Positions 1 through 64,000 of a stretch of 64,000 nt of DNA are shown here, piece after piece. The notes under the pieces are model-generated. The model was not told the origin of the DNA. It made no database searches and saw only the letters and a program-made list of their open reading frames with translations. The stretch is from the NCBI GenBank assembly GCA_945787015.1, contig CALZGM010000016.1, forward strand, positions 1 through 64,000, read 5' to 3'. Both the position numbers and the translations under genes were made by a program. Numbering within the stretch: position 1 is the stretch's first letter; each line of letters opens with the position of its first letter. This DNA is from an uncultured Roseburia sp. (GTDB lineage: Bacteria; Bacillota; Clostridia; Lachnospirales; Lachnospiraceae).

Positions 1-734
1 AGTGGTAATACTTTTCCTCCCATAACATCTTCCATCCTTTCCCTTAGTTTTTGCTCTTTTCTAAGTAAATGTCGCATAACCCGTTGCATCATTCTCAACA
101 AATCGTGGAAAAGTCCTGTTTCATCCTCTTTTGTAATCTTTTCCAGATGTTCTATTATTTTTCTGTATTCTGCCAACAACTGATTGGTTCTCACACTATT
201 ACTAGCTATTTTGGAAAGTTCCTTCTCATAATTCATGATATAATACGGCAGTAAAATCAGCAAGTTCTTTTGAAAAATTTCCTCGATTTTGTAATCTTTT
301 AGTTTCAAAACCGGAACCCGGTATGTAACACACTGTCCATCAGAAAAGATAACTTCCATGGATTCTTCTGATAACGTATTCTTTGTAGTACGAAGATAAA
401 TGATACTCGAACGTGGAAAATATATTTTTTCCTTATTTCCTGTTCTTATGCTTTCCGATAAGGCAATCATGAAATCATACTCTATCATTCTAATTACCAT
501 ATTTCCATCCCTGGTGCTTTGGCACTCAAAATGATACGTTTTCCCATCTACTTCATTGCAGCTGTCTGCGATTACTTTTGCAAGCAGCTTTTGATGCTCC
601 TCAGGCAAGCGGTTCACTCTTGTTTCCAATGGATAAGAAGTCTGAAACACTTCATTGATAAGTGGAATCAAAAGTTCCGGACGCCGCTCCTGGATTGTCC
701 TTAGAACATCGTCAAAAATCGTTGTGTTTCCCAT
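1..734 (-). CDS. Rpn/PD-(D/E)XK nuclease-family 'transposase', cut by window edge
   Basis: The reading frame is open from an ATG at 732-734 to the left edge, about 244 codons, so the C-terminus is missing. A good AGGAGG-type ribosome site lies just upstream. The protein starts MGNTTIFDDVLRTI and contains LLIPLINEVFQTSYP, then DSCNEV and the YHFECQS segment followed by IRMIEYDFMIAL. This Asp plus Glu-X-Gln arrangement is the degenerate PD-(D/E)XK core of the Rpn family, annotated as recombination-promoting nucleases or PD-(D/E)XK transposases. Family members are DNA endonucleases linked to recombination, often multicopy in Lachnospiraceae. Further relatives occur in this window at 20.9, 24.6 and 47.9 kb. 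Family assignment is from motif recognition; activity is inferred. Confidence 0.8.
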   Translation of the reverse strand, partial: MGNTTIFDDVLRTIQERRPELLIPLINEVFQTSYPLETRVNRLPEEHQKLLAKVIADSCNEVDGKTYHFECQSTRDGNMVIRMIEYDFMIALSESIRTGNKEKIYFPRSSIIYLRTTKNTLSEESMEVIFSDGQCVTYRVPVLKLKDYKIEEIFQKNLLILLPYYIMNYEKELSKIASNSVRTNQLLAEYRKIIEHLEKITKEDETGLFHDLLRMMQRVMRHLLRKEQKLRERMEDVMGGKVLP

Positions 735-898
735 GTTTTCCTCCTGTTATGTAGTTGTAACTGTGATATAAAAAGCATGAATTTCCATCGCTCTTGTGAA
801 ATGTACCGTGCCTACTGTTCTGGCACCAGAAGTGTACTTTAGAAAGGGATTTTGTACCTTTGGTTATTTGCAATTTGATTTTTACCACCTAGAATTAT

Positions 899-958
899 AA
901 AACACCATAGAAGGCTGCTTCAAAATTATGATTGAAGCCACGCCTCCTATGGTGTTTT
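899..958 (-). terminator. Rho-independent terminator-like hairpin
   Basis: A perfect 12-bp inverted repeat (899-910 with 947-958) plus an inner TGCTTCAA/TTGAAGC pairing abuts the stop codon of the gene at 959-1546. On the minus strand the stem is followed by TTATAATTCT. It is well placed to end transcription of the 2278 to 959 gene pair. Confidence 0.7.
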
Positions 959-1546
959 CTACTCTGCGACGATTTCTCCCACATCACCAGAACCGGTCTC
1001 TTCCTGTGGCACTGCCGGCAAATCTCCCTGCGCCGTAGTATTATCTGCTACGCCCTCCGGGTCATATTCTCCGCCTTCTTTCTTCCAAAGTGATTCATAT
1101 TCTTTCTGTTTCTCCTTCATAGCCGCCATCATAATCTGAGCCTGTTTTGCTTTTCCATAAAGGTCAGAATCATACTCCATCACTTTCTTTTCATCGCTGT
1201 ATGGCACCTTGTCACCGGCACACATACGGGCAACGGTCGTCATTATTTTAGACAAGGTTGCTGCCATACCGGTTTCCGGATCCGCAAGGGCCCTGGCATT
1301 CTCTGCATTCGCAGCGGCGCACCATTGTTCTGTTAATCCGTCAAGGATTTTCTGATTTTCTTCAAATTCTTTCTTTGTTGCTTCTATTGAAAGTTCAAGG
1401 GTCGCTGCTTCATTAGACCATGCAGCATCTCCGGTTGCTTCAAACTTTGATTTTGCCGTATCTCTTTGTTTTACAAGGTCTCTGGTCTGGTTCACCAGCC
1501 TTTGTCTATATTCTCGGTAGATTGGCATAGCATCCTTTAATTTCAT
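959..1546 (-). CDS. Hypothetical coiled-coil protein, 195 aa
   Basis: I do not recognise a named family. The protein is soluble, highly charged and mostly helical, with a long probable coiled coil over residues 10-75, a helical segment rich in Met/Lys/Gln at 125-155, and an acidic, Pro/Gly-rich tail. There is no signal peptide or membrane segment. It lies 18 nt after the next gene (1565-2278) on the same strand and is followed directly by a terminator, so the two form a small operon. The start ATG has GGAAGGATG-type upstream spacing. Conserved co-occurrence of the two genes would support a joint role; none can be assigned here. Confidence 0.6.
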   Translation of the reverse strand: MKLKDAMPIYREYRQRLVNQTRDLVKQRDTAKSKFEATGDAAWSNEAATLELSIEATKKEFEENQKILDGLTEQWCAAANAENARALADPETGMAATLSKIMTTVARMCAGDKVPYSDEKKVMEYDSDLYGKAKQAQIMMAAMKEKQKEYESLWKKEGGEYDPEGVADNTTAQGDLPAVPQEETGSGDVGEIVAE

Positions 1547-1564
1547 CGAATCACATCCTTCCCG

Positions 1565-2278
1565 CTATCCGCGAAAATCTATGTGCTGTCCCAGTGCACT
1601 TTCTTCTGCTGTTTGTACAGTATCACTCATCTGGTTGAAATAATAATCCTGTATCTTTTGCATCAGTTCTTCCATTGAATTCGCTATAATAGTAACGGTT
1701 TCTTCTCCGATATCTTTAGATTCATGAAGCCGTTCTTCCTTTTCCTTCTTCTCGGCTTTCTTTTCTGCTGCTTTTTTTGCTTCCTTTTTCTCAGCGGCTT
1801 TCTTTTCGATACGGGCTTTCTGGTCAGCGGCAGATTTTTTTAACACGGCAAAATAAGATGCTGTTCCGCTGTCATTTGCCTGCATTCCATATCCTTTTAC
1901 ATTTCCGCTTTGACCCGACGCTTCTATTTGCGATTTTAGCTGTGTCAATCCAGAGGCTGCATTTTTTATGATGCTCTCATATTGTTTGCGGTAGGTTTCA
2001 TCAGTAGCCATGCGCTCGATTTTTTCTTCATCAATTAAAACAACCATTTTACTCGCATTTGCATAGGATGCGGCATTTGCCTGTGCATTCGCTTTCTGAT
2101 CCTTACTGACGAGGATAAATTCCATATTGGAATATTTGTTTTTCAATTCCTCATAATACTTTGCGCCTTCTTCAGAAAGCTTTACATTCCCGATGGTTTT
2201 CCCATAGTTTTCTGTTATTTTTTCTGTCTGGGTGTTTTTGTAGTTATAGGATGGTTCATAACTGTTATTGATTTTCAT
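1565..2278 (-). CDS. Hypothetical protein, DUF6033-like, 237 aa
   Basis: The frame extends upstream to 2320, but the start at ATG 2276-2278 (MKINNSYEPSYNYKN) is preferred because AGGAGT lies at 2284-2289, six bases before it. The N-terminal half carries KLSEEGAKYYEELKNKYSNMEF and a segment SKMVVLIDEEKIERMATD; the middle (residues about 155-190) is a Lys/Ala/Glu-rich charged helix made of AEKKEAKKAAEKK-type repeats; the C-terminus is amphipathic. The ERMATDETYRKQYE region resembles proteins annotated DUF6033 in Lachnospiraceae; that name is from memory and unverified. It is first of a two-gene unit with 959-1546. Function unknown. Confidence 0.6.
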   Translation of the reverse strand: MKINNSYEPSYNYKNTQTEKITENYGKTIGNVKLSEEGAKYYEELKNKYSNMEFILVSKDQKANAQANAASYANASKMVVLIDEEKIERMATDETYRKQYESIIKNAASGLTQLKSQIEASGQSGNVKGYGMQANDSGTASYFAVLKKSAADQKARIEKKAAEKKEAKKAAEKKAEKKEKEERLHESKDIGEETVTIIANSMEELMQKIQDYYFNQMSDTVQTAEESALGQHIDFRG

Positions 2279-2443
2279 ATTGGACTCCTTTCCAACGATA
2301 GGTTGCAAATCCCTTTGCATATTCTTTGTTTGCTTTATAATTGGTATATCGGTACTGTTTTCATAATAGTTAATCCGCGTTGTGCATAAAAAATGGACAT
2401 AGAAAATCTTCTTCTATGCCCAATATACATTCCAGTACAAAAG

Positions 2444-3658
2444 TTACAACTTCTTAATCCGCTCCAATGCAGTCACTGTATTCTCGTAGCTTCCGAATGC
2501 AGTCAATCTGAAGTAGCCTTCCCCGCTCGGTCCGAAGCCGGAGCCCGGTGTACCTACTACATTCGCATTTTCCAATAAGTAATCAAAGAATTCCCAGGAG
2601 GTCATCTGCTCCGGTGTCTTAAGCCAGATGTATGGTGCGTTTACACCGCCAAATACGGTATAACCGGCATCCTTTAATCCTTCCTTGATGGTCTTTGCAT
2701 TGTTCATATAATATGCTACCTGCTGCTTTAATTCTGCCTTTCCGGCATCGGAGTAAACTGCCTCGCCTGCGCGCTGCACGATGTATGGTGCTCCGTTAAA
2801 CTTGGTGCCGTGGCGTCTTGCCCACATCGCATGTAAGGAAACATCACCGCATTTTAATTCCTTTGGAACCACGGTAAAGCCTAAACGCACGCCGGTGAAG
2901 CCTGCGTTCTTAGAAAAACTGCGAAGCTCGATGGCACAGGTTTTTGCACCCTCACATTCGTAGATGGAATGTGCCACATCGTCCTCGGAAATATATGCTT
3001 CATAAGCAGCATCGTAAATGATGACTGCTCCGTTTTTATTTGCATAATCAACCCATTCCTGTAACTGGCTCTTTGTGATGGTCGTTCCGGTTGGATTATT
3101 CGGCAGACATAAGTAGATGATGTCCGGTGTCTCCTTCGGGAATTCCGGTACGAAATTATTTTCCATGGTGCATGGCATGTAAATGACATCGCTCCACATT
3201 TCTGTCTTCGGGTCATAAGTGCCTGTTCTGCCGGCCATTACGTTGGAATCTACATATACCGGATAAACAGGGTCGCAGACAGCAATTTTATTATCTACGG
3301 AAAAAATCTCCTGAATGTTACCGGAATCACTCTTTGCCCCATCGGACACGAAGATTTCATCTGCCGAAATATCACAGCCTCTTGCTACATAGTCATTTTT
3401 TGCAATGGCACTTCTTAAAAATTCGTAACCAAGGTCCGGTGCATAGCCATGGAAAGTAGCTGCATTTCCCATTTCATCCACTGCACTGTGCATTGCTGCA
3501 ATAATGCTTGGTGCGATTGGCTGTGTTACATCACCAATTCCAAGACGGATGATGCTCTTTTGGGGATTTGCTGCGCTGTATGCATTTACTTTTTTTGCAA
3601 TGGTGCTAAACAGATAGCTTCCCGGAAGCTTCTGATAATTATCGTTTACTTTAAACAT
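2444..3658 (-). CDS. dapL: LL-diaminopimelate aminotransferase
   Basis: This PLP enzyme converts tetrahydrodipicolinate plus glutamate to LL-diaminopimelate in one step of the lysine/peptidoglycan pathway, bypassing the succinylase and acetylase routes. It is 404 aa, the usual DapL length. The family opening [17 protein letters not shown] is present, along with the fold-type I signatures LPNNPTGTT, the YDAAYEAY segment and the PLP-lysine motif [14 protein letters not shown]. The start at 3656-3658 is chosen over an ATG 15 nt upstream because the upstream codons form the GGAGG ribosome site for it. A strong promoter (3726-3754) and a leader hairpin (3677-3701) precede it, so it is probably monocistronic. 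Confidence 0.95.
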
Positions 3659-3676
3659 TTGTCTGTCCTCCATTCT

Positions 3677-3701
3677 GTATCGGCTTCAACGTTGCCGATA
3701 C
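3677..3701 (-). promoter_or_regulatory. Perfect stem-loop in the dapL 5' leader
   Basis: GTATCGGC (3677-3684) and GCCGATAC (3694-3701) form an 8-bp perfect stem with a 9-nt loop. It sits between the promoter and the ribosome site of dapL, only 5 nt from the GGAGG. It could affect mRNA stability or translation, or be a protein-binding dyad. Confidence 0.45.
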
Positions 3702-3725
3702 TTAAGTCACATAAAACTTGCTAAC

Positions 3726-3754
3726 AGTATAGCAGACAAATTTCCGGCTTGCAA
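3726..3754 (-). promoter_or_regulatory. Sigma-A promoter for dapL
   Basis: On the minus strand TTGCAA (3749-3754) and TATACT (3726-3731) are separated by exactly 17 nt. The distance to the dapL start allows a leader of roughly 60 nt holding the 3677-3701 stem-loop. Confidence 0.7.
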
Positions 3755-3765
3755 CACTTTTTTGT

Positions 3766-4542
3766 TTACTTGGAAACTATTTTTAATACCTTTTCATACT
3801 TCATCGGTCCGCCAAAAAGATCCAGCGCACTTCCAATTGTCACATTGACATGGTTCTGCCCAAGGTGCTTTAACTGCTCCAAATCCGAATAACTGCCCAC
3901 GCCGCCTGCGTAAGTAACCGGGATTTCATCCCATTCCCCCAGCATACGGACCAGTTCTGTTTCGATACCGCTTGCCTTTCCCTCTACATCCACCGCATGG
4001 ATTAGAAATTCATCGCAGCTGTCCTTTAACCTATTTAATAAGGAAAGCGTTACTTTTTCTTCGGTAAATTTCTGCCAGCGGTCTGTCACGATAAAATATC
4101 CCCCATCGCGTTTTCTACAGCTTAAGTCCAATACCAGGCGTTCTTTTCCGACAGCCGCAACTAATCTGTCCAGGCGCTCATAGTCAATGTGTCCGTCCCG
4201 GAATACATAGGAAGTCACAATTACATGGCTTGCTCCCGCCGCAAGAAATTCCTTCGCATTTTCTGCTGTAATGCCGCCGCCAATCTGCAAACCACCCGGA
4301 TAAGCCGCCAGTGCTTTTAGCGCCTGCGCTTTGGTTGCTTCATAATATTCGCTTTCCTTTGCATTCAGCAAAATAATGTGTCCGCCGCGAATCCCCGCTT
4401 CTTTATACATATGTGCATAAAATGCCGCGTCCTGTTCGGACACAAAATTTTCTTTTGCAGCATTTCCTGCGTCTCTAAGGCTACCGCCCACAATCTGTTT
4501 TACTTTTCCATTATGAATATCGATACATGGCCGAAATTCCAT
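3766..4542 (-). CDS. hisA: Phosphoribosyl-formimino-AICAR ribotide isomerase, eukaryotic type
   Basis: HisA isomerises ProFAR to PRFAR, the fourth step of histidine synthesis, in the cytoplasm. The 258-aa protein opens with FRPCIDIHNGKVKQIVGGSLRD and has LQIGGGIT, VLDLSCRK and VTYAGGVGSYSDLEQL, giving the two catalytic Asp of the half-barrel repeats. The opening RPCIDIH.G.VKQIVGG and the long FIVTDRWQKFT insertion match the yeast/plant HIS6 subtype rather than the standard bacterial HisA. No other his gene is near. It is divergent from guaB. The start is supported by AAGGTGG seven bases upstream. The subtype call rests on motif memory, the enzyme call is firm. Confidence 0.88.
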   Translation of the reverse strand: MEFRPCIDIHNGKVKQIVGGSLRDAGNAAKENFVSEQDAAFYAHMYKEAGIRGGHIILLNAKESEYYEATKAQALKALAAYPGGLQIGGGITAENAKEFLAAGASHVIVTSYVFRDGHIDYERLDRLVAAVGKERLVLDLSCRKRDGGYFIVTDRWQKFTEEKVTLSLLNRLKDSCDEFLIHAVDVEGKASGIETELVRMLGEWDEIPVTYAGGVGSYSDLEQLKHLGQNHVNVTIGSALDLFGGPMKYEKVLKIVSK

Positions 4543-4635
4543 CTTTTTTCCACCTTCCGAATCAACTTTAAAAAAAGCATAACATACTTACTTTTTTATG
4601 CAAATATTTTTTATAAAAAGAATTCGTTGTAAACA

Positions 4636-4664
4636 TTGACAGACCACAAAATTTTTGCTATGAT
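4636..4664 (+). promoter_or_regulatory. Sigma-A promoter for guaB
   Basis: TTGACA (4636-4641), 17-nt spacer, TATGAT (4659-4664): a near-consensus promoter. The start of guaB is about 95 nt downstream, leaving a leader that contains the stem-loop at 4685-4714. Confidence 0.85.
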
Positions 4665-4684
4665 ACCACAAATATACATGATGG

Positions 4685-4714
4685 GACACTTTATCATCTA
4701 AGTATCAAAGTGTC
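4685..4714 (+). promoter_or_regulatory. Stem-loop in guaB leader
   Basis: GACACTTT (4685-4692) and AAAGTGTC (4707-4714) are perfectly complementary with a 14-nt loop. It lies early in the guaB transcript. I could not match it to the purine riboswitch core. It may be an mRNA-stability hairpin or an operator for a purine-responsive repressor. Confidence 0.4.
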
Positions 4715-4761
4715 ATATAATTATATACAACATACCTAATAAGAGAAAGCGAGGACAATGA

Positions 4762-6219
<1,458 letters not shown>

Positions 6220-6253
6220 TTTTTAATAAGAAAGATTTTGAGGTGATTTATTT

Positions 6254-7534
6254 TTGGACACGGGTGACATAGTTTCGCTTATTATTCTTGCCATTTTACT
6301 TATTTTATCAGCATTTTTCTCTTCTGCAGAGACTGCGCTTACGACGGTAAATAAAATTCGTCTGCGTTCTCTTGCAGAAGCAGGTGACAAGCGTGCAAAA
6401 CAGGTTCTTGCTATTACGGAGGACTCCGGTAAATTATTGAGTGCCATTTTAATTGGAAATAATATTGTAAACCTTTCTGCATCTTCTTTGGCTACAACCT
6501 TAGCGGTAAGTCTTTGGGGAAGCATTGGTGCCGGTATTGCTACAGGTATTCTAACCTTTCTGATTCTTATTTTTGGTGAAATTTCCCCAAAAACGCTGGC
6601 AACCATTCATGCAGAAAAGTTGTCATTAACTTATTCCGGTCCGATTTCCGTCATTATGAAGGTCTTGACTCCGGTTATTTTCATTATCAACAAACTGGCT
6701 ATGGGCTTTTTGTTCCTGATTGGTGTAAAACCGGACGCTTCAGACGCCCAGATGACAGAAGAAGATCTTCTAACTATCATCGATGTTAGTAAGGAAGAAG
6801 GGGTCATTGAATCTGAAGAGCATGAAATGATTAATAATCTGTTTGATTTCGGTGATTCTCAGGCAAAAGAGGTAATGATTCCCCGAATTGATATGATTTT
6901 TGCAAATGTTGATAGTACTTACGACGAGTTAATCGCTATTTTCAAGGAAAATATGTTTACACGTCTTCCGGTTTACGAGGATAATACGGATAATGTAATC
7001 GGTATACTAAACATGAAAGACTTACTGCTATATACCGATAAGGAGCATTTTTCCATCCGTGAAATTATCCGTGAACCTTACTTTACTTATGAGCATAAGA
7101 ATACAGCTGAGCTTTTTATGGAGATGCGTAAATCTTCCATTTCACTTGCAATTGTTTTAGATGAGTATGGTGCAACTGCCGGATTGATTACATTAGAAGA
7201 CTTGCTTGAAGAAATCGTTGGTGAAATTCGTGATGAGTATGATACCGACGAAGAAGACCCTATCCATCAGATCAGCGAGCGCGAATTTCTTGTTTCCGGT
7301 TCTACGAACCTCGAGGATTTATGTGAGAAATTAGATTTGAATTTCACCTCTGACGACTATGATACCATCGGTGGTTATCTGATTGGTCTTTTAGACCATC
7401 TGCCGGAGAAAAACGAAATCATCATTACCGATGATGATGTGCTTCTTCGGGTAGACCAAATGGACAAAAATCGTATTGAAAAAATATATATTAAAAAACC
7501 TCTTCCACAGGAAGAAAGAGATGATGCCAAATAG
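6254..7534 (+). CDS. CNNM/CorC-type membrane protein with CBS pair (hemolysin family)
   Basis: The 426-aa protein starts at TTG 6254, supported by GAGGTG eight bases upstream. Residues 1-150 form a CNNM (DUF21) transmembrane domain with four hydrophobic stretches, including LIILAILLILSAFFSSAETALT and GILTFLILIFGEISPKT. Two CBS modules follow at about 205-325 (opening KEVMIPRID), and a C-terminal CorC_HlyC domain at about 340-420. Relatives act as magnesium/cobalt efflux or export regulators and are often mislabelled hemolysins. It lies just downstream of guaB with no terminator between, so co-transcription is likely. Substrate is inferred from family only. Confidence 0.88.
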   Translation: MDTGDIVSLIILAILLILSAFFSSAETALTTVNKIRLRSLAEAGDKRAKQVLAITEDSGKLLSAILIGNNIVNLSASSLATTLAVSLWGSIGAGIATGILTFLILIFGEISPKTLATIHAEKLSLTYSGPISVIMKVLTPVIFIINKLAMGFLFLIGVKPDASDAQMTEEDLLTIIDVSKEEGVIESEEHEMINNLFDFGDSQAKEVMIPRIDMIFANVDSTYDELIAIFKENMFTRLPVYEDNTDNVIGILNMKDLLLYTDKEHFSIREIIREPYFTYEHKNTAELFMEMRKSSISLAIVLDEYGATAGLITLEDLLEEIVGEIRDEYDTDEEDPIHQISEREFLVSGSTNLEDLCEKLDLNFTSDDYDTIGGYLIGLLDHLPEKNEIIITDDDVLLRVDQMDKNRIEKIYIKKPLPQEERDDAK

Positions 7535-7549
7535 CATCATCTCTTTTTT
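7517..7549 (+). terminator. Intrinsic terminator after guaB-CNNM operon
   Basis: AGAGATGATGC (7517-7527) pairs perfectly with GCATCATCTCT (7534-7544), with a six-base loop, followed by a run of T. The stem overlaps the stop codon of the CNNM gene. It may serve the convergent gene ending at 7548 as well. Confidence 0.9.
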
Positions 7550-8180
7550 ATAGCTGTTCTATCATTCGATTCATCGCGCAATCCAACTCTCGCAAAAAGT
7601 ACCTGCGGGTTTCAGACACATAAAATGGTGCCTCTTTGCACATATAACGATCCAGGTGTCCCCTCTCACATGCCAGTTGAAATTCCGGATTAAAGGGTAC
7701 GACTGCGATTTGCTCCGTTGGAATGCGATATAACCATTGTAATTTCTGTTGGTTGTAAAATGCTTCTTTTTGATAACAGCTAACCAGATAAACAGATTTT
7801 GCAGAAAATCTGACATGCTGTAAAAAGAAGGTATCAAAAGCTTTGGCAGTCTGGGGGAGATTGATTACCACAAGGTCAGCCTTCTTCATGAACTGCCTGG
7901 TCCATTCATCCGTCCGTTTTCCACAGTCAATAAATGTCATACTTCTCTGTTCATCTATGCTTCCTGTACTTCGCAAGAACATTCCTTTTCGCTGTGTTAA
8001 CTCTAGTGCACTCTCAGTAAAATACGCACGCAAAGTAGTCCCTTCTGTCTGGCACAGGCTCATCCGATATCCATGGAAATACGCCATATAGCTCGCCAAT
8101 GCCACCAGATTGGATGTGGTTCCACACGCTGCTTCCCCACCCCAGAATACAATCATGTTATTTTTAATTTTTTCCTTCAC
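7548..8180 (-). CDS. ParA/CpaE-like P-loop protein with degenerate Walker A
   Basis: The 210-aa cytoplasmic protein begins VFWGGEAACGTTSNLVALASYMA, which has the position and context of the deviant Walker A of MinD/ParA/CpaE proteins but lacks the two lysines. MTFIDCGKR at about residue 80 replaces the Walker B region, and ADLVVINLPQ with VYLVSCYQ follow as the later beta strands. Such proteins in Lachnospiraceae are related to Tad-pilus CpaE ATPases, but no tad genes lie nearby. The start is GTG at 8178-8180 with AGGAGG four bases upstream. It is downstream of the helicase gene on the same strand (61-nt gap). Role unknown; nucleotide binding is doubtful. Confidence 0.6.
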   Translation of the reverse strand: MKEKIKNNMIVFWGGEAACGTTSNLVALASYMAYFHGYRMSLCQTEGTTLRAYFTESALELTQRKGMFLRSTGSIDEQRSMTFIDCGKRTDEWTRQFMKKADLVVINLPQTAKAFDTFFLQHVRFSAKSVYLVSCYQKEAFYNQQKLQWLYRIPTEQIAVVPFNPEFQLACERGHLDRYMCKEAPFYVSETRRYFLRELDCAMNRMIEQL

Positions 8181-8241
8181 GCATCCTCCTGTCTTCGAAC
8201 AGGTCTACGTGTTTATTAATCCAATGAAAAAGATAAAATTA

Positions 8242-10692
8242 TCATACTTCCTTTTCTTTCAAATGTAAAGCCCAGAACGCCTCCATTTTTTCTGCCACAT
8301 TATCAACTGTGCAGATATCGTAATTCTCCCACTCTCTCGGAAATAATGCACGATAGTCGCTTTGCAAAAAGCGCTCATCCAGTAATTCAATCACTCCTAC
8401 ATCCTCTGTGGTGCGAATCACGCGTCCGGCAGCCTGAAGCACCTTATTCATTCCAGGATAGCGGTATGCATAATCAAATCCCTGCCCTAAACGTTCCTCA
8501 TAATAATTCATCAGAATCTCACGCTCATTGCTAATCTGCGGCAATCCTGTTCCGACTATGATTGCCCCAATCAACTGTTCATGTTTTAAGTCAATTCCTT
8601 CTCCGAAGATACCGCCCATCACGCAGAATGCCACGAGTGAGTGCATGCGCTCTTTTGCGAATTCTGCAAGAAAAAATTCACGTGCCTCTTCTTTCATCCC
8701 AACTTCCTGCAAAACAACATCAATTTCTTCTGTATCCAACTCCAGAAATGCATCGTACACCTGCTGCATCATTTTGTAAGACGGGAAAAATACCATATAG
8801 TTTCCCTGCCTGATAAGTACAGTTTTTCTAATATAAGAAGCAATTTTTGAAAACTCTGTCTGATTTCTTCTCGTATATTTGCTGCTGACATCCCTTCCTA
8901 CCAAAAGAAGCTTCTGTTCTTCCGTAAAGGCAGTCTCTGCATATACTGCATAATTATCTTTCTTCGTCGAGAGCAGGCTCTTATAATATTGTATCGGCAG
9001 TAGAGTCGCAGAGAAGAAAATCGTGGCATTTCCCTTATTGATACAAGACTGCAGATTCAGCGATGGATCCACACAATAAAGCTTTAACATAAATCTGCCA
9101 TCTTCCGTATGCTCTGAATAAATGACGTAATGGTTGTCCACCAATTCATGAATATTCAAAAAATTGCGCACGTTTAAATAGAACTCTGTTACGGTCTTAC
9201 GTTCCGGGAACTCCATCGGTTTTTGTAAGAACTCATCCAGATTCGATGCCAGCCGCATCAATGCAAACATAAAGTTCCCTATATTATCATAAAGTACATA
9301 CTTTTCGCATTCACGCTTATAGTCCAACAGGATTTTATTGCATTTGTTAAAATCAGCCTCAAGCTTTGGCTGATATCTTTTCATAATCTTCTTTATCTCT
9401 AAAAAGTCCTCTTTATAGAGTGTTGCGCTATACATCTCTCGGCTTCGCTCTACGAGATTATGTGCCTCGTCCACCAGAAAAATGTAATCTCCCTTTACTC
9501 CCTCTGCAAAGAAACGCTTCAGATACACATTTGGATCAAATACATAATTATAATCACAAATAATATTGTCACACCAGGTAGCGAGGTCAAGCCCCAGTTC
9601 AAATGGACAGACGCAGTACTCTGTTGCCTGCTGTAAAATCACTTCCCGTGTCAGCATATCTTCCTTTTGAAGCAGATCATATACAGCATCGTTTACTCTG
9701 TCATAATGTCCCTTGGCATAGGGGCAATGCACGGGATTACATTCCATCTCCTCACAAAGGCACATTTTTTCTTTTGCAGTTATCTGAATGACCTTCGCCT
9801 GATAACCACTTTTTCTTAAAAGATCAAAGGCCTCTCTAGCCACGGTTCCTGTAATCGTCTTAGCCGTTAAATAAAAAATGCGGTCTCCCAGTCCTTCTCC
9901 CACTGCTTTTACTGCAGGGAATACCGTTGAAATCGTCTTTCCCACACCGGTTGGTGCCTGAATAAAAAGATTCTTTTTGCGGTTTATGGTACGATAAACG
10001 CCCGCTGCCAATTCTTTCTGCCCTTTCCGATATTCATACGGAAACTGTAGTTTTTTTATAGACGCCTGCCGTAGCCTTCGCCATGCATATTCAAAGTCTG
10101 CCCATTTTTTATATTCATTGATCAGATTCGAAAACCATTCGCTTAACGCTTCAAAAGTCAACTCCTCTGTAAAATAACGAATGTCCTCTGTATCCAGATT
10201 ACAATAGGTCATCTGAATGCGAATGTTTTTTATCTCATGTTGTAAGGCATAAATATAGGCATAGCACATGGCCTGTGCTTTGTGCACCATAACCGGCCCG
10301 TTCATGTGCTCTAACTTTTGATATACACCTTTGATTTCATCTATCATAACCTCCATGTCATCATTTATTTCCATGCGGTTAAAATTATCAGCATAGCTGA
10401 TCTCTGCTCCCGTCCGACTTTGAATGCGTATTCCATCTGCCCTTCCTTCAATGACCAGGTCATAGTTTTCTTCACGAAGCACCAGCCGAAGCGGGACTTC
10501 AGCATGATAATCACTTCCCATACGGCGTTGGATTTTACGGTGGATACGACTTCCTTCCTGCATCGCTTCTGCAGAGGCTCCCCGGCCCACACGATTATCA
10601 ATATCTCCTTCCCGCATGATAAATTCTACGAGGTTACGCACAGAAATTTTAATGACGCTCCGCTCTTCGTTTTGCTCTTTTTTCCCTTTCAT
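8242..10692 (-). CDS. RecB-like nuclease fused to DinG/XPD-family Fe-S helicase
   Basis: The 816-aa protein is likely a 5'-3' DNA helicase for repair of recombination or replication blocks. Residues 1-190 hold a PD-(D/E)XK RecB/Cas4-type nuclease: GRADGI, then IDEIKGVYQKL with Glu-X-Lys, then HKAQAMCYAYIYA. The helicase has Walker A APTGVGKT near 248, a four-Cys Fe-S cluster region (CEEMECNPVHCPY, CVCPFELG, and DNIICDYNYVF), the DEAH box VDEAHNLVE, and motifs V-VI at GIFGEGIDL and QAAGRVIRT. These are diagnostic of the DinG/Rad3/XPD group. The start has GGAGGGAGCGC upstream. It probably leads a short operon with the ParA-like gene. Confidence 0.88.
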   Translation of the reverse strand: MKGKKEQNEERSVIKISVRNLVEFIMREGDIDNRVGRGASAEAMQEGSRIHRKIQRRMGSDYHAEVPLRLVLREENYDLVIEGRADGIRIQSRTGAEISYADNFNRMEINDDMEVMIDEIKGVYQKLEHMNGPVMVHKAQAMCYAYIYALQHEIKNIRIQMTYCNLDTEDIRYFTEELTFEALSEWFSNLINEYKKWADFEYAWRRLRQASIKKLQFPYEYRKGQKELAAGVYRTINRKKNLFIQAPTGVGKTISTVFPAVKAVGEGLGDRIFYLTAKTITGTVAREAFDLLRKSGYQAKVIQITAKEKMCLCEEMECNPVHCPYAKGHYDRVNDAVYDLLQKEDMLTREVILQQATEYCVCPFELGLDLATWCDNIICDYNYVFDPNVYLKRFFAEGVKGDYIFLVDEAHNLVERSREMYSATLYKEDFLEIKKIMKRYQPKLEADFNKCNKILLDYKRECEKYVLYDNIGNFMFALMRLASNLDEFLQKPMEFPERKTVTEFYLNVRNFLNIHELVDNHYVIYSEHTEDGRFMLKLYCVDPSLNLQSCINKGNATIFFSATLLPIQYYKSLLSTKKDNYAVYAETAFTEEQKLLLVGRDVSSKYTRRNQTEFSKIASYIRKTVLIRQGNYMVFFPSYKMMQQVYDAFLELDTEEIDVVLQEVGMKEEAREFFLAEFAKERMHSLVAFCVMGGIFGEGIDLKHEQLIGAIIVGTGLPQISNEREILMNYYEERLGQGFDYAYRYPGMNKVLQAAGRVIRTTEDVGVIELLDERFLQSDYRALFPREWENYDICTVDNVAEKMEAFWALHLKEKEV

Positions 10693-11041
10693 GCGCTCCC
10701 TCCTTTTCTATCTGACTGCAATGCACTGTCAATTGCTATGACTTATATACAACATTATACTCGAACTGATGTATGGGGGCAAGCGTATGTGTTGGTTATG
10801 CTTTGATTCATGATAATGGAAGTTCTCAGCGCGTATCTTCTATTATTGTCTGGCGCTACACCCGTAGAGTTCGATTTAGGCATATGCGTATCAAATTTGT
10901 ATTTTATGCCTAAAATCAAACCTCAATTAGGCATCATAGTACTCAAATTTTCTATATGCCTAATTTTTACAAATAACCTGTTCAAAACGCTAAATATAGA
11001 TGTTTTTTTAGGCACAGTACTACCTTTTTCTTCTCCTATGC
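10693..11041. other. 349-bp intergenic stretch
   Basis: Between the helicase start and the 3' end of the next gene. The right half holds the triple stem-loop repeat (10875-11045). The left half should contain the helicase promoter, read leftward. I see no coding potential. Confidence 0.5.
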
Positions 11042-11045
11042 CTAA
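10875..11045. repeat. Three diverged stem-loop repeats built on TTAGGCAT/ATGCCTAA
   Basis: Three units each have perfect arms: TTTAGGCAT 10875-10883 with ATGCCTAAA 10906-10914; AATTAGGCAT 10925-10934 with ATGCCTAATT 10956-10965; TTAGGCA 11008-11014 with TGCCTAA 11039-11045. The loops are also related: read leftward, units 2 and 3 share AGTACTRTG and units 1 and 2 share AAATTTGA. The third unit contains the stop codon of the gene at 11042-11821. They look like diverged copies of one element rather than a simple terminator. Confidence 0.75.
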
Positions 11046-11821
11046 CCAAAGTAATGTTCAATTGTTTTCTCGACCATTTCTGTAGTTAGTGGACTTTCTT
11101 TTGTTTCATAAGTAGTAATCAATTGAACGGATGGTATAATTCCATGTGTACTGTAGTCATACAGTTTTTTACAGGTCTTCTTCACATAGGCATTGTCATC
11201 CATCATTCCAAAATGCTCCCAATAATACAATTTTCCTGTTTTGGGATGCCGAATCGTAAAATCCGGATACACTAATTGTCTTCCCAAACACAATTCACAT
11301 TCATATCGAAATGGAATTTTATTTTTATACAAAAACATATCAATGAGTGCCTCTGATTTTGAGCGCACAATGTTACCGGAACTGGCTTTTACTGTTAATT
11401 GTTCAGGATATTTTTTACTACGGTTATAAGGGGAATTTTGCCAATCAAGAAGTTCTTGAGAGATGGGTTTAAAAAAGGGAGAAAGTAATTTCTGATATTC
11501 AGATGGTTCAGCAAGTAACTGTTCCGCTAGACCAAAATCTGTTTTATGATATTTCAGATATGATTCAATTGCTTTCTTTTCCTGCTCTAGATCTTTTTCT
11601 AAAAGTAATAAGTATTTTTTTACTGCAAGTTGTTCCGCAAGATGGCGATTTTTTTTAGGAATATAACTGTTTGTTTTTCCATTGCTCTGATACCACTTAC
11701 TGTATCCGTCGTGTTCCGTGCAAATGAGTTTTCCTTCTGGAAATGCCTTTAACTGCTTTTCCAACATATCAATTTTTTTCTCTATTTCCTGTTTGTCATT
11801 TCGTAACCTTTCATATTGCAT
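11042..11821 (-). CDS. PD-(D/E)XK-like nuclease domain protein, 259 aa
   Basis: Residues 1-30 are a coiled coil, followed by KWYQSNGKTNSYIPKKNRHLAEQLA. The C-terminal half carries RSKSEALIDMFL, FRYECEL, YPDFTIRHPKTGKLYYWEHFG and QLITTYET. The Glu of SKSE, Asp of PDF and Glu of WEH are spaced like a PD-(D/E)XK endonuclease core of the TnsA/DUF559 kind, with no obvious catalytic Lys in the usual place. A close paralogue is at 56476-57435. Start has AGGAGGTG ten bases upstream. The stop codon lies inside a stem-loop repeat. No neighbour suggests a partner. Family inference is by motif; catalytic activity is untested. Confidence 0.65.
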   Translation of the reverse strand: MQYERLRNDKQEIEKKIDMLEKQLKAFPEGKLICTEHDGYSKWYQSNGKTNSYIPKKNRHLAEQLAVKKYLLLLEKDLEQEKKAIESYLKYHKTDFGLAEQLLAEPSEYQKLLSPFFKPISQELLDWQNSPYNRSKKYPEQLTVKASSGNIVRSKSEALIDMFLYKNKIPFRYECELCLGRQLVYPDFTIRHPKTGKLYYWEHFGMMDDNAYVKKTCKKLYDYSTHGIIPSVQLITTYETKESPLTTEMVEKTIEHYFG

Positions 11822-11888
11822 TCTTTCTACACCTCCTTCTTTTGTTTTTATTCTCTTATTAAACCATAAAATATTCTTATAGTAAAGG

Positions 11889-11935
11889 GAAAAAAGAAAG
11901 CTGCCCGCTTCTCTAAACGAAAAGCCGGCAGCTTC
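11889..11935 (-). terminator. Intrinsic terminator of the mannitol dehydrogenase-family gene
   Basis: On the minus strand AAGCTGCC (from 11934-11927) pairs with GGCAGCTT (11905-11898), with inner pairing of GGCTTTTCG-like bases, then a run of six T before CCC. It is 25 nt downstream of the stop at 11959. Confidence 0.85.
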
Positions 11936-11958
11936 TTTTTCTTTTCTATATTAGGGTT

Positions 11959-13572
11959 TTACACATATTTCTCAAGTGTCTTTGCCACAGCACCAGGTCC
12001 TGTAATCATCTGTGCGAAGTAATCGCATACTAAAGATGCCATGCCAATTTCATGCAGGTCAACACCCCAGATTTTCTTGTTGCCAAGAATGTCTTTCAAA
12101 ACTGTTGCAACATCCACGCTGTCACCAAGCTTGATATCAGCAACAACCGGGCAAACCTCTGTAAGCATTGGATCCGGGCTTAATTCAAATTTATTTCCGT
12201 TGTCGTCGATTGCCATAAGGTAACGTAACCATCCGGCAAATACAAGCGGAATCAGTTTTAAGTCTGCTACATTTAATTCCGGTGAAGCAGCATATGCTTT
12301 GATTGTTTCGCCAAAACGAATTGCTAATTTCTGTGATGTATCGGTAGCAATACGCTGTGGGGTATCAGGCATAAATGGGTTCGGAATACGTGTATTTACT
12401 ACAGTATCAATGAACTCCTTCGGATCAAGGATACCCGGGTTAATAACTACCGGAAGTCCCTCTTTGTAACCGATACCTTCTACTAATTTCTTTAATACCG
12501 GATTCTGCATTTCTTTAGAGATTAAATCATATCCCAATAAGCATCCGTAAACAGCAAGTGTTGTATGAAGTGGATTTAAGCAGGTACATACCTTCATCTT
12601 CTCAACTTTGTCTACGGTCTCGCGTTCTGTAAAGATAATGCCGCCTTTTGTCAACTCTGTCGGGCATCCGTTCGGGAATGCATTTTCAATTACTAAGTAT
12701 TCACATTCTTCTGCATTAACGAATGGAGCTACATAAGTATTCTTGCTGGTGATAACCGGCTCTAAGCCTTCAATGTTATCCTTCTTAAGCATTGCTTCGA
12801 TGGAAGCGTCCGGTCTCGGTGTGATTTTATCAATCATTGACCATGGGAAGGAAACCTTTGATTTGTCATTAATATACGCATCAAAACCAGCATCTGCCAA
12901 ACCATTTTTGCACCACTCTTTTGAGTATGCAGAAATAGCTGCATATAATTTATCACCATTATGAGAGCAGTTATCCATAGAAACCATGGCGATTGGCTTT
13001 GCGCCTGCCTGGTAACGAGCGTAAAGTAAGGATGCTACTTTGCCGATGTAGCTGCCCGGTTTGTTTGGTCCGGCTGTCATATCAGCTGCAACATATGGAA
13101 GATAGCTTCCGTCCGGTGCCCAAAGATTATATCCTTTTTCTGTGATTGTAAAACTTGCCATCTGTAAGGAATCCTTTGTAAAGATTTCTTTTAAGCGGTC
13201 ATACTCTGTCTGGTTTTCTGAGTCTAAAGTCAAGGATTCTACAACGGAACCTACTACTGTTTTTTCAACGGAGCCGTTTGCTTTTAATGTTACTAAAATG
13301 GTGTAATCATCATGCGGATGATTCATTTTCTCTACAATTTCATAGTCAAAGCCTTCTGCTACGATAAGACCACGGTCCATAATGCCTTCATTTAAGATGT
13401 TCTGTAAAACATTTGCCTGGAATGCACGGAAAATGTTACCTGCACCAAAATGAATCCAGAATGGATTTTCTTTTGTGTTCTTTGTAACCTGTTCACGGTC
13501 AAATTTTGGAAGCGAATATCCTGCTGCTTCCCATGCTGCTCTGTTTTCTAAGCCTGCTTTGTTTAACTGCAT
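11959..13572 (-). CDS. Mannitol dehydrogenase-family oxidoreductase, probable fructuronate reductase
   Basis: The 537-aa protein is a long-chain NAD-dependent polyol/uronate dehydrogenase. FWIHFGAGNIFRAFQANVLQ is the N-terminal Rossmann nucleotide-binding motif; SMDNCSHNGDKLY and CTCLNPLHTTLAVYG carry the conserved catalytic-domain residues. Family members reduce D-fructuronate to D-mannonate (UxuB), tagaturonate, or oxidise mannitol; sequence alone does not settle the substrate, though the size and the absence of a mannitol PTS favour uronate use. The start at 13570-13572 is preferred over one 15 nt upstream because GGAGG lies eight bases before it. A divergent AraC gene is its likely regulator. 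Confidence 0.82.
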   Translation of the reverse strand: MQLNKAGLENRAAWEAAGYSLPKFDREQVTKNTKENPFWIHFGAGNIFRAFQANVLQNILNEGIMDRGLIVAEGFDYEIVEKMNHPHDDYTILVTLKANGSVEKTVVGSVVESLTLDSENQTEYDRLKEIFTKDSLQMASFTITEKGYNLWAPDGSYLPYVAADMTAGPNKPGSYIGKVASLLYARYQAGAKPIAMVSMDNCSHNGDKLYAAISAYSKEWCKNGLADAGFDAYINDKSKVSFPWSMIDKITPRPDASIEAMLKKDNIEGLEPVITSKNTYVAPFVNAEECEYLVIENAFPNGCPTELTKGGIIFTERETVDKVEKMKVCTCLNPLHTTLAVYGCLLGYDLISKEMQNPVLKKLVEGIGYKEGLPVVINPGILDPKEFIDTVVNTRIPNPFMPDTPQRIATDTSQKLAIRFGETIKAYAASPELNVADLKLIPLVFAGWLRYLMAIDDNGNKFELSPDPMLTEVCPVVADIKLGDSVDVATVLKDILGNKKIWGVDLHEIGMASLVCDYFAQMITGPGAVAKTLEKYV

Positions 13573-13772
13573 TTTAAAACCCTCCATTAATCATTTTTTA
13601 TTATTTGTTTTCATTAAAAACTGTGGCTTTCGTACTACCTCAGTTGTTAATTTTATTATATCCCAAAATTTTAGTTTTCAAATTGAGAGAATTGTTGCAT
13701 ACATTGCAAATCTTGTGGTATGCTTATGATGGTAGCTTTCAAATATGCATCATTGCACAAGGAGAAATGTAA

Positions 13773-14639
13773 ATGAATAAAAACCTGCAATCTCCCTTCA
13801 ATCCAAGACAGTATATGCTGTCCAAAGATTATGAACTTTATTATTATAACGACACCTATTCGCAAAAAATGGAAGACCACTCTCATAGCTATTATGAATT
13901 CTATTTCTTTTTAGAAGGAAAGGTCTCTCTGCAAATTGAAAATAAAACTTACTCCCTGTCTTACGGGGACATGGTGCTGATTCCGCCCGGCATCAAGCAT
14001 CACGCCATCATACATGATACAACGGTACCTTATCGGCGCTTTGTCTTTTGGATTGGGCAGGATTATTATCATAAGCTTTTGTCTGAATCTGCGTCCTATG
14101 GCTATCTGACACAGTATGTCCTTTCCACCGGCAACCACCGTTTTCGAAATGACCTGATTACCTTCAATGCAATTCAGTTCCAGATTTTCCAGCTTATTGA
14201 AGAAATCCAGTTTGAACGTTTTGGTAAAGAAGCCCGCATTCCCCTTGCTGTCAACTCTCTCATTCTGCAATTAAACCGTATCGTTTACGAACAGCAGAAC
14301 CCAAAGACGGAGCGTGAACAGCAGAGTCTCTATCAGAATCTCATCTACTATATCGATGACCATTTAGAGGAAGATTTATCACTGGAGGAACTGGCAAATG
14401 CATTTTTCTTAAGCAAATACTATATTGCCCATACCTTTAAAGAGCACAGCGGTATGTCCGTCCATCAATACATTATGAAAAAACGTCTGCAGCTTTCCCG
14501 TGAAGCCATCTTAGGTGGTCAGGCAATCAGTGAAGCCTACCTGGCTTGTGGATTTAAAGATTACTCCAGTTTTTTCCGCGCCTTTAAAAAGGAATATGGG
14601 ATTTCCCCAAAAGAATATCAGGAGACCTCTATTCTATAA
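13773..14639 (+). CDS. AraC-family transcriptional regulator
   Basis: The 288-aa protein has an N-terminal cupin at about residues 15-100 (EDHSHSYYEFYFFLEGKVSLQ, GDMVLIPPGIKHHA) for sugar or uronate sensing and a C-terminal double helix-turn-helix at 185-285 with LSLEELANAFFLSKYYIAHTFKEHSG and ISEAYLACGFKDYSSFFRAFKKEYG. It is divergent from the mannitol dehydrogenase-family gene, sharing a 200-bp intergenic region, which makes that gene its probable target. AAGGAG lies eight bases before the ATG. Its 3' end overlaps the convergent GGDEF gene by 11 nt. Confidence 0.9.
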   Translation: MNKNLQSPFNPRQYMLSKDYELYYYNDTYSQKMEDHSHSYYEFYFFLEGKVSLQIENKTYSLSYGDMVLIPPGIKHHAIIHDTTVPYRRFVFWIGQDYYHKLLSESASYGYLTQYVLSTGNHRFRNDLITFNAIQFQIFQLIEEIQFERFGKEARIPLAVNSLILQLNRIVYEQQNPKTEREQQSLYQNLIYYIDDHLEEDLSLEELANAFFLSKYYIAHTFKEHSGMSVHQYIMKKRLQLSREAILGGQAISEAYLACGFKDYSSFFRAFKKEYGISPKEYQETSIL

Positions 14640-16047
14640 CCTCAATTTTATTACGGCCATTTTTTTTCGCCTGATAAAGTGCTCTGTCAGCAGCGGCAAA
14701 CAGACTTGCATAATCTGTAAAGCCGGCTGTTGATAAGGCAATCCCTATACTTGCGCAGACTGCAATGGTAACATTCCGTTCGGATGTTTCTTTTGCAATC
14801 TCCTGACGTAAAAATTCTGCCTGTATCAGTAACGTAGAAATGTCTTTTACATTCTTTATAAAAATGGCAAACTCATCGCCACCGATTCGTCCACACAACA
14901 CATCTTCTTTGAAAAACTTTTGAATAATCATTGCCGTATCTAACAAAACAGCATCTCCGGCCAAATGTCCTAATGTATCATTCATCTGCTTAAAATGGTC
15001 CATATCTATGACCAGTACAGCAGTCACCTCATCCTTATCCTTCTGTTTTAAATATTCTTCCGCAAGAAACTCAAGTGTATATTTATTCAAAAGCCCTGTC
15101 ATTGGATCCAGCTTACTCCGTTGTTCCATCTTATCTGATAAGTTTTTTTCCTCATGCAGATATTCAACATAGTCAAAACTATATCTTTTTGCATTCTGCT
15201 GTTCTTCCTCATATTGGGGCAGAATCGCCATCCAGTCCTTGACCGCTTCCCACTGTTCCTCTTCTGTTCCGCACTTCTTTGCATACAGAATCTCATAATT
15301 GCAGACACGATATTTCAAATAAGCCAATGGAAATTTTTCAAGATGTTGCTTCATAAATAAAAGAATTCTGTGCAGTTCCTCATATAATTCCTCATCCCAT
15401 AGAAATGCACATATATCCAGATAAAATTCTCCACTCTCTACAAAATCTTCTTCCAGCATTTCCGAATTTATCAATTCATCCATGCATTTTTCAAAAGCCT
15501 GCCGATTCCCCTGATGATAATTGATACGCAGTTTCAAATCCAGTGCAGCCGGCAATAGCAGTTTTGTATGCTCCTGATGCTGAATGTTCCATTCATCATT
15601 ACCAAGCTTGCTTTGTATGATTCCATAACATGCAAGGCAGACCGCATGCATCCTGCCCCCCTCATCTTCGCATTCCTTAAGCAGTGCAAGCGCCTGTTCC
15701 TCATATGCCTGTGCAGCTTCTAAATCTCCCAGTTTCTGATGCAAAAAGCCAAGATTCATATAGCTTTGAATCATACATTCCTTTGTATCATATTCCTCGC
15801 CAAGTCTTAAAGCTTTTATCAGATTTTCTTTAGACAGAGTCTCCTGATTCAGATATCCGTAAATCAGCCCCAGCATATTATAGACTTTCACATCTAATTC
15901 CCGGTTTTCTTTGCTTTTCGGTGCACGGATACAGCGCACCAGTATATCTAATGCTTTCTCAAACTGCCCCTGCCCATAATTGGTTTTAGCATCCGAAAGC
16001 AAACGGTTCGCAAGTTCATCCATTGTATTCAAATCAATTTGTTCCAT
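14629..16047 (-). CDS. TPR-GGDEF diguanylate cyclase
   Basis: The 472-aa protein should make c-di-GMP from two GTP. Residues 10-290 are helical TPR-like repeats (for example AKTNYGQGQFEKALDILVRC and QSYMNLGFLHQKLGDLEAAQAYEEQALAL, shown here separately), with no membrane segment, so input is likely a protein or peptide. The GGDEF domain spans about 305-472 with DPMTGLLNK, VLVIDMDHFKQMNDTLGH, GRIGGDEFAIF and ADRALYQAKKNGRN. The active GGDEF sequence is intact; no RxxD inhibitory site precedes it. It ends by overlapping the AraC gene tail-to-tail. The small gene at 16067 is its upstream neighbour, 19 nt away. Confidence 0.88.
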   Translation of the reverse strand: MEQIDLNTMDELANRLLSDAKTNYGQGQFEKALDILVRCIRAPKSKENRELDVKVYNMLGLIYGYLNQETLSKENLIKALRLGEEYDTKECMIQSYMNLGFLHQKLGDLEAAQAYEEQALALLKECEDEGGRMHAVCLACYGIIQSKLGNDEWNIQHQEHTKLLLPAALDLKLRINYHQGNRQAFEKCMDELINSEMLEEDFVESGEFYLDICAFLWDEELYEELHRILLFMKQHLEKFPLAYLKYRVCNYEILYAKKCGTEEEQWEAVKDWMAILPQYEEEQQNAKRYSFDYVEYLHEEKNLSDKMEQRSKLDPMTGLLNKYTLEFLAEEYLKQKDKDEVTAVLVIDMDHFKQMNDTLGHLAGDAVLLDTAMIIQKFFKEDVLCGRIGGDEFAIFIKNVKDISTLLIQAEFLRQEIAKETSERNVTIAVCASIGIALSTAGFTDYASLFAAADRALYQAKKNGRNKIEVIE

Positions 16048-16066
16048 CCTATTTTACCCTGTACTG

Positions 16067-16321
16067 TCAAACCTCCATAAAACTCCGGAAGCCACTGATT
16101 TCTTTCGCTTTCTTCACAATCTCCATCTGATTCATCTGAAGGTATTTTTCCAACATCACGATTTCATCTGCTTCAAAGCCGGTGCTTTTTGTAATTTTGC
16201 AGTCAGGAATAGCCCCTTCCGCAGTTGCATCTCCCGCTTCAAAAACAACCGAAATCTTCTTTTTCCCATTTGATACTACGATTCCCGAATAGGTCATCTT
16301 CATTTCTTCCTTGTTTCCCAT
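16067..16321 (-). CDS. Small hypothetical protein, 84 aa
   Basis: I do not recognise a family. The sequence begins with a beta-rich half (YSGIVVSNGKKKISVVFEAGD) and ends with helices (MLEKYLQMNQMEIVKKAKEI). There is no membrane segment. AGGAGG lies eight bases before the chosen ATG, a strong signal that it is translated. It sits between the NUDIX gene (36 nt upstream) and the GGDEF gene (19 nt downstream) on one strand, probably within a multi-gene transcript. Confidence 0.65.
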   Translation of the reverse strand: MGNKEEMKMTYSGIVVSNGKKKISVVFEAGDATAEGAIPDCKITKSTGFEADEIVMLEKYLQMNQMEIVKKAKEISGFRSFMEV

Positions 16322-16357
16322 CCTGTAAACCTCCTTGTTTTACATGCATGTTCCACA

Positions 16358-16930
16358 CTATGCGCGTCCCGGGCAATAATCTCCTGCATCCTCGTTTTTC
16401 GCATTTTTATAAGCCAAAAGTGCCGCGACTGTCTTAGCATCCTGAATTCTGCCCTGATAAATCAAATCACACAAGTCATTAATATCCCATGCTTCGACAT
16501 TGATTTCCTCTGCCTCGTCTAAATGCTGCTTTGTTTTTATTAGTTTTCTTGCAAGGTACACATCAATAAATTCATCGCAAAAGGCAACGGTTGTCTTTAA
16601 CGAAATCAGAAATGAAATCTGTTCTGCACGAAATCCGGTTTCCTCTTCCAATTCTCTGGCAGCACATACCTTGGTATCCTCTGTTACACTGTCTCTTGAT
16701 CCAGCCGGAATTTCCAACGTTTCGCGTTCCAATGCCGGACGATACTGGCGTACCATTAATATTTTACCATCATCCCGAACTGCTACGACTGCTGCTGCAC
16801 CTTTTCTATGAGATACAAAATCCCACTCCTCGGTGTTTCCGTCCGGAAGCTGCATGGTATCTTTATAGATATCTAAAATAGTCCCCTTATGAATCAGTTC
16901 TCTTTTTATTCTGGTAATCTGCTCTTTCAT
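16358..16930 (-). CDS. NUDIX hydrolase, ADP-ribose pyrophosphatase-like
   Basis: The 190-aa enzyme likely splits ADP-ribose or related sugar nucleotides into AMP and a sugar phosphate. The NUDIX box runs through IPAGSRDSVTED to RELEEETGF; the spacing before the first Glu is one residue longer than the G-x5-E consensus. Upstream, VVAVRDDGKILMVRQYRPALERETLEIPAG is typical of the ADPRP subgroup. The start at 16928-16930 is chosen over an ATG nine bases upstream because AGGAG is correctly spaced only for the former. It is immediately downstream of the aldose epimerase gene and likely co-transcribed. Confidence 0.88.
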   Translation of the reverse strand: MKEQITRIKRELIHKGTILDIYKDTMQLPDGNTEEWDFVSHRKGAAAVVAVRDDGKILMVRQYRPALERETLEIPAGSRDSVTEDTKVCAARELEEETGFRAEQISFLISLKTTVAFCDEFIDVYLARKLIKTKQHLDEAEEINVEAWDINDLCDLIYQGRIQDAKTVAALLAYKNAKNEDAGDYCPGRA

Positions 16931-16947
16931 AACATGCACTCCTTTTC

Positions 16948-17829
16948 CTATTCTTCCACGCGAATCTCATAATATGCTTCAAATATCTTTCCTGCTTCCA
17001 GCATGTTTCCCCATTCACGTTCATTAAGACTTCCTTCGTAACCAACCATATCACATCTTCCATACCATGGTTCAATGCAGACAAATGGCGAACCTTCTTT
17101 GTTTGGCGACCAGAGCGCCACAAGCGGTGTATCAAAGTTCACTGTTATGTATGGTTCTCTCTCCGGTGTAAGCAAAGACATTTCCTGTAGCTGCTTGTTT
17201 TCAAAAATATAGGTATCTACATCAAAGAAGCCTTTTTTCAACCGGCAGCAATTATTTTCTAATTCTAACGTATGCTCCTGTGGCAGGCATAGTCCCAGTT
17301 CCAGATTCGGTGTACGATAAATTAATTTTTCTTTCTTTTCAAAGCGCACCAGATACTGACTCTGCTCTTTTCCTTCCTCTAATGGACAAAGGAAAGCGGG
17401 ATGTGCCCCAATTGAAAAATACATTGGCTCTTCTGCTGCCGTATTTATCACTTTCCAAAGCACACGCACGGTATTTTCAATAAGTCGGTACCCGATTTCC
17501 AGTCGGAAATCAAAAGGATATTTCGCCTTTGTTTCCACTGTAGATTCTATAGCAAACCAGATTTCATCTTCCTTTTGTGATACAAGAGAAAACTCCATAT
17601 CCCTTGCAAACCCGTGTTGTCCCATCGGGTATTCCACACCCTTATATCGGTATTTTCCTCCACTCACCTTGCCGACGAAAGGAAAAAGTACCGGTGAATG
17701 TCTCCCCCAATATTTACTGTCACCGCACCATAAGTATTCTCTGCCACTTGCATCCTTTAAGGAAATCATTTCCGCTCCAAAGCTCTCAAATGTAGCATCG
17801 ATTTTATCATTTTTTAAATGATACTGCAT
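16948..17829 (-). CDS. Aldose 1-epimerase family protein (LacX-like)
   Basis: The 293-aa protein is a galactose mutarotase-fold enzyme. It contains DATFESFGAEMISLKD, the GRHSPVLFPFVGK segment, GQHGFARDMEF with a conserved His, SIGAHPAFLCPL with the second His, and the late CIEPWYG motif with a Glu. This layout matches the LacX/YihR-type subgroup acting on sugar or sugar-phosphate anomers rather than classical GalM. AAAGGAGAAGAGG precedes the start. It is followed 17 nt later by the NUDIX gene and preceded by capA (18 nt). Confidence 0.85.
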   Translation of the reverse strand: MQYHLKNDKIDATFESFGAEMISLKDASGREYLWCGDSKYWGRHSPVLFPFVGKVSGGKYRYKGVEYPMGQHGFARDMEFSLVSQKEDEIWFAIESTVETKAKYPFDFRLEIGYRLIENTVRVLWKVINTAAEEPMYFSIGAHPAFLCPLEEGKEQSQYLVRFEKKEKLIYRTPNLELGLCLPQEHTLELENNCCRLKKGFFDVDTYIFENKQLQEMSLLTPEREPYITVNFDTPLVALWSPNKEGSPFVCIEPWYGRCDMVGYEGSLNEREWGNMLEAGKIFEAYYEIRVEE

Positions 17830-17847
17830 AACCTCTTCTCCTTTACA

Positions 17848-19023
17848 CTATTCTGTTTTATCTGTAACACTGCCATCGCTGTTTACATAGCTTTTTTCAG
17901 AAATTTCATTCATATAAGTATATAATTTTTCTGCCTCTGCGCTTTCCATTGCCTGTGTCTGTCCATTCACCGCAAAAGCCGGTATCAAACTATATTCTAC
18001 TGTATCATCTGCCTTTATTATAACTTTTACCAGCATCGTCTTTGGAATACTGTTACTGAAAATATAATTTCCCAGGCTATAAAAAACCGGCTTTCCATCT
18101 ATAAATTCAATGCCCTGCAATACATGTGGATGTGCCCCGATGATTACATCCGCTCCGGCTTCCACACAGTGCTTTGCTATCACATTCTGATACTCCTGCG
18201 GATATTCTTCCCGCTCAATTCCCCAATGTACATAAACGGTCAGAAAATCACATTCCTCTTTGGATTCCCTGATACGTTCTACAAGTCTTGTATCGTCATA
18301 TGTGGTAAATAACCCCGGCTGTTTATTCCTGACATCCCAGCCTGCTACCGGAATCACACGCGTTGCTGCCAAAAAGCCAAACTTTTTACCATTTGCTTCA
18401 ATAACCTGCAATTCCTCTGCCCGCTCTTTGCTATCGCCTGCACCCGCATACAAAATACCTGCCTCATCCAGCGTAGCAAAGGTATCCAGTAATGCATCCT
18501 GCCCAAAATCCAGGCTGTGATTATTGGCAAGACTTACAATATCAATTCCCAAATCCAGTAAAATCTGCACATTCTTTGGATCCGTCTGAAAGGTAAACTG
18601 TTTATCCTCCATCGGCTCCCCTCTGGTGCTGAGCTGAAATTCATGATTCACCATCATAATGTCGGCATTTTGCATTTCGGCAAGAATCTCTTCCGAAACC
18701 AGCCCTGTCACGCCATTCTTTTTATAAATGCTCTCTGTAGATGCCTTTATCAAAACATCTCCTCCAAAGAGGAGTACCGTATCTTTCTGATTAGCTTCGG
18801 TTTCGGTCTCCGTTTCGCCCTCCTGCGCCGACTCGGTCGTAAGTTCCGTTTCTACTCCTGCCGCTTTTTCCGTTTCCAAAACCATTTCTGTCTGTTCTGC
18901 TACATTGTCCTGCTTTGTACTTACCGGCTTTTGTATTCTGCCATGAAATATCAGCAGGGCAAACACCAAAGCAGTTGCCGATAAAGAAAGCAAATACAGC
19001 AGAACTCTTACCTTTTTGTTCAT
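17848..19023 (-). CDS. CapA/PgsA-type metallophosphatase-fold membrane-anchored protein
   Basis: The 391-aa protein has an N-terminal membrane anchor (VLLYLLSLSATALVFALLIF), an extracytoplasmic linker rich in Glu and Thr (residues 35-80), and a PGA_cap domain from about 82. Domain motifs include VLLFGGDVLI, MVNHEFQLSTRGEP, LANNHSLDFG, VYVHWGIE and GAHPHVLQGIE, which supply the metal-ligand Asp, His and Asn. Relatives take part in poly-gamma-glutamate capsule synthesis or unknown envelope reactions; no pgsB/C genes are present, so that substrate is unproven. It is upstream of the epimerase-NUDIX genes on the same strand. Confidence 0.85.
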   Translation of the reverse strand: MNKKVRVLLYLLSLSATALVFALLIFHGRIQKPVSTKQDNVAEQTEMVLETEKAAGVETELTTESAQEGETETETEANQKDTVLLFGGDVLIKASTESIYKKNGVTGLVSEEILAEMQNADIMMVNHEFQLSTRGEPMEDKQFTFQTDPKNVQILLDLGIDIVSLANNHSLDFGQDALLDTFATLDEAGILYAGAGDSKERAEELQVIEANGKKFGFLAATRVIPVAGWDVRNKQPGLFTTYDDTRLVERIRESKEECDFLTVYVHWGIEREEYPQEYQNVIAKHCVEAGADVIIGAHPHVLQGIEFIDGKPVFYSLGNYIFSNSIPKTMLVKVIIKADDTVEYSLIPAFAVNGQTQAMESAEAEKLYTYMNEISEKSYVNSDGSVTDKTE

Positions 19024-19116
19024 TCCTCAATGCCTCTTTTTTTAAACCTAATAGTTACTTAGATTTTATCACATTAGGTACTTTATTACTAGGAGTAAGT
19101 TGAAGTTTTATGTGAC

Positions 19117-19147
19117 AAAAAACTCCGCCATGTGACTGCGGAGTTTT
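19117..19147 (-). terminator. Intrinsic terminator
   Basis: ACTCCGC and GCGGAGT form a perfect stem with a nine-base loop, followed on the minus strand by TTTTTTG. It ends whatever transcription enters from the 19.2-kb side, including the short coding remnant at 19156-19226. Confidence 0.85.
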
Positions 19148-19155
19148 CTCTTTGC

Positions 19156-19226
19156 CTATATATTCCAGTACCGGTCTACCCTGTCTTTTGCCTGCTCCTT
19201 ACTCAAATCAAAAATAAAAATTTAAT
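19156..19226 (-). pseudogene. Short C-terminal gene remnant
   Basis: On the minus strand a frame reading DLSKEQAKDRVDRYWNI then stop runs into the terminator at 19117-19147. Upstream it is cut off at the REP-like element. It looks like the surviving tail of a lost gene with its original terminator. Only about 20 residues remain, so this is tentative. Confidence 0.3.
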
Positions 19227-19239
19227 GGTGTCAGGCACC
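19218..19239 (-). repeat. REP-like palindrome, copy 1
   Basis: A 22-bp element AAATTTAAT plus GGTGTCAGGCACC (plus-strand order). The GC-rich half is an imperfect palindrome, GGTG-TCAGG-CACC. An identical 22-mer is at 21872-21893 and diverged copies at 27920 and 28045. Confidence 0.75.
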
Positions 19240-19263
19240 TTTTGCCTATTATTCCCAAGTAAA

Positions 19264-19293
19264 AAATACCCCCACAAAATAGCGAAGGTATTT
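19264..19293 (-). terminator. Terminator of the 19298-20737 gene
   Basis: On the minus strand AAATACC (19293-19287) pairs with GGTATTT (19270-19264), followed by T residues. It starts a few bases after the stop codon at 19298. Confidence 0.65.
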
Positions 19294-19297
19294 CAAT

Positions 19298-20737
19298 TTA
19301 CGCATAGGGAACGAATTCCCTCTGTTGTTGAATAGTAAGAGACTTAGAAATTTCTTCCATCTTCTCCTTTTCAACTTTGGTCAACCATTTTGTGGTTCTG
19401 TTAAGTTGGCTTAATATCCTAGCGAATGCTGCTTCAATCTCTTCATCAGAAGCAAATACTAAGGCATTAAACTTTGTAAAAATTGCAGATTCCGCAATTT
19501 TTTTATATCCTAATTCAGTAGTTTCAACTCGATTACTCCATTTAGAAGCCCTTGTTGTTTGTGGCAAACGGACATAATATTTTTCACCTGTATATTCACT
19601 TCTTTCTATCTGTAATCCAATCTTTTCTAATGGGGACATTATTCGATTACACATTGCATCAAAATTACTATTGGTCTGTTCAACACTAATATTAACTAAA
19701 TCTTTTTTCCCAAAATGATAATTTTTGTTTGTCAAACAATAACATCCTATATTTTGCATAAATACCTTACAGTTCATTCCAAAATATAATGGATATATGT
19801 AATCACTATTTTTTATCATAAAACGTATAGAAGGACCATTCATACCGATTATACTAATGTCCCCATCTGATATTCTAGCATTAAATCGTTTTAAGTGGCT
19901 TTGAACAAACTCTGTCTCATAGCAATATTTCAAAGTTTCTGTATTAAGCAATCCGCCATTTTTCATAACCGCTTCCCAAATATCATTATGATTGCTATTT
20001 AACCAATCTGCCAATCCTTTTCTACAAACTAAAAGCTGCCCTTTGTTTCGTTGATATATGTTTTCAGCTTCTTTTTTACATTTTTTTAAAAGAGTTTTTA
20101 ACTCAAAATACTGTTTCTTTACATATGTTATCTCTCCTCCGCTCTTAATATATGTTGTTTTAAGAGAATTTAAGTTATATAGTAGTGTTTCAATATCATG
20201 AAATAATTTATATGGCAAAAGAATTTTAAAATTTTTAAACCATTCTTCGGATTCCTTAATATAATTGATATCTGTCAAGTCGATCTCATCAAATTCAATT
20301 CGCCTTTTAGATTCTGCCTGATATTTTTGTTGTTCATTGTGAGTGCGCCTAATTTTTGCGACATTTTCAATACCCGGGAATTTCTTTATACACTCTGAAC
20401 CAACATTTAATTCATTATCGTTCAACTTATTGTGTATATAAAAAACTAACTTATTCTTTGTTCTACATAATTGACATCGAATTTCCCCTGTCGCCTCATC
20501 ATTGCACCCTATACCACTCCATTCATTTTTTATTTCATCAAACAATATTTTTTTGTTATTTAAAATAACCGCACGTGCCTTATCATCTAATGTTTGACTT
20601 TTATTAAATTCATCCTCACTAAGTACATCGTATGTTTGTAGGGCAGCAAAAAGATTTCCATATAAATCAAAATTTTTTCCCGCTTCACTATTCTTTAGTA
20701 AAATCATTTCATCTCTTCTGATTAACAGTTTTGCCAC
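19298..20737 (-). CDS. Hypothetical protein with Cys-rich zinc-finger-like motif, 479 aa
   Basis: Not recognised as a named family. Near residue 88 it has CQLCRTKNKLVFYIHNKL followed by ELNVGSECIKKF, a Cys-x2-Cys/His/Cys pattern resembling small zinc-ribbon modules of phage and mobile-element proteins. The rest is mixed helical, basic and low in GC compared with flanking housekeeping genes, fitting recent acquisition. Translation probably begins at GTG 20735-20737 with AGAAGGG six bases upstream. It stands alone with its own terminator, beside REP-like and Rpn fragments. Alternative: a phage-derived or defence-related protein. Confidence 0.6.
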   Translation of the reverse strand: MAKLLIRRDEMILLKNSEAGKNFDLYGNLFAALQTYDVLSEDEFNKSQTLDDKARAVILNNKKILFDEIKNEWSGIGCNDEATGEIRCQLCRTKNKLVFYIHNKLNDNELNVGSECIKKFPGIENVAKIRRTHNEQQKYQAESKRRIEFDEIDLTDINYIKESEEWFKNFKILLPYKLFHDIETLLYNLNSLKTTYIKSGGEITYVKKQYFELKTLLKKCKKEAENIYQRNKGQLLVCRKGLADWLNSNHNDIWEAVMKNGGLLNTETLKYCYETEFVQSHLKRFNARISDGDISIIGMNGPSIRFMIKNSDYIYPLYFGMNCKVFMQNIGCYCLTNKNYHFGKKDLVNISVEQTNSNFDAMCNRIMSPLEKIGLQIERSEYTGEKYYVRLPQTTRASKWSNRVETTELGYKKIAESAIFTKFNALVFASDEEIEAAFARILSQLNRTTKWLTKVEKEKMEEISKSLTIQQQREFVPYA

Positions 20738-20821
20738 TATATCCCTTCTCTCTGAATCGAATGTATGTTTGTCTAAATTATAAATCTACATGTGTCTAAA
20801 GTCAAGGTAATAAATAGTAAC

Positions 20822-20868
20822 AAAAGGGACTGCTACACTAAAAATTACTTAGTGTGCTAGTCCCTTTG
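20822..20868 (-). terminator. Long inverted repeat, probable terminator
   Basis: Arms at 20823-20841 and 20849-20867 match over 19 bases except for a central three-base AGC/GCT difference. It lies about 57 nt downstream of the Rpn pseudogene on the minus strand. It may be a terminator or a remnant mobile-element end. Confidence 0.5.
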
Positions 20869-20924
20869 TTGAAAATCTTTTTTGGCATTTAGTTTAATTT
20901 TCCCAGAAAAGGTTTTTATTGTTC

Positions 20925-21386
20925 CTAAGAAAGATTAACCAATTCTTCCACTTCCTCTATAGAAAGACAAGATACTTCCGCAATCTCTTCTACTGCCTTG
21001 CACACGCTTTTTCGACCTCCTTCTGTTTCCTTGAAATGCCTGACCTGCTTTGCCAATAACAGATAATACATATCCTCTGAGCTTGTGCATCTAAAATCAT
21101 GCATCAGCTTCCCAATTGGGTCATCATCATCTTTATAACTGCCATTCACATATATAATATGCGAACCATCTCCAAAACTGCTCCCTGATCTGTTCGCTGC
21201 ACTTCTATATCGTAAACCTTATCATCAACATCTTTGGCATAAATGTCAATCTTAATAGAACGGCCTCCCGACATTGGATTTTTATATTCCCTTTGGGCTG
21301 CAACCTCCAGTACTTTTAAATCAGTACGTTACAATAACCTGTAACTCTTCCTGCATTCTTATATCTTGTAAAGTCTGATTTTCCAT
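20925..21386 (-). pseudogene. Broken Rpn/PD-(D/E)XK nuclease-family gene
   Basis: A ribosome site AAGGAAG and ATG at 21384-21386 start MENQTLQDIRMQEE, which soon hits a stop. In a shifted frame DLKVLEVAAQREYKNPMSGG, then SIKIDIYAKD and YDIEVQRTDQGA give the nuclease core with Asp and Glu-X-Gln. After an internal deletion the third segment FGDGSHIIYVNGSYKDDDDPIGKLMHDF with MYYLLLAKQVRHFKETEGG is the family's C-terminal end. At least two frameshifts and one deletion make it non-functional. Only the last 74 codons (20925-21149) remain as a clean frame. Confidence 0.8.
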
Positions 21387-21476
21387 GTAAGTCTTCCTTT
21401 CTTATTATAACCATTTTTAAATTAATGCACAACAGCTAATGCTTCCTGTAAAGATTATTTATTAGTAAATCTATTA

Positions 21477-21830
21477 TCATATTAGCATCCTTTCTAACGT
21501 ATATTTTCGTATATACGTATTTTGATGCAAAAAATTATTTTCTTTTTCGTTATTCATATCTTTTAGTGCTTCCATATAGCCGAGTAGCTTTCTCTGACAA
21601 TTTCCATCAAGGTTCTGATAACTTTCAATCAGCATACCTAACTCTGTTCCCTTATCTATGACATACGTAACATTCTCCCGGCTACGTACCCCGATATGTT
21701 CTGCTCCTGACAACAAATCATACGGTGTCACACCCAACACTTCGCAAATAATAAAAATCTTGTCTGATACCGGATTCGTCTTTTTCTTCTTCCAGTCACT
21801 AATCGTCTGCATCTTCTGCTTCCTTCCCAA
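21477..21830 (-). pseudogene. Truncated XRE-family regulator
   Basis: The frame contains TISDWKKKKTNPVSDKIFIICEVLGVTPYDLLSGAEHIG and continues to MEALKDMNNEKENN, nearly identical in layout to the intact regulator at 27435-27794. The upstream sequence in another alignment reads CCKERALGRKQKMQ where the intact copy has a full helix-turn-helix, so about eight residues of the recognition region and the whole start are lost. A REP-like element sits about 40 nt upstream of the break. The C-terminal tail has also been extended by frame change. Confidence 0.75.
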
Positions 21831-21871
21831 TGCTCTTTCTTTGCAGCAATCTCTCCATACACCTGCTTATG

Positions 21872-21893
21872 AAATTTAATGGTGTCAGGCACC
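21872..21893 (-). repeat. REP-like palindrome, copy 2
   Basis: Identical over 22 bp to 19218-19239. It lies between the broken XRE gene and the promoter of the HTH-Ugd fusion gene. Confidence 0.75.
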
Positions 21894-21905
21894 AATGTGG
21901 TCCAG

Positions 21906-21934
21906 TTGACGCAAAATACATTTTGTGATAACAT
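21906..21934 (+). promoter_or_regulatory. Promoter with dyad operator candidate for the HTH-Ugd gene
   Basis: TTGACG (21906-21911), 17-nt spacer, TAACAT (21929-21934). Inside the spacer CAAAAT (21912-21917) and ATTTTG (21920-21925) form a perfect dyad around AC. The gene it drives encodes an XRE-type DNA-binding domain, so autoregulation at this dyad is plausible. Confidence 0.6.
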
Positions 21935-21998
21935 TTCAAAGTAAGAATATGATTATTCTAATGTAAAATATCGTTTTAAACTGGTTTTCGGAGGACTT

Positions 21999-23474
21999 AT
22001 GAAAAAATTATCTATTGATAAACTTGTTAGAAACGTCATTCAATCAAGAAAAGCCAAAGGAATGACACAGGTTCAGCTTGCCGAAGCAACAGGCATCAAC
22101 CGTGCGATGATTGGCCGCTTGGAAAAAGCTGATTATATCCCATCTGTAGAGCAGCTCCAACGTCTTGGAGAAGTTTTAGAATTTGAAGTGGTAGACCTCT
22201 TTGTTGATGAAGAAGTAGATACACCAAAAGCAATGGTACTTGATCGAAAATACAAAATCGCCGTCGCCGGTACCGGGTACGTAGGACTTTCTATTGCGAC
22301 CTTACTTGCACAGCACAACCATGTCACTGCTGTTGATATCATTCCTGAAAAAGTCGAACTGATTAATAACAAAAAATCACCGATTCAGGATGAATACATA
22401 GAAAAATACCTGAAAGAAAAGGAACTGGATTTGACCGCTACACTCGATGGAGAAGCTGCGTATAAAAATGCTGACTTTGTCGTCATCGCTGCACCGACCA
22501 ACTACGATAGCAAGAAAAACTTCTTCGACTGTTCCGCCGTGGAAGCTGTTATTGAGCTGGTACATAAAACAAATCCGGATGCCATGATGGTCATCAAATC
22601 CACCATACCGGTTGGATACACCGCTTCCGTCCGTGAAAAATATCATACAAAAAACATTATCTTTAGTCCTGAATTTTTGCGCGAATCTAAAGCCTTATAT
22701 GATAACCTGTATCCTTCCCGCATCATCGTTTCCTGTGACGAAGCATCTGCAGAAAAGGCACATCTTTTCGCTGCACTTTTACAGCAGGGTGCCATCAAAG
22801 AAGACATTGACACCCTATTCATGGGATTTACCGAAGCAGAAGCCGTAAAACTCTTTGCCAATACCTATCTGGCTCTACGTGTTTCCTACTTCAATGAACT
22901 GGATACTTATGCAGAATCAAAAGGACTAAACACACAGGAAATTATCAACGGTGTCTGCCTGGATCCCCGTATTGGAACTCACTACAACAATCCTTCCTTC
23001 GGATATGGCGGATATTGTTTACCAAAGGATACCAAACAGCTTCTGGCAAACTTTTCAGATGTTCCACAAAATATGATGACAGCTATCGTGGAATCTAACC
23101 GGACCAGAAAAGACTTCATTGCAGACCGTGTACTAGAAATTGCAGGTGCTTATGAAGCAAACAGTAGCTGGGATGTAAATAAGGAAAAAGAAGTCATCAT
23201 TGGAGTCTATCGTCTTACCATGAAGAGTAATTCTGACAACTTCCGCCAGTCTTCCATTCAAGGTGTCATGAAACGAATTAAGGCGAAAGGCGCTACCGTT
23301 GTCATCTATGAACCAACCCTTCCGGCAGGCTCCACCTTCTACGGAAGCCGTGTCATCGGCGACTTGACAGAGTTTAAACGTATTTCCCAGGCGATCATCG
23401 CCAATCGTTATGATTCCTGTTTAGATGATGTAGCAGAGAAGGTCTACACTCGTGACTTATTTAGAAGAGATTAG
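21999..23474 (+). CDS. XRE helix-turn-helix fused to UDP-glucose 6-dehydrogenase
   Basis: Residues 8-65 are an XRE DNA-binding domain ([24 protein letters not shown]). From about 82 the protein is a complete nucleotide-sugar dehydrogenase: [19 protein letters not shown] for NAD binding, [33 protein letters not shown], and the catalytic Cys in [14 protein letters not shown]. The enzyme oxidises UDP-glucose to UDP-glucuronate in two NAD-dependent steps. Total 491 aa; ordinary Ugd is about 390-410. GGAGG precedes the ATG. The epimerase gene 11 nt downstream would convert the product to UDP-galacturonate. The fusion suggests metabolite-sensing or autorepression; that part is inference. Confidence 0.9.
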
Positions 23475-23485
23475 AGGAAAAAAAC

Positions 23486-24574
23486 ATGCAACATATAGAC
23501 TTAAAAAACAAAACCATTTTTATCACCGGTTCTGCCGGATTTATCGGAAGTAACCTCGTACTGGAACTATTAAGAACACAGTCTCCAATTACAATAATCG
23601 GACTCGATAATATGAATCATTATTATGATGTCAGCATCAAAGAATGGAGACTTGCTGAAATCGAAAAGTGTGTTGCGGAACACAACGAATCCACTTACAA
23701 GTTTTATCAGGGCGATCTTGCGGATAAAGCTCTGATTGACAAAATTTTTGCAGAACATAAACCACAAATTGTAGTCAATTTGGCTGCGCAGGCAGGTGTC
23801 CGTTATTCCATCACCAATCCGGATGCTTATATACAATCCAATGTGATTGGCTTTTACAATATTTTAGAAGCTTGCAGACATTCCTATGACAACGAAGCTA
23901 CGGGTGTCGAACACCTCGTATACGCTTCCTCCTCTTCTGTCTATGGAACCAATAAAAAAGTGCCTTACAACACAGAAGATAAAGTGGACAACCCGGTATC
24001 ACTTTATGCTGCTACCAAGAAAAGTAACGAACTAATGGCTCACTCTTACTCTAAGTTATATAACATTCCTTCTACCGGGCTTCGTTTCTTCACGGTATAT
24101 GGTCCAGCCGGAAGGCCGGATATGGCTTACTTTGGTTTTACCAACAAACTGTTAAAAGGAGATAACATACAGATTTTCAACTATGGAAACTGTAAACGAG
24201 ACTTTACCTATATCGATGATATCGTAGAAGGAGTAAAACGTGTCATGCAAGGAGCTCCGGAAAAGAAAACCGGCGAAGACGGTCTTCCGATTCCGCCATA
24301 TGCTGTCTACAACATCGGTAACAGTAATCCGGAAAACCTTCTGGACTTTGTCGATATCTTACAGCAGGAACTGATTCGTGCCAAGGTACTCCCGAGCGAT
24401 TATGATTTCGAAGCACACAAAGAACTGGTACCGATGCAGCCGGGAGATGTACCTGTAACATACGCTGACACCACTCCACTCGAGCGTGATTACGGCTTTA
24501 AACCCAATACACCTTTACGGGATGGATTACGGAAATTTGCAGAATGGTATAAAGAATTTTATAAAATCAGCTAA
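23486..24574 (+). CDS. NAD-dependent epimerase, probable UDP-glucuronate 4-epimerase
   Basis: The 362-aa extended SDR has FITGSAGFIGSNLVLELL (Rossmann glycine motif), the substrate loop VNLAAQAGVRYSITNP, catalytic SSSSVYG and YAATKK (Tyr-x3-Lys), and GLRFFTVYGPAGRPDMA, typical of UDP-glucuronate 4-epimerases. GAGGAAAAAAAC precedes the ATG. With the dehydrogenase 11 nt upstream it would make UDP-galacturonate from UDP-glucose for envelope polysaccharide. It may also feed the large polysaccharide cluster at 30-46 kb. A terminator follows immediately. Confidence 0.88.
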   Translation: MQHIDLKNKTIFITGSAGFIGSNLVLELLRTQSPITIIGLDNMNHYYDVSIKEWRLAEIEKCVAEHNESTYKFYQGDLADKALIDKIFAEHKPQIVVNLAAQAGVRYSITNPDAYIQSNVIGFYNILEACRHSYDNEATGVEHLVYASSSSVYGTNKKVPYNTEDKVDNPVSLYAATKKSNELMAHSYSKLYNIPSTGLRFFTVYGPAGRPDMAYFGFTNKLLKGDNIQIFNYGNCKRDFTYIDDIVEGVKRVMQGAPEKKTGEDGLPIPPYAVYNIGNSNPENLLDFVDILQQELIRAKVLPSDYDFEAHKELVPMQPGDVPVTYADTTPLERDYGFKPNTPLRDGLRKFAEWYKEFYKIS

Positions 24575-24581
24575 TAAAAAT

Positions 24582-24617
24582 AGGGCCAGTCAAGGTTAAC
24601 AACCTGGCTGGTCCTTC
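24582..24617 (+). terminator. Terminator between convergent genes
   Basis: GGGCCAGTCAAGGTT and AACCTGGCTGGTCC form a long stem with one bulge, followed by TTCTTT. It overlaps the 3' end of the minus-strand Rpn gene at 24596. Confidence 0.8.
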
Positions 24618-25507
24618 TTTCCAAACACTTCCTTTTCCTTTACTGCGAGTACTTCTGACACATCTATTCCAAGTATCTCTGCTGTCTCTTCCGGAGATCT
24701 CTTTTTCAAAACATTCCTGATCAGTTCTGCTTTTCCTTGCTCCAGCCCTTGCTCCAGCCCTTGCTCCAGCCCTTGCTCCAGTCCTTCTCTGATTGCCTCT
24801 TCTCTCTCCAATGCTATCTGCCTGTCAAACGTATAATCCAGTTGTGTCACCTTCACCACCTCCGAACGATGCTCCATCAAAAACTGCCTCAATACATTTT
24901 CCTCTATGCATCTATTGATTGCATTATTAATTGCCGTTTCCAGATTTTTATAGCCTTCCTGCTTATGGTATTCCCTTACATAATCGACAAATATCATGTA
25001 CTGCTTTAATACCGGGCAGCGCTCCAGTAATTCCTTATTACGTCCGTTATTGATATTATACACTCGGCATGTTAATTCCACTTCCGGATGCGCTACCGGT
25101 TTTTCAAACGCATCCGAAAGCTTAAGGTCATATTGCTCCGGCTGATCTTCCGTTCCATTATAAAAAATAGCAAATTTCGGAATCGGAATTCTTATTAAGG
25201 AGCGTCCGTAAATGTTACGATTTCTTAAGATATGCTCCAAAATATTTACAAAATAAATCAAGCACCGCACCGGCATGTTCGGGCAGACGCTGGATTGATG
25301 CTCATAAATACTTAGGCTGGCATCCAAGACAAACGCCGCATCATTTCTTACCGTAAGTGATACCCCCTTATCAAGGGTATGCATTTCTACCTGTTCCGGA
25401 TCAGAATAATCCGAACCATTCATTGCATTGTAAAGCTGCAGCGCATTCTTCTTGTCCTCCATTAGCATGCTGAACACATCGCTCTTGTACTCTCTGTTTC
25501 CTGCCAT
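24596..25507 (-). CDS. Rpn/PD-(D/E)XK nuclease-family 'transposase', intact
   Basis: The 303-aa protein has the family layout: KSDVFSMLMEDKKNALQLYNAMNGS at the start, DASLSIYEHQSSVCPNMPVRCLIYFVNI carrying the Asp/Glu-X-Gln core, IPKFAIFYNGTED, and a C-terminal helical region. Four tandem GLEQ units at about residues 243-258 form a flexible or coiled segment before KAELIRNVLKKRSPEETAEILGI. GAGGAG precedes the ATG. Members cleave DNA in a recombination-linked manner in the few tested cases. It is the only complete copy of several relatives in this window. Confidence 0.82.
   Translation of the reverse strand: MAGNREYKSDVFSMLMEDKKNALQLYNAMNGSDYSDPEQVEMHTLDKGVSLTVRNDAAFVLDASLSIYEHQSSVCPNMPVRCLIYFVNILEHILRNRNIYGRSLIRIPIPKFAIFYNGTEDQPEQYDLKLSDAFEKPVAHPEVELTCRVYNINNGRNKELLERCPVLKQYMIFVDYVREYHKQEGYKNLETAINNAINRCIEENVLRQFLMEHRSEVVKVTQLDYTFDRQIALEREEAIREGLEQGLEQGLEQGLEQGKAELIRNVLKKRSPEETAEILGIDVSEVLAVKEKEVFGKKDQPGC
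24736..24783 (-). repeat. Four tandem 12-bp repeats within the Rpn gene
   Basis: CTTGCTCCAGCC is repeated three times exactly and once with one change (plus-strand order), encoding GLEQ on the minus strand. Being a multiple of three, copy-number change would lengthen or shorten the protein without frameshift. Confidence 0.85.
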
Positions 25508-25810
25508 ATTCCATTCTCCTCTTTCGTAATAGTGAGGCAGGAATCTTGTTACTGTTCACAGACAAGCCAGTAAAAAGTAACGGAATCTTTCATTACATTT
25601 CAAGAAAATCCCTGCCTTAGATTAATTAGTGACTGTAAAAGCATAGACTTTCGGTGATTTGTAATAAAATATGATAAAGATATGTATAAGATCGTGCAGC
25701 CCCTAATGGCCACGCCTGCTATGAAAATCTGCTTTTTATTAATTATAGCATTGAAATACAACCTATACAAGAGTGTTTTTAATCCCACAGAGTGTTATTT
25801 CTGTAAAGAT
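25508..25810. other. 303-bp non-coding stretch
   Basis: AT-rich spacer between the Rpn gene start and the RAYT-DprA gene end. I see only short spurious frames and no convincing RNA gene. It may contain the Rpn promoter on the right side and decayed sequence. Confidence 0.4.
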
Positions 25811-26623
25811 TTATTTTATGTAAACTCGCCTTCCATACTTTTTGGCATATTCTGCAGTAATAAGTGCACCACTACCATGTCCGGCTCCTATTACAACAAC
25901 CTCATCCGACCATGCACATATCAATCGATTTCTTCTTGGAAATCTGTATTGACTTGGTTGCACTCCCGGAGGGTACTCCGATAATACTACACCCGTTTCA
26001 ATGATTTTTTCCATGAGTGTATCATGTTCTTTGGGATAACATATATCAAGACCATTTGCTAATATTGCAATCGTATATCCACCTGATTTGATGCATGCAG
26101 TATGTGCATAGGAATCTACCCCTTTCGCCATGCCACTAATTACCGTAACATCACGCGTAGCATATTCTTTTGCACACTCTATCGCAGCATGCCTTGCTTC
26201 ACGTGAGCATCGCCTTGCACCTACTATGCTAACTGATTGTTCTATCTTCTTATACCGGCTTGTCTGAAGAAAATACTCATCTGTTTCTACTAAACATGAC
26301 TTATATCTTCCTTCAAATAAATGCCCTTTATAACCATGTTTTTTGTTGAAATAGATTGCATAACAATTTGCTAACTGCTTCATGAATTTTGACACATCTA
26401 CATCGCTTGTCTCAAGCAACAGATGAAAATGGTTCGTCATCATACAATATGCCTGTAACCTACATCCATATTTTTCAAGGCATTTTTCCAGTATCGCCTT
26501 AAATATTTGATAATCTCCTTCTTCCTCATATATGGCCTGTCTACGGATTCCTCGTTCCATAATATGAAAGGTTGCTCCCGGAAACCATATACGTCTTTTT
26601 CTCGCTATCTCTCTTTCACCCAT
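25811..26623 (-). CDS. REP-associated tyrosine transposase domain fused to DprA-like domain
   Basis: Residues 1-115 are a Y1 (IS200-like, RAYT-type) transposase: RRIWFPGATFHIMERGIRRQAIY, MMTNHFHLLLE with the HUH pair, and KKHGYKGHLFEGRYKSCLVETDEYFLQTSRY (given here as its parts). From about 118 the protein changes to a DprA/Smf Rossmann fold: SIVGARRCSREA, VISGMAKGVDSYAH, GGYTIAILANGLD, VLSEYPPGVQPSQYRFPRRNR. It ends at GRRVYIK, earlier than a full DprA. The ATG at 26621-26623 is preferred because the longer frame to 26713 overlaps a terminator. The join may be a domain fusion or a deletion chimera. Confidence 0.75.
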   Translation of the reverse strand: MGEREIARKRRIWFPGATFHIMERGIRRQAIYEEEGDYQIFKAILEKCLEKYGCRLQAYCMMTNHFHLLLETSDVDVSKFMKQLANCYAIYFNKKHGYKGHLFEGRYKSCLVETDEYFLQTSRYKKIEQSVSIVGARRCSREARHAAIECAKEYATRDVTVISGMAKGVDSYAHTACIKSGGYTIAILANGLDICYPKEHDTLMEKIIETGVVLSEYPPGVQPSQYRFPRRNRLICAWSDEVVVIGAGHGSGALITAEYAKKYGRRVYIK

Positions 26624-26666
26624 TTCTTTTTCAGTATTTATTCTATTATGCGAATTGTTGACTTTA

Positions 26667-26692
26667 GAAAAAAGCAGATATTTCAATCTACT
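26667..26692 (-). terminator. Terminator of the toxin-antitoxin operon
   Basis: On the minus strand GTAGAT (26691-26686) pairs with ATCTGC (26679-26674), then TTTTTT. The same element in slightly changed form ends the XRE gene at 27414-27440. Confidence 0.75.
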
Positions 26693-26714
26693 TTTATCCG
26701 CTACAAAATTCAAA

Positions 26715-27041
26715 CTAACTCCATAAAATTTTCATCTTGTTCGTAAAATTTTCAAGTGTATGAAAAATTCCCAGTATGTACACATTGTCATCAGAAACTT
26801 TGTAAATAATTATATAATCCATTTCAGGAATCTTGGCTTCATGATATCCCAAAGCTTTCATAAAAGGATCCTCGCTGAGTCTATATATGTTTGGGTTGCT
26901 TTCCAAGTTATCATATATCTGCGAAACTCCATCTAGCAGATGCTTTGCAGCCTGCTCACTCTCAAATTTCTCCAAGAGATATTTTACGCAGTTGTGTAAT
27001 AGCCTATCCATTTCATCAGTAGAAATAATATTATAAATCAT
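26715..27041 (-). CDS. RelE/ParE-family toxin
   Basis: The 108-aa protein fits the RelE/ParE barstar-like fold: an N-terminal helix pair (DRLLHNCVKYLLEKFESEQAAKHLLDG in two parts), NIYRLSEDPFMKALGYHEAKI, and the C-terminal strands DYIIIYKVSDDNVYILGIFH. ParE relatives poison gyrase and RelE relatives cut mRNA; the target cannot be told here. It overlaps the antitoxin gene by 11 nt, the usual translationally coupled order antitoxin then toxin. A terminator follows. Confidence 0.85.
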   Translation of the reverse strand: MIYNIISTDEMDRLLHNCVKYLLEKFESEQAAKHLLDGVSQIYDNLESNPNIYRLSEDPFMKALGYHEAKIPEMDYIIIYKVSDDNVYILGIFHTLENFTNKMKILWS

Positions 27042-27291
27042 ATTTCTCCCTTACTAACTTAAGTGATTCCTTTGCATCATGAACTTTTCCTTCTCTTATC
27101 TGCTGTTCAGAATTCATTAAGCTCTGATACATATTAAGTTTTGCAGAAACTCTTTCGAAAGTCTCCATACTCATAATAACCATATCTCCGTATCCATTTT
27201 TTGTAATATAAACTGGTTCAGAGGTACTATGACATAATTCAGAAATCTCAGAAGTATTTTTCAAGTCTTTAATTGGAATAATCTGTGGCAT
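27031..27291 (-). CDS. Phd/YefM-family antitoxin
   Basis: The 86-aa protein contains MPQIIPIKDLKNTSEISELCH, PVYITKNGYGDMVIMSMETFER, then a C-terminal toxin-binding helix. This is the canonical Phd/YefM DNA-binding antitoxin. The start at 27289-27291 is chosen because AGAGG lies eight bases upstream; a GTG and an ATG further upstream overlap that ribosome site. It should bind its own promoter (27321-27349) and neutralise the toxin. Confidence 0.88.
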   Translation of the reverse strand: MPQIIPIKDLKNTSEISELCHSTSEPVYITKNGYGDMVIMSMETFERVSAKLNMYQSLMNSEQQIREGKVHDAKESLKLVREKYDL

Positions 27292-27320
27292 TTTCATCAC
27301 CTCTCTATTATTATGGTCTA

Positions 27321-27349
27321 ATCATACCACAATTATACCATTCTTTCAA
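27321..27349 (-). promoter_or_regulatory. Promoter of the Phd/RelE operon
   Basis: On the minus strand TTGAAA (27349-27344), 17-nt spacer and TATGAT (27326-27321). The spacer and -10 contain a direct repeat GGTATAAT/GGTATGAT, which could be antitoxin half-sites. Confidence 0.65.
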
Positions 27350-27413
27350 TTCTTTTTGATTGATTGAATTTTATATATATGTATTTATTCTTTTATACGT
27401 ATTGTCCTGCTCA

Positions 27414-27440
27414 GAAAAAAGCAGATATCCCTATCTACTT
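27414..27440 (-). terminator. Terminator of the XRE gene
   Basis: GTAGAT pairs with ATCTGC around AGGGAT, followed by six T on the minus strand. The first arm includes the stop codon of the XRE gene. Confidence 0.8.
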
Positions 27441-27794
27441 TTTTTCCTGAAGTTCTTTCAACGCCTCCATATATCCCATGAGTTTCTTCTGCATATTAAT
27501 ATCAAGATTCTGGTAATTCTCCACCAATATCCCTAGTTCTGTTCCTTTCTCTATGACATATATTAAATTGTCACGACTACGTTCCCCTATATGCTCTGCT
27601 CCCGTTAGTAATTCATAAGGTGTAACTCCCAATACCTCACATATTATCAGAATCTTATCCGATACAGGATTTGTTTTCTTCTTCTTCCAATCACTAATCG
27701 TGCTTTCCGCTATTCCTGTTTTCTGAGCAAATTCCTTCTGTGACATATTCCGTTCTTTTAATAATTCGAATATTTTACAACTAATTGTCTGCAT
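27435..27794 (-). CDS. XRE-family transcriptional regulator
   Basis: The 119-aa protein has a complete N-terminal helix-turn-helix (LLKERNMSQKEFAQKTGIAESTISDWKKK), then TNPVSDKILIICEVLGVTPYELLTGAEH and a C-terminal helical dimerisation part ending MEALKELQEKK. It resembles immunity-repressor or orphan HTH proteins of mobile elements. A damaged copy lies at 21477-21830. It is monocistronic with its own terminator, upstream of the toxin-antitoxin pair on the same strand. Target unknown. Confidence 0.85.
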   Translation of the reverse strand: MQTISCKIFELLKERNMSQKEFAQKTGIAESTISDWKKKKTNPVSDKILIICEVLGVTPYELLTGAEHIGERSRDNLIYVIEKGTELGILVENYQNLDINMQKKLMGYMEALKELQEKK

Positions 27795-27919
27795 GATTCT
27801 ACTATACCTACACCCTTACTATTACAATCTTCTAAACCTTCCATCTCAACAAGAAGTACTTTGAATATCATATTACTACAATCTTTTAAATTTGTAAATA
27901 CGTATTTTATCGTTTATAA

Positions 27920-27941
27920 AAATTTAATAGTACCTGTCACC
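27920..27941 (-). repeat. REP-like palindrome, copy 3 (diverged)
   Basis: Matches the 22-bp element of copies 1-2 across AAATTTAAT and keeps 8 of 13 bases in the GC-rich palindrome (AGTACCTGTCACC). Same orientation as copies 1 and 2. Confidence 0.55.
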
Positions 27942-28044
27942 TTTGTACCCAATGCCATTAGTTTCATCCGGCTAAACAGCTTTTTCTCAAGAATAATTAA
28001 AACCCCCTGATTATCTAGCATCCTGTTTCCATTCTTTTAACTAA

Positions 28045-28062
28045 CGTCTGGCACCAATTTAA
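28045..28062 (+). repeat. REP-like palindrome, copy 4 (diverged, opposite orientation)
   Basis: CGTCTGGCACC followed by AATTTAA corresponds to the reverse orientation of the same element, with several changes. Tentative because short. Confidence 0.4.
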
Positions 28063-28135
28063 CATTTTTGTAACATTTTTTCTTTCTTTTTTATATTTTT
28101 TTGTTTTTCCTATTGACAGGACATAAAAAATGTGC

Positions 28136-28220
28136 GGCCGCCTTATCTGATGTAATCAGATAAGGCGGCCCTTAGATTATCAAATCGTTTTGACACCACT
28201 CAAAAACAAATAATCTAAGG
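28136..28220 (+). promoter_or_regulatory. Two leader stem-loops of the IS4 transposase gene
   Basis: First, a perfect 16-bp stem (28136-28151 with 28155-28170) with a three-base GTA loop. Second, CCTTAGATTAT (28170-28180) pairs with ATAATCTAAGG (28210-28220); the second arm includes the start of the AAGGAG ribosome site at 28217-28222. Such leaders in other insertion sequences block translation from read-through transcripts. Confidence 0.7.
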
Positions 28221-28234
28221 AGCACACTACTATT

Positions 28235-29599
28235 ATGAACGACTATCCAACAAATGTAAAACAAAAATTAAACTCTATTATCCAAAATATGGCCAATCAT
28301 CATTGGCTATTTACCCAAAATCCTGGCCGTGACTTTTCACGACAGCATCTTGGTAAGCTTTCCTTCTATGATACCATGCGCATGATCATCGGTATGGGAA
28401 AAGGCAGCACTTCGGATGAAATCATGGATTATTTTGATCTGGATCCTTCTCTTATTCCTTCTCAGTCTGCGTTTACACAGCGAAGAGCTCAGATTTCTCT
28501 ATCGGCTTTTGAGTATCTCTTTTCTGAATTTTCCTCTTCATTTCCTGCAACTACTAACAAGTTTAAAGACCATTGTATCTTAGCTTTCGATGGATGCCAT
28601 GTTGTCCATACTACCAATGCTGAAATATTAGAGGATTATAATAAGCCTCGTCTTGTAGATTACAAAGGTTACAATCATATGCATCTTAATGGCTTTGTAG
28701 ATGTCATTAGTAAAGTATTCTTAGATGTCGTAATCCAGCCCGGACAGCATCCGGATGAACGCGCTGCAATGCGCGCCATGCTTGACCACTTTAGTCCTGA
28801 TGAACCGGAAAAATATATCATCACCGCTGATCGGGGATACGAATCCTATGACCTTATCTTCCAGTGCGAACTCAAAAAACTAAACTATGTTTTTCGTGTG
28901 AAGTCACCATCATCTTGCAGAAGTATGCTGTCTTCATACATCTCGGAGCTCCCTGATGATCAGGAAGAATTTGACGTTATCGTCAAAAGATTCTTCACTG
29001 ACAAATACACAAAAATCATGAAAGAACAGGGCGATGTATACCACTATATGAATCCATACAAAACCATTCCAAACTTTCAAAAACTGCTTGCCGGTAACCA
29101 CCTTCGCTATCTGCAATTTCGTGTCTTAAAAATCAAGACAGCTGAAAACACTTACGAATATATCATTACAAATCTTCCCTTCTCCTTTGACCTTAATGAC
29201 ATCAAAGATATCTACCACTGGAGATGGGGTATCGAAGTATCCTTCCGTTACCTGAAGCATGCCAATGGCCTTCTTCACTTCCATTGCAAAAAGCCGGAAT
29301 TCCTCAAGCAGGAAATATATGCAAATCTGGTGCTATACAACTTCGGAATCTTCCTTGCTAACGAAGCTGCTGAAGAAAACAATCGTAAAAAACGAAATGC
29401 AAACAACAAATACACTTATGATGTCGATATTTCAACCGCACTTAAACTGGCAAGGAAATACTTTATACGAAGCGACACAGGCAAAGGCATCGATATCATC
29501 AAACTTATGACCAAATACGTCCATGCCGTCAAAACCGAATTTCGACAATTCAGCAGACCGCTTCGCGGAATAGGGGCAATCCACTTCGGATACAGGTAA
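28235..29599 (+). CDS. IS4-family DDE transposase
   Basis: The 454-aa transposase has the IS4 catalytic triad: first Asp in ILAFDGCHVV, second Asp in ITADRGYESYD, and the Glu in the YREK signature YHWRWGIEVSFRYLK (Tyr-x2-Arg-x3-Glu-x6-Lys). All catalytic residues and full family length are present, so it may be active. The ATG follows AAGGAG by 12 bases. A hairpin follows at 29625. Terminal inverted repeats and target duplication could not be found by eye. Confidence 0.92.
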   Translation: MNDYPTNVKQKLNSIIQNMANHHWLFTQNPGRDFSRQHLGKLSFYDTMRMIIGMGKGSTSDEIMDYFDLDPSLIPSQSAFTQRRAQISLSAFEYLFSEFSSSFPATTNKFKDHCILAFDGCHVVHTTNAEILEDYNKPRLVDYKGYNHMHLNGFVDVISKVFLDVVIQPGQHPDERAAMRAMLDHFSPDEPEKYIITADRGYESYDLIFQCELKKLNYVFRVKSPSSCRSMLSSYISELPDDQEEFDVIVKRFFTDKYTKIMKEQGDVYHYMNPYKTIPNFQKLLAGNHLRYLQFRVLKIKTAENTYEYIITNLPFSFDLNDIKDIYHWRWGIEVSFRYLKHANGLLHFHCKKPEFLKQEIYANLVLYNFGIFLANEAAEENNRKKRNANNKYTYDVDISTALKLARKYFIRSDTGKGIDIIKLMTKYVHAVKTEFRQFSRPLRGIGAIHFGYR

Positions 29600-29624
29600 A
29601 TCAAGTAACTGAATATCTTCCTCT

Positions 29625-29646
29625 GGCAGATGAAATAACATCTGCC
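29625..29646 (+). terminator. Hairpin after the transposase gene
   Basis: GGCAGATG (29625-29632) pairs with CATCTGCC (29639-29646) over a six-base loop, followed by TATTTGTGG. A terminator or part of the insertion sequence right end. Confidence 0.55.
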
Positions 29647-29769
29647 TATTTGTGGTGCCTCAATTCTATAAAAAATCCGGTATTTCACTCAAAACTGCTA
29701 TCTTGTTCAATGTTAGGTGTGTCTCGAACACTTTATCGAACATCTAGCTTAATGGCATTGCCTATGTAC

Positions 29770-30165
29770 CTACAGGAATATTCGTAAAGGCTGCTACGCA
29801 CCGCAGATGCGGCAAGGCTTTGACTTGTTTATTGTATACTTTGGATATTCTTGCCTCAAGAAACCATGAATCCGATAATATGGAAACCGGTATTCCGGAG
29901 CGGAAACCGCCATTGATTGGCTTGATTACAATTCATAAGAAATTGAACTAATGTCAAGCCCAGAGCCGCTTTGCGGGGCGTAAGCCGGCTTTACATTGGT
30001 GAGATTTCTTGTATCCTACATAATTGCCAATCGGTTTCCTGATGACCGGACAGTATGGACTTCGAGACCGGAATATTCATACTTAAAATACCACTTTTGG
30101 GAAAGCATTCTGCATTTTTTGGTATTTAGGGCTTGCAAAAAACACCTTGACTAATATTCCTATAG
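29770..30165. ncRNA. Candidate structured non-coding RNA, about 396 nt
   Basis: No gene fits here, but nested complementary segments do. An outer stem joins 29770-29782 and 30153-30165 (12 of 13 pairs, the odd pair being a G-U if read leftward). Inside lie TATTCCGG 29891-29898 with CCGGAATA 30068-30075, and GGAAACCG 29902-29909 with CGGTTTCC 30032-30039. These enclose hairpins at 29921-29958, 29964-29990 and an alternative ATTGG/CCAAT pairing. Other hairpins are CCGC/GCGG at 29801-29812 and AAATACC/GGTATTT at 30086-30127. The class is not recognised, and the strand is unclear. A decayed intron or mobile-element RNA is possible. Confidence 0.5.
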
Positions 30166-30224
30166 AAATGGACACGTAATCAAGCACAAAAAAGACGATT
30201 TCCAAATTTCCGGATTCGCGATTT

Positions 30225-30351
30225 CGAGCCACGGTTCTTCCGCAATTTTACGTTTTTTGTTCCAACCCATTTTGAGGAATGCTGATTAACACTGACATTC
30301 TAATGTTTTAAAATTATAAAACACGGATGTTTGCGGAAGAACCCGAGCCAC
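30225..30351. mobile_element. 111-bp MITE with 8-bp target site duplication
   Basis: The element 30233-30343 has perfect 13-bp terminal inverted repeats (GGTTCTTCCGCAA at the left, its complement at the right). It is flanked on both sides by CGAGCCAC (30225-30232 and 30344-30351), an exact 8-bp duplication. It is too short to code for a transposase. An 8-bp duplication and GGTTCTT-type ends recall the ISL3 family, so it is probably a non-autonomous derivative; that family link is from memory. Confidence 0.88.
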
Positions 30352-30376
30352 AAGAATATTCATTGGTAAAAAGTTA

Positions 30377-31669
30377 TTAATTACCAATTTTCTTCACAAA
30401 CTCTAACAAAGAATTTACACTCATATCTTGACCAAAGTCCTCCGAACCAATTAATGCCGTGTGGCAACCTGCTGCCAATCCGGCTTTAACGTCATTCTCA
30501 CCATCACCTATCATCCAACTGTTTGCAAGATCTATATTTAACTCTTTTGCAGCCTGCAATAGCAGTCCTGGTTTCGGTTTTCTACACTCACAATCAATTT
30601 TCAACTCGACCACTTCTCCTACATAACCTTTATGTGGATGATGTGGGCAATAATAAATTCCATCAAGATATGCCCCTTGCCGTCCAAGAAGTGTCTCCAT
30701 CTTGTCGTGAATGGTATTAAGTTCAGAAATAGTAACTTCTCCCCTTGCAATGACTGGCTGATTTGTTACTACCACGGCAAGATAACCACTGCTGTTTATT
30801 TTCTTTATAGCATCTGCCACGCCATCTATTAATTCAAACTGCTCTTTATCTTTCAAAAAACCTACATACTTATTAATCGTACCATCACGATCTAAAAATA
30901 TCGCTTTCTGCTTATTAGACAGATTCTTTGCTTTAACGGTTCCTCGTTTATAGTCTTTAACTACTGAGTTAAATCTCTCTGGTGTTCCCATATCCTTTAC
31001 ATACTCAGGAGAGTCATAGCAGAACATTTCTCCTGTTCCTGACAATGGCTTAAGTATTTGTCTATCCAAATCAACCTTAACAATCTTTCCATTCTCGTCT
31101 ATTTCTCCAATTTTACTTCCATCTATTCTTTCCAAAACCATTGGAGAAATAACATGTAGACCAGCATTTACACGATTTTTATAATAGAGAGGACGATCAT
31201 CTTCTTTTGCAATCCACCTTTCTACCCTTCCCCTTTCATCAGCTATTATGAGTCCGGAATCATAAGGATGAGAATTTGGATGAGTAAAAAGTGTAACGAG
31301 ACCTCTATGTGCTTTGTGAAAGGATACCATTCTATTAAAGTCCACATCAAACACAGCGTCTGCATTGAGTAGAAGAAAATCCTCATTCAGTTCCAATTTA
31401 AAAAGGGCTCCGGCATTTCCAAGTGGCGTCTCCTCTATGAAATATTCTATTTTTACGCCCCACCTGCTTCCATCTCCGAAGAAATCCATTATCTTATCCG
31501 CCATATAAGAAACGGTAAGAATAATATCCTTAAATCCTTGATTTCTTAAAGAGATTATCTCCCTTTCAAGAACCGGAACATTTTGAATAGGTATGAGTGG
31601 TTTAGGTATATCAGGAAAGAGTTTAGAGATTCTAGTACCTCTTCCTCCAGCCATAATTACTACTTTCAT
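30377..31669 (-). CDS. Bifunctional heptose-1-P guanylyltransferase / heptose-1,7-bisP phosphatase
   Basis: Residues 1-240 are a nucleotidyltransferase (VVIMAGGRGTRISKLFPDIPKPLIPI, LLLNADAVFDVDF) of the HddC type. Residues 255-430 are a HAD phosphatase of the GmhB type (AIFLDRDGTIN, VVTNQPVIARGE, zinc loop YYCPHHPHKG with CECRKPKPGLL, and MIGDGENDVKAG). GmhB removes the 7-phosphate from D-glycero-D-manno-heptose 1,7-bisphosphate and HddC adds GMP. With GmhA and HddA upstream (36.7-38.3 kb) this completes GDP-heptose synthesis. It is the last gene of the operon. Nucleotide preference for GTP is inferred from the hddA context. Confidence 0.88.
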   Translation of the reverse strand: MKVVIMAGGRGTRISKLFPDIPKPLIPIQNVPVLEREIISLRNQGFKDIILTVSYMADKIMDFFGDGSRWGVKIEYFIEETPLGNAGALFKLELNEDFLLLNADAVFDVDFNRMVSFHKAHRGLVTLFTHPNSHPYDSGLIIADERGRVERWIAKEDDRPLYYKNRVNAGLHVISPMVLERIDGSKIGEIDENGKIVKVDLDRQILKPLSGTGEMFCYDSPEYVKDMGTPERFNSVVKDYKRGTVKAKNLSNKQKAIFLDRDGTINKYVGFLKDKEQFELIDGVADAIKKINSSGYLAVVVTNQPVIARGEVTISELNTIHDKMETLLGRQGAYLDGIYYCPHHPHKGYVGEVVELKIDCECRKPKPGLLLQAAKELNIDLANSWMIGDGENDVKAGLAAGCHTALIGSEDFGQDMSVNSLLEFVKKIGN

Positions 31670-31704
31670 AATTTGGTATCCTTCCTTAAAAAGCTAACAA
31701 ATCA

Positions 31705-31959
31705 TCATGCTCTATATATGGGTTTCAGCAATTGCGGTAATCCATCAAAATAACTAATTTTAATCTCCCCCTGAATCAACGTCTGAATATAATCAATGAA
31801 CTCTGTTGTAATTTCGTTACCATTTACTATCCATTTTTCTGGGAGTTTTTTACTTGTTTTATTGCTCCATATAATAAAGCATGCTACTCTGCACCAATTG
31901 CAAACCGCATATAATTTACAATTGATATATAACATGTATCTAATATGAATAAAATGCAA
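31705..31959 (-). pseudogene. Gene fragment resembling the C-terminus of PPi-dependent phosphofructokinase
   Basis: The 84-codon frame has a nonsense-like N-terminal third. From residue 35 it reads KLPEKWIVNGNEITTEFIDY followed by IQTLIQGEIKISYFDGLPQL. This recalls the C-terminal end of clostridial PFP-type phosphofructokinases (FIDY...LIQGE...NGLP), recognised from memory. There is no ribosome site and no space for the catalytic domain. It sits just downstream of the broken glf copy, so this is a decayed segment of the operon. Confidence 0.4.
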
Positions 31960-31962
31960 ATG

Positions 31963-33074
31963 TTATTTCAATTCTCTTTCAGCACACTCCAGTGCAGATG
32001 CAATTACAGCATCCATGTCATAATATTTATACTTACCCAAACGTCCACCGAAAATAATTTTCTCTTCTTTATCTGCTAACTCTTTGTACTTCCTATAAAG
32101 CTCGCTATTCTTTTCATCATTTACTGGATAGTAAGGTACATCACCAAATTTCCATTCTGAAGAATATTCTCTAGAAATAATTGTCTTTGGTAAATCATTT
32201 CCATTTTCATCTTTACCGAACTCAAACCATTTAAGCTCAATGATTCTAGTCCATGGTGTTTCACGGTCTGTATAGTTGATAACAGCGTTCCCCTGAAAAT
32301 TCGGCTGATTTAGGACTTCATTTTCAAAGCGAACAGATCTATACTCAAGATTGCCTAATGAATAATTGAAATATTCATCAATGGCTCCTGTATAAACAAC
32401 TTTTTCTGCCATTACATCATATTCAGACTTTTTCTCGTTATAGTCTTCACCAAGCTTCACTTCAATTCCATCAAGCATGTTCTCAACAAGCTTTGTGTAC
32501 CCCCCATTGGAATGCCCTGAAAAAGTGCATTAAAGTAGTTATTATCAAAAGTGAAACGAACTGGAAGACGCTTAATAATAAAAGCAGGAAGCTCTTTGCA
32601 ATCTCTTCCCCACTGTTTTTCAGTGTAACCTTTAACCAACTTATCATAGATGTCACAACCAACAAGTGAAATAGCTTGTTCTTCGAGATTCTGTGGTTCG
32701 CCCGTTATTACTTTTTTCTGTTCTTCAATCTTTGCAGCTGCCTCTTCTGGAGTTATTATACCCCACATTTTATTAAATGTGTACATGTTAAATGGCAAAG
32801 AGTATAATTCGCCTTTGTAATTAGCAACTGGACTATTTGTATATCGATTAAATGTAGCAAATTGGGTTATGTAATTCCATACCTTAGCGTTGTTTGTATG
32901 AAAGATATGAGCTCCATATTTATGGAAGTTAATACCTTCTACTTTTTCTGTATAAACATTTCCTGCAATATGATTTCTACGTTCAATAACTAAAACAGAT
33001 TTTCCTGCTACTTTTGCCTGTTGAGCAAACACCGCACCAAATAAACCTGCTCCTACTACTAAATAATTGTACAT
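31963..33074 (-). pseudogene. glf: UDP-galactopyranose mutase, frameshifted copy
   Basis: Codons from 33074 give the FAD-binding start YLVVGAGLFGAVFAQQAK and IERRNHIAGNVYTE, then HKYGAHIFHTNN, and run to FQGIPMGG. The rest, from NMLDGIEVKLGEDY to YKYYDMDAVIASALE, is in the other frame (31963-32478). The two halves would join exactly if the G tract complementary to 32500-32505 held seven instead of six G. Otherwise the gene looks complete and undecayed, so it may be phase-variable, recently broken, or an assembly error. The enzyme makes UDP-galactofuranose. A second, intact glf is at 42210-43316. Confidence 0.88.
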
Positions 33075-33075
33075 A

Positions 33076-34533
33076 CTATTTTTTCACCCTCTTTAATATT
33101 TTAGACATAATCTGATTAAATAAAACAAGAGTCAACTCTTCTTTTGTAATCAGAAGCATTACTACATAAACTGCAAAGAAAAACACTCCTGAAATTAGAA
33201 GCGTCATAAAGTTTCCATAATTCAAATTCCTAACCCAGCACGTTGTAACACATGAAACTAATAGCGCAGATATTATTTTGATAATTTTAATGTTCTTAAA
33301 AGCTTCTCTTACTATACCCTTAAGGGCAATACATTCATATACTAAAACCACCAATTCTGCAACCAGTGTTCCTATGGCGGCTCCAGACGATGCAAATCTT
33401 GGAATAAGTATTGCATTAATAATCAAATCAGCTATAGCTCCTAATATCTCTGCAAATAATACTGTTTTTTCTTTACCTAAAGGTACTAGTATTTGAATTC
33501 CTAGAACATTAGATAAACCAATAATTAATAGGGTTGGCATTATAATTTGCATTGGTACTATTGAATTATCATAAGCTCTACCTGATATGAGCCTTACTCC
33601 TTCTTGTGCATATATAATAAAATATACTGTCATCGGCAAAGAAATTATTAATACGAAGTTCAATGCTTTTTGGGTCAAATTTTTAAAATCATCTAATAAT
33701 TGGTGTTCAATATAATATGAAAGCCTTGGAAGCATAACTACTCCTAATGCAGTCACAACCCTAACCAATACCGACTTTAATTTAACAGCAGCATTATAAA
33801 AACCTACCTCCTCATTATTTCTCATAAATCCTAACATAACAGTATCTAAATTTGTATATACTGTTGTTGCACAGGCCATAGCGAAAAAAATAAATACAGG
33901 TTTTAAATGACGTATAAAATTATATTTTCCAACCGGTTTTAATGAAATATATCTATGTACATTTATAAGATTAAAAATATTTGATATAGAAGCAGCAAAA
34001 ATAGTTAAAGCTCCATAGATTAAATAATCTCCCTCATGATGAATTAATAAAAACATGCCAATAAGTGCTATAAACTTAAAAATGACAGATCTTATTGTAA
34101 TATACGTATACTGTTCTAATGCCTTATATAACCATTCCATACCAATCGAGTTCAAAATGATAGTGGCACTAACAATTATATACAATGTGCTCTCTTGTCT
34201 AATTTTCGGTATCAATATTATAGCTAAAGCTAATGCTATATACACTATGGCATCCATAATTAAATTTATAATTAATAATTCCTGTGCTGTCCTTGTTAAT
34301 TCTTCTTGATTATCTCTTACTTGAGCACACACTCTAATTCCGTATGTTGGTATTCCTAATTGCGCAAACATATCAAAATATGCAATAAGGGAAGTGGCTA
34401 ATGATACCTTACCTGTTCCCGAAGGTAAAAGAATCCTCGAAACATAGGGAAACGATATAAGTGGAAATATAACCGATGATACCGTTAATAAAATATTCAT
34501 AACTGCATTTAACTTTAATGACTTTTGTTTCAT
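33076..34533 (-). CDS. Wzx-type polysaccharide flippase
   Basis: The 485-aa integral membrane protein has about 12-14 hydrophobic helices and the Polysacc_synt start NAVMNILLTVSSVIFPLISFPYVSRILLP. Members of the MOP superfamily flip undecaprenyl-linked oligosaccharide repeats to the outer face of the membrane. It ends one base before glf starts, so translation is probably coupled. A 10-bp stem-loop lies in the gap upstream (34588-34625). Low GC (about 32 percent) fits horizontally acquired polysaccharide genes. Confidence 0.9.
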   Translation of the reverse strand: MKQKSLKLNAVMNILLTVSSVIFPLISFPYVSRILLPSGTGKVSLATSLIAYFDMFAQLGIPTYGIRVCAQVRDNQEELTRTAQELLIINLIMDAIVYIALALAIILIPKIRQESTLYIIVSATIILNSIGMEWLYKALEQYTYITIRSVIFKFIALIGMFLLIHHEGDYLIYGALTIFAASISNIFNLINVHRYISLKPVGKYNFIRHLKPVFIFFAMACATTVYTNLDTVMLGFMRNNEEVGFYNAAVKLKSVLVRVVTALGVVMLPRLSYYIEHQLLDDFKNLTQKALNFVLIISLPMTVYFIIYAQEGVRLISGRAYDNSIVPMQIIMPTLLIIGLSNVLGIQILVPLGKEKTVLFAEILGAIADLIINAILIPRFASSGAAIGTLVAELVVLVYECIALKGIVREAFKNIKIIKIISALLVSCVTTCWVRNLNYGNFMTLLISGVFFFAVYVVMLLITKEELTLVLFNQIMSKILKRVKK

Positions 34534-34587
34534 TTATAATCCTATCGAAAGACCTTTCTTATCAAACAACACCCTTACATATAAACC

Positions 34588-34625
34588 AACTGCCATCTAC
34601 AGCAAAAAATGTGCCGATGGCAGTT
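34588..34625 (-). other. Intercistronic stem-loop
   Basis: AACTGCCATC (34588-34597) pairs perfectly with GATGGCAGTT (34616-34625). It lies in the only large gap (about 220 nt) in the right part of the operon, between dehydratase and flippase genes. No T-run follows, so mRNA processing or stability is as likely as termination. Confidence 0.5.
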
Positions 34626-34754
34626 TAGTTCAAATACTCTTATTATTACGTTGTTTTTTATTATTGGTTTTTTTAGCTAAAATGAGTAGACCAATGCCTA
34701 TGTGATTTGTGATATAAAACACAATTCGAAGCTAATATTCTACCAACCTCAAAA

Positions 34755-35789
34755 TTATCTTGTTAGGAAGCTTTCCCCTTTACCAACTTTTGCTCTCCAA
34801 TAATCAAGGAGATCATGCATAGTTTTCTCAAATGGAATTTCCGGTTCCCACCCAGTATGCGCTTTGAACTTTCTACAATCAGGGACTTGCAAATCTGCAT
34901 CAATCGGGCGAAGTCTCTCCGGATCAGTTACCACTCGAATCTCATCCTTCATTGTAGAATACGAAATCAGAGTATTAAGTGTGTCTCCTACTTCACATGT
35001 GTAAGAGCCACCAATATTATAATACTCACCTGCTACAGGATTTACTGTAACAAGCATGTAATATGCACGAACAGCATCACGTACATCAGCATATGTACGA
35101 AGCGACTTCAAATTACCAACCATAACCTTTGGCTCAATAAGACCAGCTTCAATCATTGCTATCTGCTTTGCAAAAGTAGACTCATGGAATACATCTCCAC
35201 GGCGTGGACCTGTGTGAGTAAACATACGAGTGGTCATAACTGTCATTCCGTATGCTTCAGCATAGTATCTTCCGAGAAGATCTGTCCCCACTTTAGAAAT
35301 AGCATAAGGAGATGCTGGATGAAAAGGACACTCCTCATGAATACCACTTTCAGGTTTCTTTGCGGCTGGAATCTTACCAAACACTTCAGATGAAGCACAC
35401 ACATGAATAACTGGTTTATAATTCTTATCTTCGACCATAGCAAGATGTATCGCCTCCAATAGGCGGCATGTACCAATAATATTAGTATTTAATGTATCAA
35501 TTGGTGCAGTAAAGCTTGTCTGAGGATAACTCTGTGCAGCAAGATGAAAGACATAATCTGGTTTTACTTTATTGATTACTGTGATGAGAGACATCTCATC
35601 ATTCAAATCTGCATAGTCAAAGAAAAGTCTATCTTTTCTATTAACTCTATCCAAAAGATGTGAAACGTTATCTAAAGGAGATCTCCATCTGCAAATGCCA
35701 TAAATATCCCAACCCGTATTCTCAAGTAAGAAGTCAGCAAGATGAGATCCAACCATACCAGTGACACCTGTAATTAATGCTCTTGTCAT
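34755..35789 (-). CDS. GDP-heptose/GDP-mannose 4,6-dehydratase
   Basis: The 344-aa extended SDR begins ALITGVTGMVGSHLADFLL and has FHLAAQSYPQTSF, CASSEVFGKI, catalytic SPYAISKVGTD (Tyr-x3-Lys) and RMFTHTGPRRGD, which match the GDP-mannose 4,6-dehydratase group. In this operon, with GmhA, HddA, HddC-GmhB and a second SDR, the likely substrate is GDP-D-glycero-D-manno-heptose, as for DmhA of Yersinia and Campylobacter. It would give the 6-deoxy-4-keto intermediate. Its start overlaps the reductase stop by 4 nt (ATGA). Confidence 0.82.
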   Translation of the reverse strand: MTRALITGVTGMVGSHLADFLLENTGWDIYGICRWRSPLDNVSHLLDRVNRKDRLFFDYADLNDEMSLITVINKVKPDYVFHLAAQSYPQTSFTAPIDTLNTNIIGTCRLLEAIHLAMVEDKNYKPVIHVCASSEVFGKIPAAKKPESGIHEECPFHPASPYAISKVGTDLLGRYYAEAYGMTVMTTRMFTHTGPRRGDVFHESTFAKQIAMIEAGLIEPKVMVGNLKSLRTYADVRDAVRAYYMLVTVNPVAGEYYNIGGSYTCEVGDTLNTLISYSTMKDEIRVVTDPERLRPIDADLQVPDCRKFKAHTGWEPEIPFEKTMHDLLDYWRAKVGKGESFLTR

Positions 35790-36673
35790 TTTTCTATTCC
35801 TCCATTTCCAAACAAATCAATTTCCACAAGTTCTTTTTTTATTTTTTCTGTAAAAGTGTTATCTTCTAAAATCTTGTATTTTTGAATGTACAAGCTCTTC
35901 ATTTGAGTAATCTTAGGTCTATTCTGATAAAAATCATCACCAGGTGACGTAATTATATATTTCAACCTATTTCCTAGATGCCGATTTAACTCGTCAGCTA
36001 TTCTCACACGACTAACCAATTCTTTCCCTGCAACATTTAAGGCAAATGGTTCATATTCATTCCAATGCTGTATAAACCATGACACAACATCTACTACATC
36101 ACTGACTACAATCACATTTCTATAAAATGGATGAAAAATATCTGCCATTTCTCCGCTCTTTATACAAGACAAGCAGTATGAAACAAATCTATCTTTTTCC
36201 GATGCAACATACGATAGTCTAATCGCTTTGAAGTTTGGGTTACCTTTAAACTCGTCTTCTACAGCCTTCTTCATTCGACCATATGGTGTTTCAGCTTTTG
36301 TTTCTGAGTTCTCATCATAAATCATTCCCGGAACATTTCCAAAAACTGCATCACTTGAAAAAAACAAAACTTTACATCCTCTTAAAATAGCTTCTCGGAT
36401 AAAATATGTTGTTCCAATAACATTAATATTCCAACATTGTTCAAAATCTTTTGCACATTTATCAGGTCCAGATACAGCAGCAGTAAATACAATATAGTCA
36501 ATACTATCTAAAACTGAATAATCAAATTTTTCTGGTTTTTGCAAATTAAGAAAAGCATCTGCCGATTCATTTTGGTCAATTTTCAAGACCTTACTAACAA
36601 AAGACTCACTTTTGAGCCTCTTCAAAAGATAACCTGCTATATATCCGGAACTTCCTACAATTGCTATATTCAT
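35786..36673 (-). CDS. NAD-dependent epimerase/reductase (SDR), probable GDP-6-deoxy-4-ketoheptose reductase
   Basis: The 295-aa SDR starts NIAIVGSSGYIAGYLLKRL and has YIVFTAAVSGPDKCA, SSDAVFGNVPG and TPYGRMKKAVEDEF (Tyr-x3-Lys type). It is RmlD/DmhB-like in size. Placed between GmhA (3 nt upstream) and the dehydratase (4-nt overlap), it most likely reduces the 4-keto group to give GDP-6-deoxy-heptose. Stereochemistry cannot be read from sequence. Alternative: an epimerase for another sugar of the repeat. Confidence 0.7.
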   Translation of the reverse strand: MNIAIVGSSGYIAGYLLKRLKSESFVSKVLKIDQNESADAFLNLQKPEKFDYSVLDSIDYIVFTAAVSGPDKCAKDFEQCWNINVIGTTYFIREAILRGCKVLFFSSDAVFGNVPGMIYDENSETKAETPYGRMKKAVEDEFKGNPNFKAIRLSYVASEKDRFVSYCLSCIKSGEMADIFHPFYRNVIVVSDVVDVVSWFIQHWNEYEPFALNVAGKELVSRVRIADELNRHLGNRLKYIITSPGDDFYQNRPKITQMKSLYIQKYKILEDNTFTEKIKKELVEIDLFGNGGIEK

Positions 36674-36676
36674 GTT

Positions 36677-37330
36677 TTATTCCTTTCCAAAAAACCTATC
36701 CTCGAGCATTAAGCACAGACAATGATAAACCGGAAGATGTAATTCCTGAATCATATAGGTTTCATTTTCAGGTACTTTAATAGCCACATCAGCAACTTGC
36801 GCAAGTTCGCCACCTTTTGCTCCCGTAAGTCCTATTACTTTAATACCAAGAGCTCTTGCCACAACTGTTGCACTCATGACATTTTTACTATTTCCTGAAG
36901 TAGAAATTCCAAAGAACACATCGCCTGGTCTACCAAAACCATACAACTGCTGAGCAAACACACCAAGGCCATCAACATCATTTATATAAGCAGTGGAAAG
37001 TGCCTCGTGAGCAACAAGTGGAATAGCCATTAATCCTCTTTCAAGATTCTTAGCGAGGCTTTCTCCTCTCTCCTCATCTATCTCCTTTAACTTCTCAGCA
37101 AACTCTTGAGTAACAGGTCTCGGCGTCTTGAAACGTTTCATTAACTCTCCAGCAATATGCTCAGAGTCTGCTGCTGAACCACCATTTCCAGCTATCAGGA
37201 GCTTTCCATCATTTTCATAAGATTCTTCCATAATAAGATATGCACTCTCTATATCTTGAACGCACCGACTTAATACAGGATATCTCTCAATCAGCAAATC
37301 AATGTGCTTTTGTATTCTTCCTTCTAACAT
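36677..37330 (-). CDS. gmhA: Sedoheptulose-7-phosphate isomerase
   Basis: The 217-aa SIS-domain enzyme converts sedoheptulose 7-phosphate to D-glycero-D-manno-heptose 7-phosphate. Motifs: LIAGNGGSAADSEHIAGELMKRF (GmhA signature), ISTSGNSKNVMSATVVAR, IGLTGAKGGELAQVADVAI, and the C-terminal MIQELHLPVYHCLCLMLED with the conserved Gln-Glu-x-His. Length is slightly longer than E. coli GmhA (192 aa) because of an insert near residues 70-95. It is spaced 2 nt from hddA. Confidence 0.92.
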   Translation of the reverse strand: MLEGRIQKHIDLLIERYPVLSRCVQDIESAYLIMEESYENDGKLLIAGNGGSAADSEHIAGELMKRFKTPRPVTQEFAEKLKEIDEERGESLAKNLERGLMAIPLVAHEALSTAYINDVDGLGVFAQQLYGFGRPGDVFFGISTSGNSKNVMSATVVARALGIKVIGLTGAKGGELAQVADVAIKVPENETYMIQELHLPVYHCLCLMLEDRFFGKE

Positions 37331-37332
37331 AT

Positions 37333-38343
37333 TTATTCCTCAACTCTTAACTCAAATTCCTCTGGACAGTAATGAATAACTCTTGTCCCACCATCTTCAA
37401 ATCTGAATGGTATGTACATCAGCTCTTTCATTGCCTCTCTTACTGCCTTTTGTTTCTCTGGTTGAACATAGAAAATCAAGAAACCTCCGCCGCCTGCTCC
37501 AAGTAGTTTTCCTCCAAGTGCACCTGCAGCAATTCCTTTTTCATATAATCCATCAATACTATTTGTACTTATTGATTCACCTGTCCCCTTTTTCAATTTC
37601 CACGTGGTATCAAGAAGTCGCCCAAAATCATCTAAATCTCTAGACTTATCTGTGAGAACAGATTCAGCTTCATCAACTAATTCGTATATTTTCTTTAGTT
37701 TTGCTCTTTTATCTTCTGTTCCGATAACATTGTTTGCTTTCTGAACTTCAGAAGAGAAACGAGTAAAACCTGTGAAGAACATCATTAGATTATTATTAAG
37801 CTGGCGTTTTCTTTCTGGACTAATAATAACTGGTAAAACCTCATAGCCATCAGTTCCAAAATTAATTCTATTAAATCCACCGAACGAAGCTGCTATTTGA
37901 TCTTGCCAACCACCAGCTTCGTTACAAAGAACTCGTTCAAGATAAATCGCTTCATCTGCCAGTTTCTTTTTATCAACGTATTTACCTTTTAATGAATAGA
38001 ATGCATTTAGCATACCTACGGCAAAAGAGCTGCTGGTTCCTAATCCAGAACGCGCAGGGAGATCTGATTCATAAGTCAAACGCAACTCATGCATATCTAG
38101 CATTCTCATTCCCTCGCGTATTAAAGGATGGTTTATTTCCTCGTATGAATTAACATATTCCATTTTTGAATAGGTTAAATGAGTTTTATAATCAAAAAAT
38201 CTCGGCAAGTGTCTAACTGTTACATAACAATATTTGTCAAATGTAGTTGAAAGAACTGCGCCACTATTTTCTCTAAAGTAATCTTGCATATCAGTTCCTC
38301 CGCCAAAAAAAGACATACGGAACGGTGTTTTAGTAATTATCAT
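37333..38343 (-). CDS. hddA: D-glycero-alpha-D-manno-heptose-7-phosphate kinase
   Basis: The 336-aa GHMP kinase starts TKTPFRMSFFGGGTDMQDYF and has the phosphate loop LPARSGLGTSSSFAVGMLNAF and the C-terminal KLLGAGGGGFLIFY. This matches HddA, which makes D-glycero-alpha-D-manno-heptose 1,7-bisphosphate on the GDP-heptose branch. Adjacent GmhA and downstream HddC-GmhB support it over mevalonate or galactose kinases. The start overlaps the polymerase stop by 4 nt. Confidence 0.9.
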   Translation of the reverse strand: MIITKTPFRMSFFGGGTDMQDYFRENSGAVLSTTFDKYCYVTVRHLPRFFDYKTHLTYSKMEYVNSYEEINHPLIREGMRMLDMHELRLTYESDLPARSGLGTSSSFAVGMLNAFYSLKGKYVDKKKLADEAIYLERVLCNEAGGWQDQIAASFGGFNRINFGTDGYEVLPVIISPERKRQLNNNLMMFFTGFTRFSSEVQKANNVIGTEDKRAKLKKIYELVDEAESVLTDKSRDLDDFGRLLDTTWKLKKGTGESISTNSIDGLYEKGIAAGALGGKLLGAGGGGFLIFYVQPEKQKAVREAMKELMYIPFRFEDGGTRVIHYCPEEFELRVEE

Positions 38344-39587
38344 TGTGTTTCCCCATAATTTCTATTTGATTGAATTTTTCGGTTAAGAAGCATAAGAACT
38401 ATAAATATTGCCATATTTGTATACGTAACAATTGTTATAAAAAACATTACTAAAAATAACGCTTCAAAAGCCAACGCCGAATAATCTTTTTGGCTTAGAG
38501 AAGCTTTAATACCGCGAAAAGCACTTATAAAGTAAAAAGCCCCAAAACAAATCCCTCCATCAGATAAAAGCTGCATAATCGAATTGCTAAATCCCCTATT
38601 ATTAGAACGAAATCCTGACATATATTTTTGAATATGCTCTAAATTTTCAAGGCCATTTCCAAAAAACATATTATCTTTCCAAGAAAGAAAACCTGCTATA
38701 AAATCATCCATGCGAGTACCACCCGATGCAGTCTCCAATTTATTGAAAAAAATAATCCATACAGCAACCAATGCTATAAAAACAACAAAAAGCGCCATAA
38801 ACTTAAGCATAACCTTTGTTTTTGTGTTTGGTTTAAAAATTATTATTTTCAAACACAAAACAAGAAGCAATATAATATATCCTGTTGTGCACACAGTCGT
38901 TAAAATTGCAATGCAGTAAATCGTCCTAATAATCCAAGACTTTCCCCTTAGAATATACTCATATCCAATAAGCCCAATGCAAAATACAAAAGAACACATA
39001 GGAGCTTCAGTAAAAAATGCACAATTTCTTATCAACACTTTACCCGTAAATAAGCTATATGCTGTTTGCGGTTCAAAATAAATATAATAATACCCTTTTA
39101 CATTTCTTTCATTCCATTCTGAATACATCTGTAAATTAGGTTCGATAATAGAAAGCTGCGAACCAGCTACCCAAAAAATCAATGATATAAGAATAATAAT
39201 TAAAATAATTCTATGTAATTTGGTAAAAACTCTTATAATATCCTCATTTGAATTAATACAGCCAGCAATAAATAAAATGATAGAAAAAATAGCGACATCT
39301 AATCTAAACAAACCATCTGCATTATAACCAGTAATTAAAAATATGATAAAAAGAAATATTGATATAACAATCCAAAGAAATATTGCATTTACTGTATCCT
39401 TTATTCTGATTATAGGACTAAAAAGCACACAACCAACTGCACCTATAACTAATAGAACAATATTTATATATGTAAAATAATTTCTTATACCAGTTGAATA
39501 AGACCAGATGGTTCTGCAATGAAGAATTAACGCAACTACCAACAAATATTCAAAGATATTGTATATTGTTGATTTTTTGATTGTCAT
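38340..39587 (-). CDS. Wzy-like polysaccharide polymerase
   Basis: The 415-aa protein is a multi-spanning membrane protein with about ten to twelve helices, a long outside loop at about residues 150-190 (QLSIIEPNLQMYSEWNERN and YFEPQTAYSLFTG) and a late segment FFGNGLENLEHIQKYM with SNNRGFSNSIMQLLSDGG. This plan is typical of O-antigen/EPS polymerases, which are too diverse for a sharper call. It joins repeat units outside the membrane. GCAGGAGG precedes the ATG. It is very low in GC. Confidence 0.78.
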   Translation of the reverse strand: MTIKKSTIYNIFEYLLVVALILHCRTIWSYSTGIRNYFTYINIVLLVIGAVGCVLFSPIIRIKDTVNAIFLWIVISIFLFIIFLITGYNADGLFRLDVAIFSIILFIAGCINSNEDIIRVFTKLHRIILIIILISLIFWVAGSQLSIIEPNLQMYSEWNERNVKGYYYIYFEPQTAYSLFTGKVLIRNCAFFTEAPMCSFVFCIGLIGYEYILRGKSWIIRTIYCIAILTTVCTTGYIILLLVLCLKIIIFKPNTKTKVMLKFMALFVVFIALVAVWIIFFNKLETASGGTRMDDFIAGFLSWKDNMFFGNGLENLEHIQKYMSGFRSNNRGFSNSIMQLLSDGGICFGAFYFISAFRGIKASLSQKDYSALAFEALFLVMFFITIVTYTNMAIFIVLMLLNRKIQSNRNYGETQ

Positions 39588-39618
39588 TCTTTATCCTCCT
39601 GCTTTTTTGTTCAATTCA

Positions 39619-40596
39619 CTACTTATAATGCTTTATAATTACTTTTTGGACAATTCGATAAAAAAAATATTTTGTACATCTTAGCAATTGTATTAAACGT
39701 CCAATTTTACCAGTTTCTGTCATCATGTTATAAACATCAATGTTATGAGACTTTATTAAATTGTCAAATTCTATAAACTCATTTTTTGAGTCATCTTTAA
39801 GCATGATGACTCTTGCTACAACATTAGAATTCTGAGCAACATATTTTTTAATATACCCATAATTTATAGAGTTTTTAGAATTAGTACAAAAATCCAGCAA
39901 ACGTTTTTCTATCATATACAATTTATCTAAGTTTCTAACCATAGATTGTGCGCTTATTGTTTGACCATTATTTCCTAAGCGGTAACAATATACCGGAAAA
40001 TTCACATACGAAACTATTTTGACTAAAATAATAGGTTCAATGCTATATATCGCATCAGTATAAAAAATGTGTTCAGGCAACTTTAGCCCACATTTTTTTA
40101 AAATTGACGTTTTATAACAAATAGCATGCATTCCTATCCAATCATTTTGTCTACTCATACTGTCTACATTACTATTAACTATAATATGGCTCTGCTCAAC
40201 TACTAGCTTTTTATTATCCCCATTCACTCGATAGTATGGTATTATAACGATATCACTTTCATTTGATTTCAAAAAATGAACCAATTTTACAATTCCATCT
40301 TTTTCAAACCAGTCATCACCATCTAATAACTTAAAAAATTTACCAGTTGCATGCTCAATGCTATAATTCACTGTAGATCCGTATCCACCATTTTCTTTAT
40401 GAATCGCATGTATACTATTTGGGAATTTTTCTTCATAATTTTTCGCAATACTCAAAGTATTGTCCTTGCCCCCATCGTCTATAATAAAAATTTCCAAATC
40501 GTCAATAATGTCTGGATTCAAAAGTGACGAGAGCGTTTCTTCAATATAACTTTCTACATTATAAGCAGCAATTGATATAGTCAATATTTTTTCCAT
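39619..40596 (-). CDS. Family 2 glycosyltransferase
   Basis: The 325-aa GT-A fold enzyme starts LTISIAAYNVESYIEETLSSL and has IFIIDDGGKDNTLSIA, ENGGYGSTVNYSIEHATGKFFKLLD and the metal-binding GDDWFEKDG. WIGMHAICYKTSIL is the acceptor side. It transfers a nucleotide-activated sugar to the lipid-linked repeat. Sugar specificity is not readable. Low GC matches its neighbours. Confidence 0.88.
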   Translation of the reverse strand: MEKILTISIAAYNVESYIEETLSSLLNPDIIDDLEIFIIDDGGKDNTLSIAKNYEEKFPNSIHAIHKENGGYGSTVNYSIEHATGKFFKLLDGDDWFEKDGIVKLVHFLKSNESDIVIIPYYRVNGDNKKLVVEQSHIIVNSNVDSMSRQNDWIGMHAICYKTSILKKCGLKLPEHIFYTDAIYSIEPIILVKIVSYVNFPVYCYRLGNNGQTISAQSMVRNLDKLYMIEKRLLDFCTNSKNSINYGYIKKYVAQNSNVVARVIMLKDDSKNEFIEFDNLIKSHNIDVYNMMTETGKIGRLIQLLRCTKYFFYRIVQKVIIKHYK

Positions 40597-40618
40597 TATC
40601 CAAAACCTTTCTTGCTTA

Positions 40619-41146
40619 TTATCTAAAGAAATACTTATTACTCATACGGACGACATCTATATTTCTCTCCTTTACAAAAACTGCAGGATTCCCACAATAT
40701 ACGGACTTTTTCTGAGTTTCTCCCTTAAAAACAGAGTTTGCTCCTATAACAGAATAATCTGCCACTAGCTAACCAGGCAGAATTACAGCATTAGCACATA
40801 TCCATACTCCATCACCAATAATTGTTTTCTTTGAATATGCTTCAAATTGTTCTGAATTTATTCTGTGACTAGCACTATAGACATATGAAGCATATGAAAT
40901 AGAACAATTATTACCAATAATGATACCGCCCCTTCCATCTATTACACATTTTTCATTTATTACAGTAGAATTGCCAATTTCTATCTTCCACGGTGAAAAA
41001 ATAGTAACTCTCATATTAATCCTTGAATTCTTACCAATTTTCATTCCACATAAGATATACATATACTTTCTAATTGTCCAACTAGGAATATACGCAATAA
41101 AATAGTTCACAAAACAATATGCTAAATCATATAATAATTTTTTCAT
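40619..41146 (-). pseudogene. Left-handed beta-helix acetyltransferase with in-frame stop
   Basis: Codons 1-125 give MKIGKNSRINMRVTIF, INEKCVIDGRGGIIIGNNCSI and YSKKTIIGDGVWICANAVILPG: hexapeptide repeats of a WcaF/maltose-acetyltransferase-like enzyme. A TAG at 40769-40771 then interrupts. The same frame continues without shift through VADYSVIGANSVFKGE and YCGNPAVFVKER to a stop at 40619-40621, which is the normal end of the family. Only this stop codon separates it from a full gene. O-acetylation of the polymer is probably lost unless the stop is suppressed. Confidence 0.85.
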
Positions 41147-41148
41147 AC

Positions 41149-42213
41149 TTAATTCCTTGTGTTAACGATTTTCTTAAACTCATTCAAGTAATCCTTGCAA
41201 AAATGTGAAATTTCAAATTCATCTTTCAAGTAAGAGTATCCAATCTCCCCCATTTTTTTTCTGCGCATAGGATCATCAACTAACTCATCTATGGCTTTTG
41301 CTAATTCTATTGGATTATTCTTTTCTACTACTAATCCTCCATCACTTACGTATTCAGGGAATACGCCTGCATCACTCGATATAACTGGCTTTTTAAAAGA
41401 AAATGCTTGAATAACTGTTGATGTACCAGTTGCATCCCTATAAGGCATTACCACAACCTTTGATTGTTGTATCATTTCTGCTAATTTATCGTCTGGGACA
41501 AATTCATTAATAAAAGTAACATTTGTATCTTTTCCAACTTCAAAATATGGTTTCCCCTTTCCAACTATTAAGCATGAATATTTTTTAGAAGTATATTTTA
41601 ACGCATCTAATAAAATATCAATACCTTTGTAATACTCAATCCTTCCAAAAAAGATAATGTCATACTTCTCATCTGTGTCAATCAAATCATTGTTTATTAA
41701 ATTGCTTAATGCCGCAAACTTTCTAGAAAAGATTTTATCTGAATCCACATTATATGTTTCTATTAACTCCTGTTTTAATCTTTTTCCAGAAACAAAAATC
41801 TTATCACAGTACTTAAAATACAATTTTTTTTGTATTTCAGAAACTATACGTTCGGTTATTTTAGTTCCTGAGTGTGGAACAGGATTATGAATCTGAACTG
41901 CTAATGGATAGTAAGACGCATACTTAATTAATGGAATATTATTTGGATGCGGCGAAAAGAACAGTATTAAATCTGGCTTCACCTGATCAATAAATCTTTT
42001 TGCCTTAATTACCTTTGATAATGATAAGTAACTCCATGGTTCTTTTCTTCTATAATGTAAATGCAAAACATTAGCAGTTCCTAAAGACTCATCCTGAACA
42101 TTATCATTTGTAATACAATAAACATCTGACAGTTTTGTCCACTCATGGCAATATTCCTCAAACATTTCTTTTAAGAGTCCAGTTGTCCTTAAACTAATAA
42201 TTAATAATTTCAT
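41149..42213 (-). CDS. Family 4 glycosyltransferase
   Basis: The 354-aa GT-B enzyme has an N-terminal acceptor domain (VKPDLILFFSPHPNNIPLI) and a C-terminal donor domain (DIIFFGRIEYYKGIDILLDAL, CLIVGKGKPY, VVVMPYRDATGTSTVIQAFSF, then SSDAGVFPEYVSDGGLVV with the donor-binding Glu pair). It adds a sugar from an NDP donor. Its start overlaps the glf stop by 4 nt, so the two are translationally coupled; a galactofuranose role is possible but not shown. Confidence 0.88.
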   Translation of the reverse strand: MKLLIISLRTTGLLKEMFEEYCHEWTKLSDVYCITNDNVQDESLGTANVLHLHYRRKEPWSYLSLSKVIKAKRFIDQVKPDLILFFSPHPNNIPLIKYASYYPLAVQIHNPVPHSGTKITERIVSEIQKKLYFKYCDKIFVSGKRLKQELIETYNVDSDKIFSRKFAALSNLINNDLIDTDEKYDIIFFGRIEYYKGIDILLDALKYTSKKYSCLIVGKGKPYFEVGKDTNVTFINEFVPDDKLAEMIQQSKVVVMPYRDATGTSTVIQAFSFKKPVISSDAGVFPEYVSDGGLVVEKNNPIELAKAIDELVDDPMRRKKMGEIGYSYLKDEFEISHFCKDYLNEFKKIVNTRN

Positions 42214-43316
42214 TTTGATTCTCCAGAAGCAATTTCATTCTGATATACATCTAATGCTCTTCTTACTACATCATCCATATCGTAGTATTTGTATTCAGCA
42301 AGTCTTCCTAAGAAAATTACATTCTCCTCTTTAGCAGAAAGATCTCTATACTGCTGTGCGAGTGCTTTCCACTCAGCAGTTGGGAATGTATAGAATGGTT
42401 CTTCACCATCACAAGGTATTTCTTTCAAAATAGTTGTCTTATCATTTTTCTGGCCAGTCAGTTTTTTAAATTCTGTAATTCTTGTATACTCATAATCCAT
42501 TGGCCAACGAGTGCTTGCTACTGGCTGATATGAATCACAATCATGAGTTTCAAAAATAAATTTGATACTACGCCATTTCAGTTTTCCAAGTTTATAATCA
42601 AAATAATAGTCAACCGGCCCAGTGTATATCAATTTTTCATATTCAACATCATCAATTATCTCTTTATAGTCAGTATTAAGTATAATTTTAATCTCAGGAT
42701 GGTTAAGCATATTTTTACACATCTGAGTGAATCCACCTTTAGGATTTCCTTGATATTGATCTGTAAAATACCTTGTATCTCTATTTTTTCTAAAAGGGAT
42801 TCGGCTAATTACAGATTTATCTAGTTGTGATGGATCAACTCCCCACTGTTTAATAGTAAAGTACTTAAAGAACTTTTCATAAATATCTTTACCGCCTTGA
42901 CTTAATACCACATCTTCGCTCGTCTTTATATCATCAATCTTTACTTTTCGGCTCTCAATAAATGCTTCCATTTCATCTTCTGAAAGATTCATGTTGTAAA
43001 GTTGATTGATTGTTTCCAACGAAATAGGCATTGGAACAAAATTACCATTAACATATGACATTACTCTGTGCTGATATTCATGCCACTTTGTATACTGACA
43101 AATATAATCAAATACCTCTTTATCATTAGTATGGAATGTATGAGGACCATACTTCTGAATTAAAATACCAGCATCATCATATTCATCAAAAACATTTCCA
43201 CCAATATGATTCCTTTTCTCAATAATAAGTACCTTTTCATGAAGTTGTGTTGCAATTCTTTCTGCAACAGTTATTCCCGCTAAGCCTGCACCCACAATTA
43301 CATATTTAAACTTCAC
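42210..43316 (-). CDS. glf: UDP-galactopyranose mutase, intact
   Basis: The 368-aa flavoenzyme interconverts UDP-galactopyranose and UDP-galactofuranose. It has the FAD motif YVIVGAGLAGITVAERIA, IEKRNHIGGNVFDEYD, IQKYGPHTFHTND, QWGVDPSQLDKSVISRIP, NRDTRYFTDQYQGNPKGGF and the C-terminal FLGRLAEYKYYDMDDVVRRAL. Start is GTG at 43314-43316 with AAGGAGGAG upstream. This copy is clearly diverged from the frameshifted glf at 31963-33074, so it is not a recent duplicate. It keeps galactofuranose synthesis available. Confidence 0.95.
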   Translation of the reverse strand: MKFKYVIVGAGLAGITVAERIATQLHEKVLIIEKRNHIGGNVFDEYDDAGILIQKYGPHTFHTNDKEVFDYICQYTKWHEYQHRVMSYVNGNFVPMPISLETINQLYNMNLSEDEMEAFIESRKVKIDDIKTSEDVVLSQGGKDIYEKFFKYFTIKQWGVDPSQLDKSVISRIPFRKNRDTRYFTDQYQGNPKGGFTQMCKNMLNHPEIKIILNTDYKEIIDDVEYEKLIYTGPVDYYFDYKLGKLKWRSIKFIFETHDCDSYQPVASTRWPMDYEYTRITEFKKLTGQKNDKTTILKEIPCDGEEPFYTFPTAEWKALAQQYRDLSAKEENVIFLGRLAEYKYYDMDDVVRRALDVYQNEIASGESK

Positions 43317-43328
43317 TTTGACTCCTCC

Positions 43329-44150
43329 TTAAAAACTTGCACCGTATTTCTTTTTAAAAAACTTTGCAGAAATGAAAGATTTAATTTTCTTTGACCAATT
43401 AACATCTTCAGTATATGGAAGTTCTTTAATATCCTCTGAAGAAACAACCCCCATTTCCATTTTATGAATAAGCCAAACATTAAACAGTCTTTCACTTATT
43501 CTACCGCAAAAGCGTTTATCAAAATCACTCATTCCAGTTTGATCAACTCTGCTATAAAGTTCCAAAAGAATAGTAAATAACCAATCACAATAGTCATTCA
43601 TCAGATATCTTGGCATAATCATCATGTTAAAAATAAACCCGCTTCTACGACGCATATATTTATCGAACGCATTAGAATATTCTGGAGTAAACTCTTCAAT
43701 AATTGTTTTCGTTAATTCAAGTTCTTCTTTACCACCATTCATCGTATTCACATATTGGTCGTAAATCGTAGAAATATAATATTTTCTTTTTTGGGGAACA
43801 ATTACTTTATATTTATCAAGTAACGGTTCTAGTTGCTTTCTTGACAAAATACTATCCAACCGATTGTCCTTATCAACTTTTTTTTCAGTAAAGTATCTTC
43901 TATAATGGACAAGACCCAAATACTCAGCATCAAGGTTCTTCCATGCCCAATACAAACCCGTCTGTGAGCCGAAGCAATAATTAAGTTTTGATATATTATC
44001 CCCAGAATTATCCTTAACATATCCAAAGTCTAGAGGAATACCATTCTCATTCGTTTTACCTTCTGCACCAACATGTACCGGTAAATATATGTCATCTTTA
44101 GGCATTTCATATTTTTTGTGAGTAGCGACAATTATTTTAATATCTTTCAT
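43329..44150 (-). CDS. DUF4422 glycosyltransferase-like protein
   Basis: The 273-aa protein opens DIKIIVATHKKYEMPKDDIYLPVHVGAEG, then SGDNISKLNYCFGSQTGLYWAWKNL and YLGLVHYRRYFTEK, which are hallmarks of DUF4422, a family common in capsule clusters and thought to be glycosyltransferases. HKMEMGV is near the C-terminus. TAGGAG precedes the ATG. It is second in the operon after the initiating transferase, so it may add the second sugar; that is position-based inference. Confidence 0.85.
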   Translation of the reverse strand: MKDIKIIVATHKKYEMPKDDIYLPVHVGAEGKTNENGIPLDFGYVKDNSGDNISKLNYCFGSQTGLYWAWKNLDAEYLGLVHYRRYFTEKKVDKDNRLDSILSRKQLEPLLDKYKVIVPQKRKYYISTIYDQYVNTMNGGKEELELTKTIIEEFTPEYSNAFDKYMRRRSGFIFNMMIMPRYLMNDYCDWLFTILLELYSRVDQTGMSDFDKRFCGRISERLFNVWLIHKMEMGVVSSEDIKELPYTEDVNWSKKIKSFISAKFFKKKYGASF

Positions 44151-44241
44151 AAATTCTCCTAATCTATTATAATCACGCTATATTTTATTCGGATGCAAAA
44201 TAAGTATTGCATCTATAAGCTATTTGAAGTCTCTCATAGAT

Positions 44242-45654
44242 TTACTGTGCCCCCTCTGCCGTCAACACCACTTTTACTGTCTTTAACAAAATCTTAAAAT
44301 CCAGCATTCCAGAAAAATGCCCTATATAATACAACTCCATCTCTTGGCGTTTTCCCGACTCGTAAGTCACATTATTTCTTCCAAAAGCCTGCCAATATCC
44401 GGTTAACCCCGGTTTTAAACTTAAAAGCAAATCCTGATTATCCGGATAATTTTCTTCCAACTCTTTCTTAAGAATAGGCCTCGGCCCTATCATTGCCATA
44501 TCACCTTTTAGAATATTGAAAAACTGTGGTAGTTCGTCAATACTATGTTTTCGGATAAATTTTCCTACTTTTGTAATTCGCGGATCATTATCTAACTTAT
44601 ATTCTTTATAGTATCTCTCCAACTCTTCCGGTGTCAAAATGTCTTCTAATTTATCTGCATTCAGTTTCATGCTTCTGAATTTATAAATATTAAATTCTTT
44701 TCCATATTGCCCCATTCGTTTGGAGACATAAAAAATCGGACCACCATCCTCGAGTTTAATTGCAATCGCCGTTAGAAGTGTAATTGGAAGTGTCAGAATG
44801 ATAGCTGCAAGCGCTACCACAATATCCTGAATTCTCTTTACAATTACGAGACCAAGCGATTTTTCCTTCTCTCTGATACAAAGTGTCTGATATCCATTCA
44901 TCTCTTCCACCTTGTAACGGTAAGAGCGCTTTTCCAAATTTCGAAGCATACGATATACCACTATTTTTTTACGCACCAAGTGATCAATATAATCATTTAC
45001 ATAGGTACCTTGCAAATGGACAAAGACACAATTCACATTATGATTCTCCACATATTCTAACAAATCGTCCCTATATCCGATTACCGGGATTCCGCCGATT
45101 TCTTTTTTATCGCTTTTTTCATAAGTTATGATACCGGTTGCAATCAATCCACTATCTGCCTTATTGGTAAAGTACGCAATTCTGCGTTCCGCATCTTCCT
45201 CATGAATGAAAATCAGATTCTCACCCTGCGTTTTCTTTACCGCTTTTCTTACCTGCTCTTTTCTAAGGAGACGCAGCAAAAAAGTGGCAGGCAGTGTCCA
45301 TGCAAAAAAAGTAAGCAGAACCGCTCTTGAATAGTCTTCCGTTGATTTTGAAATAAAACAATAAAGTGTTAAAGATACAAAAATTCCGGTCACCAATGCA
45401 AATACGCTTTTCATCTCTTCAAAAAAATTTCTCCGTATAATGCCGGAGTATATATTCCAAAACATAACAATAACCAGGAAGGATATTGCCACGATTCCGG
45501 CCATTAATAGGTATTTATCTAAGGATTTTATAAAGGCTTCATATCGAATTTGGCACGCTATAAAAAATGATACTTCCACACAAACAAAATCAATTATTAG
45601 GAAATCAAGATGCTTCAATATACTGTAATTTTGTTTTTTCCTAACTTTTTCCAT
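44242..45654 (-). CDS. Undecaprenyl-phosphate sugar phosphotransferase (WcaJ/EpsL-type)
   Basis: The 470-aa polyprenol-phosphate hexose-1-phosphate transferase starts repeat-unit synthesis on the inner membrane. It has four to five N-terminal helices (FLIIDFVCVEVSFFIACQI, ILLAGIVAISFLVIVMFW-type stretches), a CoA-binding-like middle domain (residues 140-240), one further helix, and the catalytic core with YVSKRMGQYGKEFNIYKFRSM, LDNDPRITKVGKFIRK, SIDELPQFFNILKGDMAMIGPRP and LKPGLTGYWQ. ACGAGGAG precedes the ATG. It is the first gene of the operon, about 370 nt from the promoter at 46024-46052. Confidence 0.95.
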   Translation of the reverse strand: MEKVRKKQNYSILKHLDFLIIDFVCVEVSFFIACQIRYEAFIKSLDKYLLMAGIVAISFLVIVMFWNIYSGIIRRNFFEEMKSVFALVTGIFVSLTLYCFISKSTEDYSRAVLLTFFAWTLPATFLLRLLRKEQVRKAVKKTQGENLIFIHEEDAERRIAYFTNKADSGLIATGIITYEKSDKKEIGGIPVIGYRDDLLEYVENHNVNCVFVHLQGTYVNDYIDHLVRKKIVVYRMLRNLEKRSYRYKVEEMNGYQTLCIREKEKSLGLVIVKRIQDIVVALAAIILTLPITLLTAIAIKLEDGGPIFYVSKRMGQYGKEFNIYKFRSMKLNADKLEDILTPEELERYYKEYKLDNDPRITKVGKFIRKHSIDELPQFFNILKGDMAMIGPRPILKKELEENYPDNQDLLLSLKPGLTGYWQAFGRNNVTYESGKRQEMELYYIGHFSGMLDFKILLKTVKVVLTAEGAQ

Positions 45655-45799
45655 TACTGTGCTCTCCTCGTAAGTTCCTCATATCGTAACCACAAAGAAT
45701 AGTGTTTCCGTTCGAAAGCTCCTATGTCGGCACTTATAGTGCTCCGTATGTGTATTTATTGAAAAATAATCGCAAAAAAAGCAGACAACTGTCTGTTCC
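45655..45799 (-). promoter_or_regulatory. Long leader of the polysaccharide operon
   Basis: Between the promoter (46024-46052) and wcaJ-like gene lie about 370 nt. The proximal part is the cpsB relic; this distal part holds GCACT/AGTGC around TAT at 45730-45742 and a short CAGAC/GTCTG stem (45782-45795) followed on the minus strand by CTTTTTTT, which could be a weak terminator or attenuator. No gene is seen. Confidence 0.45.
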
Positions 45800-45994
45800 A
45801 CCATAATAGAATACTCCGTTTTATTGGAATATTCTATCAGAACATAATCGCTCCCCTAGTGTAAGGTGTCTGCCGTGTTGCATATTATTGATTATTCCAC
45901 TATTCGTATGGTGCTTACAATCTAAATACAACAATGTAGCTTAAGAAACATCTTCCCCAAAAATCGTCTATTGATAGATGATTATTATCTACAT
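45800..45994 (-). pseudogene. Decayed cpsB remnant (PHP-type tyrosine phosphatase)
   Basis: Read leftward from an ATG at 45992-45994, the sequence aligns with intact cpsB at 54331. After a start-region match (then FGED-like codons) about 180 bp are missing, and it resumes as LYLDCKHHTNSGIINNMQHGRHLTLGE against LYLGCEYHVNSEIVEHVQSGRCLTLGG (quoted in comparable parts). A one-base change then shifts the frame through CGATTATGTTCTGATAGAA. It is a clear dead copy. The promoter upstream is also shared with cpsB. Confidence 0.85.
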
Positions 45995-46023
45995 TTTATT
46001 CCATTTTTTGACACGTTAGAAAT

Positions 46024-46052
46024 ATTTTAGACCATATCCTTACAAATGTCAA
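46024..46052 (-). promoter_or_regulatory. Promoter of the 30-46 kb polysaccharide operon
   Basis: On the minus strand TTGACA (46052-46047), 17-nt spacer, TAAAAT (46029-46024). The spacer end GGATATGGTC and flanks match the cpsB promoter at 54365-54393, which also has a 17-nt spacer. The two promoters are homologous. Confidence 0.8.
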
Positions 46053-46176
46053 TAATTCCTAAAACTGCACAGCTAACAAAAGTTAGATTTTATTTTTTTC
46101 TCTTCTAGCCCCACACTACTTGTGAAAATCTACCAAACTTTTTCGTGAAGCATTGACATACTGCCAATCATCCTGT

Positions 46177-46306
46177 ACAATCAAAAAACTCAACAGCTTG
46201 AATCTCTTGAACAGAAATTGAATTCTATAGAGAAAAATAAACTGCAAAGGAAACCGCCACAGGTGATGCTCTAAATGATTTTAGAATATGCTATCGTGGC
46301 GGTTTT
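46177..46306 (+). repeat. Second copy of an Rpn-gene 3' end with its terminator hairpin
   Basis: Frame QQLESLEQKLNSIEKNKLQR aligns with the tail ASLEQKIDSLEKN of the Rpn fragment at 48417. Then AAACCGCCAC (46251-46260) and GTGGCGGTTT form a stem with an inner CTAAA/TTTAG pairing, nearly identical to 48426-48484. On the minus strand the hairpin is also a terminator for the ATPase gene ending at 46313. Confidence 0.8.
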
Positions 46307-46312
46307 CTTACA

Positions 46313-47299
46313 TTATTTTTCGTGATTAAAATCTATTTTCTCCATCGAATTTAATATTTTAGTAATTACTGTCTTCTTTTTATAACCGCTAGCCAATTCA
46401 CTTTTGGAGTACTTCAATTCTCCCATACCTATTGTCATCTGTGTAAGTAAATAAGTAAAGTAACGTTCCCAACTGAACCATCGTATCGTATCTACATAAT
46501 TTTCTGGTTCTGCTAAGATTTTATCCAAACTTATATTTTGCGGTGAACGTATTATCTTTGATTTTAATAGTAACCATTCGAATGATTCCGGTGTATACAA
46601 ATAAAAATTGTCATATCTTTTTAATTTAGCCATCACCTCATTCATTTCGGGACCAAATGCTGCACCATCCACTATGATTAGTGTCTTCTCTTTATAATTA
46701 GGCGTTATGAATTTTTTTACATTTGACTTGCCTTTAGCACTTTTACACGTATATCCAAACTGTTTTCCTACCTCTTCAAAGAATTGAAAGCCAGAATTTG
46801 TATCCTCTGTAATAACACATTTCGGATTTTCTACCATAGGTCCATTTGCTTTACCATATAAATTATATATTTCATTATATGTTTGTGTAGTAACTCCATA
46901 CCGCTTAGACTCTCTTATTCCATATATTTCATTTATACTATAAGGTAAATTAGAAAGTTTTTCACGGGTTATTATTACGTAATAATTATCAGAATATTTT
47001 ATTTGTTCAGCAAACTCTGTTTGCTGAACAAATCTATTTCCTTCATCGATGAATATAATAGAATTTGTCACATGATCCAATTGGCTCTTCCAATTCTTAC
47101 CCTCTATAACAATACACTCTTTATTACATTGTACCTCTACTCCAGAGTCAGTCCCATAATTATTATACGCCCTAATCATATCTACTAATTGTGTTTTTCC
47201 TTTTGCACTATCACCTGATATGATTGTAATTTGTCTGCGAATTTCAAAGTCATATTGCAGTCTTTTAGATTTTACAATAATTCTATATGCTCCTACCAT
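46313..47299 (-). CDS. P-loop ATPase-like protein paired with DUF4869-like gene
   Basis: The 328-aa protein has an N-terminal strand pair (YRIIVKSKRLQYDFEIRRQI), Walker A ISGDSAKGKTQLVDMI, a candidate Walker B NSIIFIDEGNRF about 55 residues later, and VIITREKLSNLPYSI as a sensor-like strand. A second half (residues about 150-328) has YKEKTLIIVDGAAFGPEMNEVM and a helical tail. I know no named function. The start at 47297-47299 is chosen because GGAGG lies five bases upstream, while the longer start has none. It is the second gene of an autoregulated-looking pair. Membrane segments are absent. A defence or toxin-antitoxin-like role is a hypothesis. Confidence 0.7.
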   Translation of the reverse strand: MVGAYRIIVKSKRLQYDFEIRRQITIISGDSAKGKTQLVDMIRAYNNYGTDSGVEVQCNKECIVIEGKNWKSQLDHVTNSIIFIDEGNRFVQQTEFAEQIKYSDNYYVIITREKLSNLPYSINEIYGIRESKRYGVTTQTYNEIYNLYGKANGPMVENPKCVITEDTNSGFQFFEEVGKQFGYTCKSAKGKSNVKKFITPNYKEKTLIIVDGAAFGPEMNEVMAKLKRYDNFYLYTPESFEWLLLKSKIIRSPQNISLDKILAEPENYVDTIRWFSWERYFTYLLTQMTIGMGELKYSKSELASGYKKKTVITKILNSMEKIDFNHEK

Positions 47300-47314
47300 A
47301 GACTCCTCCATTAA

Positions 47315-47758
47315 TCACAAAATGTTATCCGTAATTGGAAATAATTCTTCTGTATTATGCACTATTTCTTTTGTGTTTTCTACATATATCTCAAAAGGTC
47401 CATCTCCAAAGTCCATGAAGTGTCTCAAATTAATGGTAATGTCTTTTATTTTTCCAATTTCTAATAACCATTTTGCGCAATTATCCCCACAGGTAGAAGC
47501 ATTAAATATTGTGTTTGGCTCATTCATTATTAGCAATAGTGTTTTTGTACCACCGGATAATTTTGTTGGTGGAATTTGTCCAAGCACAGGGCTTTCAATA
47601 CATTCTCCGCTTACTACCTCTGAATGGTCTATATCTTTAATTATCTTCTTAGCCATTGTGTCTTCAAGCCATTTTGGCTCATAAGTGTTATCAAATCTAA
47701 CCGAAGTATTGTATACAAATTTATCCTCTTGCATATCTCCATAATATACTTTTAACAT
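47315..47758 (-). CDS. DUF4869-like protein
   Basis: The 147-aa soluble protein begins LKVYYGDMQEDKFVYNTSVRFDNTYE and has SPVLGQIPPTKLSGGTKTLLL, FNASTCGDNCAKWLLEIG and ITINLRHFMDFGD. This pattern recalls DUF4869, named from memory. LSGGTKTLLL looks like an ABC-type signature motif, but no Walker A or true Walker B is present, so it is not an ATPase alone. GGGGGTG precedes the ATG. It is first in a two-gene unit, 15 nt before the ATPase gene, with a promoter overlapping a 24-bp dyad (47802-47825). Confidence 0.7.
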   Translation of the reverse strand: MLKVYYGDMQEDKFVYNTSVRFDNTYEPKWLEDTMAKKIIKDIDHSEVVSGECIESPVLGQIPPTKLSGGTKTLLLIMNEPNTIFNASTCGDNCAKWLLEIGKIKDITINLRHFMDFGDGPFEIYVENTKEIVHNTEELFPITDNIL

Positions 47759-47801
47759 TTTGCACCCCCGCAGTTATATTGTAGGTAAATTTAATACAAC
47801 T

Positions 47802-47859
47802 ACTATATACCGCCAAATATATAGTAAAAACATTATACTACATTTTTTCTTTCTTTCAA
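47802..47859 (-). promoter_or_regulatory. Promoter and start-site dyad of the DUF4869/ATPase pair
   Basis: On the minus strand TTGAAA (47859-47854), 16-nt spacer, TATAAT (47837-47832). Just downstream ACTATATA (47802-47809) and TATATAGT (47818-47825) form a perfect 8-8-8 dyad covering the expected start site. This is a classical repressor-operator position. Confidence 0.65.
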
Positions 47860-47862
47860 ATA

Positions 47863-48417
47863 AGATTTATCCTCTATGAAAAGAGTCCAAAAGAATTTAA
47901 AAAGCATCCAAATGAATATTTGCACTATTCTAAACAGGTATTTAATACCGGTTTAAAATTAAATCTACTACAGGAATACATCATGATTCCTCTTGACATT
48001 TTTCATCAGAACATGGACAATAAAAGCATAGAAACACCGCTAGAAGCATGGCTTACCTTCCTGTCCGATGACAGGCCGGAGAAAATCATTGAATTAATCA
48101 CAGAATATCCGGAATTTAAAGCTATGTATGAAACCCTTTATCAAATGTGTCAAAATATAGAAAAGGTGATGGGAATGTTTTCAGAGGAATTACGGATACT
48201 AGACAGAAATACAGTAAAATATATGGTGGAAGAACAACAGCAGGAAAATGATGCACTTCGAGCTGAAAAAAACGAATTGCAAATGCAGGTTGAGAAACAA
48301 AGTGTTCAAATCAAGCAACAGAGTGCCCAGATCGAACAACAGAATAATACAATCCTGACATTAAATCAGCGACTTGCATCTCTTGAACAAAAAATAGACT
48401 CTTTAGAAAAGAACTAA
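47863..48417 (+). pseudogene. 5'-truncated Rpn/PD-(D/E)XK family gene
   Basis: From 47863 the frame reads FILYEKSPKEFKKHPNEYLHYSKQVF, then TGLKLNLLQEYIMIPLDIFHQNMDNKS and ETPLEAWLTFLSDD, ending in a Gln-rich coiled coil (KQSVQIKQQSAQIEQQNN). This is the C-terminal half of an Rpn-family protein; the nuclease core is absent. A TTG at 47920 could start translation, but there is no family precedent for a protein starting there. The upstream end abuts the DUF4869 promoter, suggesting that the module's arrival removed the 5' half. Confidence 0.75.
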
Positions 48418-48425
48418 CTATGCAT

Positions 48426-48484
48426 AAAACCGCCACAGGTGATGTTCTAAATGATTTTAGAATATCCTATCGTGGCGGTTTTTA
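48426..48484 (+). terminator. Terminator hairpin after Rpn fragment
   Basis: AAACCGCCAC and GTGGCGGTTT with inner CTAAA/TTTTAG pairing, then TTTATTTTT. Nearly identical to the hairpin at 46250-46306. It may act in both directions, also ending the sortase gene at 48500. Confidence 0.8.
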
Positions 48485-48499
48485 TTTTTCCAATATATT

Positions 48500-49336
48500 T
48501 TAATCAAAATCCTTGATATTTGTTTCTCCCAGTAATGTACCCACTACCAGCCATCTGTTGTTCGGCTTTCCTCCAATACAGGTCGATAAGGTAATCAGAC
48601 GTCCATCCTCCGGCACTTCCATTTCTTCCTGAATTTGGTTATTCATCGCTCTGGCCTCTTTCAAATCTTCCATGAACGAAGCGATAGCTTCCGCTTTTGT
48701 AAAATCATATTTATAAAGTAAATGGGCATTGGTAAATTCGCATGCCGCATAAATTTCGTAAACCAGCACCTTTTCAGGTGTATATACATAGATATAGCGA
48801 TTTTCTGCAAAGAACTCGCCATCTTCAAAATAGTGCAGGGTCTTAAACATGGAACCATCCTTCATATTATGTCCATAAAGGATTGTGTTTCTGTCTGAAA
48901 AGTCTTTTGCATTTATATTTTGTGTATAGATACTTCCCGGCAACCCCTTACTATGGTCCAAATTATGATCCAGATAATAGTCTGTTTCCGTTTCATGCTG
49001 CAGAACCGGATAATTGACTTTGGTTTCCGGAATATAAATCCACGCATAAATGTCTTCGTTTTCCTCAGCTAGCGCATTCCAATCTAAGTCCAGCTTCGGA
49101 ATATCGATTCCGCGCTCTGCAAGAGGATCCGGTATTTTCGTTTCAGTCTCAGTTTCCACTACTTCGATTTCCGTTTCTGATTCCACTGGCAGAACATTCT
49201 GTGCCAGTTCTTCATACTGCTTTTGGGCTTCTTTTTTCACAAGATAATCGCGAATCACAAGTCCCATACAAAAAAGAAATCCCACGCTAAATACCACCAT
49301 GAGAATTTGATATACTTTCTTTTTTTGTTTTTCCAT
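48500..49336 (-). CDS. srtB: Class B sortase
   Basis: The 278-aa transpeptidase attaches surface proteins to peptidoglycan. It has an N-terminal anchor (VYQILMVVFSVGFLFCMGLVI), an acidic linker (residues 45-75), and the sortase B core with ILYGHNMKDGSMF (His), LITLSTCIGG (Cys) and NNRWLVVGTL (Arg). The start at 49334-49336 follows GAGGAAT; the longer upstream frame has no signal. It lies directly downstream of a gene whose product ends in SPKTG plus a hydrophobic tail, its likely substrate. Class B sortases of clostridia favour (S/N)PxTG motifs. Confidence 0.93.
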   Translation of the reverse strand: MEKQKKKVYQILMVVFSVGFLFCMGLVIRDYLVKKEAQKQYEELAQNVLPVESETEIEVVETETETKIPDPLAERGIDIPKLDLDWNALAEENEDIYAWIYIPETKVNYPVLQHETETDYYLDHNLDHSKGLPGSIYTQNINAKDFSDRNTILYGHNMKDGSMFKTLHYFEDGEFFAENRYIYVYTPEKVLVYEIYAACEFTNAHLLYKYDFTKAEAIASFMEDLKEARAMNNQIQEEMEVPEDGRLITLSTCIGGKPNNRWLVVGTLLGETNIKDFD

Positions 49337-49359
49337 TTTTATTCCTCTTTCTAAAGTAT

Positions 49360-49444
49360 CCGGGCCACTTACGTGACCCGGATTTACCACATGTTTTTGT
49401 AAGCGTAAAAACACTTTTGTCCCGCACCCCTATAGTCAGGTGCG
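49360..49444 (-). terminator. Hairpin cluster between surface protein and sortase genes
   Basis: Three inverted repeats lie close together: CGCACC/GGTGCG (49423-49444), TGTTTTT/AAAAACA (49392-49413) and CCGGGCCAC/GTGACCCGG with one mismatch (49360-49381). They likely form a partial terminator or processing site, so that sortase is made at lower level than the surface protein. Confidence 0.5.
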
Positions 49445-49480
49445 AGAGATTTTCTGTATATCCTTTAAAGGAAATACAAA

Positions 49481-50113
49481 TTAGTTAAATTTAACTTTTT
49501 TTCCACAAACTGCTGCGCCTGCTAAGCAGATACCTGCTGCGATTGCTGCAACTGGAAGTACGCCTGTCTTTGGAGATGCAGGTGTTTCATCAGTTGTTGT
49601 TGCTGGTGGTGTTACTGTTGTTGTAGCAACAGTATAGGTAATAACCATAACCGGTGAAAGATGTGTAAATGTAGCTTCTACTTTACCATCAGCGATAGCT
49701 TTTGCATTCTTTACAGAATCTGTCTTCCATCCACCATCATGATAGTTAAGAACCATTACATTGTCACCAGCCTTTACGCCATCAACTGACATTACAATAG
49801 TGATAGGGTTTGTTTCACTAGCTGGTGTACCAGTAACTGTAATTTCAGTAAGTGCTGCTACTTTTGCAGTTTCTACATTTGCAACTTTATTTACTTCTGT
49901 CTTTGCTGCTTCAGTAGCTGTTGATGTAGCTGCTGTATCAGTAACTACTGCAGGAGTAACTACAACTTCCTTACCGTCTTTATCTGTAGCGGTACTTTCA
50001 ACAGGTGCATTAACCTTTTCGTCCATTGTTGGGCTTACAGCTGCAAATACAGTTGTAGCACCCATAGTCATTACTAAAACGGTTGCTAATAATGCTGCGA
50101 TTTTTCTTTTCAT
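49481..50113 (-). CDS. Cell-wall-anchored surface protein with SPKTG sorting signal
   Basis: The 210-aa precursor has a signal peptide (KRKIAALLATVLVMTMGATTVFA), a Thr/Ala/Val-rich stalk (residues 25-85), a small beta-rich domain containing VMSVDGVKAGDNVMVLNYHDGGWK and FTHLSPVMVITYTV, a Thr/Pro linker, and the C-terminal signal SPKTG, hydrophobic stretch and KKVKF tail. The start at 50111-50113 is correctly spaced (10 nt) from GGAGG. Sortase B directly downstream is the probable anchoring enzyme. GC and amino-acid bias (Thr, Val, Ala) suggest high expression. Ligand unknown. Confidence 0.85.
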   Translation of the reverse strand: MKRKIAALLATVLVMTMGATTVFAAVSPTMDEKVNAPVESTATDKDGKEVVVTPAVVTDTAATSTATEAAKTEVNKVANVETAKVAALTEITVTGTPASETNPITIVMSVDGVKAGDNVMVLNYHDGGWKTDSVKNAKAIADGKVEATFTHLSPVMVITYTVATTTVTPPATTTDETPASPKTGVLPVAAIAAGICLAGAAVCGKKVKFN

Positions 50114-50207
50114 TGGAATCATTCCTCCTTTCTTTCGTATTTACATGTGGTTTATATCAAATCCCGATGCTGCTATTACTGCAGAATCGAAATCTAATAC
50201 CTTTTCT

Positions 50208-51233
50208 TTATTCTACAACTTCCTCGTAAAAGATGTCCAGTATCATTTCATAGAGTGCATCCTCATCGACATAATACTCTTCGTAAATCTCACCCATAAC
50301 AGTCTCGCCGGGAACATTGTACATTCTTGACTCATCGAAACCATATTCGGATGCATCCTCTGCCAGTTTTACAAAATCAATACTGGTTACAAGATAATCT
50401 TTGATCTGCTCGTGAATCTTTAAGATAGAAGATTCACTTGCCAGCGCAGTATGTTGTACCTTTTTAAATAAAGAAAGCAGATACTGGTTCTGACGCTCTA
50501 AACGTCTGCTGGCACTGTCAAACTCGTTAGTGTCTCTGGAACGTATATAGACATATGCTTCGTTTCCATTTAAGGTAACGGTTTCACCTTTCTTTAAGTC
50601 AACACCAAGAGATGCATTGGTAAGGTCATCCATGACTTCAACCGTTACACCGCCTAATGCATCGTTTAAAATCGGAATTCCATCCATATTTAAGGACAGA
50701 TACCCGCTAATCGGTATATTATAAAAAAGTCGTGAAACAGCATCCACGGAGCGAAGACAGCTGCTTCTAGCCCCATCTCCATACGCATGCTGTAAGCAAA
50801 TCTGCATTTCCTTCTGTTCTACACAGTTATCCAACAAATCATAGACATCCACCATCGTCATTGTATTGCGATGAATTGATATCACAGAGAGTGTTTCCTC
50901 TCTTTGATTTGTCACAAGAAGAAACATCGCATCCGACTGTCCGCCGGTTAATCCGTTTGAGGACTCATCCACCGTTCCTGATTTATCAATACCCATAAAT
51001 AAATAGGCCTTTATCGAAGAATTGTAGCGGTATTTTTTCCCATTATAGCTGACATCACCCTCCTGCCATTTTTCAACAGTAGTAGTGCCTTGTGTCTGTC
51101 CAGTCAAGTCGCCGTCAGCAGGCTTTTTTTCTTTTCCCTTCCACATTATAAGCACAATCGCCAGTGTTACGATGAATGCCAGTAGAAGTACACCTAATAA
51201 TATATTAAAACTAATTTTTTTCTTATCTTCCAT
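50208..51233 (-). CDS. LytR-CpsA-Psr family glycopolymer ligase
   Basis: The 341-aa protein has one N-terminal membrane helix (ISFNILLGVLLLAFIVTLAIVLIMW) and an external LCP domain from about 75: LFMGIDKSGTVDE, SDAMFLLV, SVISIHRNTMTMVDVY (LCP proteins have Arg-Asp here; this one has Arg-Asn), and YIRSRDTNEFDSASRRLERQNQYL with conserved Arg. LCP enzymes transfer undecaprenyl-linked polymer to peptidoglycan. Last gene of the cps operon, overlapping the preceding gene by 11 nt. It probably attaches the polysaccharide of the 30-46 kb cluster. Confidence 0.88.
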   Translation of the reverse strand: MEDKKKISFNILLGVLLLAFIVTLAIVLIMWKGKEKKPADGDLTGQTQGTTTVEKWQEGDVSYNGKKYRYNSSIKAYLFMGIDKSGTVDESSNGLTGGQSDAMFLLVTNQREETLSVISIHRNTMTMVDVYDLLDNCVEQKEMQICLQHAYGDGARSSCLRSVDAVSRLFYNIPISGYLSLNMDGIPILNDALGGVTVEVMDDLTNASLGVDLKKGETVTLNGNEAYVYIRSRDTNEFDSASRRLERQNQYLLSLFKKVQHTALASESSILKIHEQIKDYLVTSIDFVKLAEDASEYGFDESRMYNVPGETVMGEIYEEYYVDEDALYEMILDIFYEEVVE

Positions 51234-52086
51234 GTTCTGTCTTTTCTGTTAAAATACGCCCTACTGCCCGGTCGATAACTTCTTCCGGAATTGCCTGTGT
51301 CATAGCGGCAGCAAGGACTGAATCATACACCTCTGTAAAGTGTTCTGTTACGCAGAGCATATCTGCTCCGTTTTGTATCGCAACCACGGCAAGCGGAATT
51401 TCTTCTCCCACAAGGTAGCAGGCAAGAGGGGCTTCGATTTGTTCTACGTCAAACTGTTCTGCCTCTTCGCTCAGCGAAATCTGCATAAGCGCTTCTAGGT
51501 CCGCGTCTTCTACTGCTTCATTTGCACCGACAAACTGCGCCAGCAGTTCTTCATCACCGTTTTGCCCTGTAACAAGAACCGTTTCTTCTTCTGTTTCTAA
51601 AAGTACTCCGGTAAATAGATATCGGCCACTTTGTTCATAACTCATAGTCTGTGCGCCGTTTAGCAGCTCCATCATCTGTTCCTGACTTCTATAATTGGTC
51701 CTTGCATAGAGGAAACCACCCACCGGATAATCAGCTAGGGCACTACGTGTTCCTTCCCCGGCGATGGTCACCCGGTTCTTGCCGGTCAACGCTTCCGGTG
51801 ACACGAAAAATAACTGTGCTACCTTCTGCTCTGTTGTCATTTCAGCTAGCAGTGCTTCTATCTCCTCTGAGAATATACCCGCCGGTTCCTCCGTGTCGGT
51901 TGCAGCCTCGGTCTCACCTGTATCAGTCGAAGTCGTCTCAATTAGATTGTTTTGTGTACTTACCATATAATTTTCCGGTTCTTCTGATCCCTTGATTTGC
52001 TTTACCAATCCAAGCAGAATCATAAGAATCAGTACAACAATTTCACCCGCTATCAGCAGATGTATAAGACCTCTTTCCGATTTCAT
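51223..52086 (-). CDS. Membrane-anchored, degenerate GH3-like protein
   Basis: The 287-aa protein has an N-terminal helix (LLIAGEIVVLILMILLGLV), a Thr/Glu linker, and then LLAEMTTEQKVAQLFFVSPEAL, AGEGTRSALADYPVGGFLYART and LLNGAQTMSYEQSGRYLFTGV, like the start of NagZ-type GH3 N-acetylhexosaminidases. The middle is much shortened and the catalytic Asp and His-loop (KHFPGHG in the family) are absent; the end (VAAIQNGADMLCVTEHF, EEVIDRAVGRIL) again matches GH3. It therefore may bind rather than cut glycan. It lies between CpsD and the LCP ligase in one operon. Confidence 0.7.
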   Translation of the reverse strand: MKSERGLIHLLIAGEIVVLILMILLGLVKQIKGSEEPENYMVSTQNNLIETTSTDTGETEAATDTEEPAGIFSEEIEALLAEMTTEQKVAQLFFVSPEALTGKNRVTIAGEGTRSALADYPVGGFLYARTNYRSQEQMMELLNGAQTMSYEQSGRYLFTGVLLETEEETVLVTGQNGDEELLAQFVGANEAVEDADLEALMQISLSEEAEQFDVEQIEAPLACYLVGEEIPLAVVAIQNGADMLCVTEHFTEVYDSVLAAAMTQAIPEEVIDRAVGRILTEKTEHGR

Positions 52087-52088
52087 GC

Positions 52089-52823
52089 TTAGTCCTCATC
52101 ACTCTTCTTGTAATAGTTACCGTAATAGCTGCCGTAGTACTTGCCATAGTACTTACCATAATATTTGCCATAATGGCTGCTTTCCATCTTAACTTTGTTA
52201 AGAATTGCGCCCAATATCCGCACTCCGGATGCCTCCAGCTGTTTTTTGACGCTAAGAATCAGTCTGCTGTTAACCTCACCCTGACCGATAACAATGACTG
52301 CCCCATCACATTTTTTTGCAATAACAGCAGCATCGATTGCCGCACCAATCGGAGCACTATCAATAAGGATGTAATCAAACTGTTTTTTTGCAAATTCCAA
52401 CAATTCATCAAAATATTTCTTTTCCAAAATTTCTGTCGGATTCGGAACAGACGGACCTGCAAAGATCATCATCAGCTTTGGTATCTGTGTTGCATATAAA
52501 ACATCCGATAACTTGCTCTGTCCTGACAAATAATGAGATAATCCGCGTATTTCTCTATTATCTTCTGACTTTGCACGCAAACGTCCCACCAAGACGGATT
52601 TACGAATATCGCTATCGATTAACAAGACGCTCTTTCCTGACTCAGTAAGAGAACGTGCAAGGTCAAATACAACGGTGCTCTTACCTTCGTCCGGCAGTGA
52701 ACTGGTAAAAACAATTGTCTTCACATCATCTCCGCAGAACTGCAGGTTTGTCTTGAGTGCGCGGAGAGACTCTTTTCTCGCATAACTATGGTCATTTATA
52801 TTTCTAAGTTCTACTGTTTCCAT
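52089..52823 (-). CDS. cpsD: CpsD/CapB-type bacterial tyrosine kinase
   Basis: The 244-aa BY-kinase has Walker A TSSLPDEGKSTVVFDLARSL, Walker A' SVLLIDSDIRKS, Walker B FDYILIDSAPIGAAIDA, and a C-terminal tyrosine cluster in which YYGKYYGKYYG units are repeated. Autophosphorylation of these tyrosines, assisted by CpsC and reversed by CpsB, controls polysaccharide chain length and export. The 12-bp DNA repeat behind the YYGK units lies at about 52110-52170. AGAGGAG precedes the ATG; CpsC is 13 nt upstream. Confidence 0.95.
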   Translation of the reverse strand: METVELRNINDHSYARKESLRALKTNLQFCGDDVKTIVFTSSLPDEGKSTVVFDLARSLTESGKSVLLIDSDIRKSVLVGRLRAKSEDNREIRGLSHYLSGQSKLSDVLYATQIPKLMMIFAGPSVPNPTEILEKKYFDELLEFAKKQFDYILIDSAPIGAAIDAAVIAKKCDGAVIVIGQGEVNSRLILSVKKQLEASGVRILGAILNKVKMESSHYGKYYGKYYGKYYGSYYGNYYKKSDED

Positions 52824-52835
52824 CTTTTGCTCCTC

Positions 52836-53612
52836 TTACGCGCTCTTTCTCCGCGGCTTGTTTTTCTGTGACTTGCTTTTCTTTTGCGTATTCTTCTTTT
52901 TGGAATTCTTGGTCACCAAATCTTCCTCTGATTCTTCAAACGGAAGTGTTCCAAGAAGGTTCAAGCCAAGCTTTCTCTCAACATCCTCTGCATTTGTAAT
53001 CGTATCATTTAATAAGTATGTAAGAACTACGATTCCCATTGCCAAAAATGCCCCAAGTAAGCCGCCGATTGCTGTATTTTTTAACACACTTGGGCTCACC
53101 GGTTTTTCATCTGCATAACCATAGGAAATGATGGTTGGAGGATCCTGATCCATTTTTACAGAAATAAAGTTCGATGCAACTGTTGCAATCTCATCGGTTA
53201 TCAGTTTTGCCCGATTTGGATCCGGATCTGTCACAGTAATTTCCAAAATACGGGAATTGGTAGGATTATTGAGTGTCACCTTTTCGCTTAAACTTCGATA
53301 AGTTTCTTCTATCTGTAAATTTTGGACAACCTGCTCTAATACAGGTCTCCCTTTTACGACTACCATATAGTCGTTGGTCAAGTTTGATCCCATCTGGATA
53401 TCTGCAAGACTGGTAATGGAAGTACTTTTGGATAATACATATAATTCAGAGGTTGACTCATACAGCGGTGTAATAAGAAATACACTGATAACAAAAGCAA
53501 TCACTCCCACCAGAACCGTAGAGAGTAATATCATCTTCCAATGATTTAAGAGTTCAAAGAGCAGTGCCCCTAAATCAATTTCTATTTCATCCTCTTTATA
53601 ATTTTCGTTCAT
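52836..53612 (-). CDS. cpsC: CpsC/Wzz-type chain-length regulator and kinase activator
   Basis: The 258-aa protein has two membrane helices (WKMILLSTVLVGVIAFVISVF near residue 25 and the pair NTAIGGLLGAFLAMGIVVLTYLL near 180) flanking an external Wzz domain (LYESTSELYVLSKS, EITVTDPDPNRAKLITDEIA). The basic tail (KNSKKKNTQKKSKSQKNK) follows the segment expected to activate CpsD. It acts with CpsD and CpsB in the membrane. AAAGGAG precedes the ATG. The Pro-rich KPVSPSV before the second helix is the typical Wzz motif. Confidence 0.93.
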   Translation of the reverse strand: MNENYKEDEIEIDLGALLFELLNHWKMILLSTVLVGVIAFVISVFLITPLYESTSELYVLSKSTSITSLADIQMGSNLTNDYMVVVKGRPVLEQVVQNLQIEETYRSLSEKVTLNNPTNSRILEITVTDPDPNRAKLITDEIATVASNFISVKMDQDPPTIISYGYADEKPVSPSVLKNTAIGGLLGAFLAMGIVVLTYLLNDTITNAEDVERKLGLNLLGTLPFEESEEDLVTKNSKKKNTQKKSKSQKNKPRRKSA

Positions 53613-53623
53613 TTCGCTCTCCT

Positions 53624-54331
53624 TTATCTGTTCTCTAAAATCCGCATTGGGTTGTCACAAAACAGCAGCTTTGCGTATTCGCTGCCATATTTTTTTTCTA
53701 TATAAGCCCTGCACTCCTTAAGATTGCATGCACGGTCTGTCAGATTATGTGCGTCGCTGGCAACAATATCCACCCAGCCATTTTTTAGCACTTTTTTACA
53801 AAACTGCTTTGCCGAAAAACCGGCTCGTCCCAAAACGCTGTCGGCATTTATCTGAATTAACGCCCCTTTGTTGGCTAATTCTGCACACAACACAGGTTTC
53901 TTTTGCATACACTGATAACGCTCCACATGTGCAATTACCGGGATATAACCACAAGAAAACAGGCGGTTCGTATATTCTACCATCGCAGAATATTCCGTTT
54001 GATAAGAATATTCTGTCAGAATATAATCGCTCCCCCCTAATGTCAAGCATCTTCCCGATTGTACATGTTCGACAATCTCACTATTTACATGGTATTCGCA
54101 GCCTAAATATAACTCAATATCAAGTCCGGCTGCCTCTACCTTTAGCTTCTCGAAGTTTTCTTTTATTTTTTCAAGTGGATAGGAAAACATGCCTCGTCTG
54201 TAATGTGGTGTAAGGATTATCTTTCTGATATCCTGCTCCCTCGCAGCAACCAGCATCTCTACGGACTCGTCCATGCTTTGAGCACCGTCATCTACCCCAA
54301 ACAAGGTATGGTTATGGATGTCTATTATCAT
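53624..54331 (-). CDS. cpsB: CpsB-type PHP-fold protein-tyrosine phosphatase
   Basis: The 235-aa manganese-dependent phosphatase removes phosphate from CpsD tyrosines. It has the metal ligands of the PHP fold: DIHNHTLFGVDDGA, LTPHYRRGMF, LGCEYHVNSE, PVIAHVERYQ and VASDAHN. It is the first gene of the cps operon (cpsB, cpsC, cpsD, GH3-like, LCP). Its ribosome site is weak (AAGAAA). Promoter at 54365-54393. A dead copy of its 5' half is at 45800-45994. Confidence 0.95.
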   Translation of the reverse strand: MIIDIHNHTLFGVDDGAQSMDESVEMLVAAREQDIRKIILTPHYRRGMFSYPLEKIKENFEKLKVEAAGLDIELYLGCEYHVNSEIVEHVQSGRCLTLGGSDYILTEYSYQTEYSAMVEYTNRLFSCGYIPVIAHVERYQCMQKKPVLCAELANKGALIQINADSVLGRAGFSAKQFCKKVLKNGWVDIVASDAHNLTDRACNLKECRAYIEKKYGSEYAKLLFCDNPMRILENR

Positions 54332-54364
54332 TTTCTTGTCCCATTTTTCTATACTTTGAATAAA

Positions 54365-54408
54365 ATATTAGACCATATTCGCCTAAAAGTCAATAACGGA
54401 TATGGTCT
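54365..54408 (-). promoter_or_regulatory. cps operon promoter with inverted repeat
   Basis: On the minus strand TTGACT (54393-54388), 17-nt spacer, TAATAT (54370-54365). AGACCATAT (54370-54378) and ATATGGTCT (54400-54408) form a perfect 9-bp inverted repeat that brackets the -35 box, about 30 bp centre to centre, so it may be an operator. The first arm is conserved in the promoter at 46024-46052, the second is not. Confidence 0.7.
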
Positions 54409-54418
54409 ATGTCTTTTT

Positions 54419-55342
54419 TTATTCTTCAATTGTCAATTTTACATCACCCATGGAGCTGTTTAAGTAAATGTCCGCTTTTGCATGCTCACTATCACGGCAA
54501 TAGGATCCCTGCATATCATTATGGTGTTTTTCCTTATTATAATATACACTTCCCATACTTGTTGAAATGTCTACATTATAATCCTTTTCATTTCCCTCTA
54601 TTTCTGCTATTGCATCACCCATAGAGGTGGTCAAGGTAAGGTCACCTTCTGTCACTCCATAGAATTCGACATTTCCCATGTTGGAATCTAAGCTTGCACC
54701 TTTGAAATATCCATCATCTACTGTAACATTTCCCATTGCGGTATGTGCATCGTATGCTCCATCAATGCGACAGCGGTTCGTTTTGATATCTCCCATGGCA
54801 GTATACAAATTTACTCGTGTGCATCCTTTTGTCAGATCTGCCAGCACGATATCACCCATCGCATTTTCTACGGTAATCGTCTTCATTTCCCAGCTTTCAG
54901 GAATATAGATTGAGATATCCGGACCCTCTTTAAAGTTATGAGAATTCGTCTCATAGCTTATCTCTAAGGTGTCGGTATCCTCTACTTCTTCCTCATAGTA
55001 GCGCAGGTATCCTTTTTCCATTCTGACGGTTAATTTCTCAACATTTTCCGTCTTGATAGTAATATCTGCAAGGTCTGTTTCGATTTTAAGGTGCTTTATT
55101 TCATCGCCATAAGTATTTTCACAGCTTTCATTGCCTCTGGCTAATTCTGTAATTCCAATATGGGGTGAAAAATAAAAACCATCCTCAAAGTGCCAGTCGC
55201 CGAAGTTGAGTTCTCCGTTTCTAGCCATCTTATAAATCTGTGAAATTCCTCCGCCCATCATACTTGCTGCTATCATAAGTGCCAAACCGACAGTAGCCAA
55301 AACTGCTGCGATTGTTAACATTATTTTTGTCATTTTTTTCAT
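54419..55342 (-). CDS. DUF4097-family envelope protein
   Basis: The 307-aa protein has an N-terminal helix (MLTIAAVLATVGLALMIAASMMG) and then a right-handed or sandwich-like beta repeat domain with recurring 'MGD' turns: VENAMGDIVLADL, TAMGDIKTN, TAMGNVTVDD, SNMGNVEFYG, TSMGDAIAEI, SSMGDVKLTI. DUF4097 (adhesin-like) proteins partner with PadR/HAAS operons and LiaFSR-type envelope stress systems. It is the third gene after PadR and DUF1700. The protein probably sits outside the membrane. Specific role unknown. Confidence 0.85.
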   Translation of the reverse strand: MKKMTKIMLTIAAVLATVGLALMIAASMMGGGISQIYKMARNGELNFGDWHFEDGFYFSPHIGITELARGNESCENTYGDEIKHLKIETDLADITIKTENVEKLTVRMEKGYLRYYEEEVEDTDTLEISYETNSHNFKEGPDISIYIPESWEMKTITVENAMGDIVLADLTKGCTRVNLYTAMGDIKTNRCRIDGAYDAHTAMGNVTVDDGYFKGASLDSNMGNVEFYGVTEGDLTLTTSMGDAIAEIEGNEKDYNVDISTSMGSVYYNKEKHHNDMQGSYCRDSEHAKADIYLNSSMGDVKLTIEE

Positions 55343-55348
55343 ACTGCC

Positions 55349-56017
55349 TTAAGCCTCCTTCTTCTTTTCAAAAGGTTTTTTGCAAAGTCGGTAAATTCCT
55401 TTGCACACCCATGGCAGGAATCTTCCAAATATCTCTATGTCTGCTAGCAAAAGCAGTACTGCAAGTGCCAGCACAAAAAGGCCTGCTCCTATAAATGCAA
55501 TTCCTGCCAATGCTGATACACTCACAAGCATCGTAAGACCGGCTCCAACAAATGCGATTCCTACTACAAACATCGCAAAGGTGATTGCAATAAGTGCAAC
55601 GGAAAGTCCAAAGATTGTACCAATTAATCCTGTAAGAATTCCAAGCCATGCCGGGCTGGTAAGAACTCCAAGGACAATGACCAGTACCAGAATGATAGTG
55701 TTCTTTCGCTCATTTTCCCGCTTTGCTTCTTCGCTGTCAGCGTAAGTCCCGTAGGTGGTTCCCTGTGCACTCTCAGTGCAATTTTCACTGTTCACGTCAT
55801 CAGCATTCACCTCTGTCGTACATACCATGCCCAGGTCCCTCTTAATAATCTCTGCCACTTTTTCCGGCGATTCTAATTCTGCCAGTATTTTTTCTTCATT
55901 TCCCATTCCCGCATCTTCAAAATAACTGCGGTAAAATGCCATCGCCTCAGCACGCTCTTCTGCTGAGATATCGGCAAGTAACATTTCCAATTGTTCTAAA
56001 AACTCTTCTTTCCTCAT
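55349..56017 (-). CDS. DUF1700/HAAS-domain membrane protein
   Basis: The 222-aa protein starts with a HAAS helical domain (KEEFLEQLEMLLADISAEERAEAMAFYRSYFED in parts, then ELESPEKVAEII) and has four or five membrane helices from about residue 105 (TIILVLVIVLGVLTSPAWLGIL, ALIAITFAMFVVGIAFVGAGL and others). HAAS proteins are found between a PadR regulator and DUF4097 proteins, exactly as here, and may signal envelope state to the regulator. Spacing of 9 nt to PadR and 6 nt to DUF4097 indicates one operon. Confidence 0.87.
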   Translation of the reverse strand: MRKEEFLEQLEMLLADISAEERAEAMAFYRSYFEDAGMGNEEKILAELESPEKVAEIIKRDLGMVCTTEVNADDVNSENCTESAQGTTYGTYADSEEAKRENERKNTIILVLVIVLGVLTSPAWLGILTGLIGTIFGLSVALIAITFAMFVVGIAFVGAGLTMLVSVSALAGIAFIGAGLFVLALAVLLLLADIEIFGRFLPWVCKGIYRLCKKPFEKKKEA

Positions 56018-56026
56018 CCTCTATCC

Positions 56027-56344
56027 CTATGCCTTTCCTTCAAATAAAGCCGTAATGTTGGAGGAATATTCCTCCCATTCACTTCGATACATCGCAAGCT
56101 TCTCATTACCGGCTTCTGTAATCTGATAATACCGCCGGTTTCTTCCGCCGCATTCTCTGTCATATACAATCAGATATCCATCCTTCTGCAATCGCCTGAG
56201 TACAGGATAGAGTGTTGACTCGGATACCTCTATCGCACGCCTCACATCCTGCGTAATTTTATACCCATATGTCCCTTCCTCTTCCTTCGAGACAACCGCA
56301 AGAACAATCGCATCCAGTAGCGTCGCTCCTGTATTAAAAACCAT
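56027..56344 (-). CDS. PadR-family transcriptional regulator
   Basis: The 105-aa winged-helix protein has LLDAIVLAVVSKEEEGTYGYKI, SESTLYPVLRRLQKDGYLIVY and GGRNRRYYQITEAGNEKL, the PadR core. The start at 56342-56344 (MVFNTGATLL) is chosen over an upstream ATG because AGGAGTG is nine bases before it. It leads the operon with HAAS and DUF4097 genes and probably represses it. The AT-rich upstream region (56400-56470) has repeated ATAATATTAT palindromes that could be its operators. Confidence 0.9.
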   Translation of the reverse strand: MVFNTGATLLDAIVLAVVSKEEEGTYGYKITQDVRRAIEVSESTLYPVLRRLQKDGYLIVYDRECGGRNRRYYQITEAGNEKLAMYRSEWEEYSSNITALFEGKA

Positions 56345-56475
56345 GCAATCACTCCTTTTCTTATTCATGTTAGTAGAAAGTTCTCAGATCGTACTTTCTA
56401 TTATTGATTTTATAATATCTATATTTCTATAATATTATTTATCTAGTAATACTATATGTCATATAATATTATTTG

Positions 56476-57435
56476 TCAACAAAAATATTTATTAATGATA
56501 TCATCAACTGTTTCTACACTAAGTGGATGCTTTTTTGTTTCATAGGTGGTGATTAATTGAATACTTGGCACAATCTCGTGCATCGTATAGAGTTGTAATT
56601 TATGATAAGCTTTATGATAGTAGGCAGAATCATCCATGCGTCCAAAATGTTCCCAATAATAGATTTGCCCGGTTTTCGGATGTTTGACAGTAAAATCCGG
56701 ATAGACAATCGTTTCTCCTAATGTCAATTCACATTCATAACGAAACGGAATCTGCTTCATACGCAATGCCATATCTATTATTGCCTCCGACTTCGAACGT
56801 ACACAATAATCACTAAGCGTTTTATGTGTAAGCTGTTCAGGGAAATATGGATTTTTTCGATAGGGAGTATTTAGCCATTCTTGTATGTCCTGTTCAAGGG
56901 ACTTTGAAGTCTGTAGTGATGTTTTCAAATCATAGTACGAATAAGTGGATAGCAATTCTCGAAAATCAGCATTTTCTTGCAGGAAACGTTCTGCCTGTCC
57001 TACATGCGAATCATATTGTTGCACATATAGGTCAATTGCTTTTTTCTCATTGCGCAAATCTTCTAATAGAAGTGATAAGTATCCTTTCATTGCTAATTGT
57101 TCTGCTAATTTTCGTTCTTTTTTGGGAAGATAAGTGGAAGTGTGTCCATCGCTTTGGTACCATTTTGTGTAGTTTCCGTTGCGAGTACAGCTGATTTTTC
57201 CTTTCGGAAATGTTGTTAGCTGTGTTTCAATAGATTTGATTTTTTCTTCCAGCCATTGTCGCCTGACCAGCATTTGTTCATAAATCGTAAATAACTCCTC
57301 CTTTATTAAGTTGATATTGGTTATAAAAGCATAAAACTGCTTTCTCCTCTTTCGTCTGGCACTTTGTGGGGAAAATAGCCACCAAATAATAAAAAATCCC
57401 CAACCCAAGTCCATTATTGTAGTTATGTAAACCAT
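56476..57435 (-). CDS. PD-(D/E)XK-like nuclease domain protein with N-terminal membrane segment
   Basis: This 319-aa paralogue of the 11042-11821 protein keeps KWYQSDGHTSTYLPKKERKLAEQLA, RSKSEAIIDMAL, FRYECELTLGETIVYPDFTVKHP, YYWEHFGRMDD and QLITTYETK, so the same Glu/Asp/Glu core. It differs by an N-terminal hydrophobic stretch (DLGWGFFIIWWLFSP) that would tether it to the membrane. If translation began at an internal Met (near IYEQMLVRRQW) that segment would be absent; no strong ribosome site decides. It stands alone between PadR and NAD synthetase operons. Confidence 0.65.
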   Translation of the reverse strand: MVYITTIMDLGWGFFIIWWLFSPQSARRKRRKQFYAFITNINLIKEELFTIYEQMLVRRQWLEEKIKSIETQLTTFPKGKISCTRNGNYTKWYQSDGHTSTYLPKKERKLAEQLAMKGYLSLLLEDLRNEKKAIDLYVQQYDSHVGQAERFLQENADFRELLSTYSYYDLKTSLQTSKSLEQDIQEWLNTPYRKNPYFPEQLTHKTLSDYCVRSKSEAIIDMALRMKQIPFRYECELTLGETIVYPDFTVKHPKTGQIYYWEHFGRMDDSAYYHKAYHKLQLYTMHEIVPSIQLITTYETKKHPLSVETVDDIINKYFC

Positions 57436-57474
57436 ATTCTCAAAAAATTGTCTAGAATCTGCATATTAAATGCT

Positions 57475-57509
57475 CATATCCCCAGCTTTTTTCAATATCT
57501 GGGGATATG
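57475..57509. repeat. Perfect 11-bp inverted repeat
   Basis: CATATCCCCAG (57475-57485) and CTGGGGATATG (57499-57509) with a 13-base spacer. It is just upstream of the nuclease paralogue, where a promoter or operator would lie, and about 200 nt after the NAD synthetase gene. No T-run follows. Confidence 0.5.
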
Positions 57510-57710
57510 TTGCAAAAAACTAGTCATTTTAGAAAATTTCAGAATCATTTTTCCGAAAATCTTATGGGGAATTGATTATCTTGGGGAAAATTGTCTGTTA
57601 AGAGTTATTTTTACCCATCCATCCGTTTTCTACGTTTGCAGTGGACATTTCCCCACAGTTACGTGCATTCATTTGCATTTATTTGCCATTTCCACGAGTT
57701 TCTTTACTAC

Positions 57711-59639
57711 CTACTTATTCATTCTAGTTTCTATCTCTTCCAGCTCCTTCAACCAAATCCGCGCACTGGCATCCGAAGGCATACGCAAATCGCCTCTCGG
57801 TGACACCGCAACGCTACCGACCTTCGGTCCGTCCGGCAGGCAGGAACGTTTAAACTGCTGGCTGAAAAATCTGCGATAGAAATTCCTAAGCCATTTTAAA
57901 ATGGTCTCATCATCGTAAGCACCTGCAAAAGCATATCGAGCCAGACGATAGATTTTCTCCGGTCCGTAGCCAAGACGCAGCATATGATAAAGGAAAAAAT
58001 CGTGAAGTTCATACGGTCCCACTAAATCTTCTGTCTTCTGCGATATCTTACCATCCTCAGGCGGCAGAAGCTCCGGCGACACCGGAGTATCCAACACGTC
58101 TAATAAGACGGCTTCTAAAGCTTTGTCTCCACAGGTATCTGCATAATAACGCACAAGGTGACGCACTAAAGTCTTCGGTACAGAACTGTTGACCGCATAC
58201 ATTGACATATGATCGCCATTATAAGTTGCCCAGCCTAAAGCAAGCTCCGACAAATCCCCTGTTCCGATTACCATACCGCCTGTTTTATTCGCAAGGTCCA
58301 TCAGTATCTGAGTCCGTTCTCTCGCCTGGCTGTTTTCATAAGTCACATCATGCACATTCATATCATGTCCGATATCCTCAAAATGCACCTTCACAGCTTC
58401 TTTAATAGAAATCTCATGAAAATCTGCGCCTAAAGAATGAATCAATTTTACAGCATTCTCGTAAGTGCGATCCGTCGTACCAAATCCCGGCATAGTAACT
58501 GCCTTAATATTCTCGTGTGACATTCCAAGCAAATCAAAAGCCCGCACCGTTACGAGCAATGCCAGTGTCGAATCTAAGCCGCCAGAAATGCCAATGACTG
58601 CGGATTTGCAATGGGCATGCTCCAAACGTTTTTTTAGTCCCATCGCCTGCATGTTAAAGATCTCTTCGCAACGTTTTTTTCTATCCTGCTCACCCTTTGG
58701 AACGAATGGCATCGTCTCAATGACTCGGGTAAGCTTCGTTTCTGTTACTTTAAGGGAAAATGGAATCTCTTTGTATCCATCGAATCTCGTCTCAAAGGTA
58801 GACATTCTGCGTCGTTCCATCTCTAAACGAAATACATCAATTTCTGAATAGATTGTCTCATTTTTAAAACGCTCTGCTTCTGCCAGAACCTTTCCGTTTT
58901 CTGCAATCAGATTATGGGCGGAGTAAACCACATCCTGCGTTGATTCTCCGTCTCCGGCACTGGCATATATATAACCGCAAAGCAGTCTTGCAGACTGCCC
59001 GCTTACGAGACTCTTGCGATAGGTATCTTTTCCTGTCGTCTCATTGGATGCTGATAAATTCACGATGATGCTGGCACCGTTTAATGCATGCAAAATGCTT
59101 GGTGGCATTGGACTCCACAAATCCTCACAGATTTCCACACCCACCTTAAGTTCCGGCAGTTCGCTGCAGGAAAACAGTAGTTTTGTTCCCATTGGCACCG
59201 TAACACCTTCTGCAAACGCCACCTCAACGACTTCCTGCATTCCCTTTGTGAAATGACGCCCCTCATAAAATTCGTTGTAGGTCGGAATATAACTTTTGGG
59301 CACCAATCCAAGAATCTTTCCCTTTGAAACTGCTGCTGCCACATTATATAATTTTCCATGATATACATATGGAAGTCCAACAAAAATCAGGCAATCCATA
59401 TCGCTTGTAAAACCTGCAATTTTTAAAAGTGCATTCTTTGCCTCAGAGAGCAGCTTTTCCTGTAAGAAAAGGTCGCCACAGGTATAACCGGTGATACAAA
59501 GTTCCGGAAGGGCAATGATTTTTGCGCCTCCCGCTGCCGCTTTGGCAATGCAGTCACAAATAAGATCTGTATTATAAGAAGGGTCTGCCACTACAATTTT
59601 CGGTGTTACTGCCGCTACCTTTATAAATCCGTGTTTCAC
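57711..59639 (-). CDS. nadE: Glutamine-dependent NAD+ synthetase
   Basis: The 642-aa enzyme makes NAD from deamido-NAD using glutamine. The N-terminal nitrilase-type glutaminase (1-270) has ALPELCITGYT (Glu), PKSYIPTYNEFYE (Lys) and GVEICEDLWSP (Cys). The synthetase domain has the PP-loop GISGGLDSTLALLV and then TRVLGTGDLSELALGW-type residues (here VIGTGDLSELALGWATYNGD). Start is GTG 59637-59639, sharing its first base with the Hsp33 stop. Length matches bacterial two-domain NadE. Confidence 0.95.
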   Translation of the reverse strand: MKHGFIKVAAVTPKIVVADPSYNTDLICDCIAKAAAGGAKIIALPELCITGYTCGDLFLQEKLLSEAKNALLKIAGFTSDMDCLIFVGLPYVYHGKLYNVAAAVSKGKILGLVPKSYIPTYNEFYEGRHFTKGMQEVVEVAFAEGVTVPMGTKLLFSCSELPELKVGVEICEDLWSPMPPSILHALNGASIIVNLSASNETTGKDTYRKSLVSGQSARLLCGYIYASAGDGESTQDVVYSAHNLIAENGKVLAEAERFKNETIYSEIDVFRLEMERRRMSTFETRFDGYKEIPFSLKVTETKLTRVIETMPFVPKGEQDRKKRCEEIFNMQAMGLKKRLEHAHCKSAVIGISGGLDSTLALLVTVRAFDLLGMSHENIKAVTMPGFGTTDRTYENAVKLIHSLGADFHEISIKEAVKVHFEDIGHDMNVHDVTYENSQARERTQILMDLANKTGGMVIGTGDLSELALGWATYNGDHMSMYAVNSSVPKTLVRHLVRYYADTCGDKALEAVLLDVLDTPVSPELLPPEDGKISQKTEDLVGPYELHDFFLYHMLRLGYGPEKIYRLARYAFAGAYDDETILKWLRNFYRRFFSQQFKRSCLPDGPKVGSVAVSPRGDLRMPSDASARIWLKELEEIETRMNK

Positions 59640-60508
59640 TATTTTCTCATCTCCTTTAAGTCTTCAATGGAAAACTGATATGCCCGGTTACAGAACTGGC
59701 ATTTTACTTCAATCGACTCACCATCGTTAATAATATCGTCCAAATCTTTTCGGCTTAAAGTTGCAATTGCTCTGGATACACGCTCCTTAGAGCAGTCACA
59801 GCGGAATGCCGCCGGCATGGTATCTGTAATTTCTAACCCAAACTCTCCTAAAATAATCTCTAAGATTTCCTCCGGTGTATTTCCATCCTCCAACATTTCC
59901 GTCACGGATTTAATCTCACCGATTTTTTTCTCCAGTTTCTCAATGATATCATCCGGTGTAAAAGGCATCAGCTGGATGATAAAACCTCCGGCCTGCTTTA
60001 CGGAGCTGTCTTTTTCCACTAACACACCAAGTCCCACTGCCGAAGGAATCTGTTCGGAAGTTGCAAAATAATAAGTCAAATCCTCTGCAATTTCACCCGT
60101 CTGTAATACAGTCTGTCCCACATAAGGCTCTTTTAACCCCATATCCTTAATTACACTCATCACACCAAGTCCGAGTGCCCCGCCTACATCCAGTTTTCCC
60201 AGTGCATTGGGTGGCAGTACGACATCGGAAACCTTTGGAAATCCTTTCACATGTCCGGCAGAGTCTGCCGTTACCGTCAGTCCCTGCGCAGGGCCGCTGC
60301 ACTGAATCTGAATGGTAAGCAAGTCCTTTTCTCCCTTCATCATACTGCCCATCATAGAAGCAGCTGATAATAACCGCCCAAGGGCTGCCGTTATCACCGG
60401 TGTTGTATGATGATGTTCTCTCGCCTCTTCTACCATATTTTTAGAAGTAATGGCAAAGGCCCGGATGGAACTGTCTGCTGCCGTTGCTCTTACAATGTAA
60501 TCGTTCAT
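59639..60508 (-). CDS. hslO: Redox-regulated chaperone Hsp33
   Basis: The 289-aa chaperone protects unfolding proteins under oxidative and heat stress. It starts YIVRATAADSSIRAFAITSKN, has the core GEKDLLTIQIQCSGPAQGLTV and the C-terminal zinc switch with four Cys (FRCDCSKERV and KCQFCNRAYQF). Oxidation of these Cys activates it. It overlaps the methyltransferase gene by 4 nt and NadE by 1 nt, so the three are translated from one message. Confidence 0.95.
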   Translation of the reverse strand: MNDYIVRATAADSSIRAFAITSKNMVEEAREHHHTTPVITAALGRLLSAASMMGSMMKGEKDLLTIQIQCSGPAQGLTVTADSAGHVKGFPKVSDVVLPPNALGKLDVGGALGLGVMSVIKDMGLKEPYVGQTVLQTGEIAEDLTYYFATSEQIPSAVGLGVLVEKDSSVKQAGGFIIQLMPFTPDDIIEKLEKKIGEIKSVTEMLEDGNTPEEILEIILGEFGLEITDTMPAAFRCDCSKERVSRAIATLSRKDLDDIINDGESIEVKCQFCNRAYQFSIEDLKEMRK

Positions 60509-61296
60509 GCTATGTTTTTCTCCTGTTCTCTCGCTATAATATAAATCCGTTCGCTATCCTCCCTTACCGGCTCTCTGGTAAAGGCGTCATAGGCTGCCAC
60601 AAACATAAGACCGGCTTCCTTTAGCAAACGTTTTACTGTCTCTAACTCATACACCTTCTGGAAATGGGTTTCTTCATATTTTCTGTACAAATCTCCCTCT
60701 TCCCGGATGAAAAGTGTTAAATCATACTGATTGATGCCATCTTCTTCATCGAAATAATTATCCCAGATAAAACTACCTTCTTCACGGTTTTCACTAATGG
60801 TCGTCTCCCCTAAAAGCGTTTCGTATTTGTATCTGGTATTTAAATCAAAAATAAATAATCCCCCCGGGTCCAGATAATTATTCACCAATTTAAATACGGC
60901 AAGCAGCTCCTCTTCCTCTAAAAGATAATTCATGGAATCGCAGATACTGATGACTGCACGAACGGTTCCATAAAGTTCAAACTCCCGCATGTCCTGTAAG
61001 AGGTAAAGGATGCTGTCATCTTCTGGGGAATCGTCTGATGCCTCGCCGGCATCTTCATATTGATGCTCTCTGGCAATCTCTAACATTTCTTCCGAATTAT
61101 CAATTCCAATCATGTCGTAACCGGCTTTCGAAAGCAGTCTCGTCATCTTTCCTGTACCACAGCCAAGGTCTGCCACCAGCCCATCCTTAATTCCAGCTTC
61201 CACAAGAAGGGATATTACATATTCACTCCACTCATCATAAGGCACATTGTCCATAAACAGATCATAAACCTGTGCAAAACTTGTATATGCTTCCAC
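60505..61296 (-). CDS. SAM-dependent class I methyltransferase
   Basis: The 263-aa enzyme has FAQVYDLFMDNVPYDEWSEYV, SAM motif I LVADLGCGTGKMTRLLSKAGYD, IGIDNSEEMLEIAREH and the LFIFDLNTRYKYE strand. It belongs to the methyltransferase domain 25/UbiE-like group; the substrate is unknown. An acidic insert (residues about 80-95) is unusual. Start is GTG 61294-61296 with AGGCGGTG upstream. It leads the Hsp33-NadE operon. Confidence 0.88.
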   Translation of the reverse strand: MEAYTSFAQVYDLFMDNVPYDEWSEYVISLLVEAGIKDGLVADLGCGTGKMTRLLSKAGYDMIGIDNSEEMLEIAREHQYEDAGEASDDSPEDDSILYLLQDMREFELYGTVRAVISICDSMNYLLEEEELLAVFKLVNNYLDPGGLFIFDLNTRYKYETLLGETTISENREEGSFIWDNYFDEEDGINQYDLTLFIREEGDLYRKYEETHFQKVYELETVKRLLKEAGLMFVAAYDAFTREPVREDSERIYIIAREQEKNIA

Positions 61297-61429
61297 GATT
61301 CACCGCCTGCTTTTTCGCATAATTAATAAGTATTGGTTCTGTCTTTTGGCGTCCTTGCCGACATGACCTTACTCTATAGGCAAGTGTACCAATTTTCCTA
61401 AAGAAAAGCAAGTTTCACCCATTGTCTGC

Positions 61430-61458
61430 TTGATTATTTTTTTTCGAACCATTATACT
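61430..61458 (+). promoter_or_regulatory. Promoter for the 61495 gene
   Basis: TTGATT (61430-61435), 17-nt spacer, TATACT (61453-61458), placed 37 nt before the start codon. Confidence 0.7.
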
Positions 61459-61494
61459 TAACTTGCAGTTTACAGAAAGGCATGGTTTATTTGA

Positions 61495-62538
61495 ATGCAG
61501 GAAAATTATGACCATTACATTTCACGGAATATAAAAGCATATTATAAACGCAGATTGTTTTCTCCTATTGTATATCTGATACTGTTATTAGGTCTGTGGT
61601 TTTTCCTTTCACTTGGTGATTTATTCTTTCCTGATACCCTCACCGCGGATGCCACATTAGACAGTGCATACCGCAATGATGAAAAATACGTCAGTGCCAC
61701 GTTGACGGATTTACATTTTACCGGCTATACCAGAACGTTTTTAGGAAACACAACAGGTTACTATTACTACACCGTCCGCAATGAGGAATGTTTTATTGTT
61801 CTTCTTTCACCAAAATCCTGTGAGGAAGGGCTACCTACGATATCCAAAATTACCTTCTCAGCAGAACTGCTAAAAGGCGGCGACACGTTTTATCTTCTTC
61901 TTGATAACATTGCAAAGGATTTGGAATGGACTGACAATGGTATTAAAAGTAAAGTCTCACCTTATTATTTAAGTGAACCTGACTACAGCCCAATTGGGAA
62001 TTCGCTACTTTTATTATTTATCCTTGTTTCCGGCGGTTATGCATTGATTTCTATTATTTTATCGCTTGCCTTTATTTGTTGGCCGCAACTCTCGCCAACA
62101 TGTCAGGACCTCGGTCTCTATGGCAATGCCAAAGAGCTGTTGGAGCAGGCAGAAGAAGAATTGGCTACACTCCCACAGTTAGCAACCGAAGATATTTTTA
62201 TCACCGAACATTTTTTTATTCTGACTTCCATTTACGGAAATGCAATAATTCCTATTAAGGAAATTATATGGATTTACAAATACTCTACCTTGCACAAATT
62301 CTTATGGTATCACTTTAGTATCTCCTACACACTGCACATTACTGCAAGGAAATACCTGTATGTACAGTGTCCAAAGAATATTAAGTCTAATATCGATGGT
62401 ATTATGGATTATCTTTCCGAAGCCAATCACGATATTTTAGTAGGGTTTAGTGAAGAAAACCGCTTGCGGGTGCAGGAAATTCAGGGAACACCTTTAAAGA
62501 TTGAAAAAGTCGTAAATTTTTTGAAGAAACGTATTTAA
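61495..62538 (+). CDS. Hypothetical membrane protein, 347 aa
   Basis: Family not recognised. Residues 18-42 (LFSPIVYLILLLGLWFFLSLGDLFF) and about 168-193 (LLLLFILVSGGYALISIILSLAFICW) are membrane helices. Between them lies an external beta-rich domain (YVSATLTDLHFTGYTRTF, YYYTVRNEECFIVLL). The cytoplasmic C-terminal part includes ILTSIYGNAIIPIKEIIWIYKY, resembling PH-like or YcxB-type surfaces. Only a weak ribosome site (AGAAAGG, 14 nt away) is seen. It is convergent with the kinase gene. Confidence 0.75.
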   Translation: MQENYDHYISRNIKAYYKRRLFSPIVYLILLLGLWFFLSLGDLFFPDTLTADATLDSAYRNDEKYVSATLTDLHFTGYTRTFLGNTTGYYYYTVRNEECFIVLLSPKSCEEGLPTISKITFSAELLKGGDTFYLLLDNIAKDLEWTDNGIKSKVSPYYLSEPDYSPIGNSLLLLFILVSGGYALISIILSLAFICWPQLSPTCQDLGLYGNAKELLEQAEEELATLPQLATEDIFITEHFFILTSIYGNAIIPIKEIIWIYKYSTLHKFLWYHFSISYTLHITARKYLYVQCPKNIKSNIDGIMDYLSEANHDILVGFSEENRLRVQEIQGTPLKIEKVVNFLKKRI

Positions 62539-62550
62539 AGAGTAACAATG

Positions 62551-63606
62551 TCAATCCCGTTTTAGGTAAAGCAAAATGATGTTTGTAATAGCTCCACATA
62601 TGAATGCTGCCGCACAATACTTACCATAGGAAACAACATAGTCCATGTTTTCTCTTAAATACTGCACCATTCGTATTCCTACTGCAATCTGAGCCGGTAT
62701 TTGCTCTGTTTTATCCCAAAAGCCTGAACCTTCTACTCCACGTAGCACAAAATACCAAATCAGCGCAGCCAGCAATAACAATATCATTTTTGCTATACCA
62801 TGTGGATGGTTTTTTCTCTTTTTTTCTGTTTTTTCACAGTTATTCAAGTCCTCTAAAAGTTCCATGCAGGACTGATATCGGTCTTCGGGATTTATCTGTG
62901 TACACTTCCGGATAATTTTCTCAAGTCTGCCCGATACATCCGCTCTGCAATCTCCGATGGAAGGCAGCCTGTATGGCGGATTTCCCGGGGGATCTCCGGT
63001 AAGCAAATGATAAAGTGTCGCTCCCATGCCATAGATATCAGTCCTTCTATCGGTCTGACCTTTTCCGAAAAATTGTTCCGGTGCAGCATATCCCCTTGTG
63101 CCCAGACATACCGTATCTTCTAAATGTTGTTCTTTATACTCGCGTGCAATACCAAAGTCAATCAGTTTTATATTTCCATCCGGCAGAAGCATAATATTTG
63201 CGGGTTTCATATCACGATAGATAATCGGCGGTTTCTGCGTATGTAAGTAGTGGAGTACTCTGCACAAGTCCTTTGCCCACCGGATTACCTCTTTCTGCGG
63301 CCTCGCTCCTTTTTCCTTAAGAATACTGCTTAACGGTTGTCCTTCTATGTAATCCATGACGACATAAAATACATCCGTCTGATCGATGATAAGCTCAATC
63401 TGCGGTAGAAGAGGATGGTCGAGCTTCTTTAGTACCTTCACTTCTGCCATCGCACTATGAAAGGCGTTTTCCTTCTTCTCAATCTCCTTCATTGCATATT
63501 TCTTACCTTCCCGGTCCATGACTAAATACACATGAGACATACCACCCTTGCCGATTAACTTTAATATTTCATATTTTCCCCCAATCATTGTCCCCGTTTT
63601 AAGCAT
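62551..63606 (-). CDS. Membrane Ser/Thr protein kinase without PASTA domains
   Basis: The 351-aa protein has a Hanks-type kinase domain (residues 10-265): GKGGMSHVYLVMD glycine loop, KKYAMKEIEKK (Lys), YRDMKPANIMLLP (catalytic Asp, YRD instead of HRD), IKLIDFGIARE (DFG), GTRGYAAPEQF. Two hydrophobic segments follow (IAKMILLLLAALIWYFVL at about 275 and CAAAFICGAITNIILLYL at the end). No PASTA repeats are present, so it differs from PknB/StkP. AAGGAAAG precedes the ATG. No phosphatase gene is adjacent. Confidence 0.93.
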   Translation of the reverse strand: MLKTGTMIGGKYEILKLIGKGGMSHVYLVMDREGKKYAMKEIEKKENAFHSAMAEVKVLKKLDHPLLPQIELIIDQTDVFYVVMDYIEGQPLSSILKEKGARPQKEVIRWAKDLCRVLHYLHTQKPPIIYRDMKPANIMLLPDGNIKLIDFGIAREYKEQHLEDTVCLGTRGYAAPEQFFGKGQTDRRTDIYGMGATLYHLLTGDPPGNPPYRLPSIGDCRADVSGRLEKIIRKCTQINPEDRYQSCMELLEDLNNCEKTEKKRKNHPHGIAKMILLLLAALIWYFVLRGVEGSGFWDKTEQIPAQIAVGIRMVQYLRENMDYVVSYGKYCAAAFICGAITNIILLYLKRD

Positions 63607-63718
63607 GTCTTTCCTTCTTTCCTTAAATGATTCGAATCAGGAATTTTCGTCAGATTACTTTGACCTGTGACATTCCAAGCGCTTCCTAAATCCGCTTAGA
63701 ATGAAAAGATATTTCTAT

Positions 63719-63764
63719 AGAAAAAATGCCGGAAAAGGAGGTTTTTCAACCTGCCTTTCCGACA
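63719..63764 (-). terminator. Terminator of glycogen phosphorylase gene
   Basis: A long stem (63727-63743 with 63748-63764, two mismatches) followed on the minus strand by six T. It is 30 nt downstream of the stop codon at 63794. Confidence 0.88.
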
Positions 63765-63793
63765 TTATAACACATATTTTTAAAAAGTAAATC

Positions 63794-64000
63794 CTATTTC
63801 ACTGTTACTTTATCAAGCTTCCAGATATCATCCACATATTCCTGTATGGTTCTGTCAGATGAGAATTTACCGGAGCATGCAATGTTTAAGATTGCACTCT
63901 TTGCCCAGGAAGCCTCGTCTTTGTAAAGATTCATAATCTTCTCCTGTGCTGCTGCATAGGAACGGAAGTCTTTTAAGATGAAGTAGGTGTCCGCATACTG
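63794..64000 (-). CDS. glgP: Glycogen/alpha-glucan phosphorylase, C-terminal end
   Basis: Only the last 68 codons are in the window. They read QYADTYFILKDFRSYAAAQEKI, then AKSAILNIACSGKFSSDRTIQEY (quoted in parts) and end YVDDIWKLDKVTVK before a TAG at 63794-63796. SGKFSSDRTI-EYxxxIW is the conserved C-terminus of PLP-dependent glycogen phosphorylase, which releases glucose 1-phosphate from alpha-1,4 glucans. A strong terminator follows. Confidence 0.92.
   Translation of the reverse strand, partial: QYADTYFILKDFRSYAAAQEKIMNLYKDEASWAKSAILNIACSGKFSSDRTIQEYVDDIWKLDKVTVK

What the first reader, a model, noticed from the sequence alone, without database searches (positions are those of the whole stretch)
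46177..48484. Autoregulated-looking ATPase/DUF4869-like pair bracketed by two Rpn gene tails
Seen: a two-gene unit (47758 to 46313) with promoter TTGAAA-N16-TATAAT and a perfect 8-8-8 dyad over the start site. One product has a good Walker A, the other carries an LSGGTKTLLL segment that resembles an ABC signature but no P-loop. Both sides carry related Rpn 3' ends plus the same CCGCCAC hairpin, and the right-hand Rpn copy lost its 5' half where the module begins. Inference: the ATPase could supply the Walker motifs and the small protein the signature, a split arrangement, and the unit could be a mobile defence or toxin-antitoxin-like module in an Rpn hotspot.
Basis: partly seen in the sequence, partly recalled or inferred. 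Interest (0 to 1): 0.7.

Follow-up and report, generated by a model that had tools for sequence, protein, structure and literature searches.

The report
Split ATPase–nuclease cassette of gut bacteria
A small two-gene unit found in many gut bacteria pairs a protein family of unknown function with an ATP-binding, nuclease-like protein, and the way its pieces are split, fused and lost suggests a switchable harmful enzyme held in check by its partner, perhaps for defence against viruses.

Summary
Genes 47758-47315 (DUF4869, "L") and 47311-46313 ("PT") form one unit with the stated promoter, dyad, Walker A, LSGG segment and Rpn remnants. They are a conserved pair: 36 of 39 strong DUF4869 hits have PT beside them, and L and PT distances correlate at r=0.85 over 76 loci. 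PT is a compact P-loop domain (P) joined to a Toprim/DUF4435-like domain (T): with a balanced alignment T matches the ATPase-DUF4435 profile in register (0 of 150 shuffles; a first alignment was not significant, 17 of 150). Distant relatives encode L, P and T as separate adjacent genes. L keeps [L/I]-S-x-G-x-K (32 of 32 rows) while P has no room for an ABC signature, so a signature supplied in trans is plausible; the L-ABC match itself is not significant (13 of 150). All 28 intact PT counted have intact L, but 16 of 44 intact L lack intact PT, as expected of an effector and its keeper. The Rpn surroundings and the dyad look local. Most likely: a PARIS/OLD-like ATPase-gated nuclease module, not a member of either family by test.

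The parts
47315..47758 (-). L: DUF4869 protein, 147 aa, with LSGGTKTL (residues 67-74) and CGDNCAKW (90-97)
   Evidence: (PF16163 E 7.4e-56)
46313..47311 (-). PT: 332 aa; P = residues about 1-150 (Walker A 33-40, Walker B IIFIDE 85-90, invariant R116), T = about 152-332 (E169 D170, D215, E242-SFE245, E282)
47832..47859 (-). promoter-like TTGAAA-N16-TATAAT of the unit
47801..47826 (-). perfect 9-8-9 dyad over the expected transcription start; not conserved in relatives
46247..46309 (.). hairpin with CCGCCAC/GTGGCGG arms, directly after the PT stop codon; possible shared terminator
46187..46306 (+). left Rpn 3'-end remnant with its hairpin, 81% identical to 48363-48482
47860..48417 (+). right Rpn (PDDEXK_2) copy, 5' half missing where the unit's promoter region begins
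48430..48482 (+). hairpin region of the right Rpn copy

Best explanation
The unit encodes one complex of three modules: L (DUF4869), P (compact ATP-binding core) and T (Toprim/DUF4435-like nuclease-like domain). P binds ATP; L, probably through its LSGG loop, completes or senses the ATP state of P and keeps T inactive; a trigger (most likely phage or other invader activity) breaks this hold and T cuts nucleic acid, stopping growth. It works like PARIS/OLD ATPase-Toprim systems, with L as a new, separate regulatory subunit. Shown: pairing, co-divergence, modular splitting and fusion, conserved Walker and Toprim-like carboxylates, one-sided decay. Inferred: physical complex, LSGG in trans, nuclease activity, inhibition by L, antiviral role.
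For: Pairing: 36 of 39 DUF4869 hits of 130 bits or more have PT within 400 nt on the same strand in 392 genomes; 48 of 73 over all scores. 77 intact pairs at 76 of 79 genome loci; the other 3 are cut by a contig end (L123, L124) or have an interrupted PT (L132). Gene order varies (71 L-first, 6 PT-first) while adjacency stays. Mirror-tree r 0.85, maximum of 1000 permutations 0.20. Separate L, P and T genes: of 14 distant L places read, 14 have P adjacent and 12 also T, in orders L-P-T (7) and T-L-P (5, one T of only 150 aa). L-P fusion of 368 aa. T versus ATPase-DUF4435 profile: E 0.0095 and 0.0036, 0 of 150 shuffles, motifs E, D, E in register. LSGGVKTL: each of the eight positions at least 99% conserved over 76 loci. 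Decay: 28 of 28 intact PT have intact L; 16 of 44 intact L lack intact PT; length-weighted chance 0.003. In 6 of 8 such loci re-read, P is complete or nearly so in an open frame while T is cut up or not found.
Against: T reaches no Pfam cut-off and no significant PDB match, and its second Asp of the Toprim DxD is replaced (DGAAFG), so it may be inactive. With the first, larger T alignment the DUF4435 match was not significant (E 0.055; 17 of 150 shuffles). The P match to ABC proteins covers mainly Walker A. L to ABC: 13 of 150 shuffles reach the score in both tests. Immediate neighbours carry mostly ordinary families, without a defence gradient. Two of 14 distant loci have L and P without T. 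Decay events are counted as independent although genomes are related, and PT is the longer gene. No toxicity or phage data exist.
Confidence: 0.45

Rival explanations
1. A plain addiction (toxin-antitoxin) cassette: PT is a growth-inhibiting enzyme, L its antitoxin, maintained selfishly with no antiviral role; LSGG is an ordinary binding loop and not an ABC signature.
For: One-sided decay; no recurrent partner genes beyond generic families around the units; tandem and decayed copies; no defence gradient; L-ABC similarity not significant.
Against: P with Walker A and B plus T is more elaborate than usual toxins; the S and second G of LSGG are kept even in the most distant L.
Confidence: 0.25
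2. T is catalytically dead and the complex is a sensor, scaffold or regulator instead of a nuclease.
For: Second Asp of DxD replaced by Ala in nearly all two-gene forms; no Pfam Toprim or DUF4435 hit.
Against: E, D and the later E are invariant across the two- and three-gene forms aligned, which would be unusual for a dead site.
Confidence: 0.15
3. Mobile defence module targeted to Rpn genes, with Rpn tails as recombination sites.
For: Rpn remnants on both sides, 81% identical over 120 nt; the stretch is absent between sortase and sugar-transferase genes in three relatives; one orphan L near a gene that looks by eye like Rpn.
Against: No Rpn hit by tblastn with two queries in 96 other loci (control; distant Rpn can be missed); PDDEXK_2 is not among the 25 commonest families of 141 neighbours; the tails are too diverged for a fresh target-site duplication.
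Confidence: 0.05

Closest known systems
PARIS (AriA ABC ATPase + AriB DUF4435 Toprim; also single-protein ATPase-DUF4435 fusions)
   Same: ATPase plus Toprim-type domain, fused or separate; T aligns to DUF4435 with motifs in register. In PARIS the effector is held by its partner (PMC11455837, read whole; PMC9122126, passages).
   Different: P is a core of about 150 aa without the signature region (start of Walker A to Walker B acid 50-58 residues in 22 of 29 rows measured, against 165-187 in nine ATPase-DUF4435 proteins); an extra partner, DUF4869; T lacks DxD and does not reach Pfam DUF4435.
OLD family nucleases (Gabija GajA, P2 OLD, retron OLDs)
   Same: N-terminal ABC-type ATPase and C-terminal Toprim (PMC10568477, passages read).
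   Different: No signature region in P; no GajB or RT partner recurrent beside it; no significant sequence hit.
DUF4869 (PF16163)
   Same: L is a full member (E 7.4e-56).
   Different: Named a domain of unknown function; 0 papers in the held library name it.
Rpn (RpnL/RpnS)
   Same: Flanking gene remnants; the right copy keeps only the C-terminal part.
   Different: Not shown to be part of the cassette.

Membership tests
DUF4869 (PF16163) | score over Pfam cut-off | tested here: met
   187.9 bits against 28.9
PARIS / DUF4435 (PF14491) | T over the DUF4435 Pfam cut-off | tested here: not met
   no DUF4435 hit for P0001 or for five separate T proteins at max E 10 (HMMER filters drop most weak matches)
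PARIS / DUF4435 (PF14491) | Toprim motifs E, DxD, E in order | tested here: inconclusive
   E, first D and last E invariant, second D of DxD missing; profile match 0 of 150 shuffles with A8, 17 of 150 with A4
PARIS | partner ABC ATPase AriA (AAA_15/AAA_21) | tested here: not met
   P0001 below every Pfam ATPase cut-off; of three separate P scanned, one just passes AAA_22 (27.8 against 27 bits) but none passes AAA_15 or AAA_21; PADLOC AriA only at E 8.5e-4 for one of two separate P
ABC ATPase | Walker A and Walker B | tested here: met
   GDSATGKT and IVFIDE conserved in the two-gene form; the three-gene form often has IDN for IDE
ABC ATPase | signature (LSGG) between Walker A and B in the same chain | tested here: not met
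   50-58 residues from Walker A start to Walker B acid (22 of 29 rows measured); no LSGG seen in the P alignment
ABC ATPase | signature supplied by L in trans | tested here: inconclusive
   motif conserved, best alignment falls on the signature, but 13 of 150 shuffles reach the score
Known anti-phage system (PADLOC-DB 2.0.0) | model hit for either protein | tested here: not met
   0 families for P0001 and P0002
Toxin-antitoxin | toxicity of PT relieved by L | not testable with these tools
   only one-sided decay

The most novel reading that the evidence does not exclude
DUF4869 is a detached ABC signature subunit: an ATPase whose Walker motifs and LSGG signature sit on different genes, so that ATP can be sandwiched only when the two proteins meet, and this composite site gates a Toprim-like nuclease in a new defence or toxin-antitoxin system. 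Virus records carrying DUF4869 without PT (two intact copies in L177) would then carry the keeper subunit as an anti-defence gene.
Probability: 0.3. Interest if true: 0.85.

Novelty: new variant of a known kind. Interest (0 to 1): 0.62.

Why it matters
It gives a testable role to a conserved family of unknown function (DUF4869) in common gut bacteria and links it to ATPase-gated Toprim effectors. If the signature is supplied in trans, it would be, as far as I recall (no search can prove it), a way of building an ABC ATPase site not described before, and the virus-borne orphan copies would point to a counter-defence. Two- and three-gene forms allow clean experiments on each module.

Tried and rejected
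PDB profile searches with L and T gave only chance-level hits. DUF4435 is rare in the family (2 of 150 genomes, 1 over the cut-off), so reference proteins were taken mainly from plasmids. The L profile in a sample of the wider phylum: 1 of 398 genomes, the window's own. Defence-island test: no gradient; the tool gives family tallies, not members. Conserved operator: rejected. Rfam: nothing at the gathering score. Five 'Bacteriophage sp.' records with the unit were not used as phage evidence: several carry what look by eye like bacterial housekeeping genes. PubMed Central searches: DUF4869 0 papers; split-ATPase and three-gene ABC-Toprim terms gave no such system among the titles listed (only 10 titles listed each).

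Rows dropped before counts. One search used 44 of 73 DUF4869 rows (full length, no stop, 94 bits or more) and 28 of 56 PT rows (about full length, no stop). The low-scoring genome G284, broken L copies and the three-gene forms were left out. One search scored at most 5 PT candidates per genome, and PT was searched with one sequence but L with a curated profile, which favours finding L. Against this, 6 of the 16 L places without intact PT (G281, G201 twice, G097, G292, G404) were re-read with P, PT and T profiles and showed no such open frame of 60 aa or more, and 8 others show PT pieces; the last two (G414, G423) rest alone. Six PT rows have no L within 3 kb; all are fragments or interrupted. 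The 14 distant L places are 11 low-scoring rows and 3; G331 and a remnant in G415 were not read.

Full report
What is there. On the minus strand of the window a 147-aa gene (47758-47315) is followed after 3 nt, in the same frame, by a 332-aa gene (47311-46313). The first is a full DUF4869 (PF16163) member, E 7.4e-56; the second reaches no cut-off in Pfam or NCBIfam and no family in PHROGs or PADLOC. Below I call them L and PT. Right after the PT stop codon lies a strong hairpin (46247-46309, z -6.1) that belongs to an Rpn 3' end and may end the transcript.

The site. In three same-genus loci (L216, L217, L219, of 30 sortase loci read, the window's own included) the sortase gene (like 48500-49414) is followed within 0.2-1 kb by a sugar-transferase gene (29-38% identical to 44242-45654) with no Rpn, L or PT hit between them. 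Most of the other loci are too short or differ in order to tell. So the stretch with both Rpn remnants and the unit is variable. The genus is probably that of Roseburia faecis: contig C5 of the same-genus genome G027 and an R. faecis M72 record have the same length, 447,869; this is an inference. The two Rpn tails are 81% identical over 120 nt, too diverged for a fresh target duplication. Two Rpn queries gave no hit in 96 other loci, 88 of them with DUF4869 (positive control), so Rpn looks like local scenery. The same queries also miss a gene in L245 that looks by eye like Rpn, about 0.8 kb from an orphan L, so distant Rpn may be missed.

The pair. In 392 genomes of the order, DUF4869 occurs in 42 and PT in 35. 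Of 39 DUF4869 places of 130 bits or more, 36 have PT within 400 nt on the same strand; of all 73 places, 48. They hold 77 intact pairs at 76 loci, 71 with L first and 6 with PT first; the three others are cut by a contig end (L123, L124) or have an interrupted PT (L132). Distances of L and PT correlate at r 0.85 over 76 loci against a permutation maximum of 0.20. By record titles the hosts are mostly Lachnospiraceae and other Clostridia, with Selenomonas, plasmid records of Ruminococcus albus and Agathobacter rectalis, and a Collinsella record. In a sample of the wider phylum only the window's own genome matched, 1 of 398.

Three modules. PT has an N-terminal P-loop core: Walker A GDSATGKT, Walker B IVFIDE, an invariant Arg. 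Its C-terminal part has invariant E169, D170, D215, E242-SFE245 and E282 in 26 aligned sequences (further relatives). A distant set of DUF4869 proteins (LSSG, LSTG or LSAG in place of LSGG) shows how it divides: of 14 such places read, 14 have a P gene of 133-164 aa adjacent and 12 also a T gene (225-280 aa, one of only 150 aa), in orders L-P-T (7) and T-L-P (5); two have L and P only. The separate T of locus L182 matches the C-terminal part of the PT profile (E 6.7e-9 in a small set of ORFs). One draft genome (G284) carries an L-P fusion of 368 aa. Splitting, fusing and reordering of the same three modules is good evidence that they work as one complex.

What T is. T reaches no Pfam cut-off and no significant PDB match. 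Against a profile of nine ATPase-DUF4435 proteins (A7) the first T alignment (A4) landed on the DUF4435 domain but without significance (E 0.055; 17 of 150 column shuffles). After adding the bridging T of locus L183, which reads VEG as in Toprim motif I, a balanced set (A8) gave E 0.0095 and 0.0036, and 0 of 150 shuffles reached the score; the E, D and E motifs align in order. The second alignment was chosen after the first had failed, which should temper the result. I take T as a Toprim/DUF4435-like domain. The second Asp of DxD is missing, so activity is not assured.

What L may be. LSGGVKTL is at least 99% conserved at each position in 76 loci; over 32 diverse L proteins the S, the second G and the K stay invariant. 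From established knowledge of ABC ATPases (recalled), the Ser and second Gly of the signature touch the ATP of the partner. P has no space for a signature: nine ATPase-DUF4435 proteins have 165-187 residues from Walker A to Walker B with the signature 26 before Walker B, whereas P has 50-58 (22 of 29 rows measured). The best local alignment of L with the A7 profile falls on that signature in both tests, once continuing through the Walker B region, but 13 of 150 shuffles reach the score each time. The trans-signature is attractive and unproven.

Direction of dependence. Counting only full-length, uninterrupted genes, 28 of 28 PT have an intact L beside them, while 16 of 44 intact L have a broken or missing PT. 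With breaks distributed by gene length, and taken as independent, the chance is 0.003. Of the 16, six were re-read and show no PT open frame of 60 aa or more. Eight more were re-read with P and T profiles: in six P is complete or nearly so in an open frame while T is cut up or not found, in G155 both are short, and in G215 both are incomplete. So it is mainly T that goes. This is what a harmful effector and its keeper would leave. Caveats: at most 5 PT candidates per genome were scored, and PT was searched with one sequence. Two IMG/VR virus records carry L without PT in the held record: L177 with two intact copies, and L176 with a TAG codon at a conserved Trp.

Context. The units sit mostly among ordinary genes; no neighbour family recurs strongly. 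PADLOC hits occur among near genes (Wadjet JetD, Cas3, Gabija-type helicase, methyltransferases) but about equally among far genes of the same loci, so neighbourhood does not decide for defence. One three-gene locus (L009/L192) lies beside a type IIG restriction-like gene, and an AAA ATPase (by eye) follows there and in L193.

Mechanism proposed. L and PT (or L, P and T) form a complex; P binds ATP; L, perhaps by its LSGG loop, completes or reads the site and restrains T; a trigger frees T to cut nucleic acid. This is how PARIS is described: AriA holds AriB until a phage protein releases it, and AriB cuts tRNA (PMC11455837, whole text; PMC12409363, abstract and section on cleavage). OLD-type nucleases share the ATPase-Toprim design, and PARIS has been proposed as their class 4 (PMC10568477, passages). 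The unit works like these; it is not filed under them because the Pfam DUF4435 and AAA_15/AAA_21 thresholds and the in-chain signature were tested and not met.

Verdict. The unit is a candidate new ATPase-Toprim effector module with DUF4869 as a novel partner. No paper naming DUF4869 is in the held library.

Noticed in passing
window 47001-47033: Perfect 15-bp inverted repeat with a 3-nt loop inside the PT coding sequence; the longest in 79 PT genes of relatives is 9, codon-shuffle maximum 10 of 200. Function unknown.
   Followed up: partly
window 47860-48417: The truncated Rpn keeps only the C-terminal part; a preprint abstract (PMC10327210, search listing) says Rpn C-terminal parts are made separately and block the full-length toxins. 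This could be an orphan RpnS-like remnant.
   Followed up: no
L177 6892-7431 and 7668-8444: 126-kb IMG/VR virus record with two intact DUF4869 genes, one with about 110 extra N-terminal residues, and no PT in the held record.
   Followed up: partly
L176 8097-8099: TAG at a conserved Trp codon of a virus DUF4869; no TAG among the stops of 16 open frames of 120 aa or more in that locus, so TAG may be recoded there, or the gene is broken.
   Followed up: partly
L182-L190, L192, L193, T genes: Separate T proteins carry a conserved Cys cluster (G-x-C-[WF] ... DC/SCC ... C) absent from the fused form; possible metal site.
   Followed up: no
   Followed up: no
L213 (MT835885.1): Record labelled Bacteriophage sp. 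reads by eye as a bacterial contig (rapZ-, whiA-, dnaE-like genes) with the unit among them.
   Followed up: partly
L212: The unit lies near genes that look by eye like CRISPR type I cas genes.
   Followed up: no
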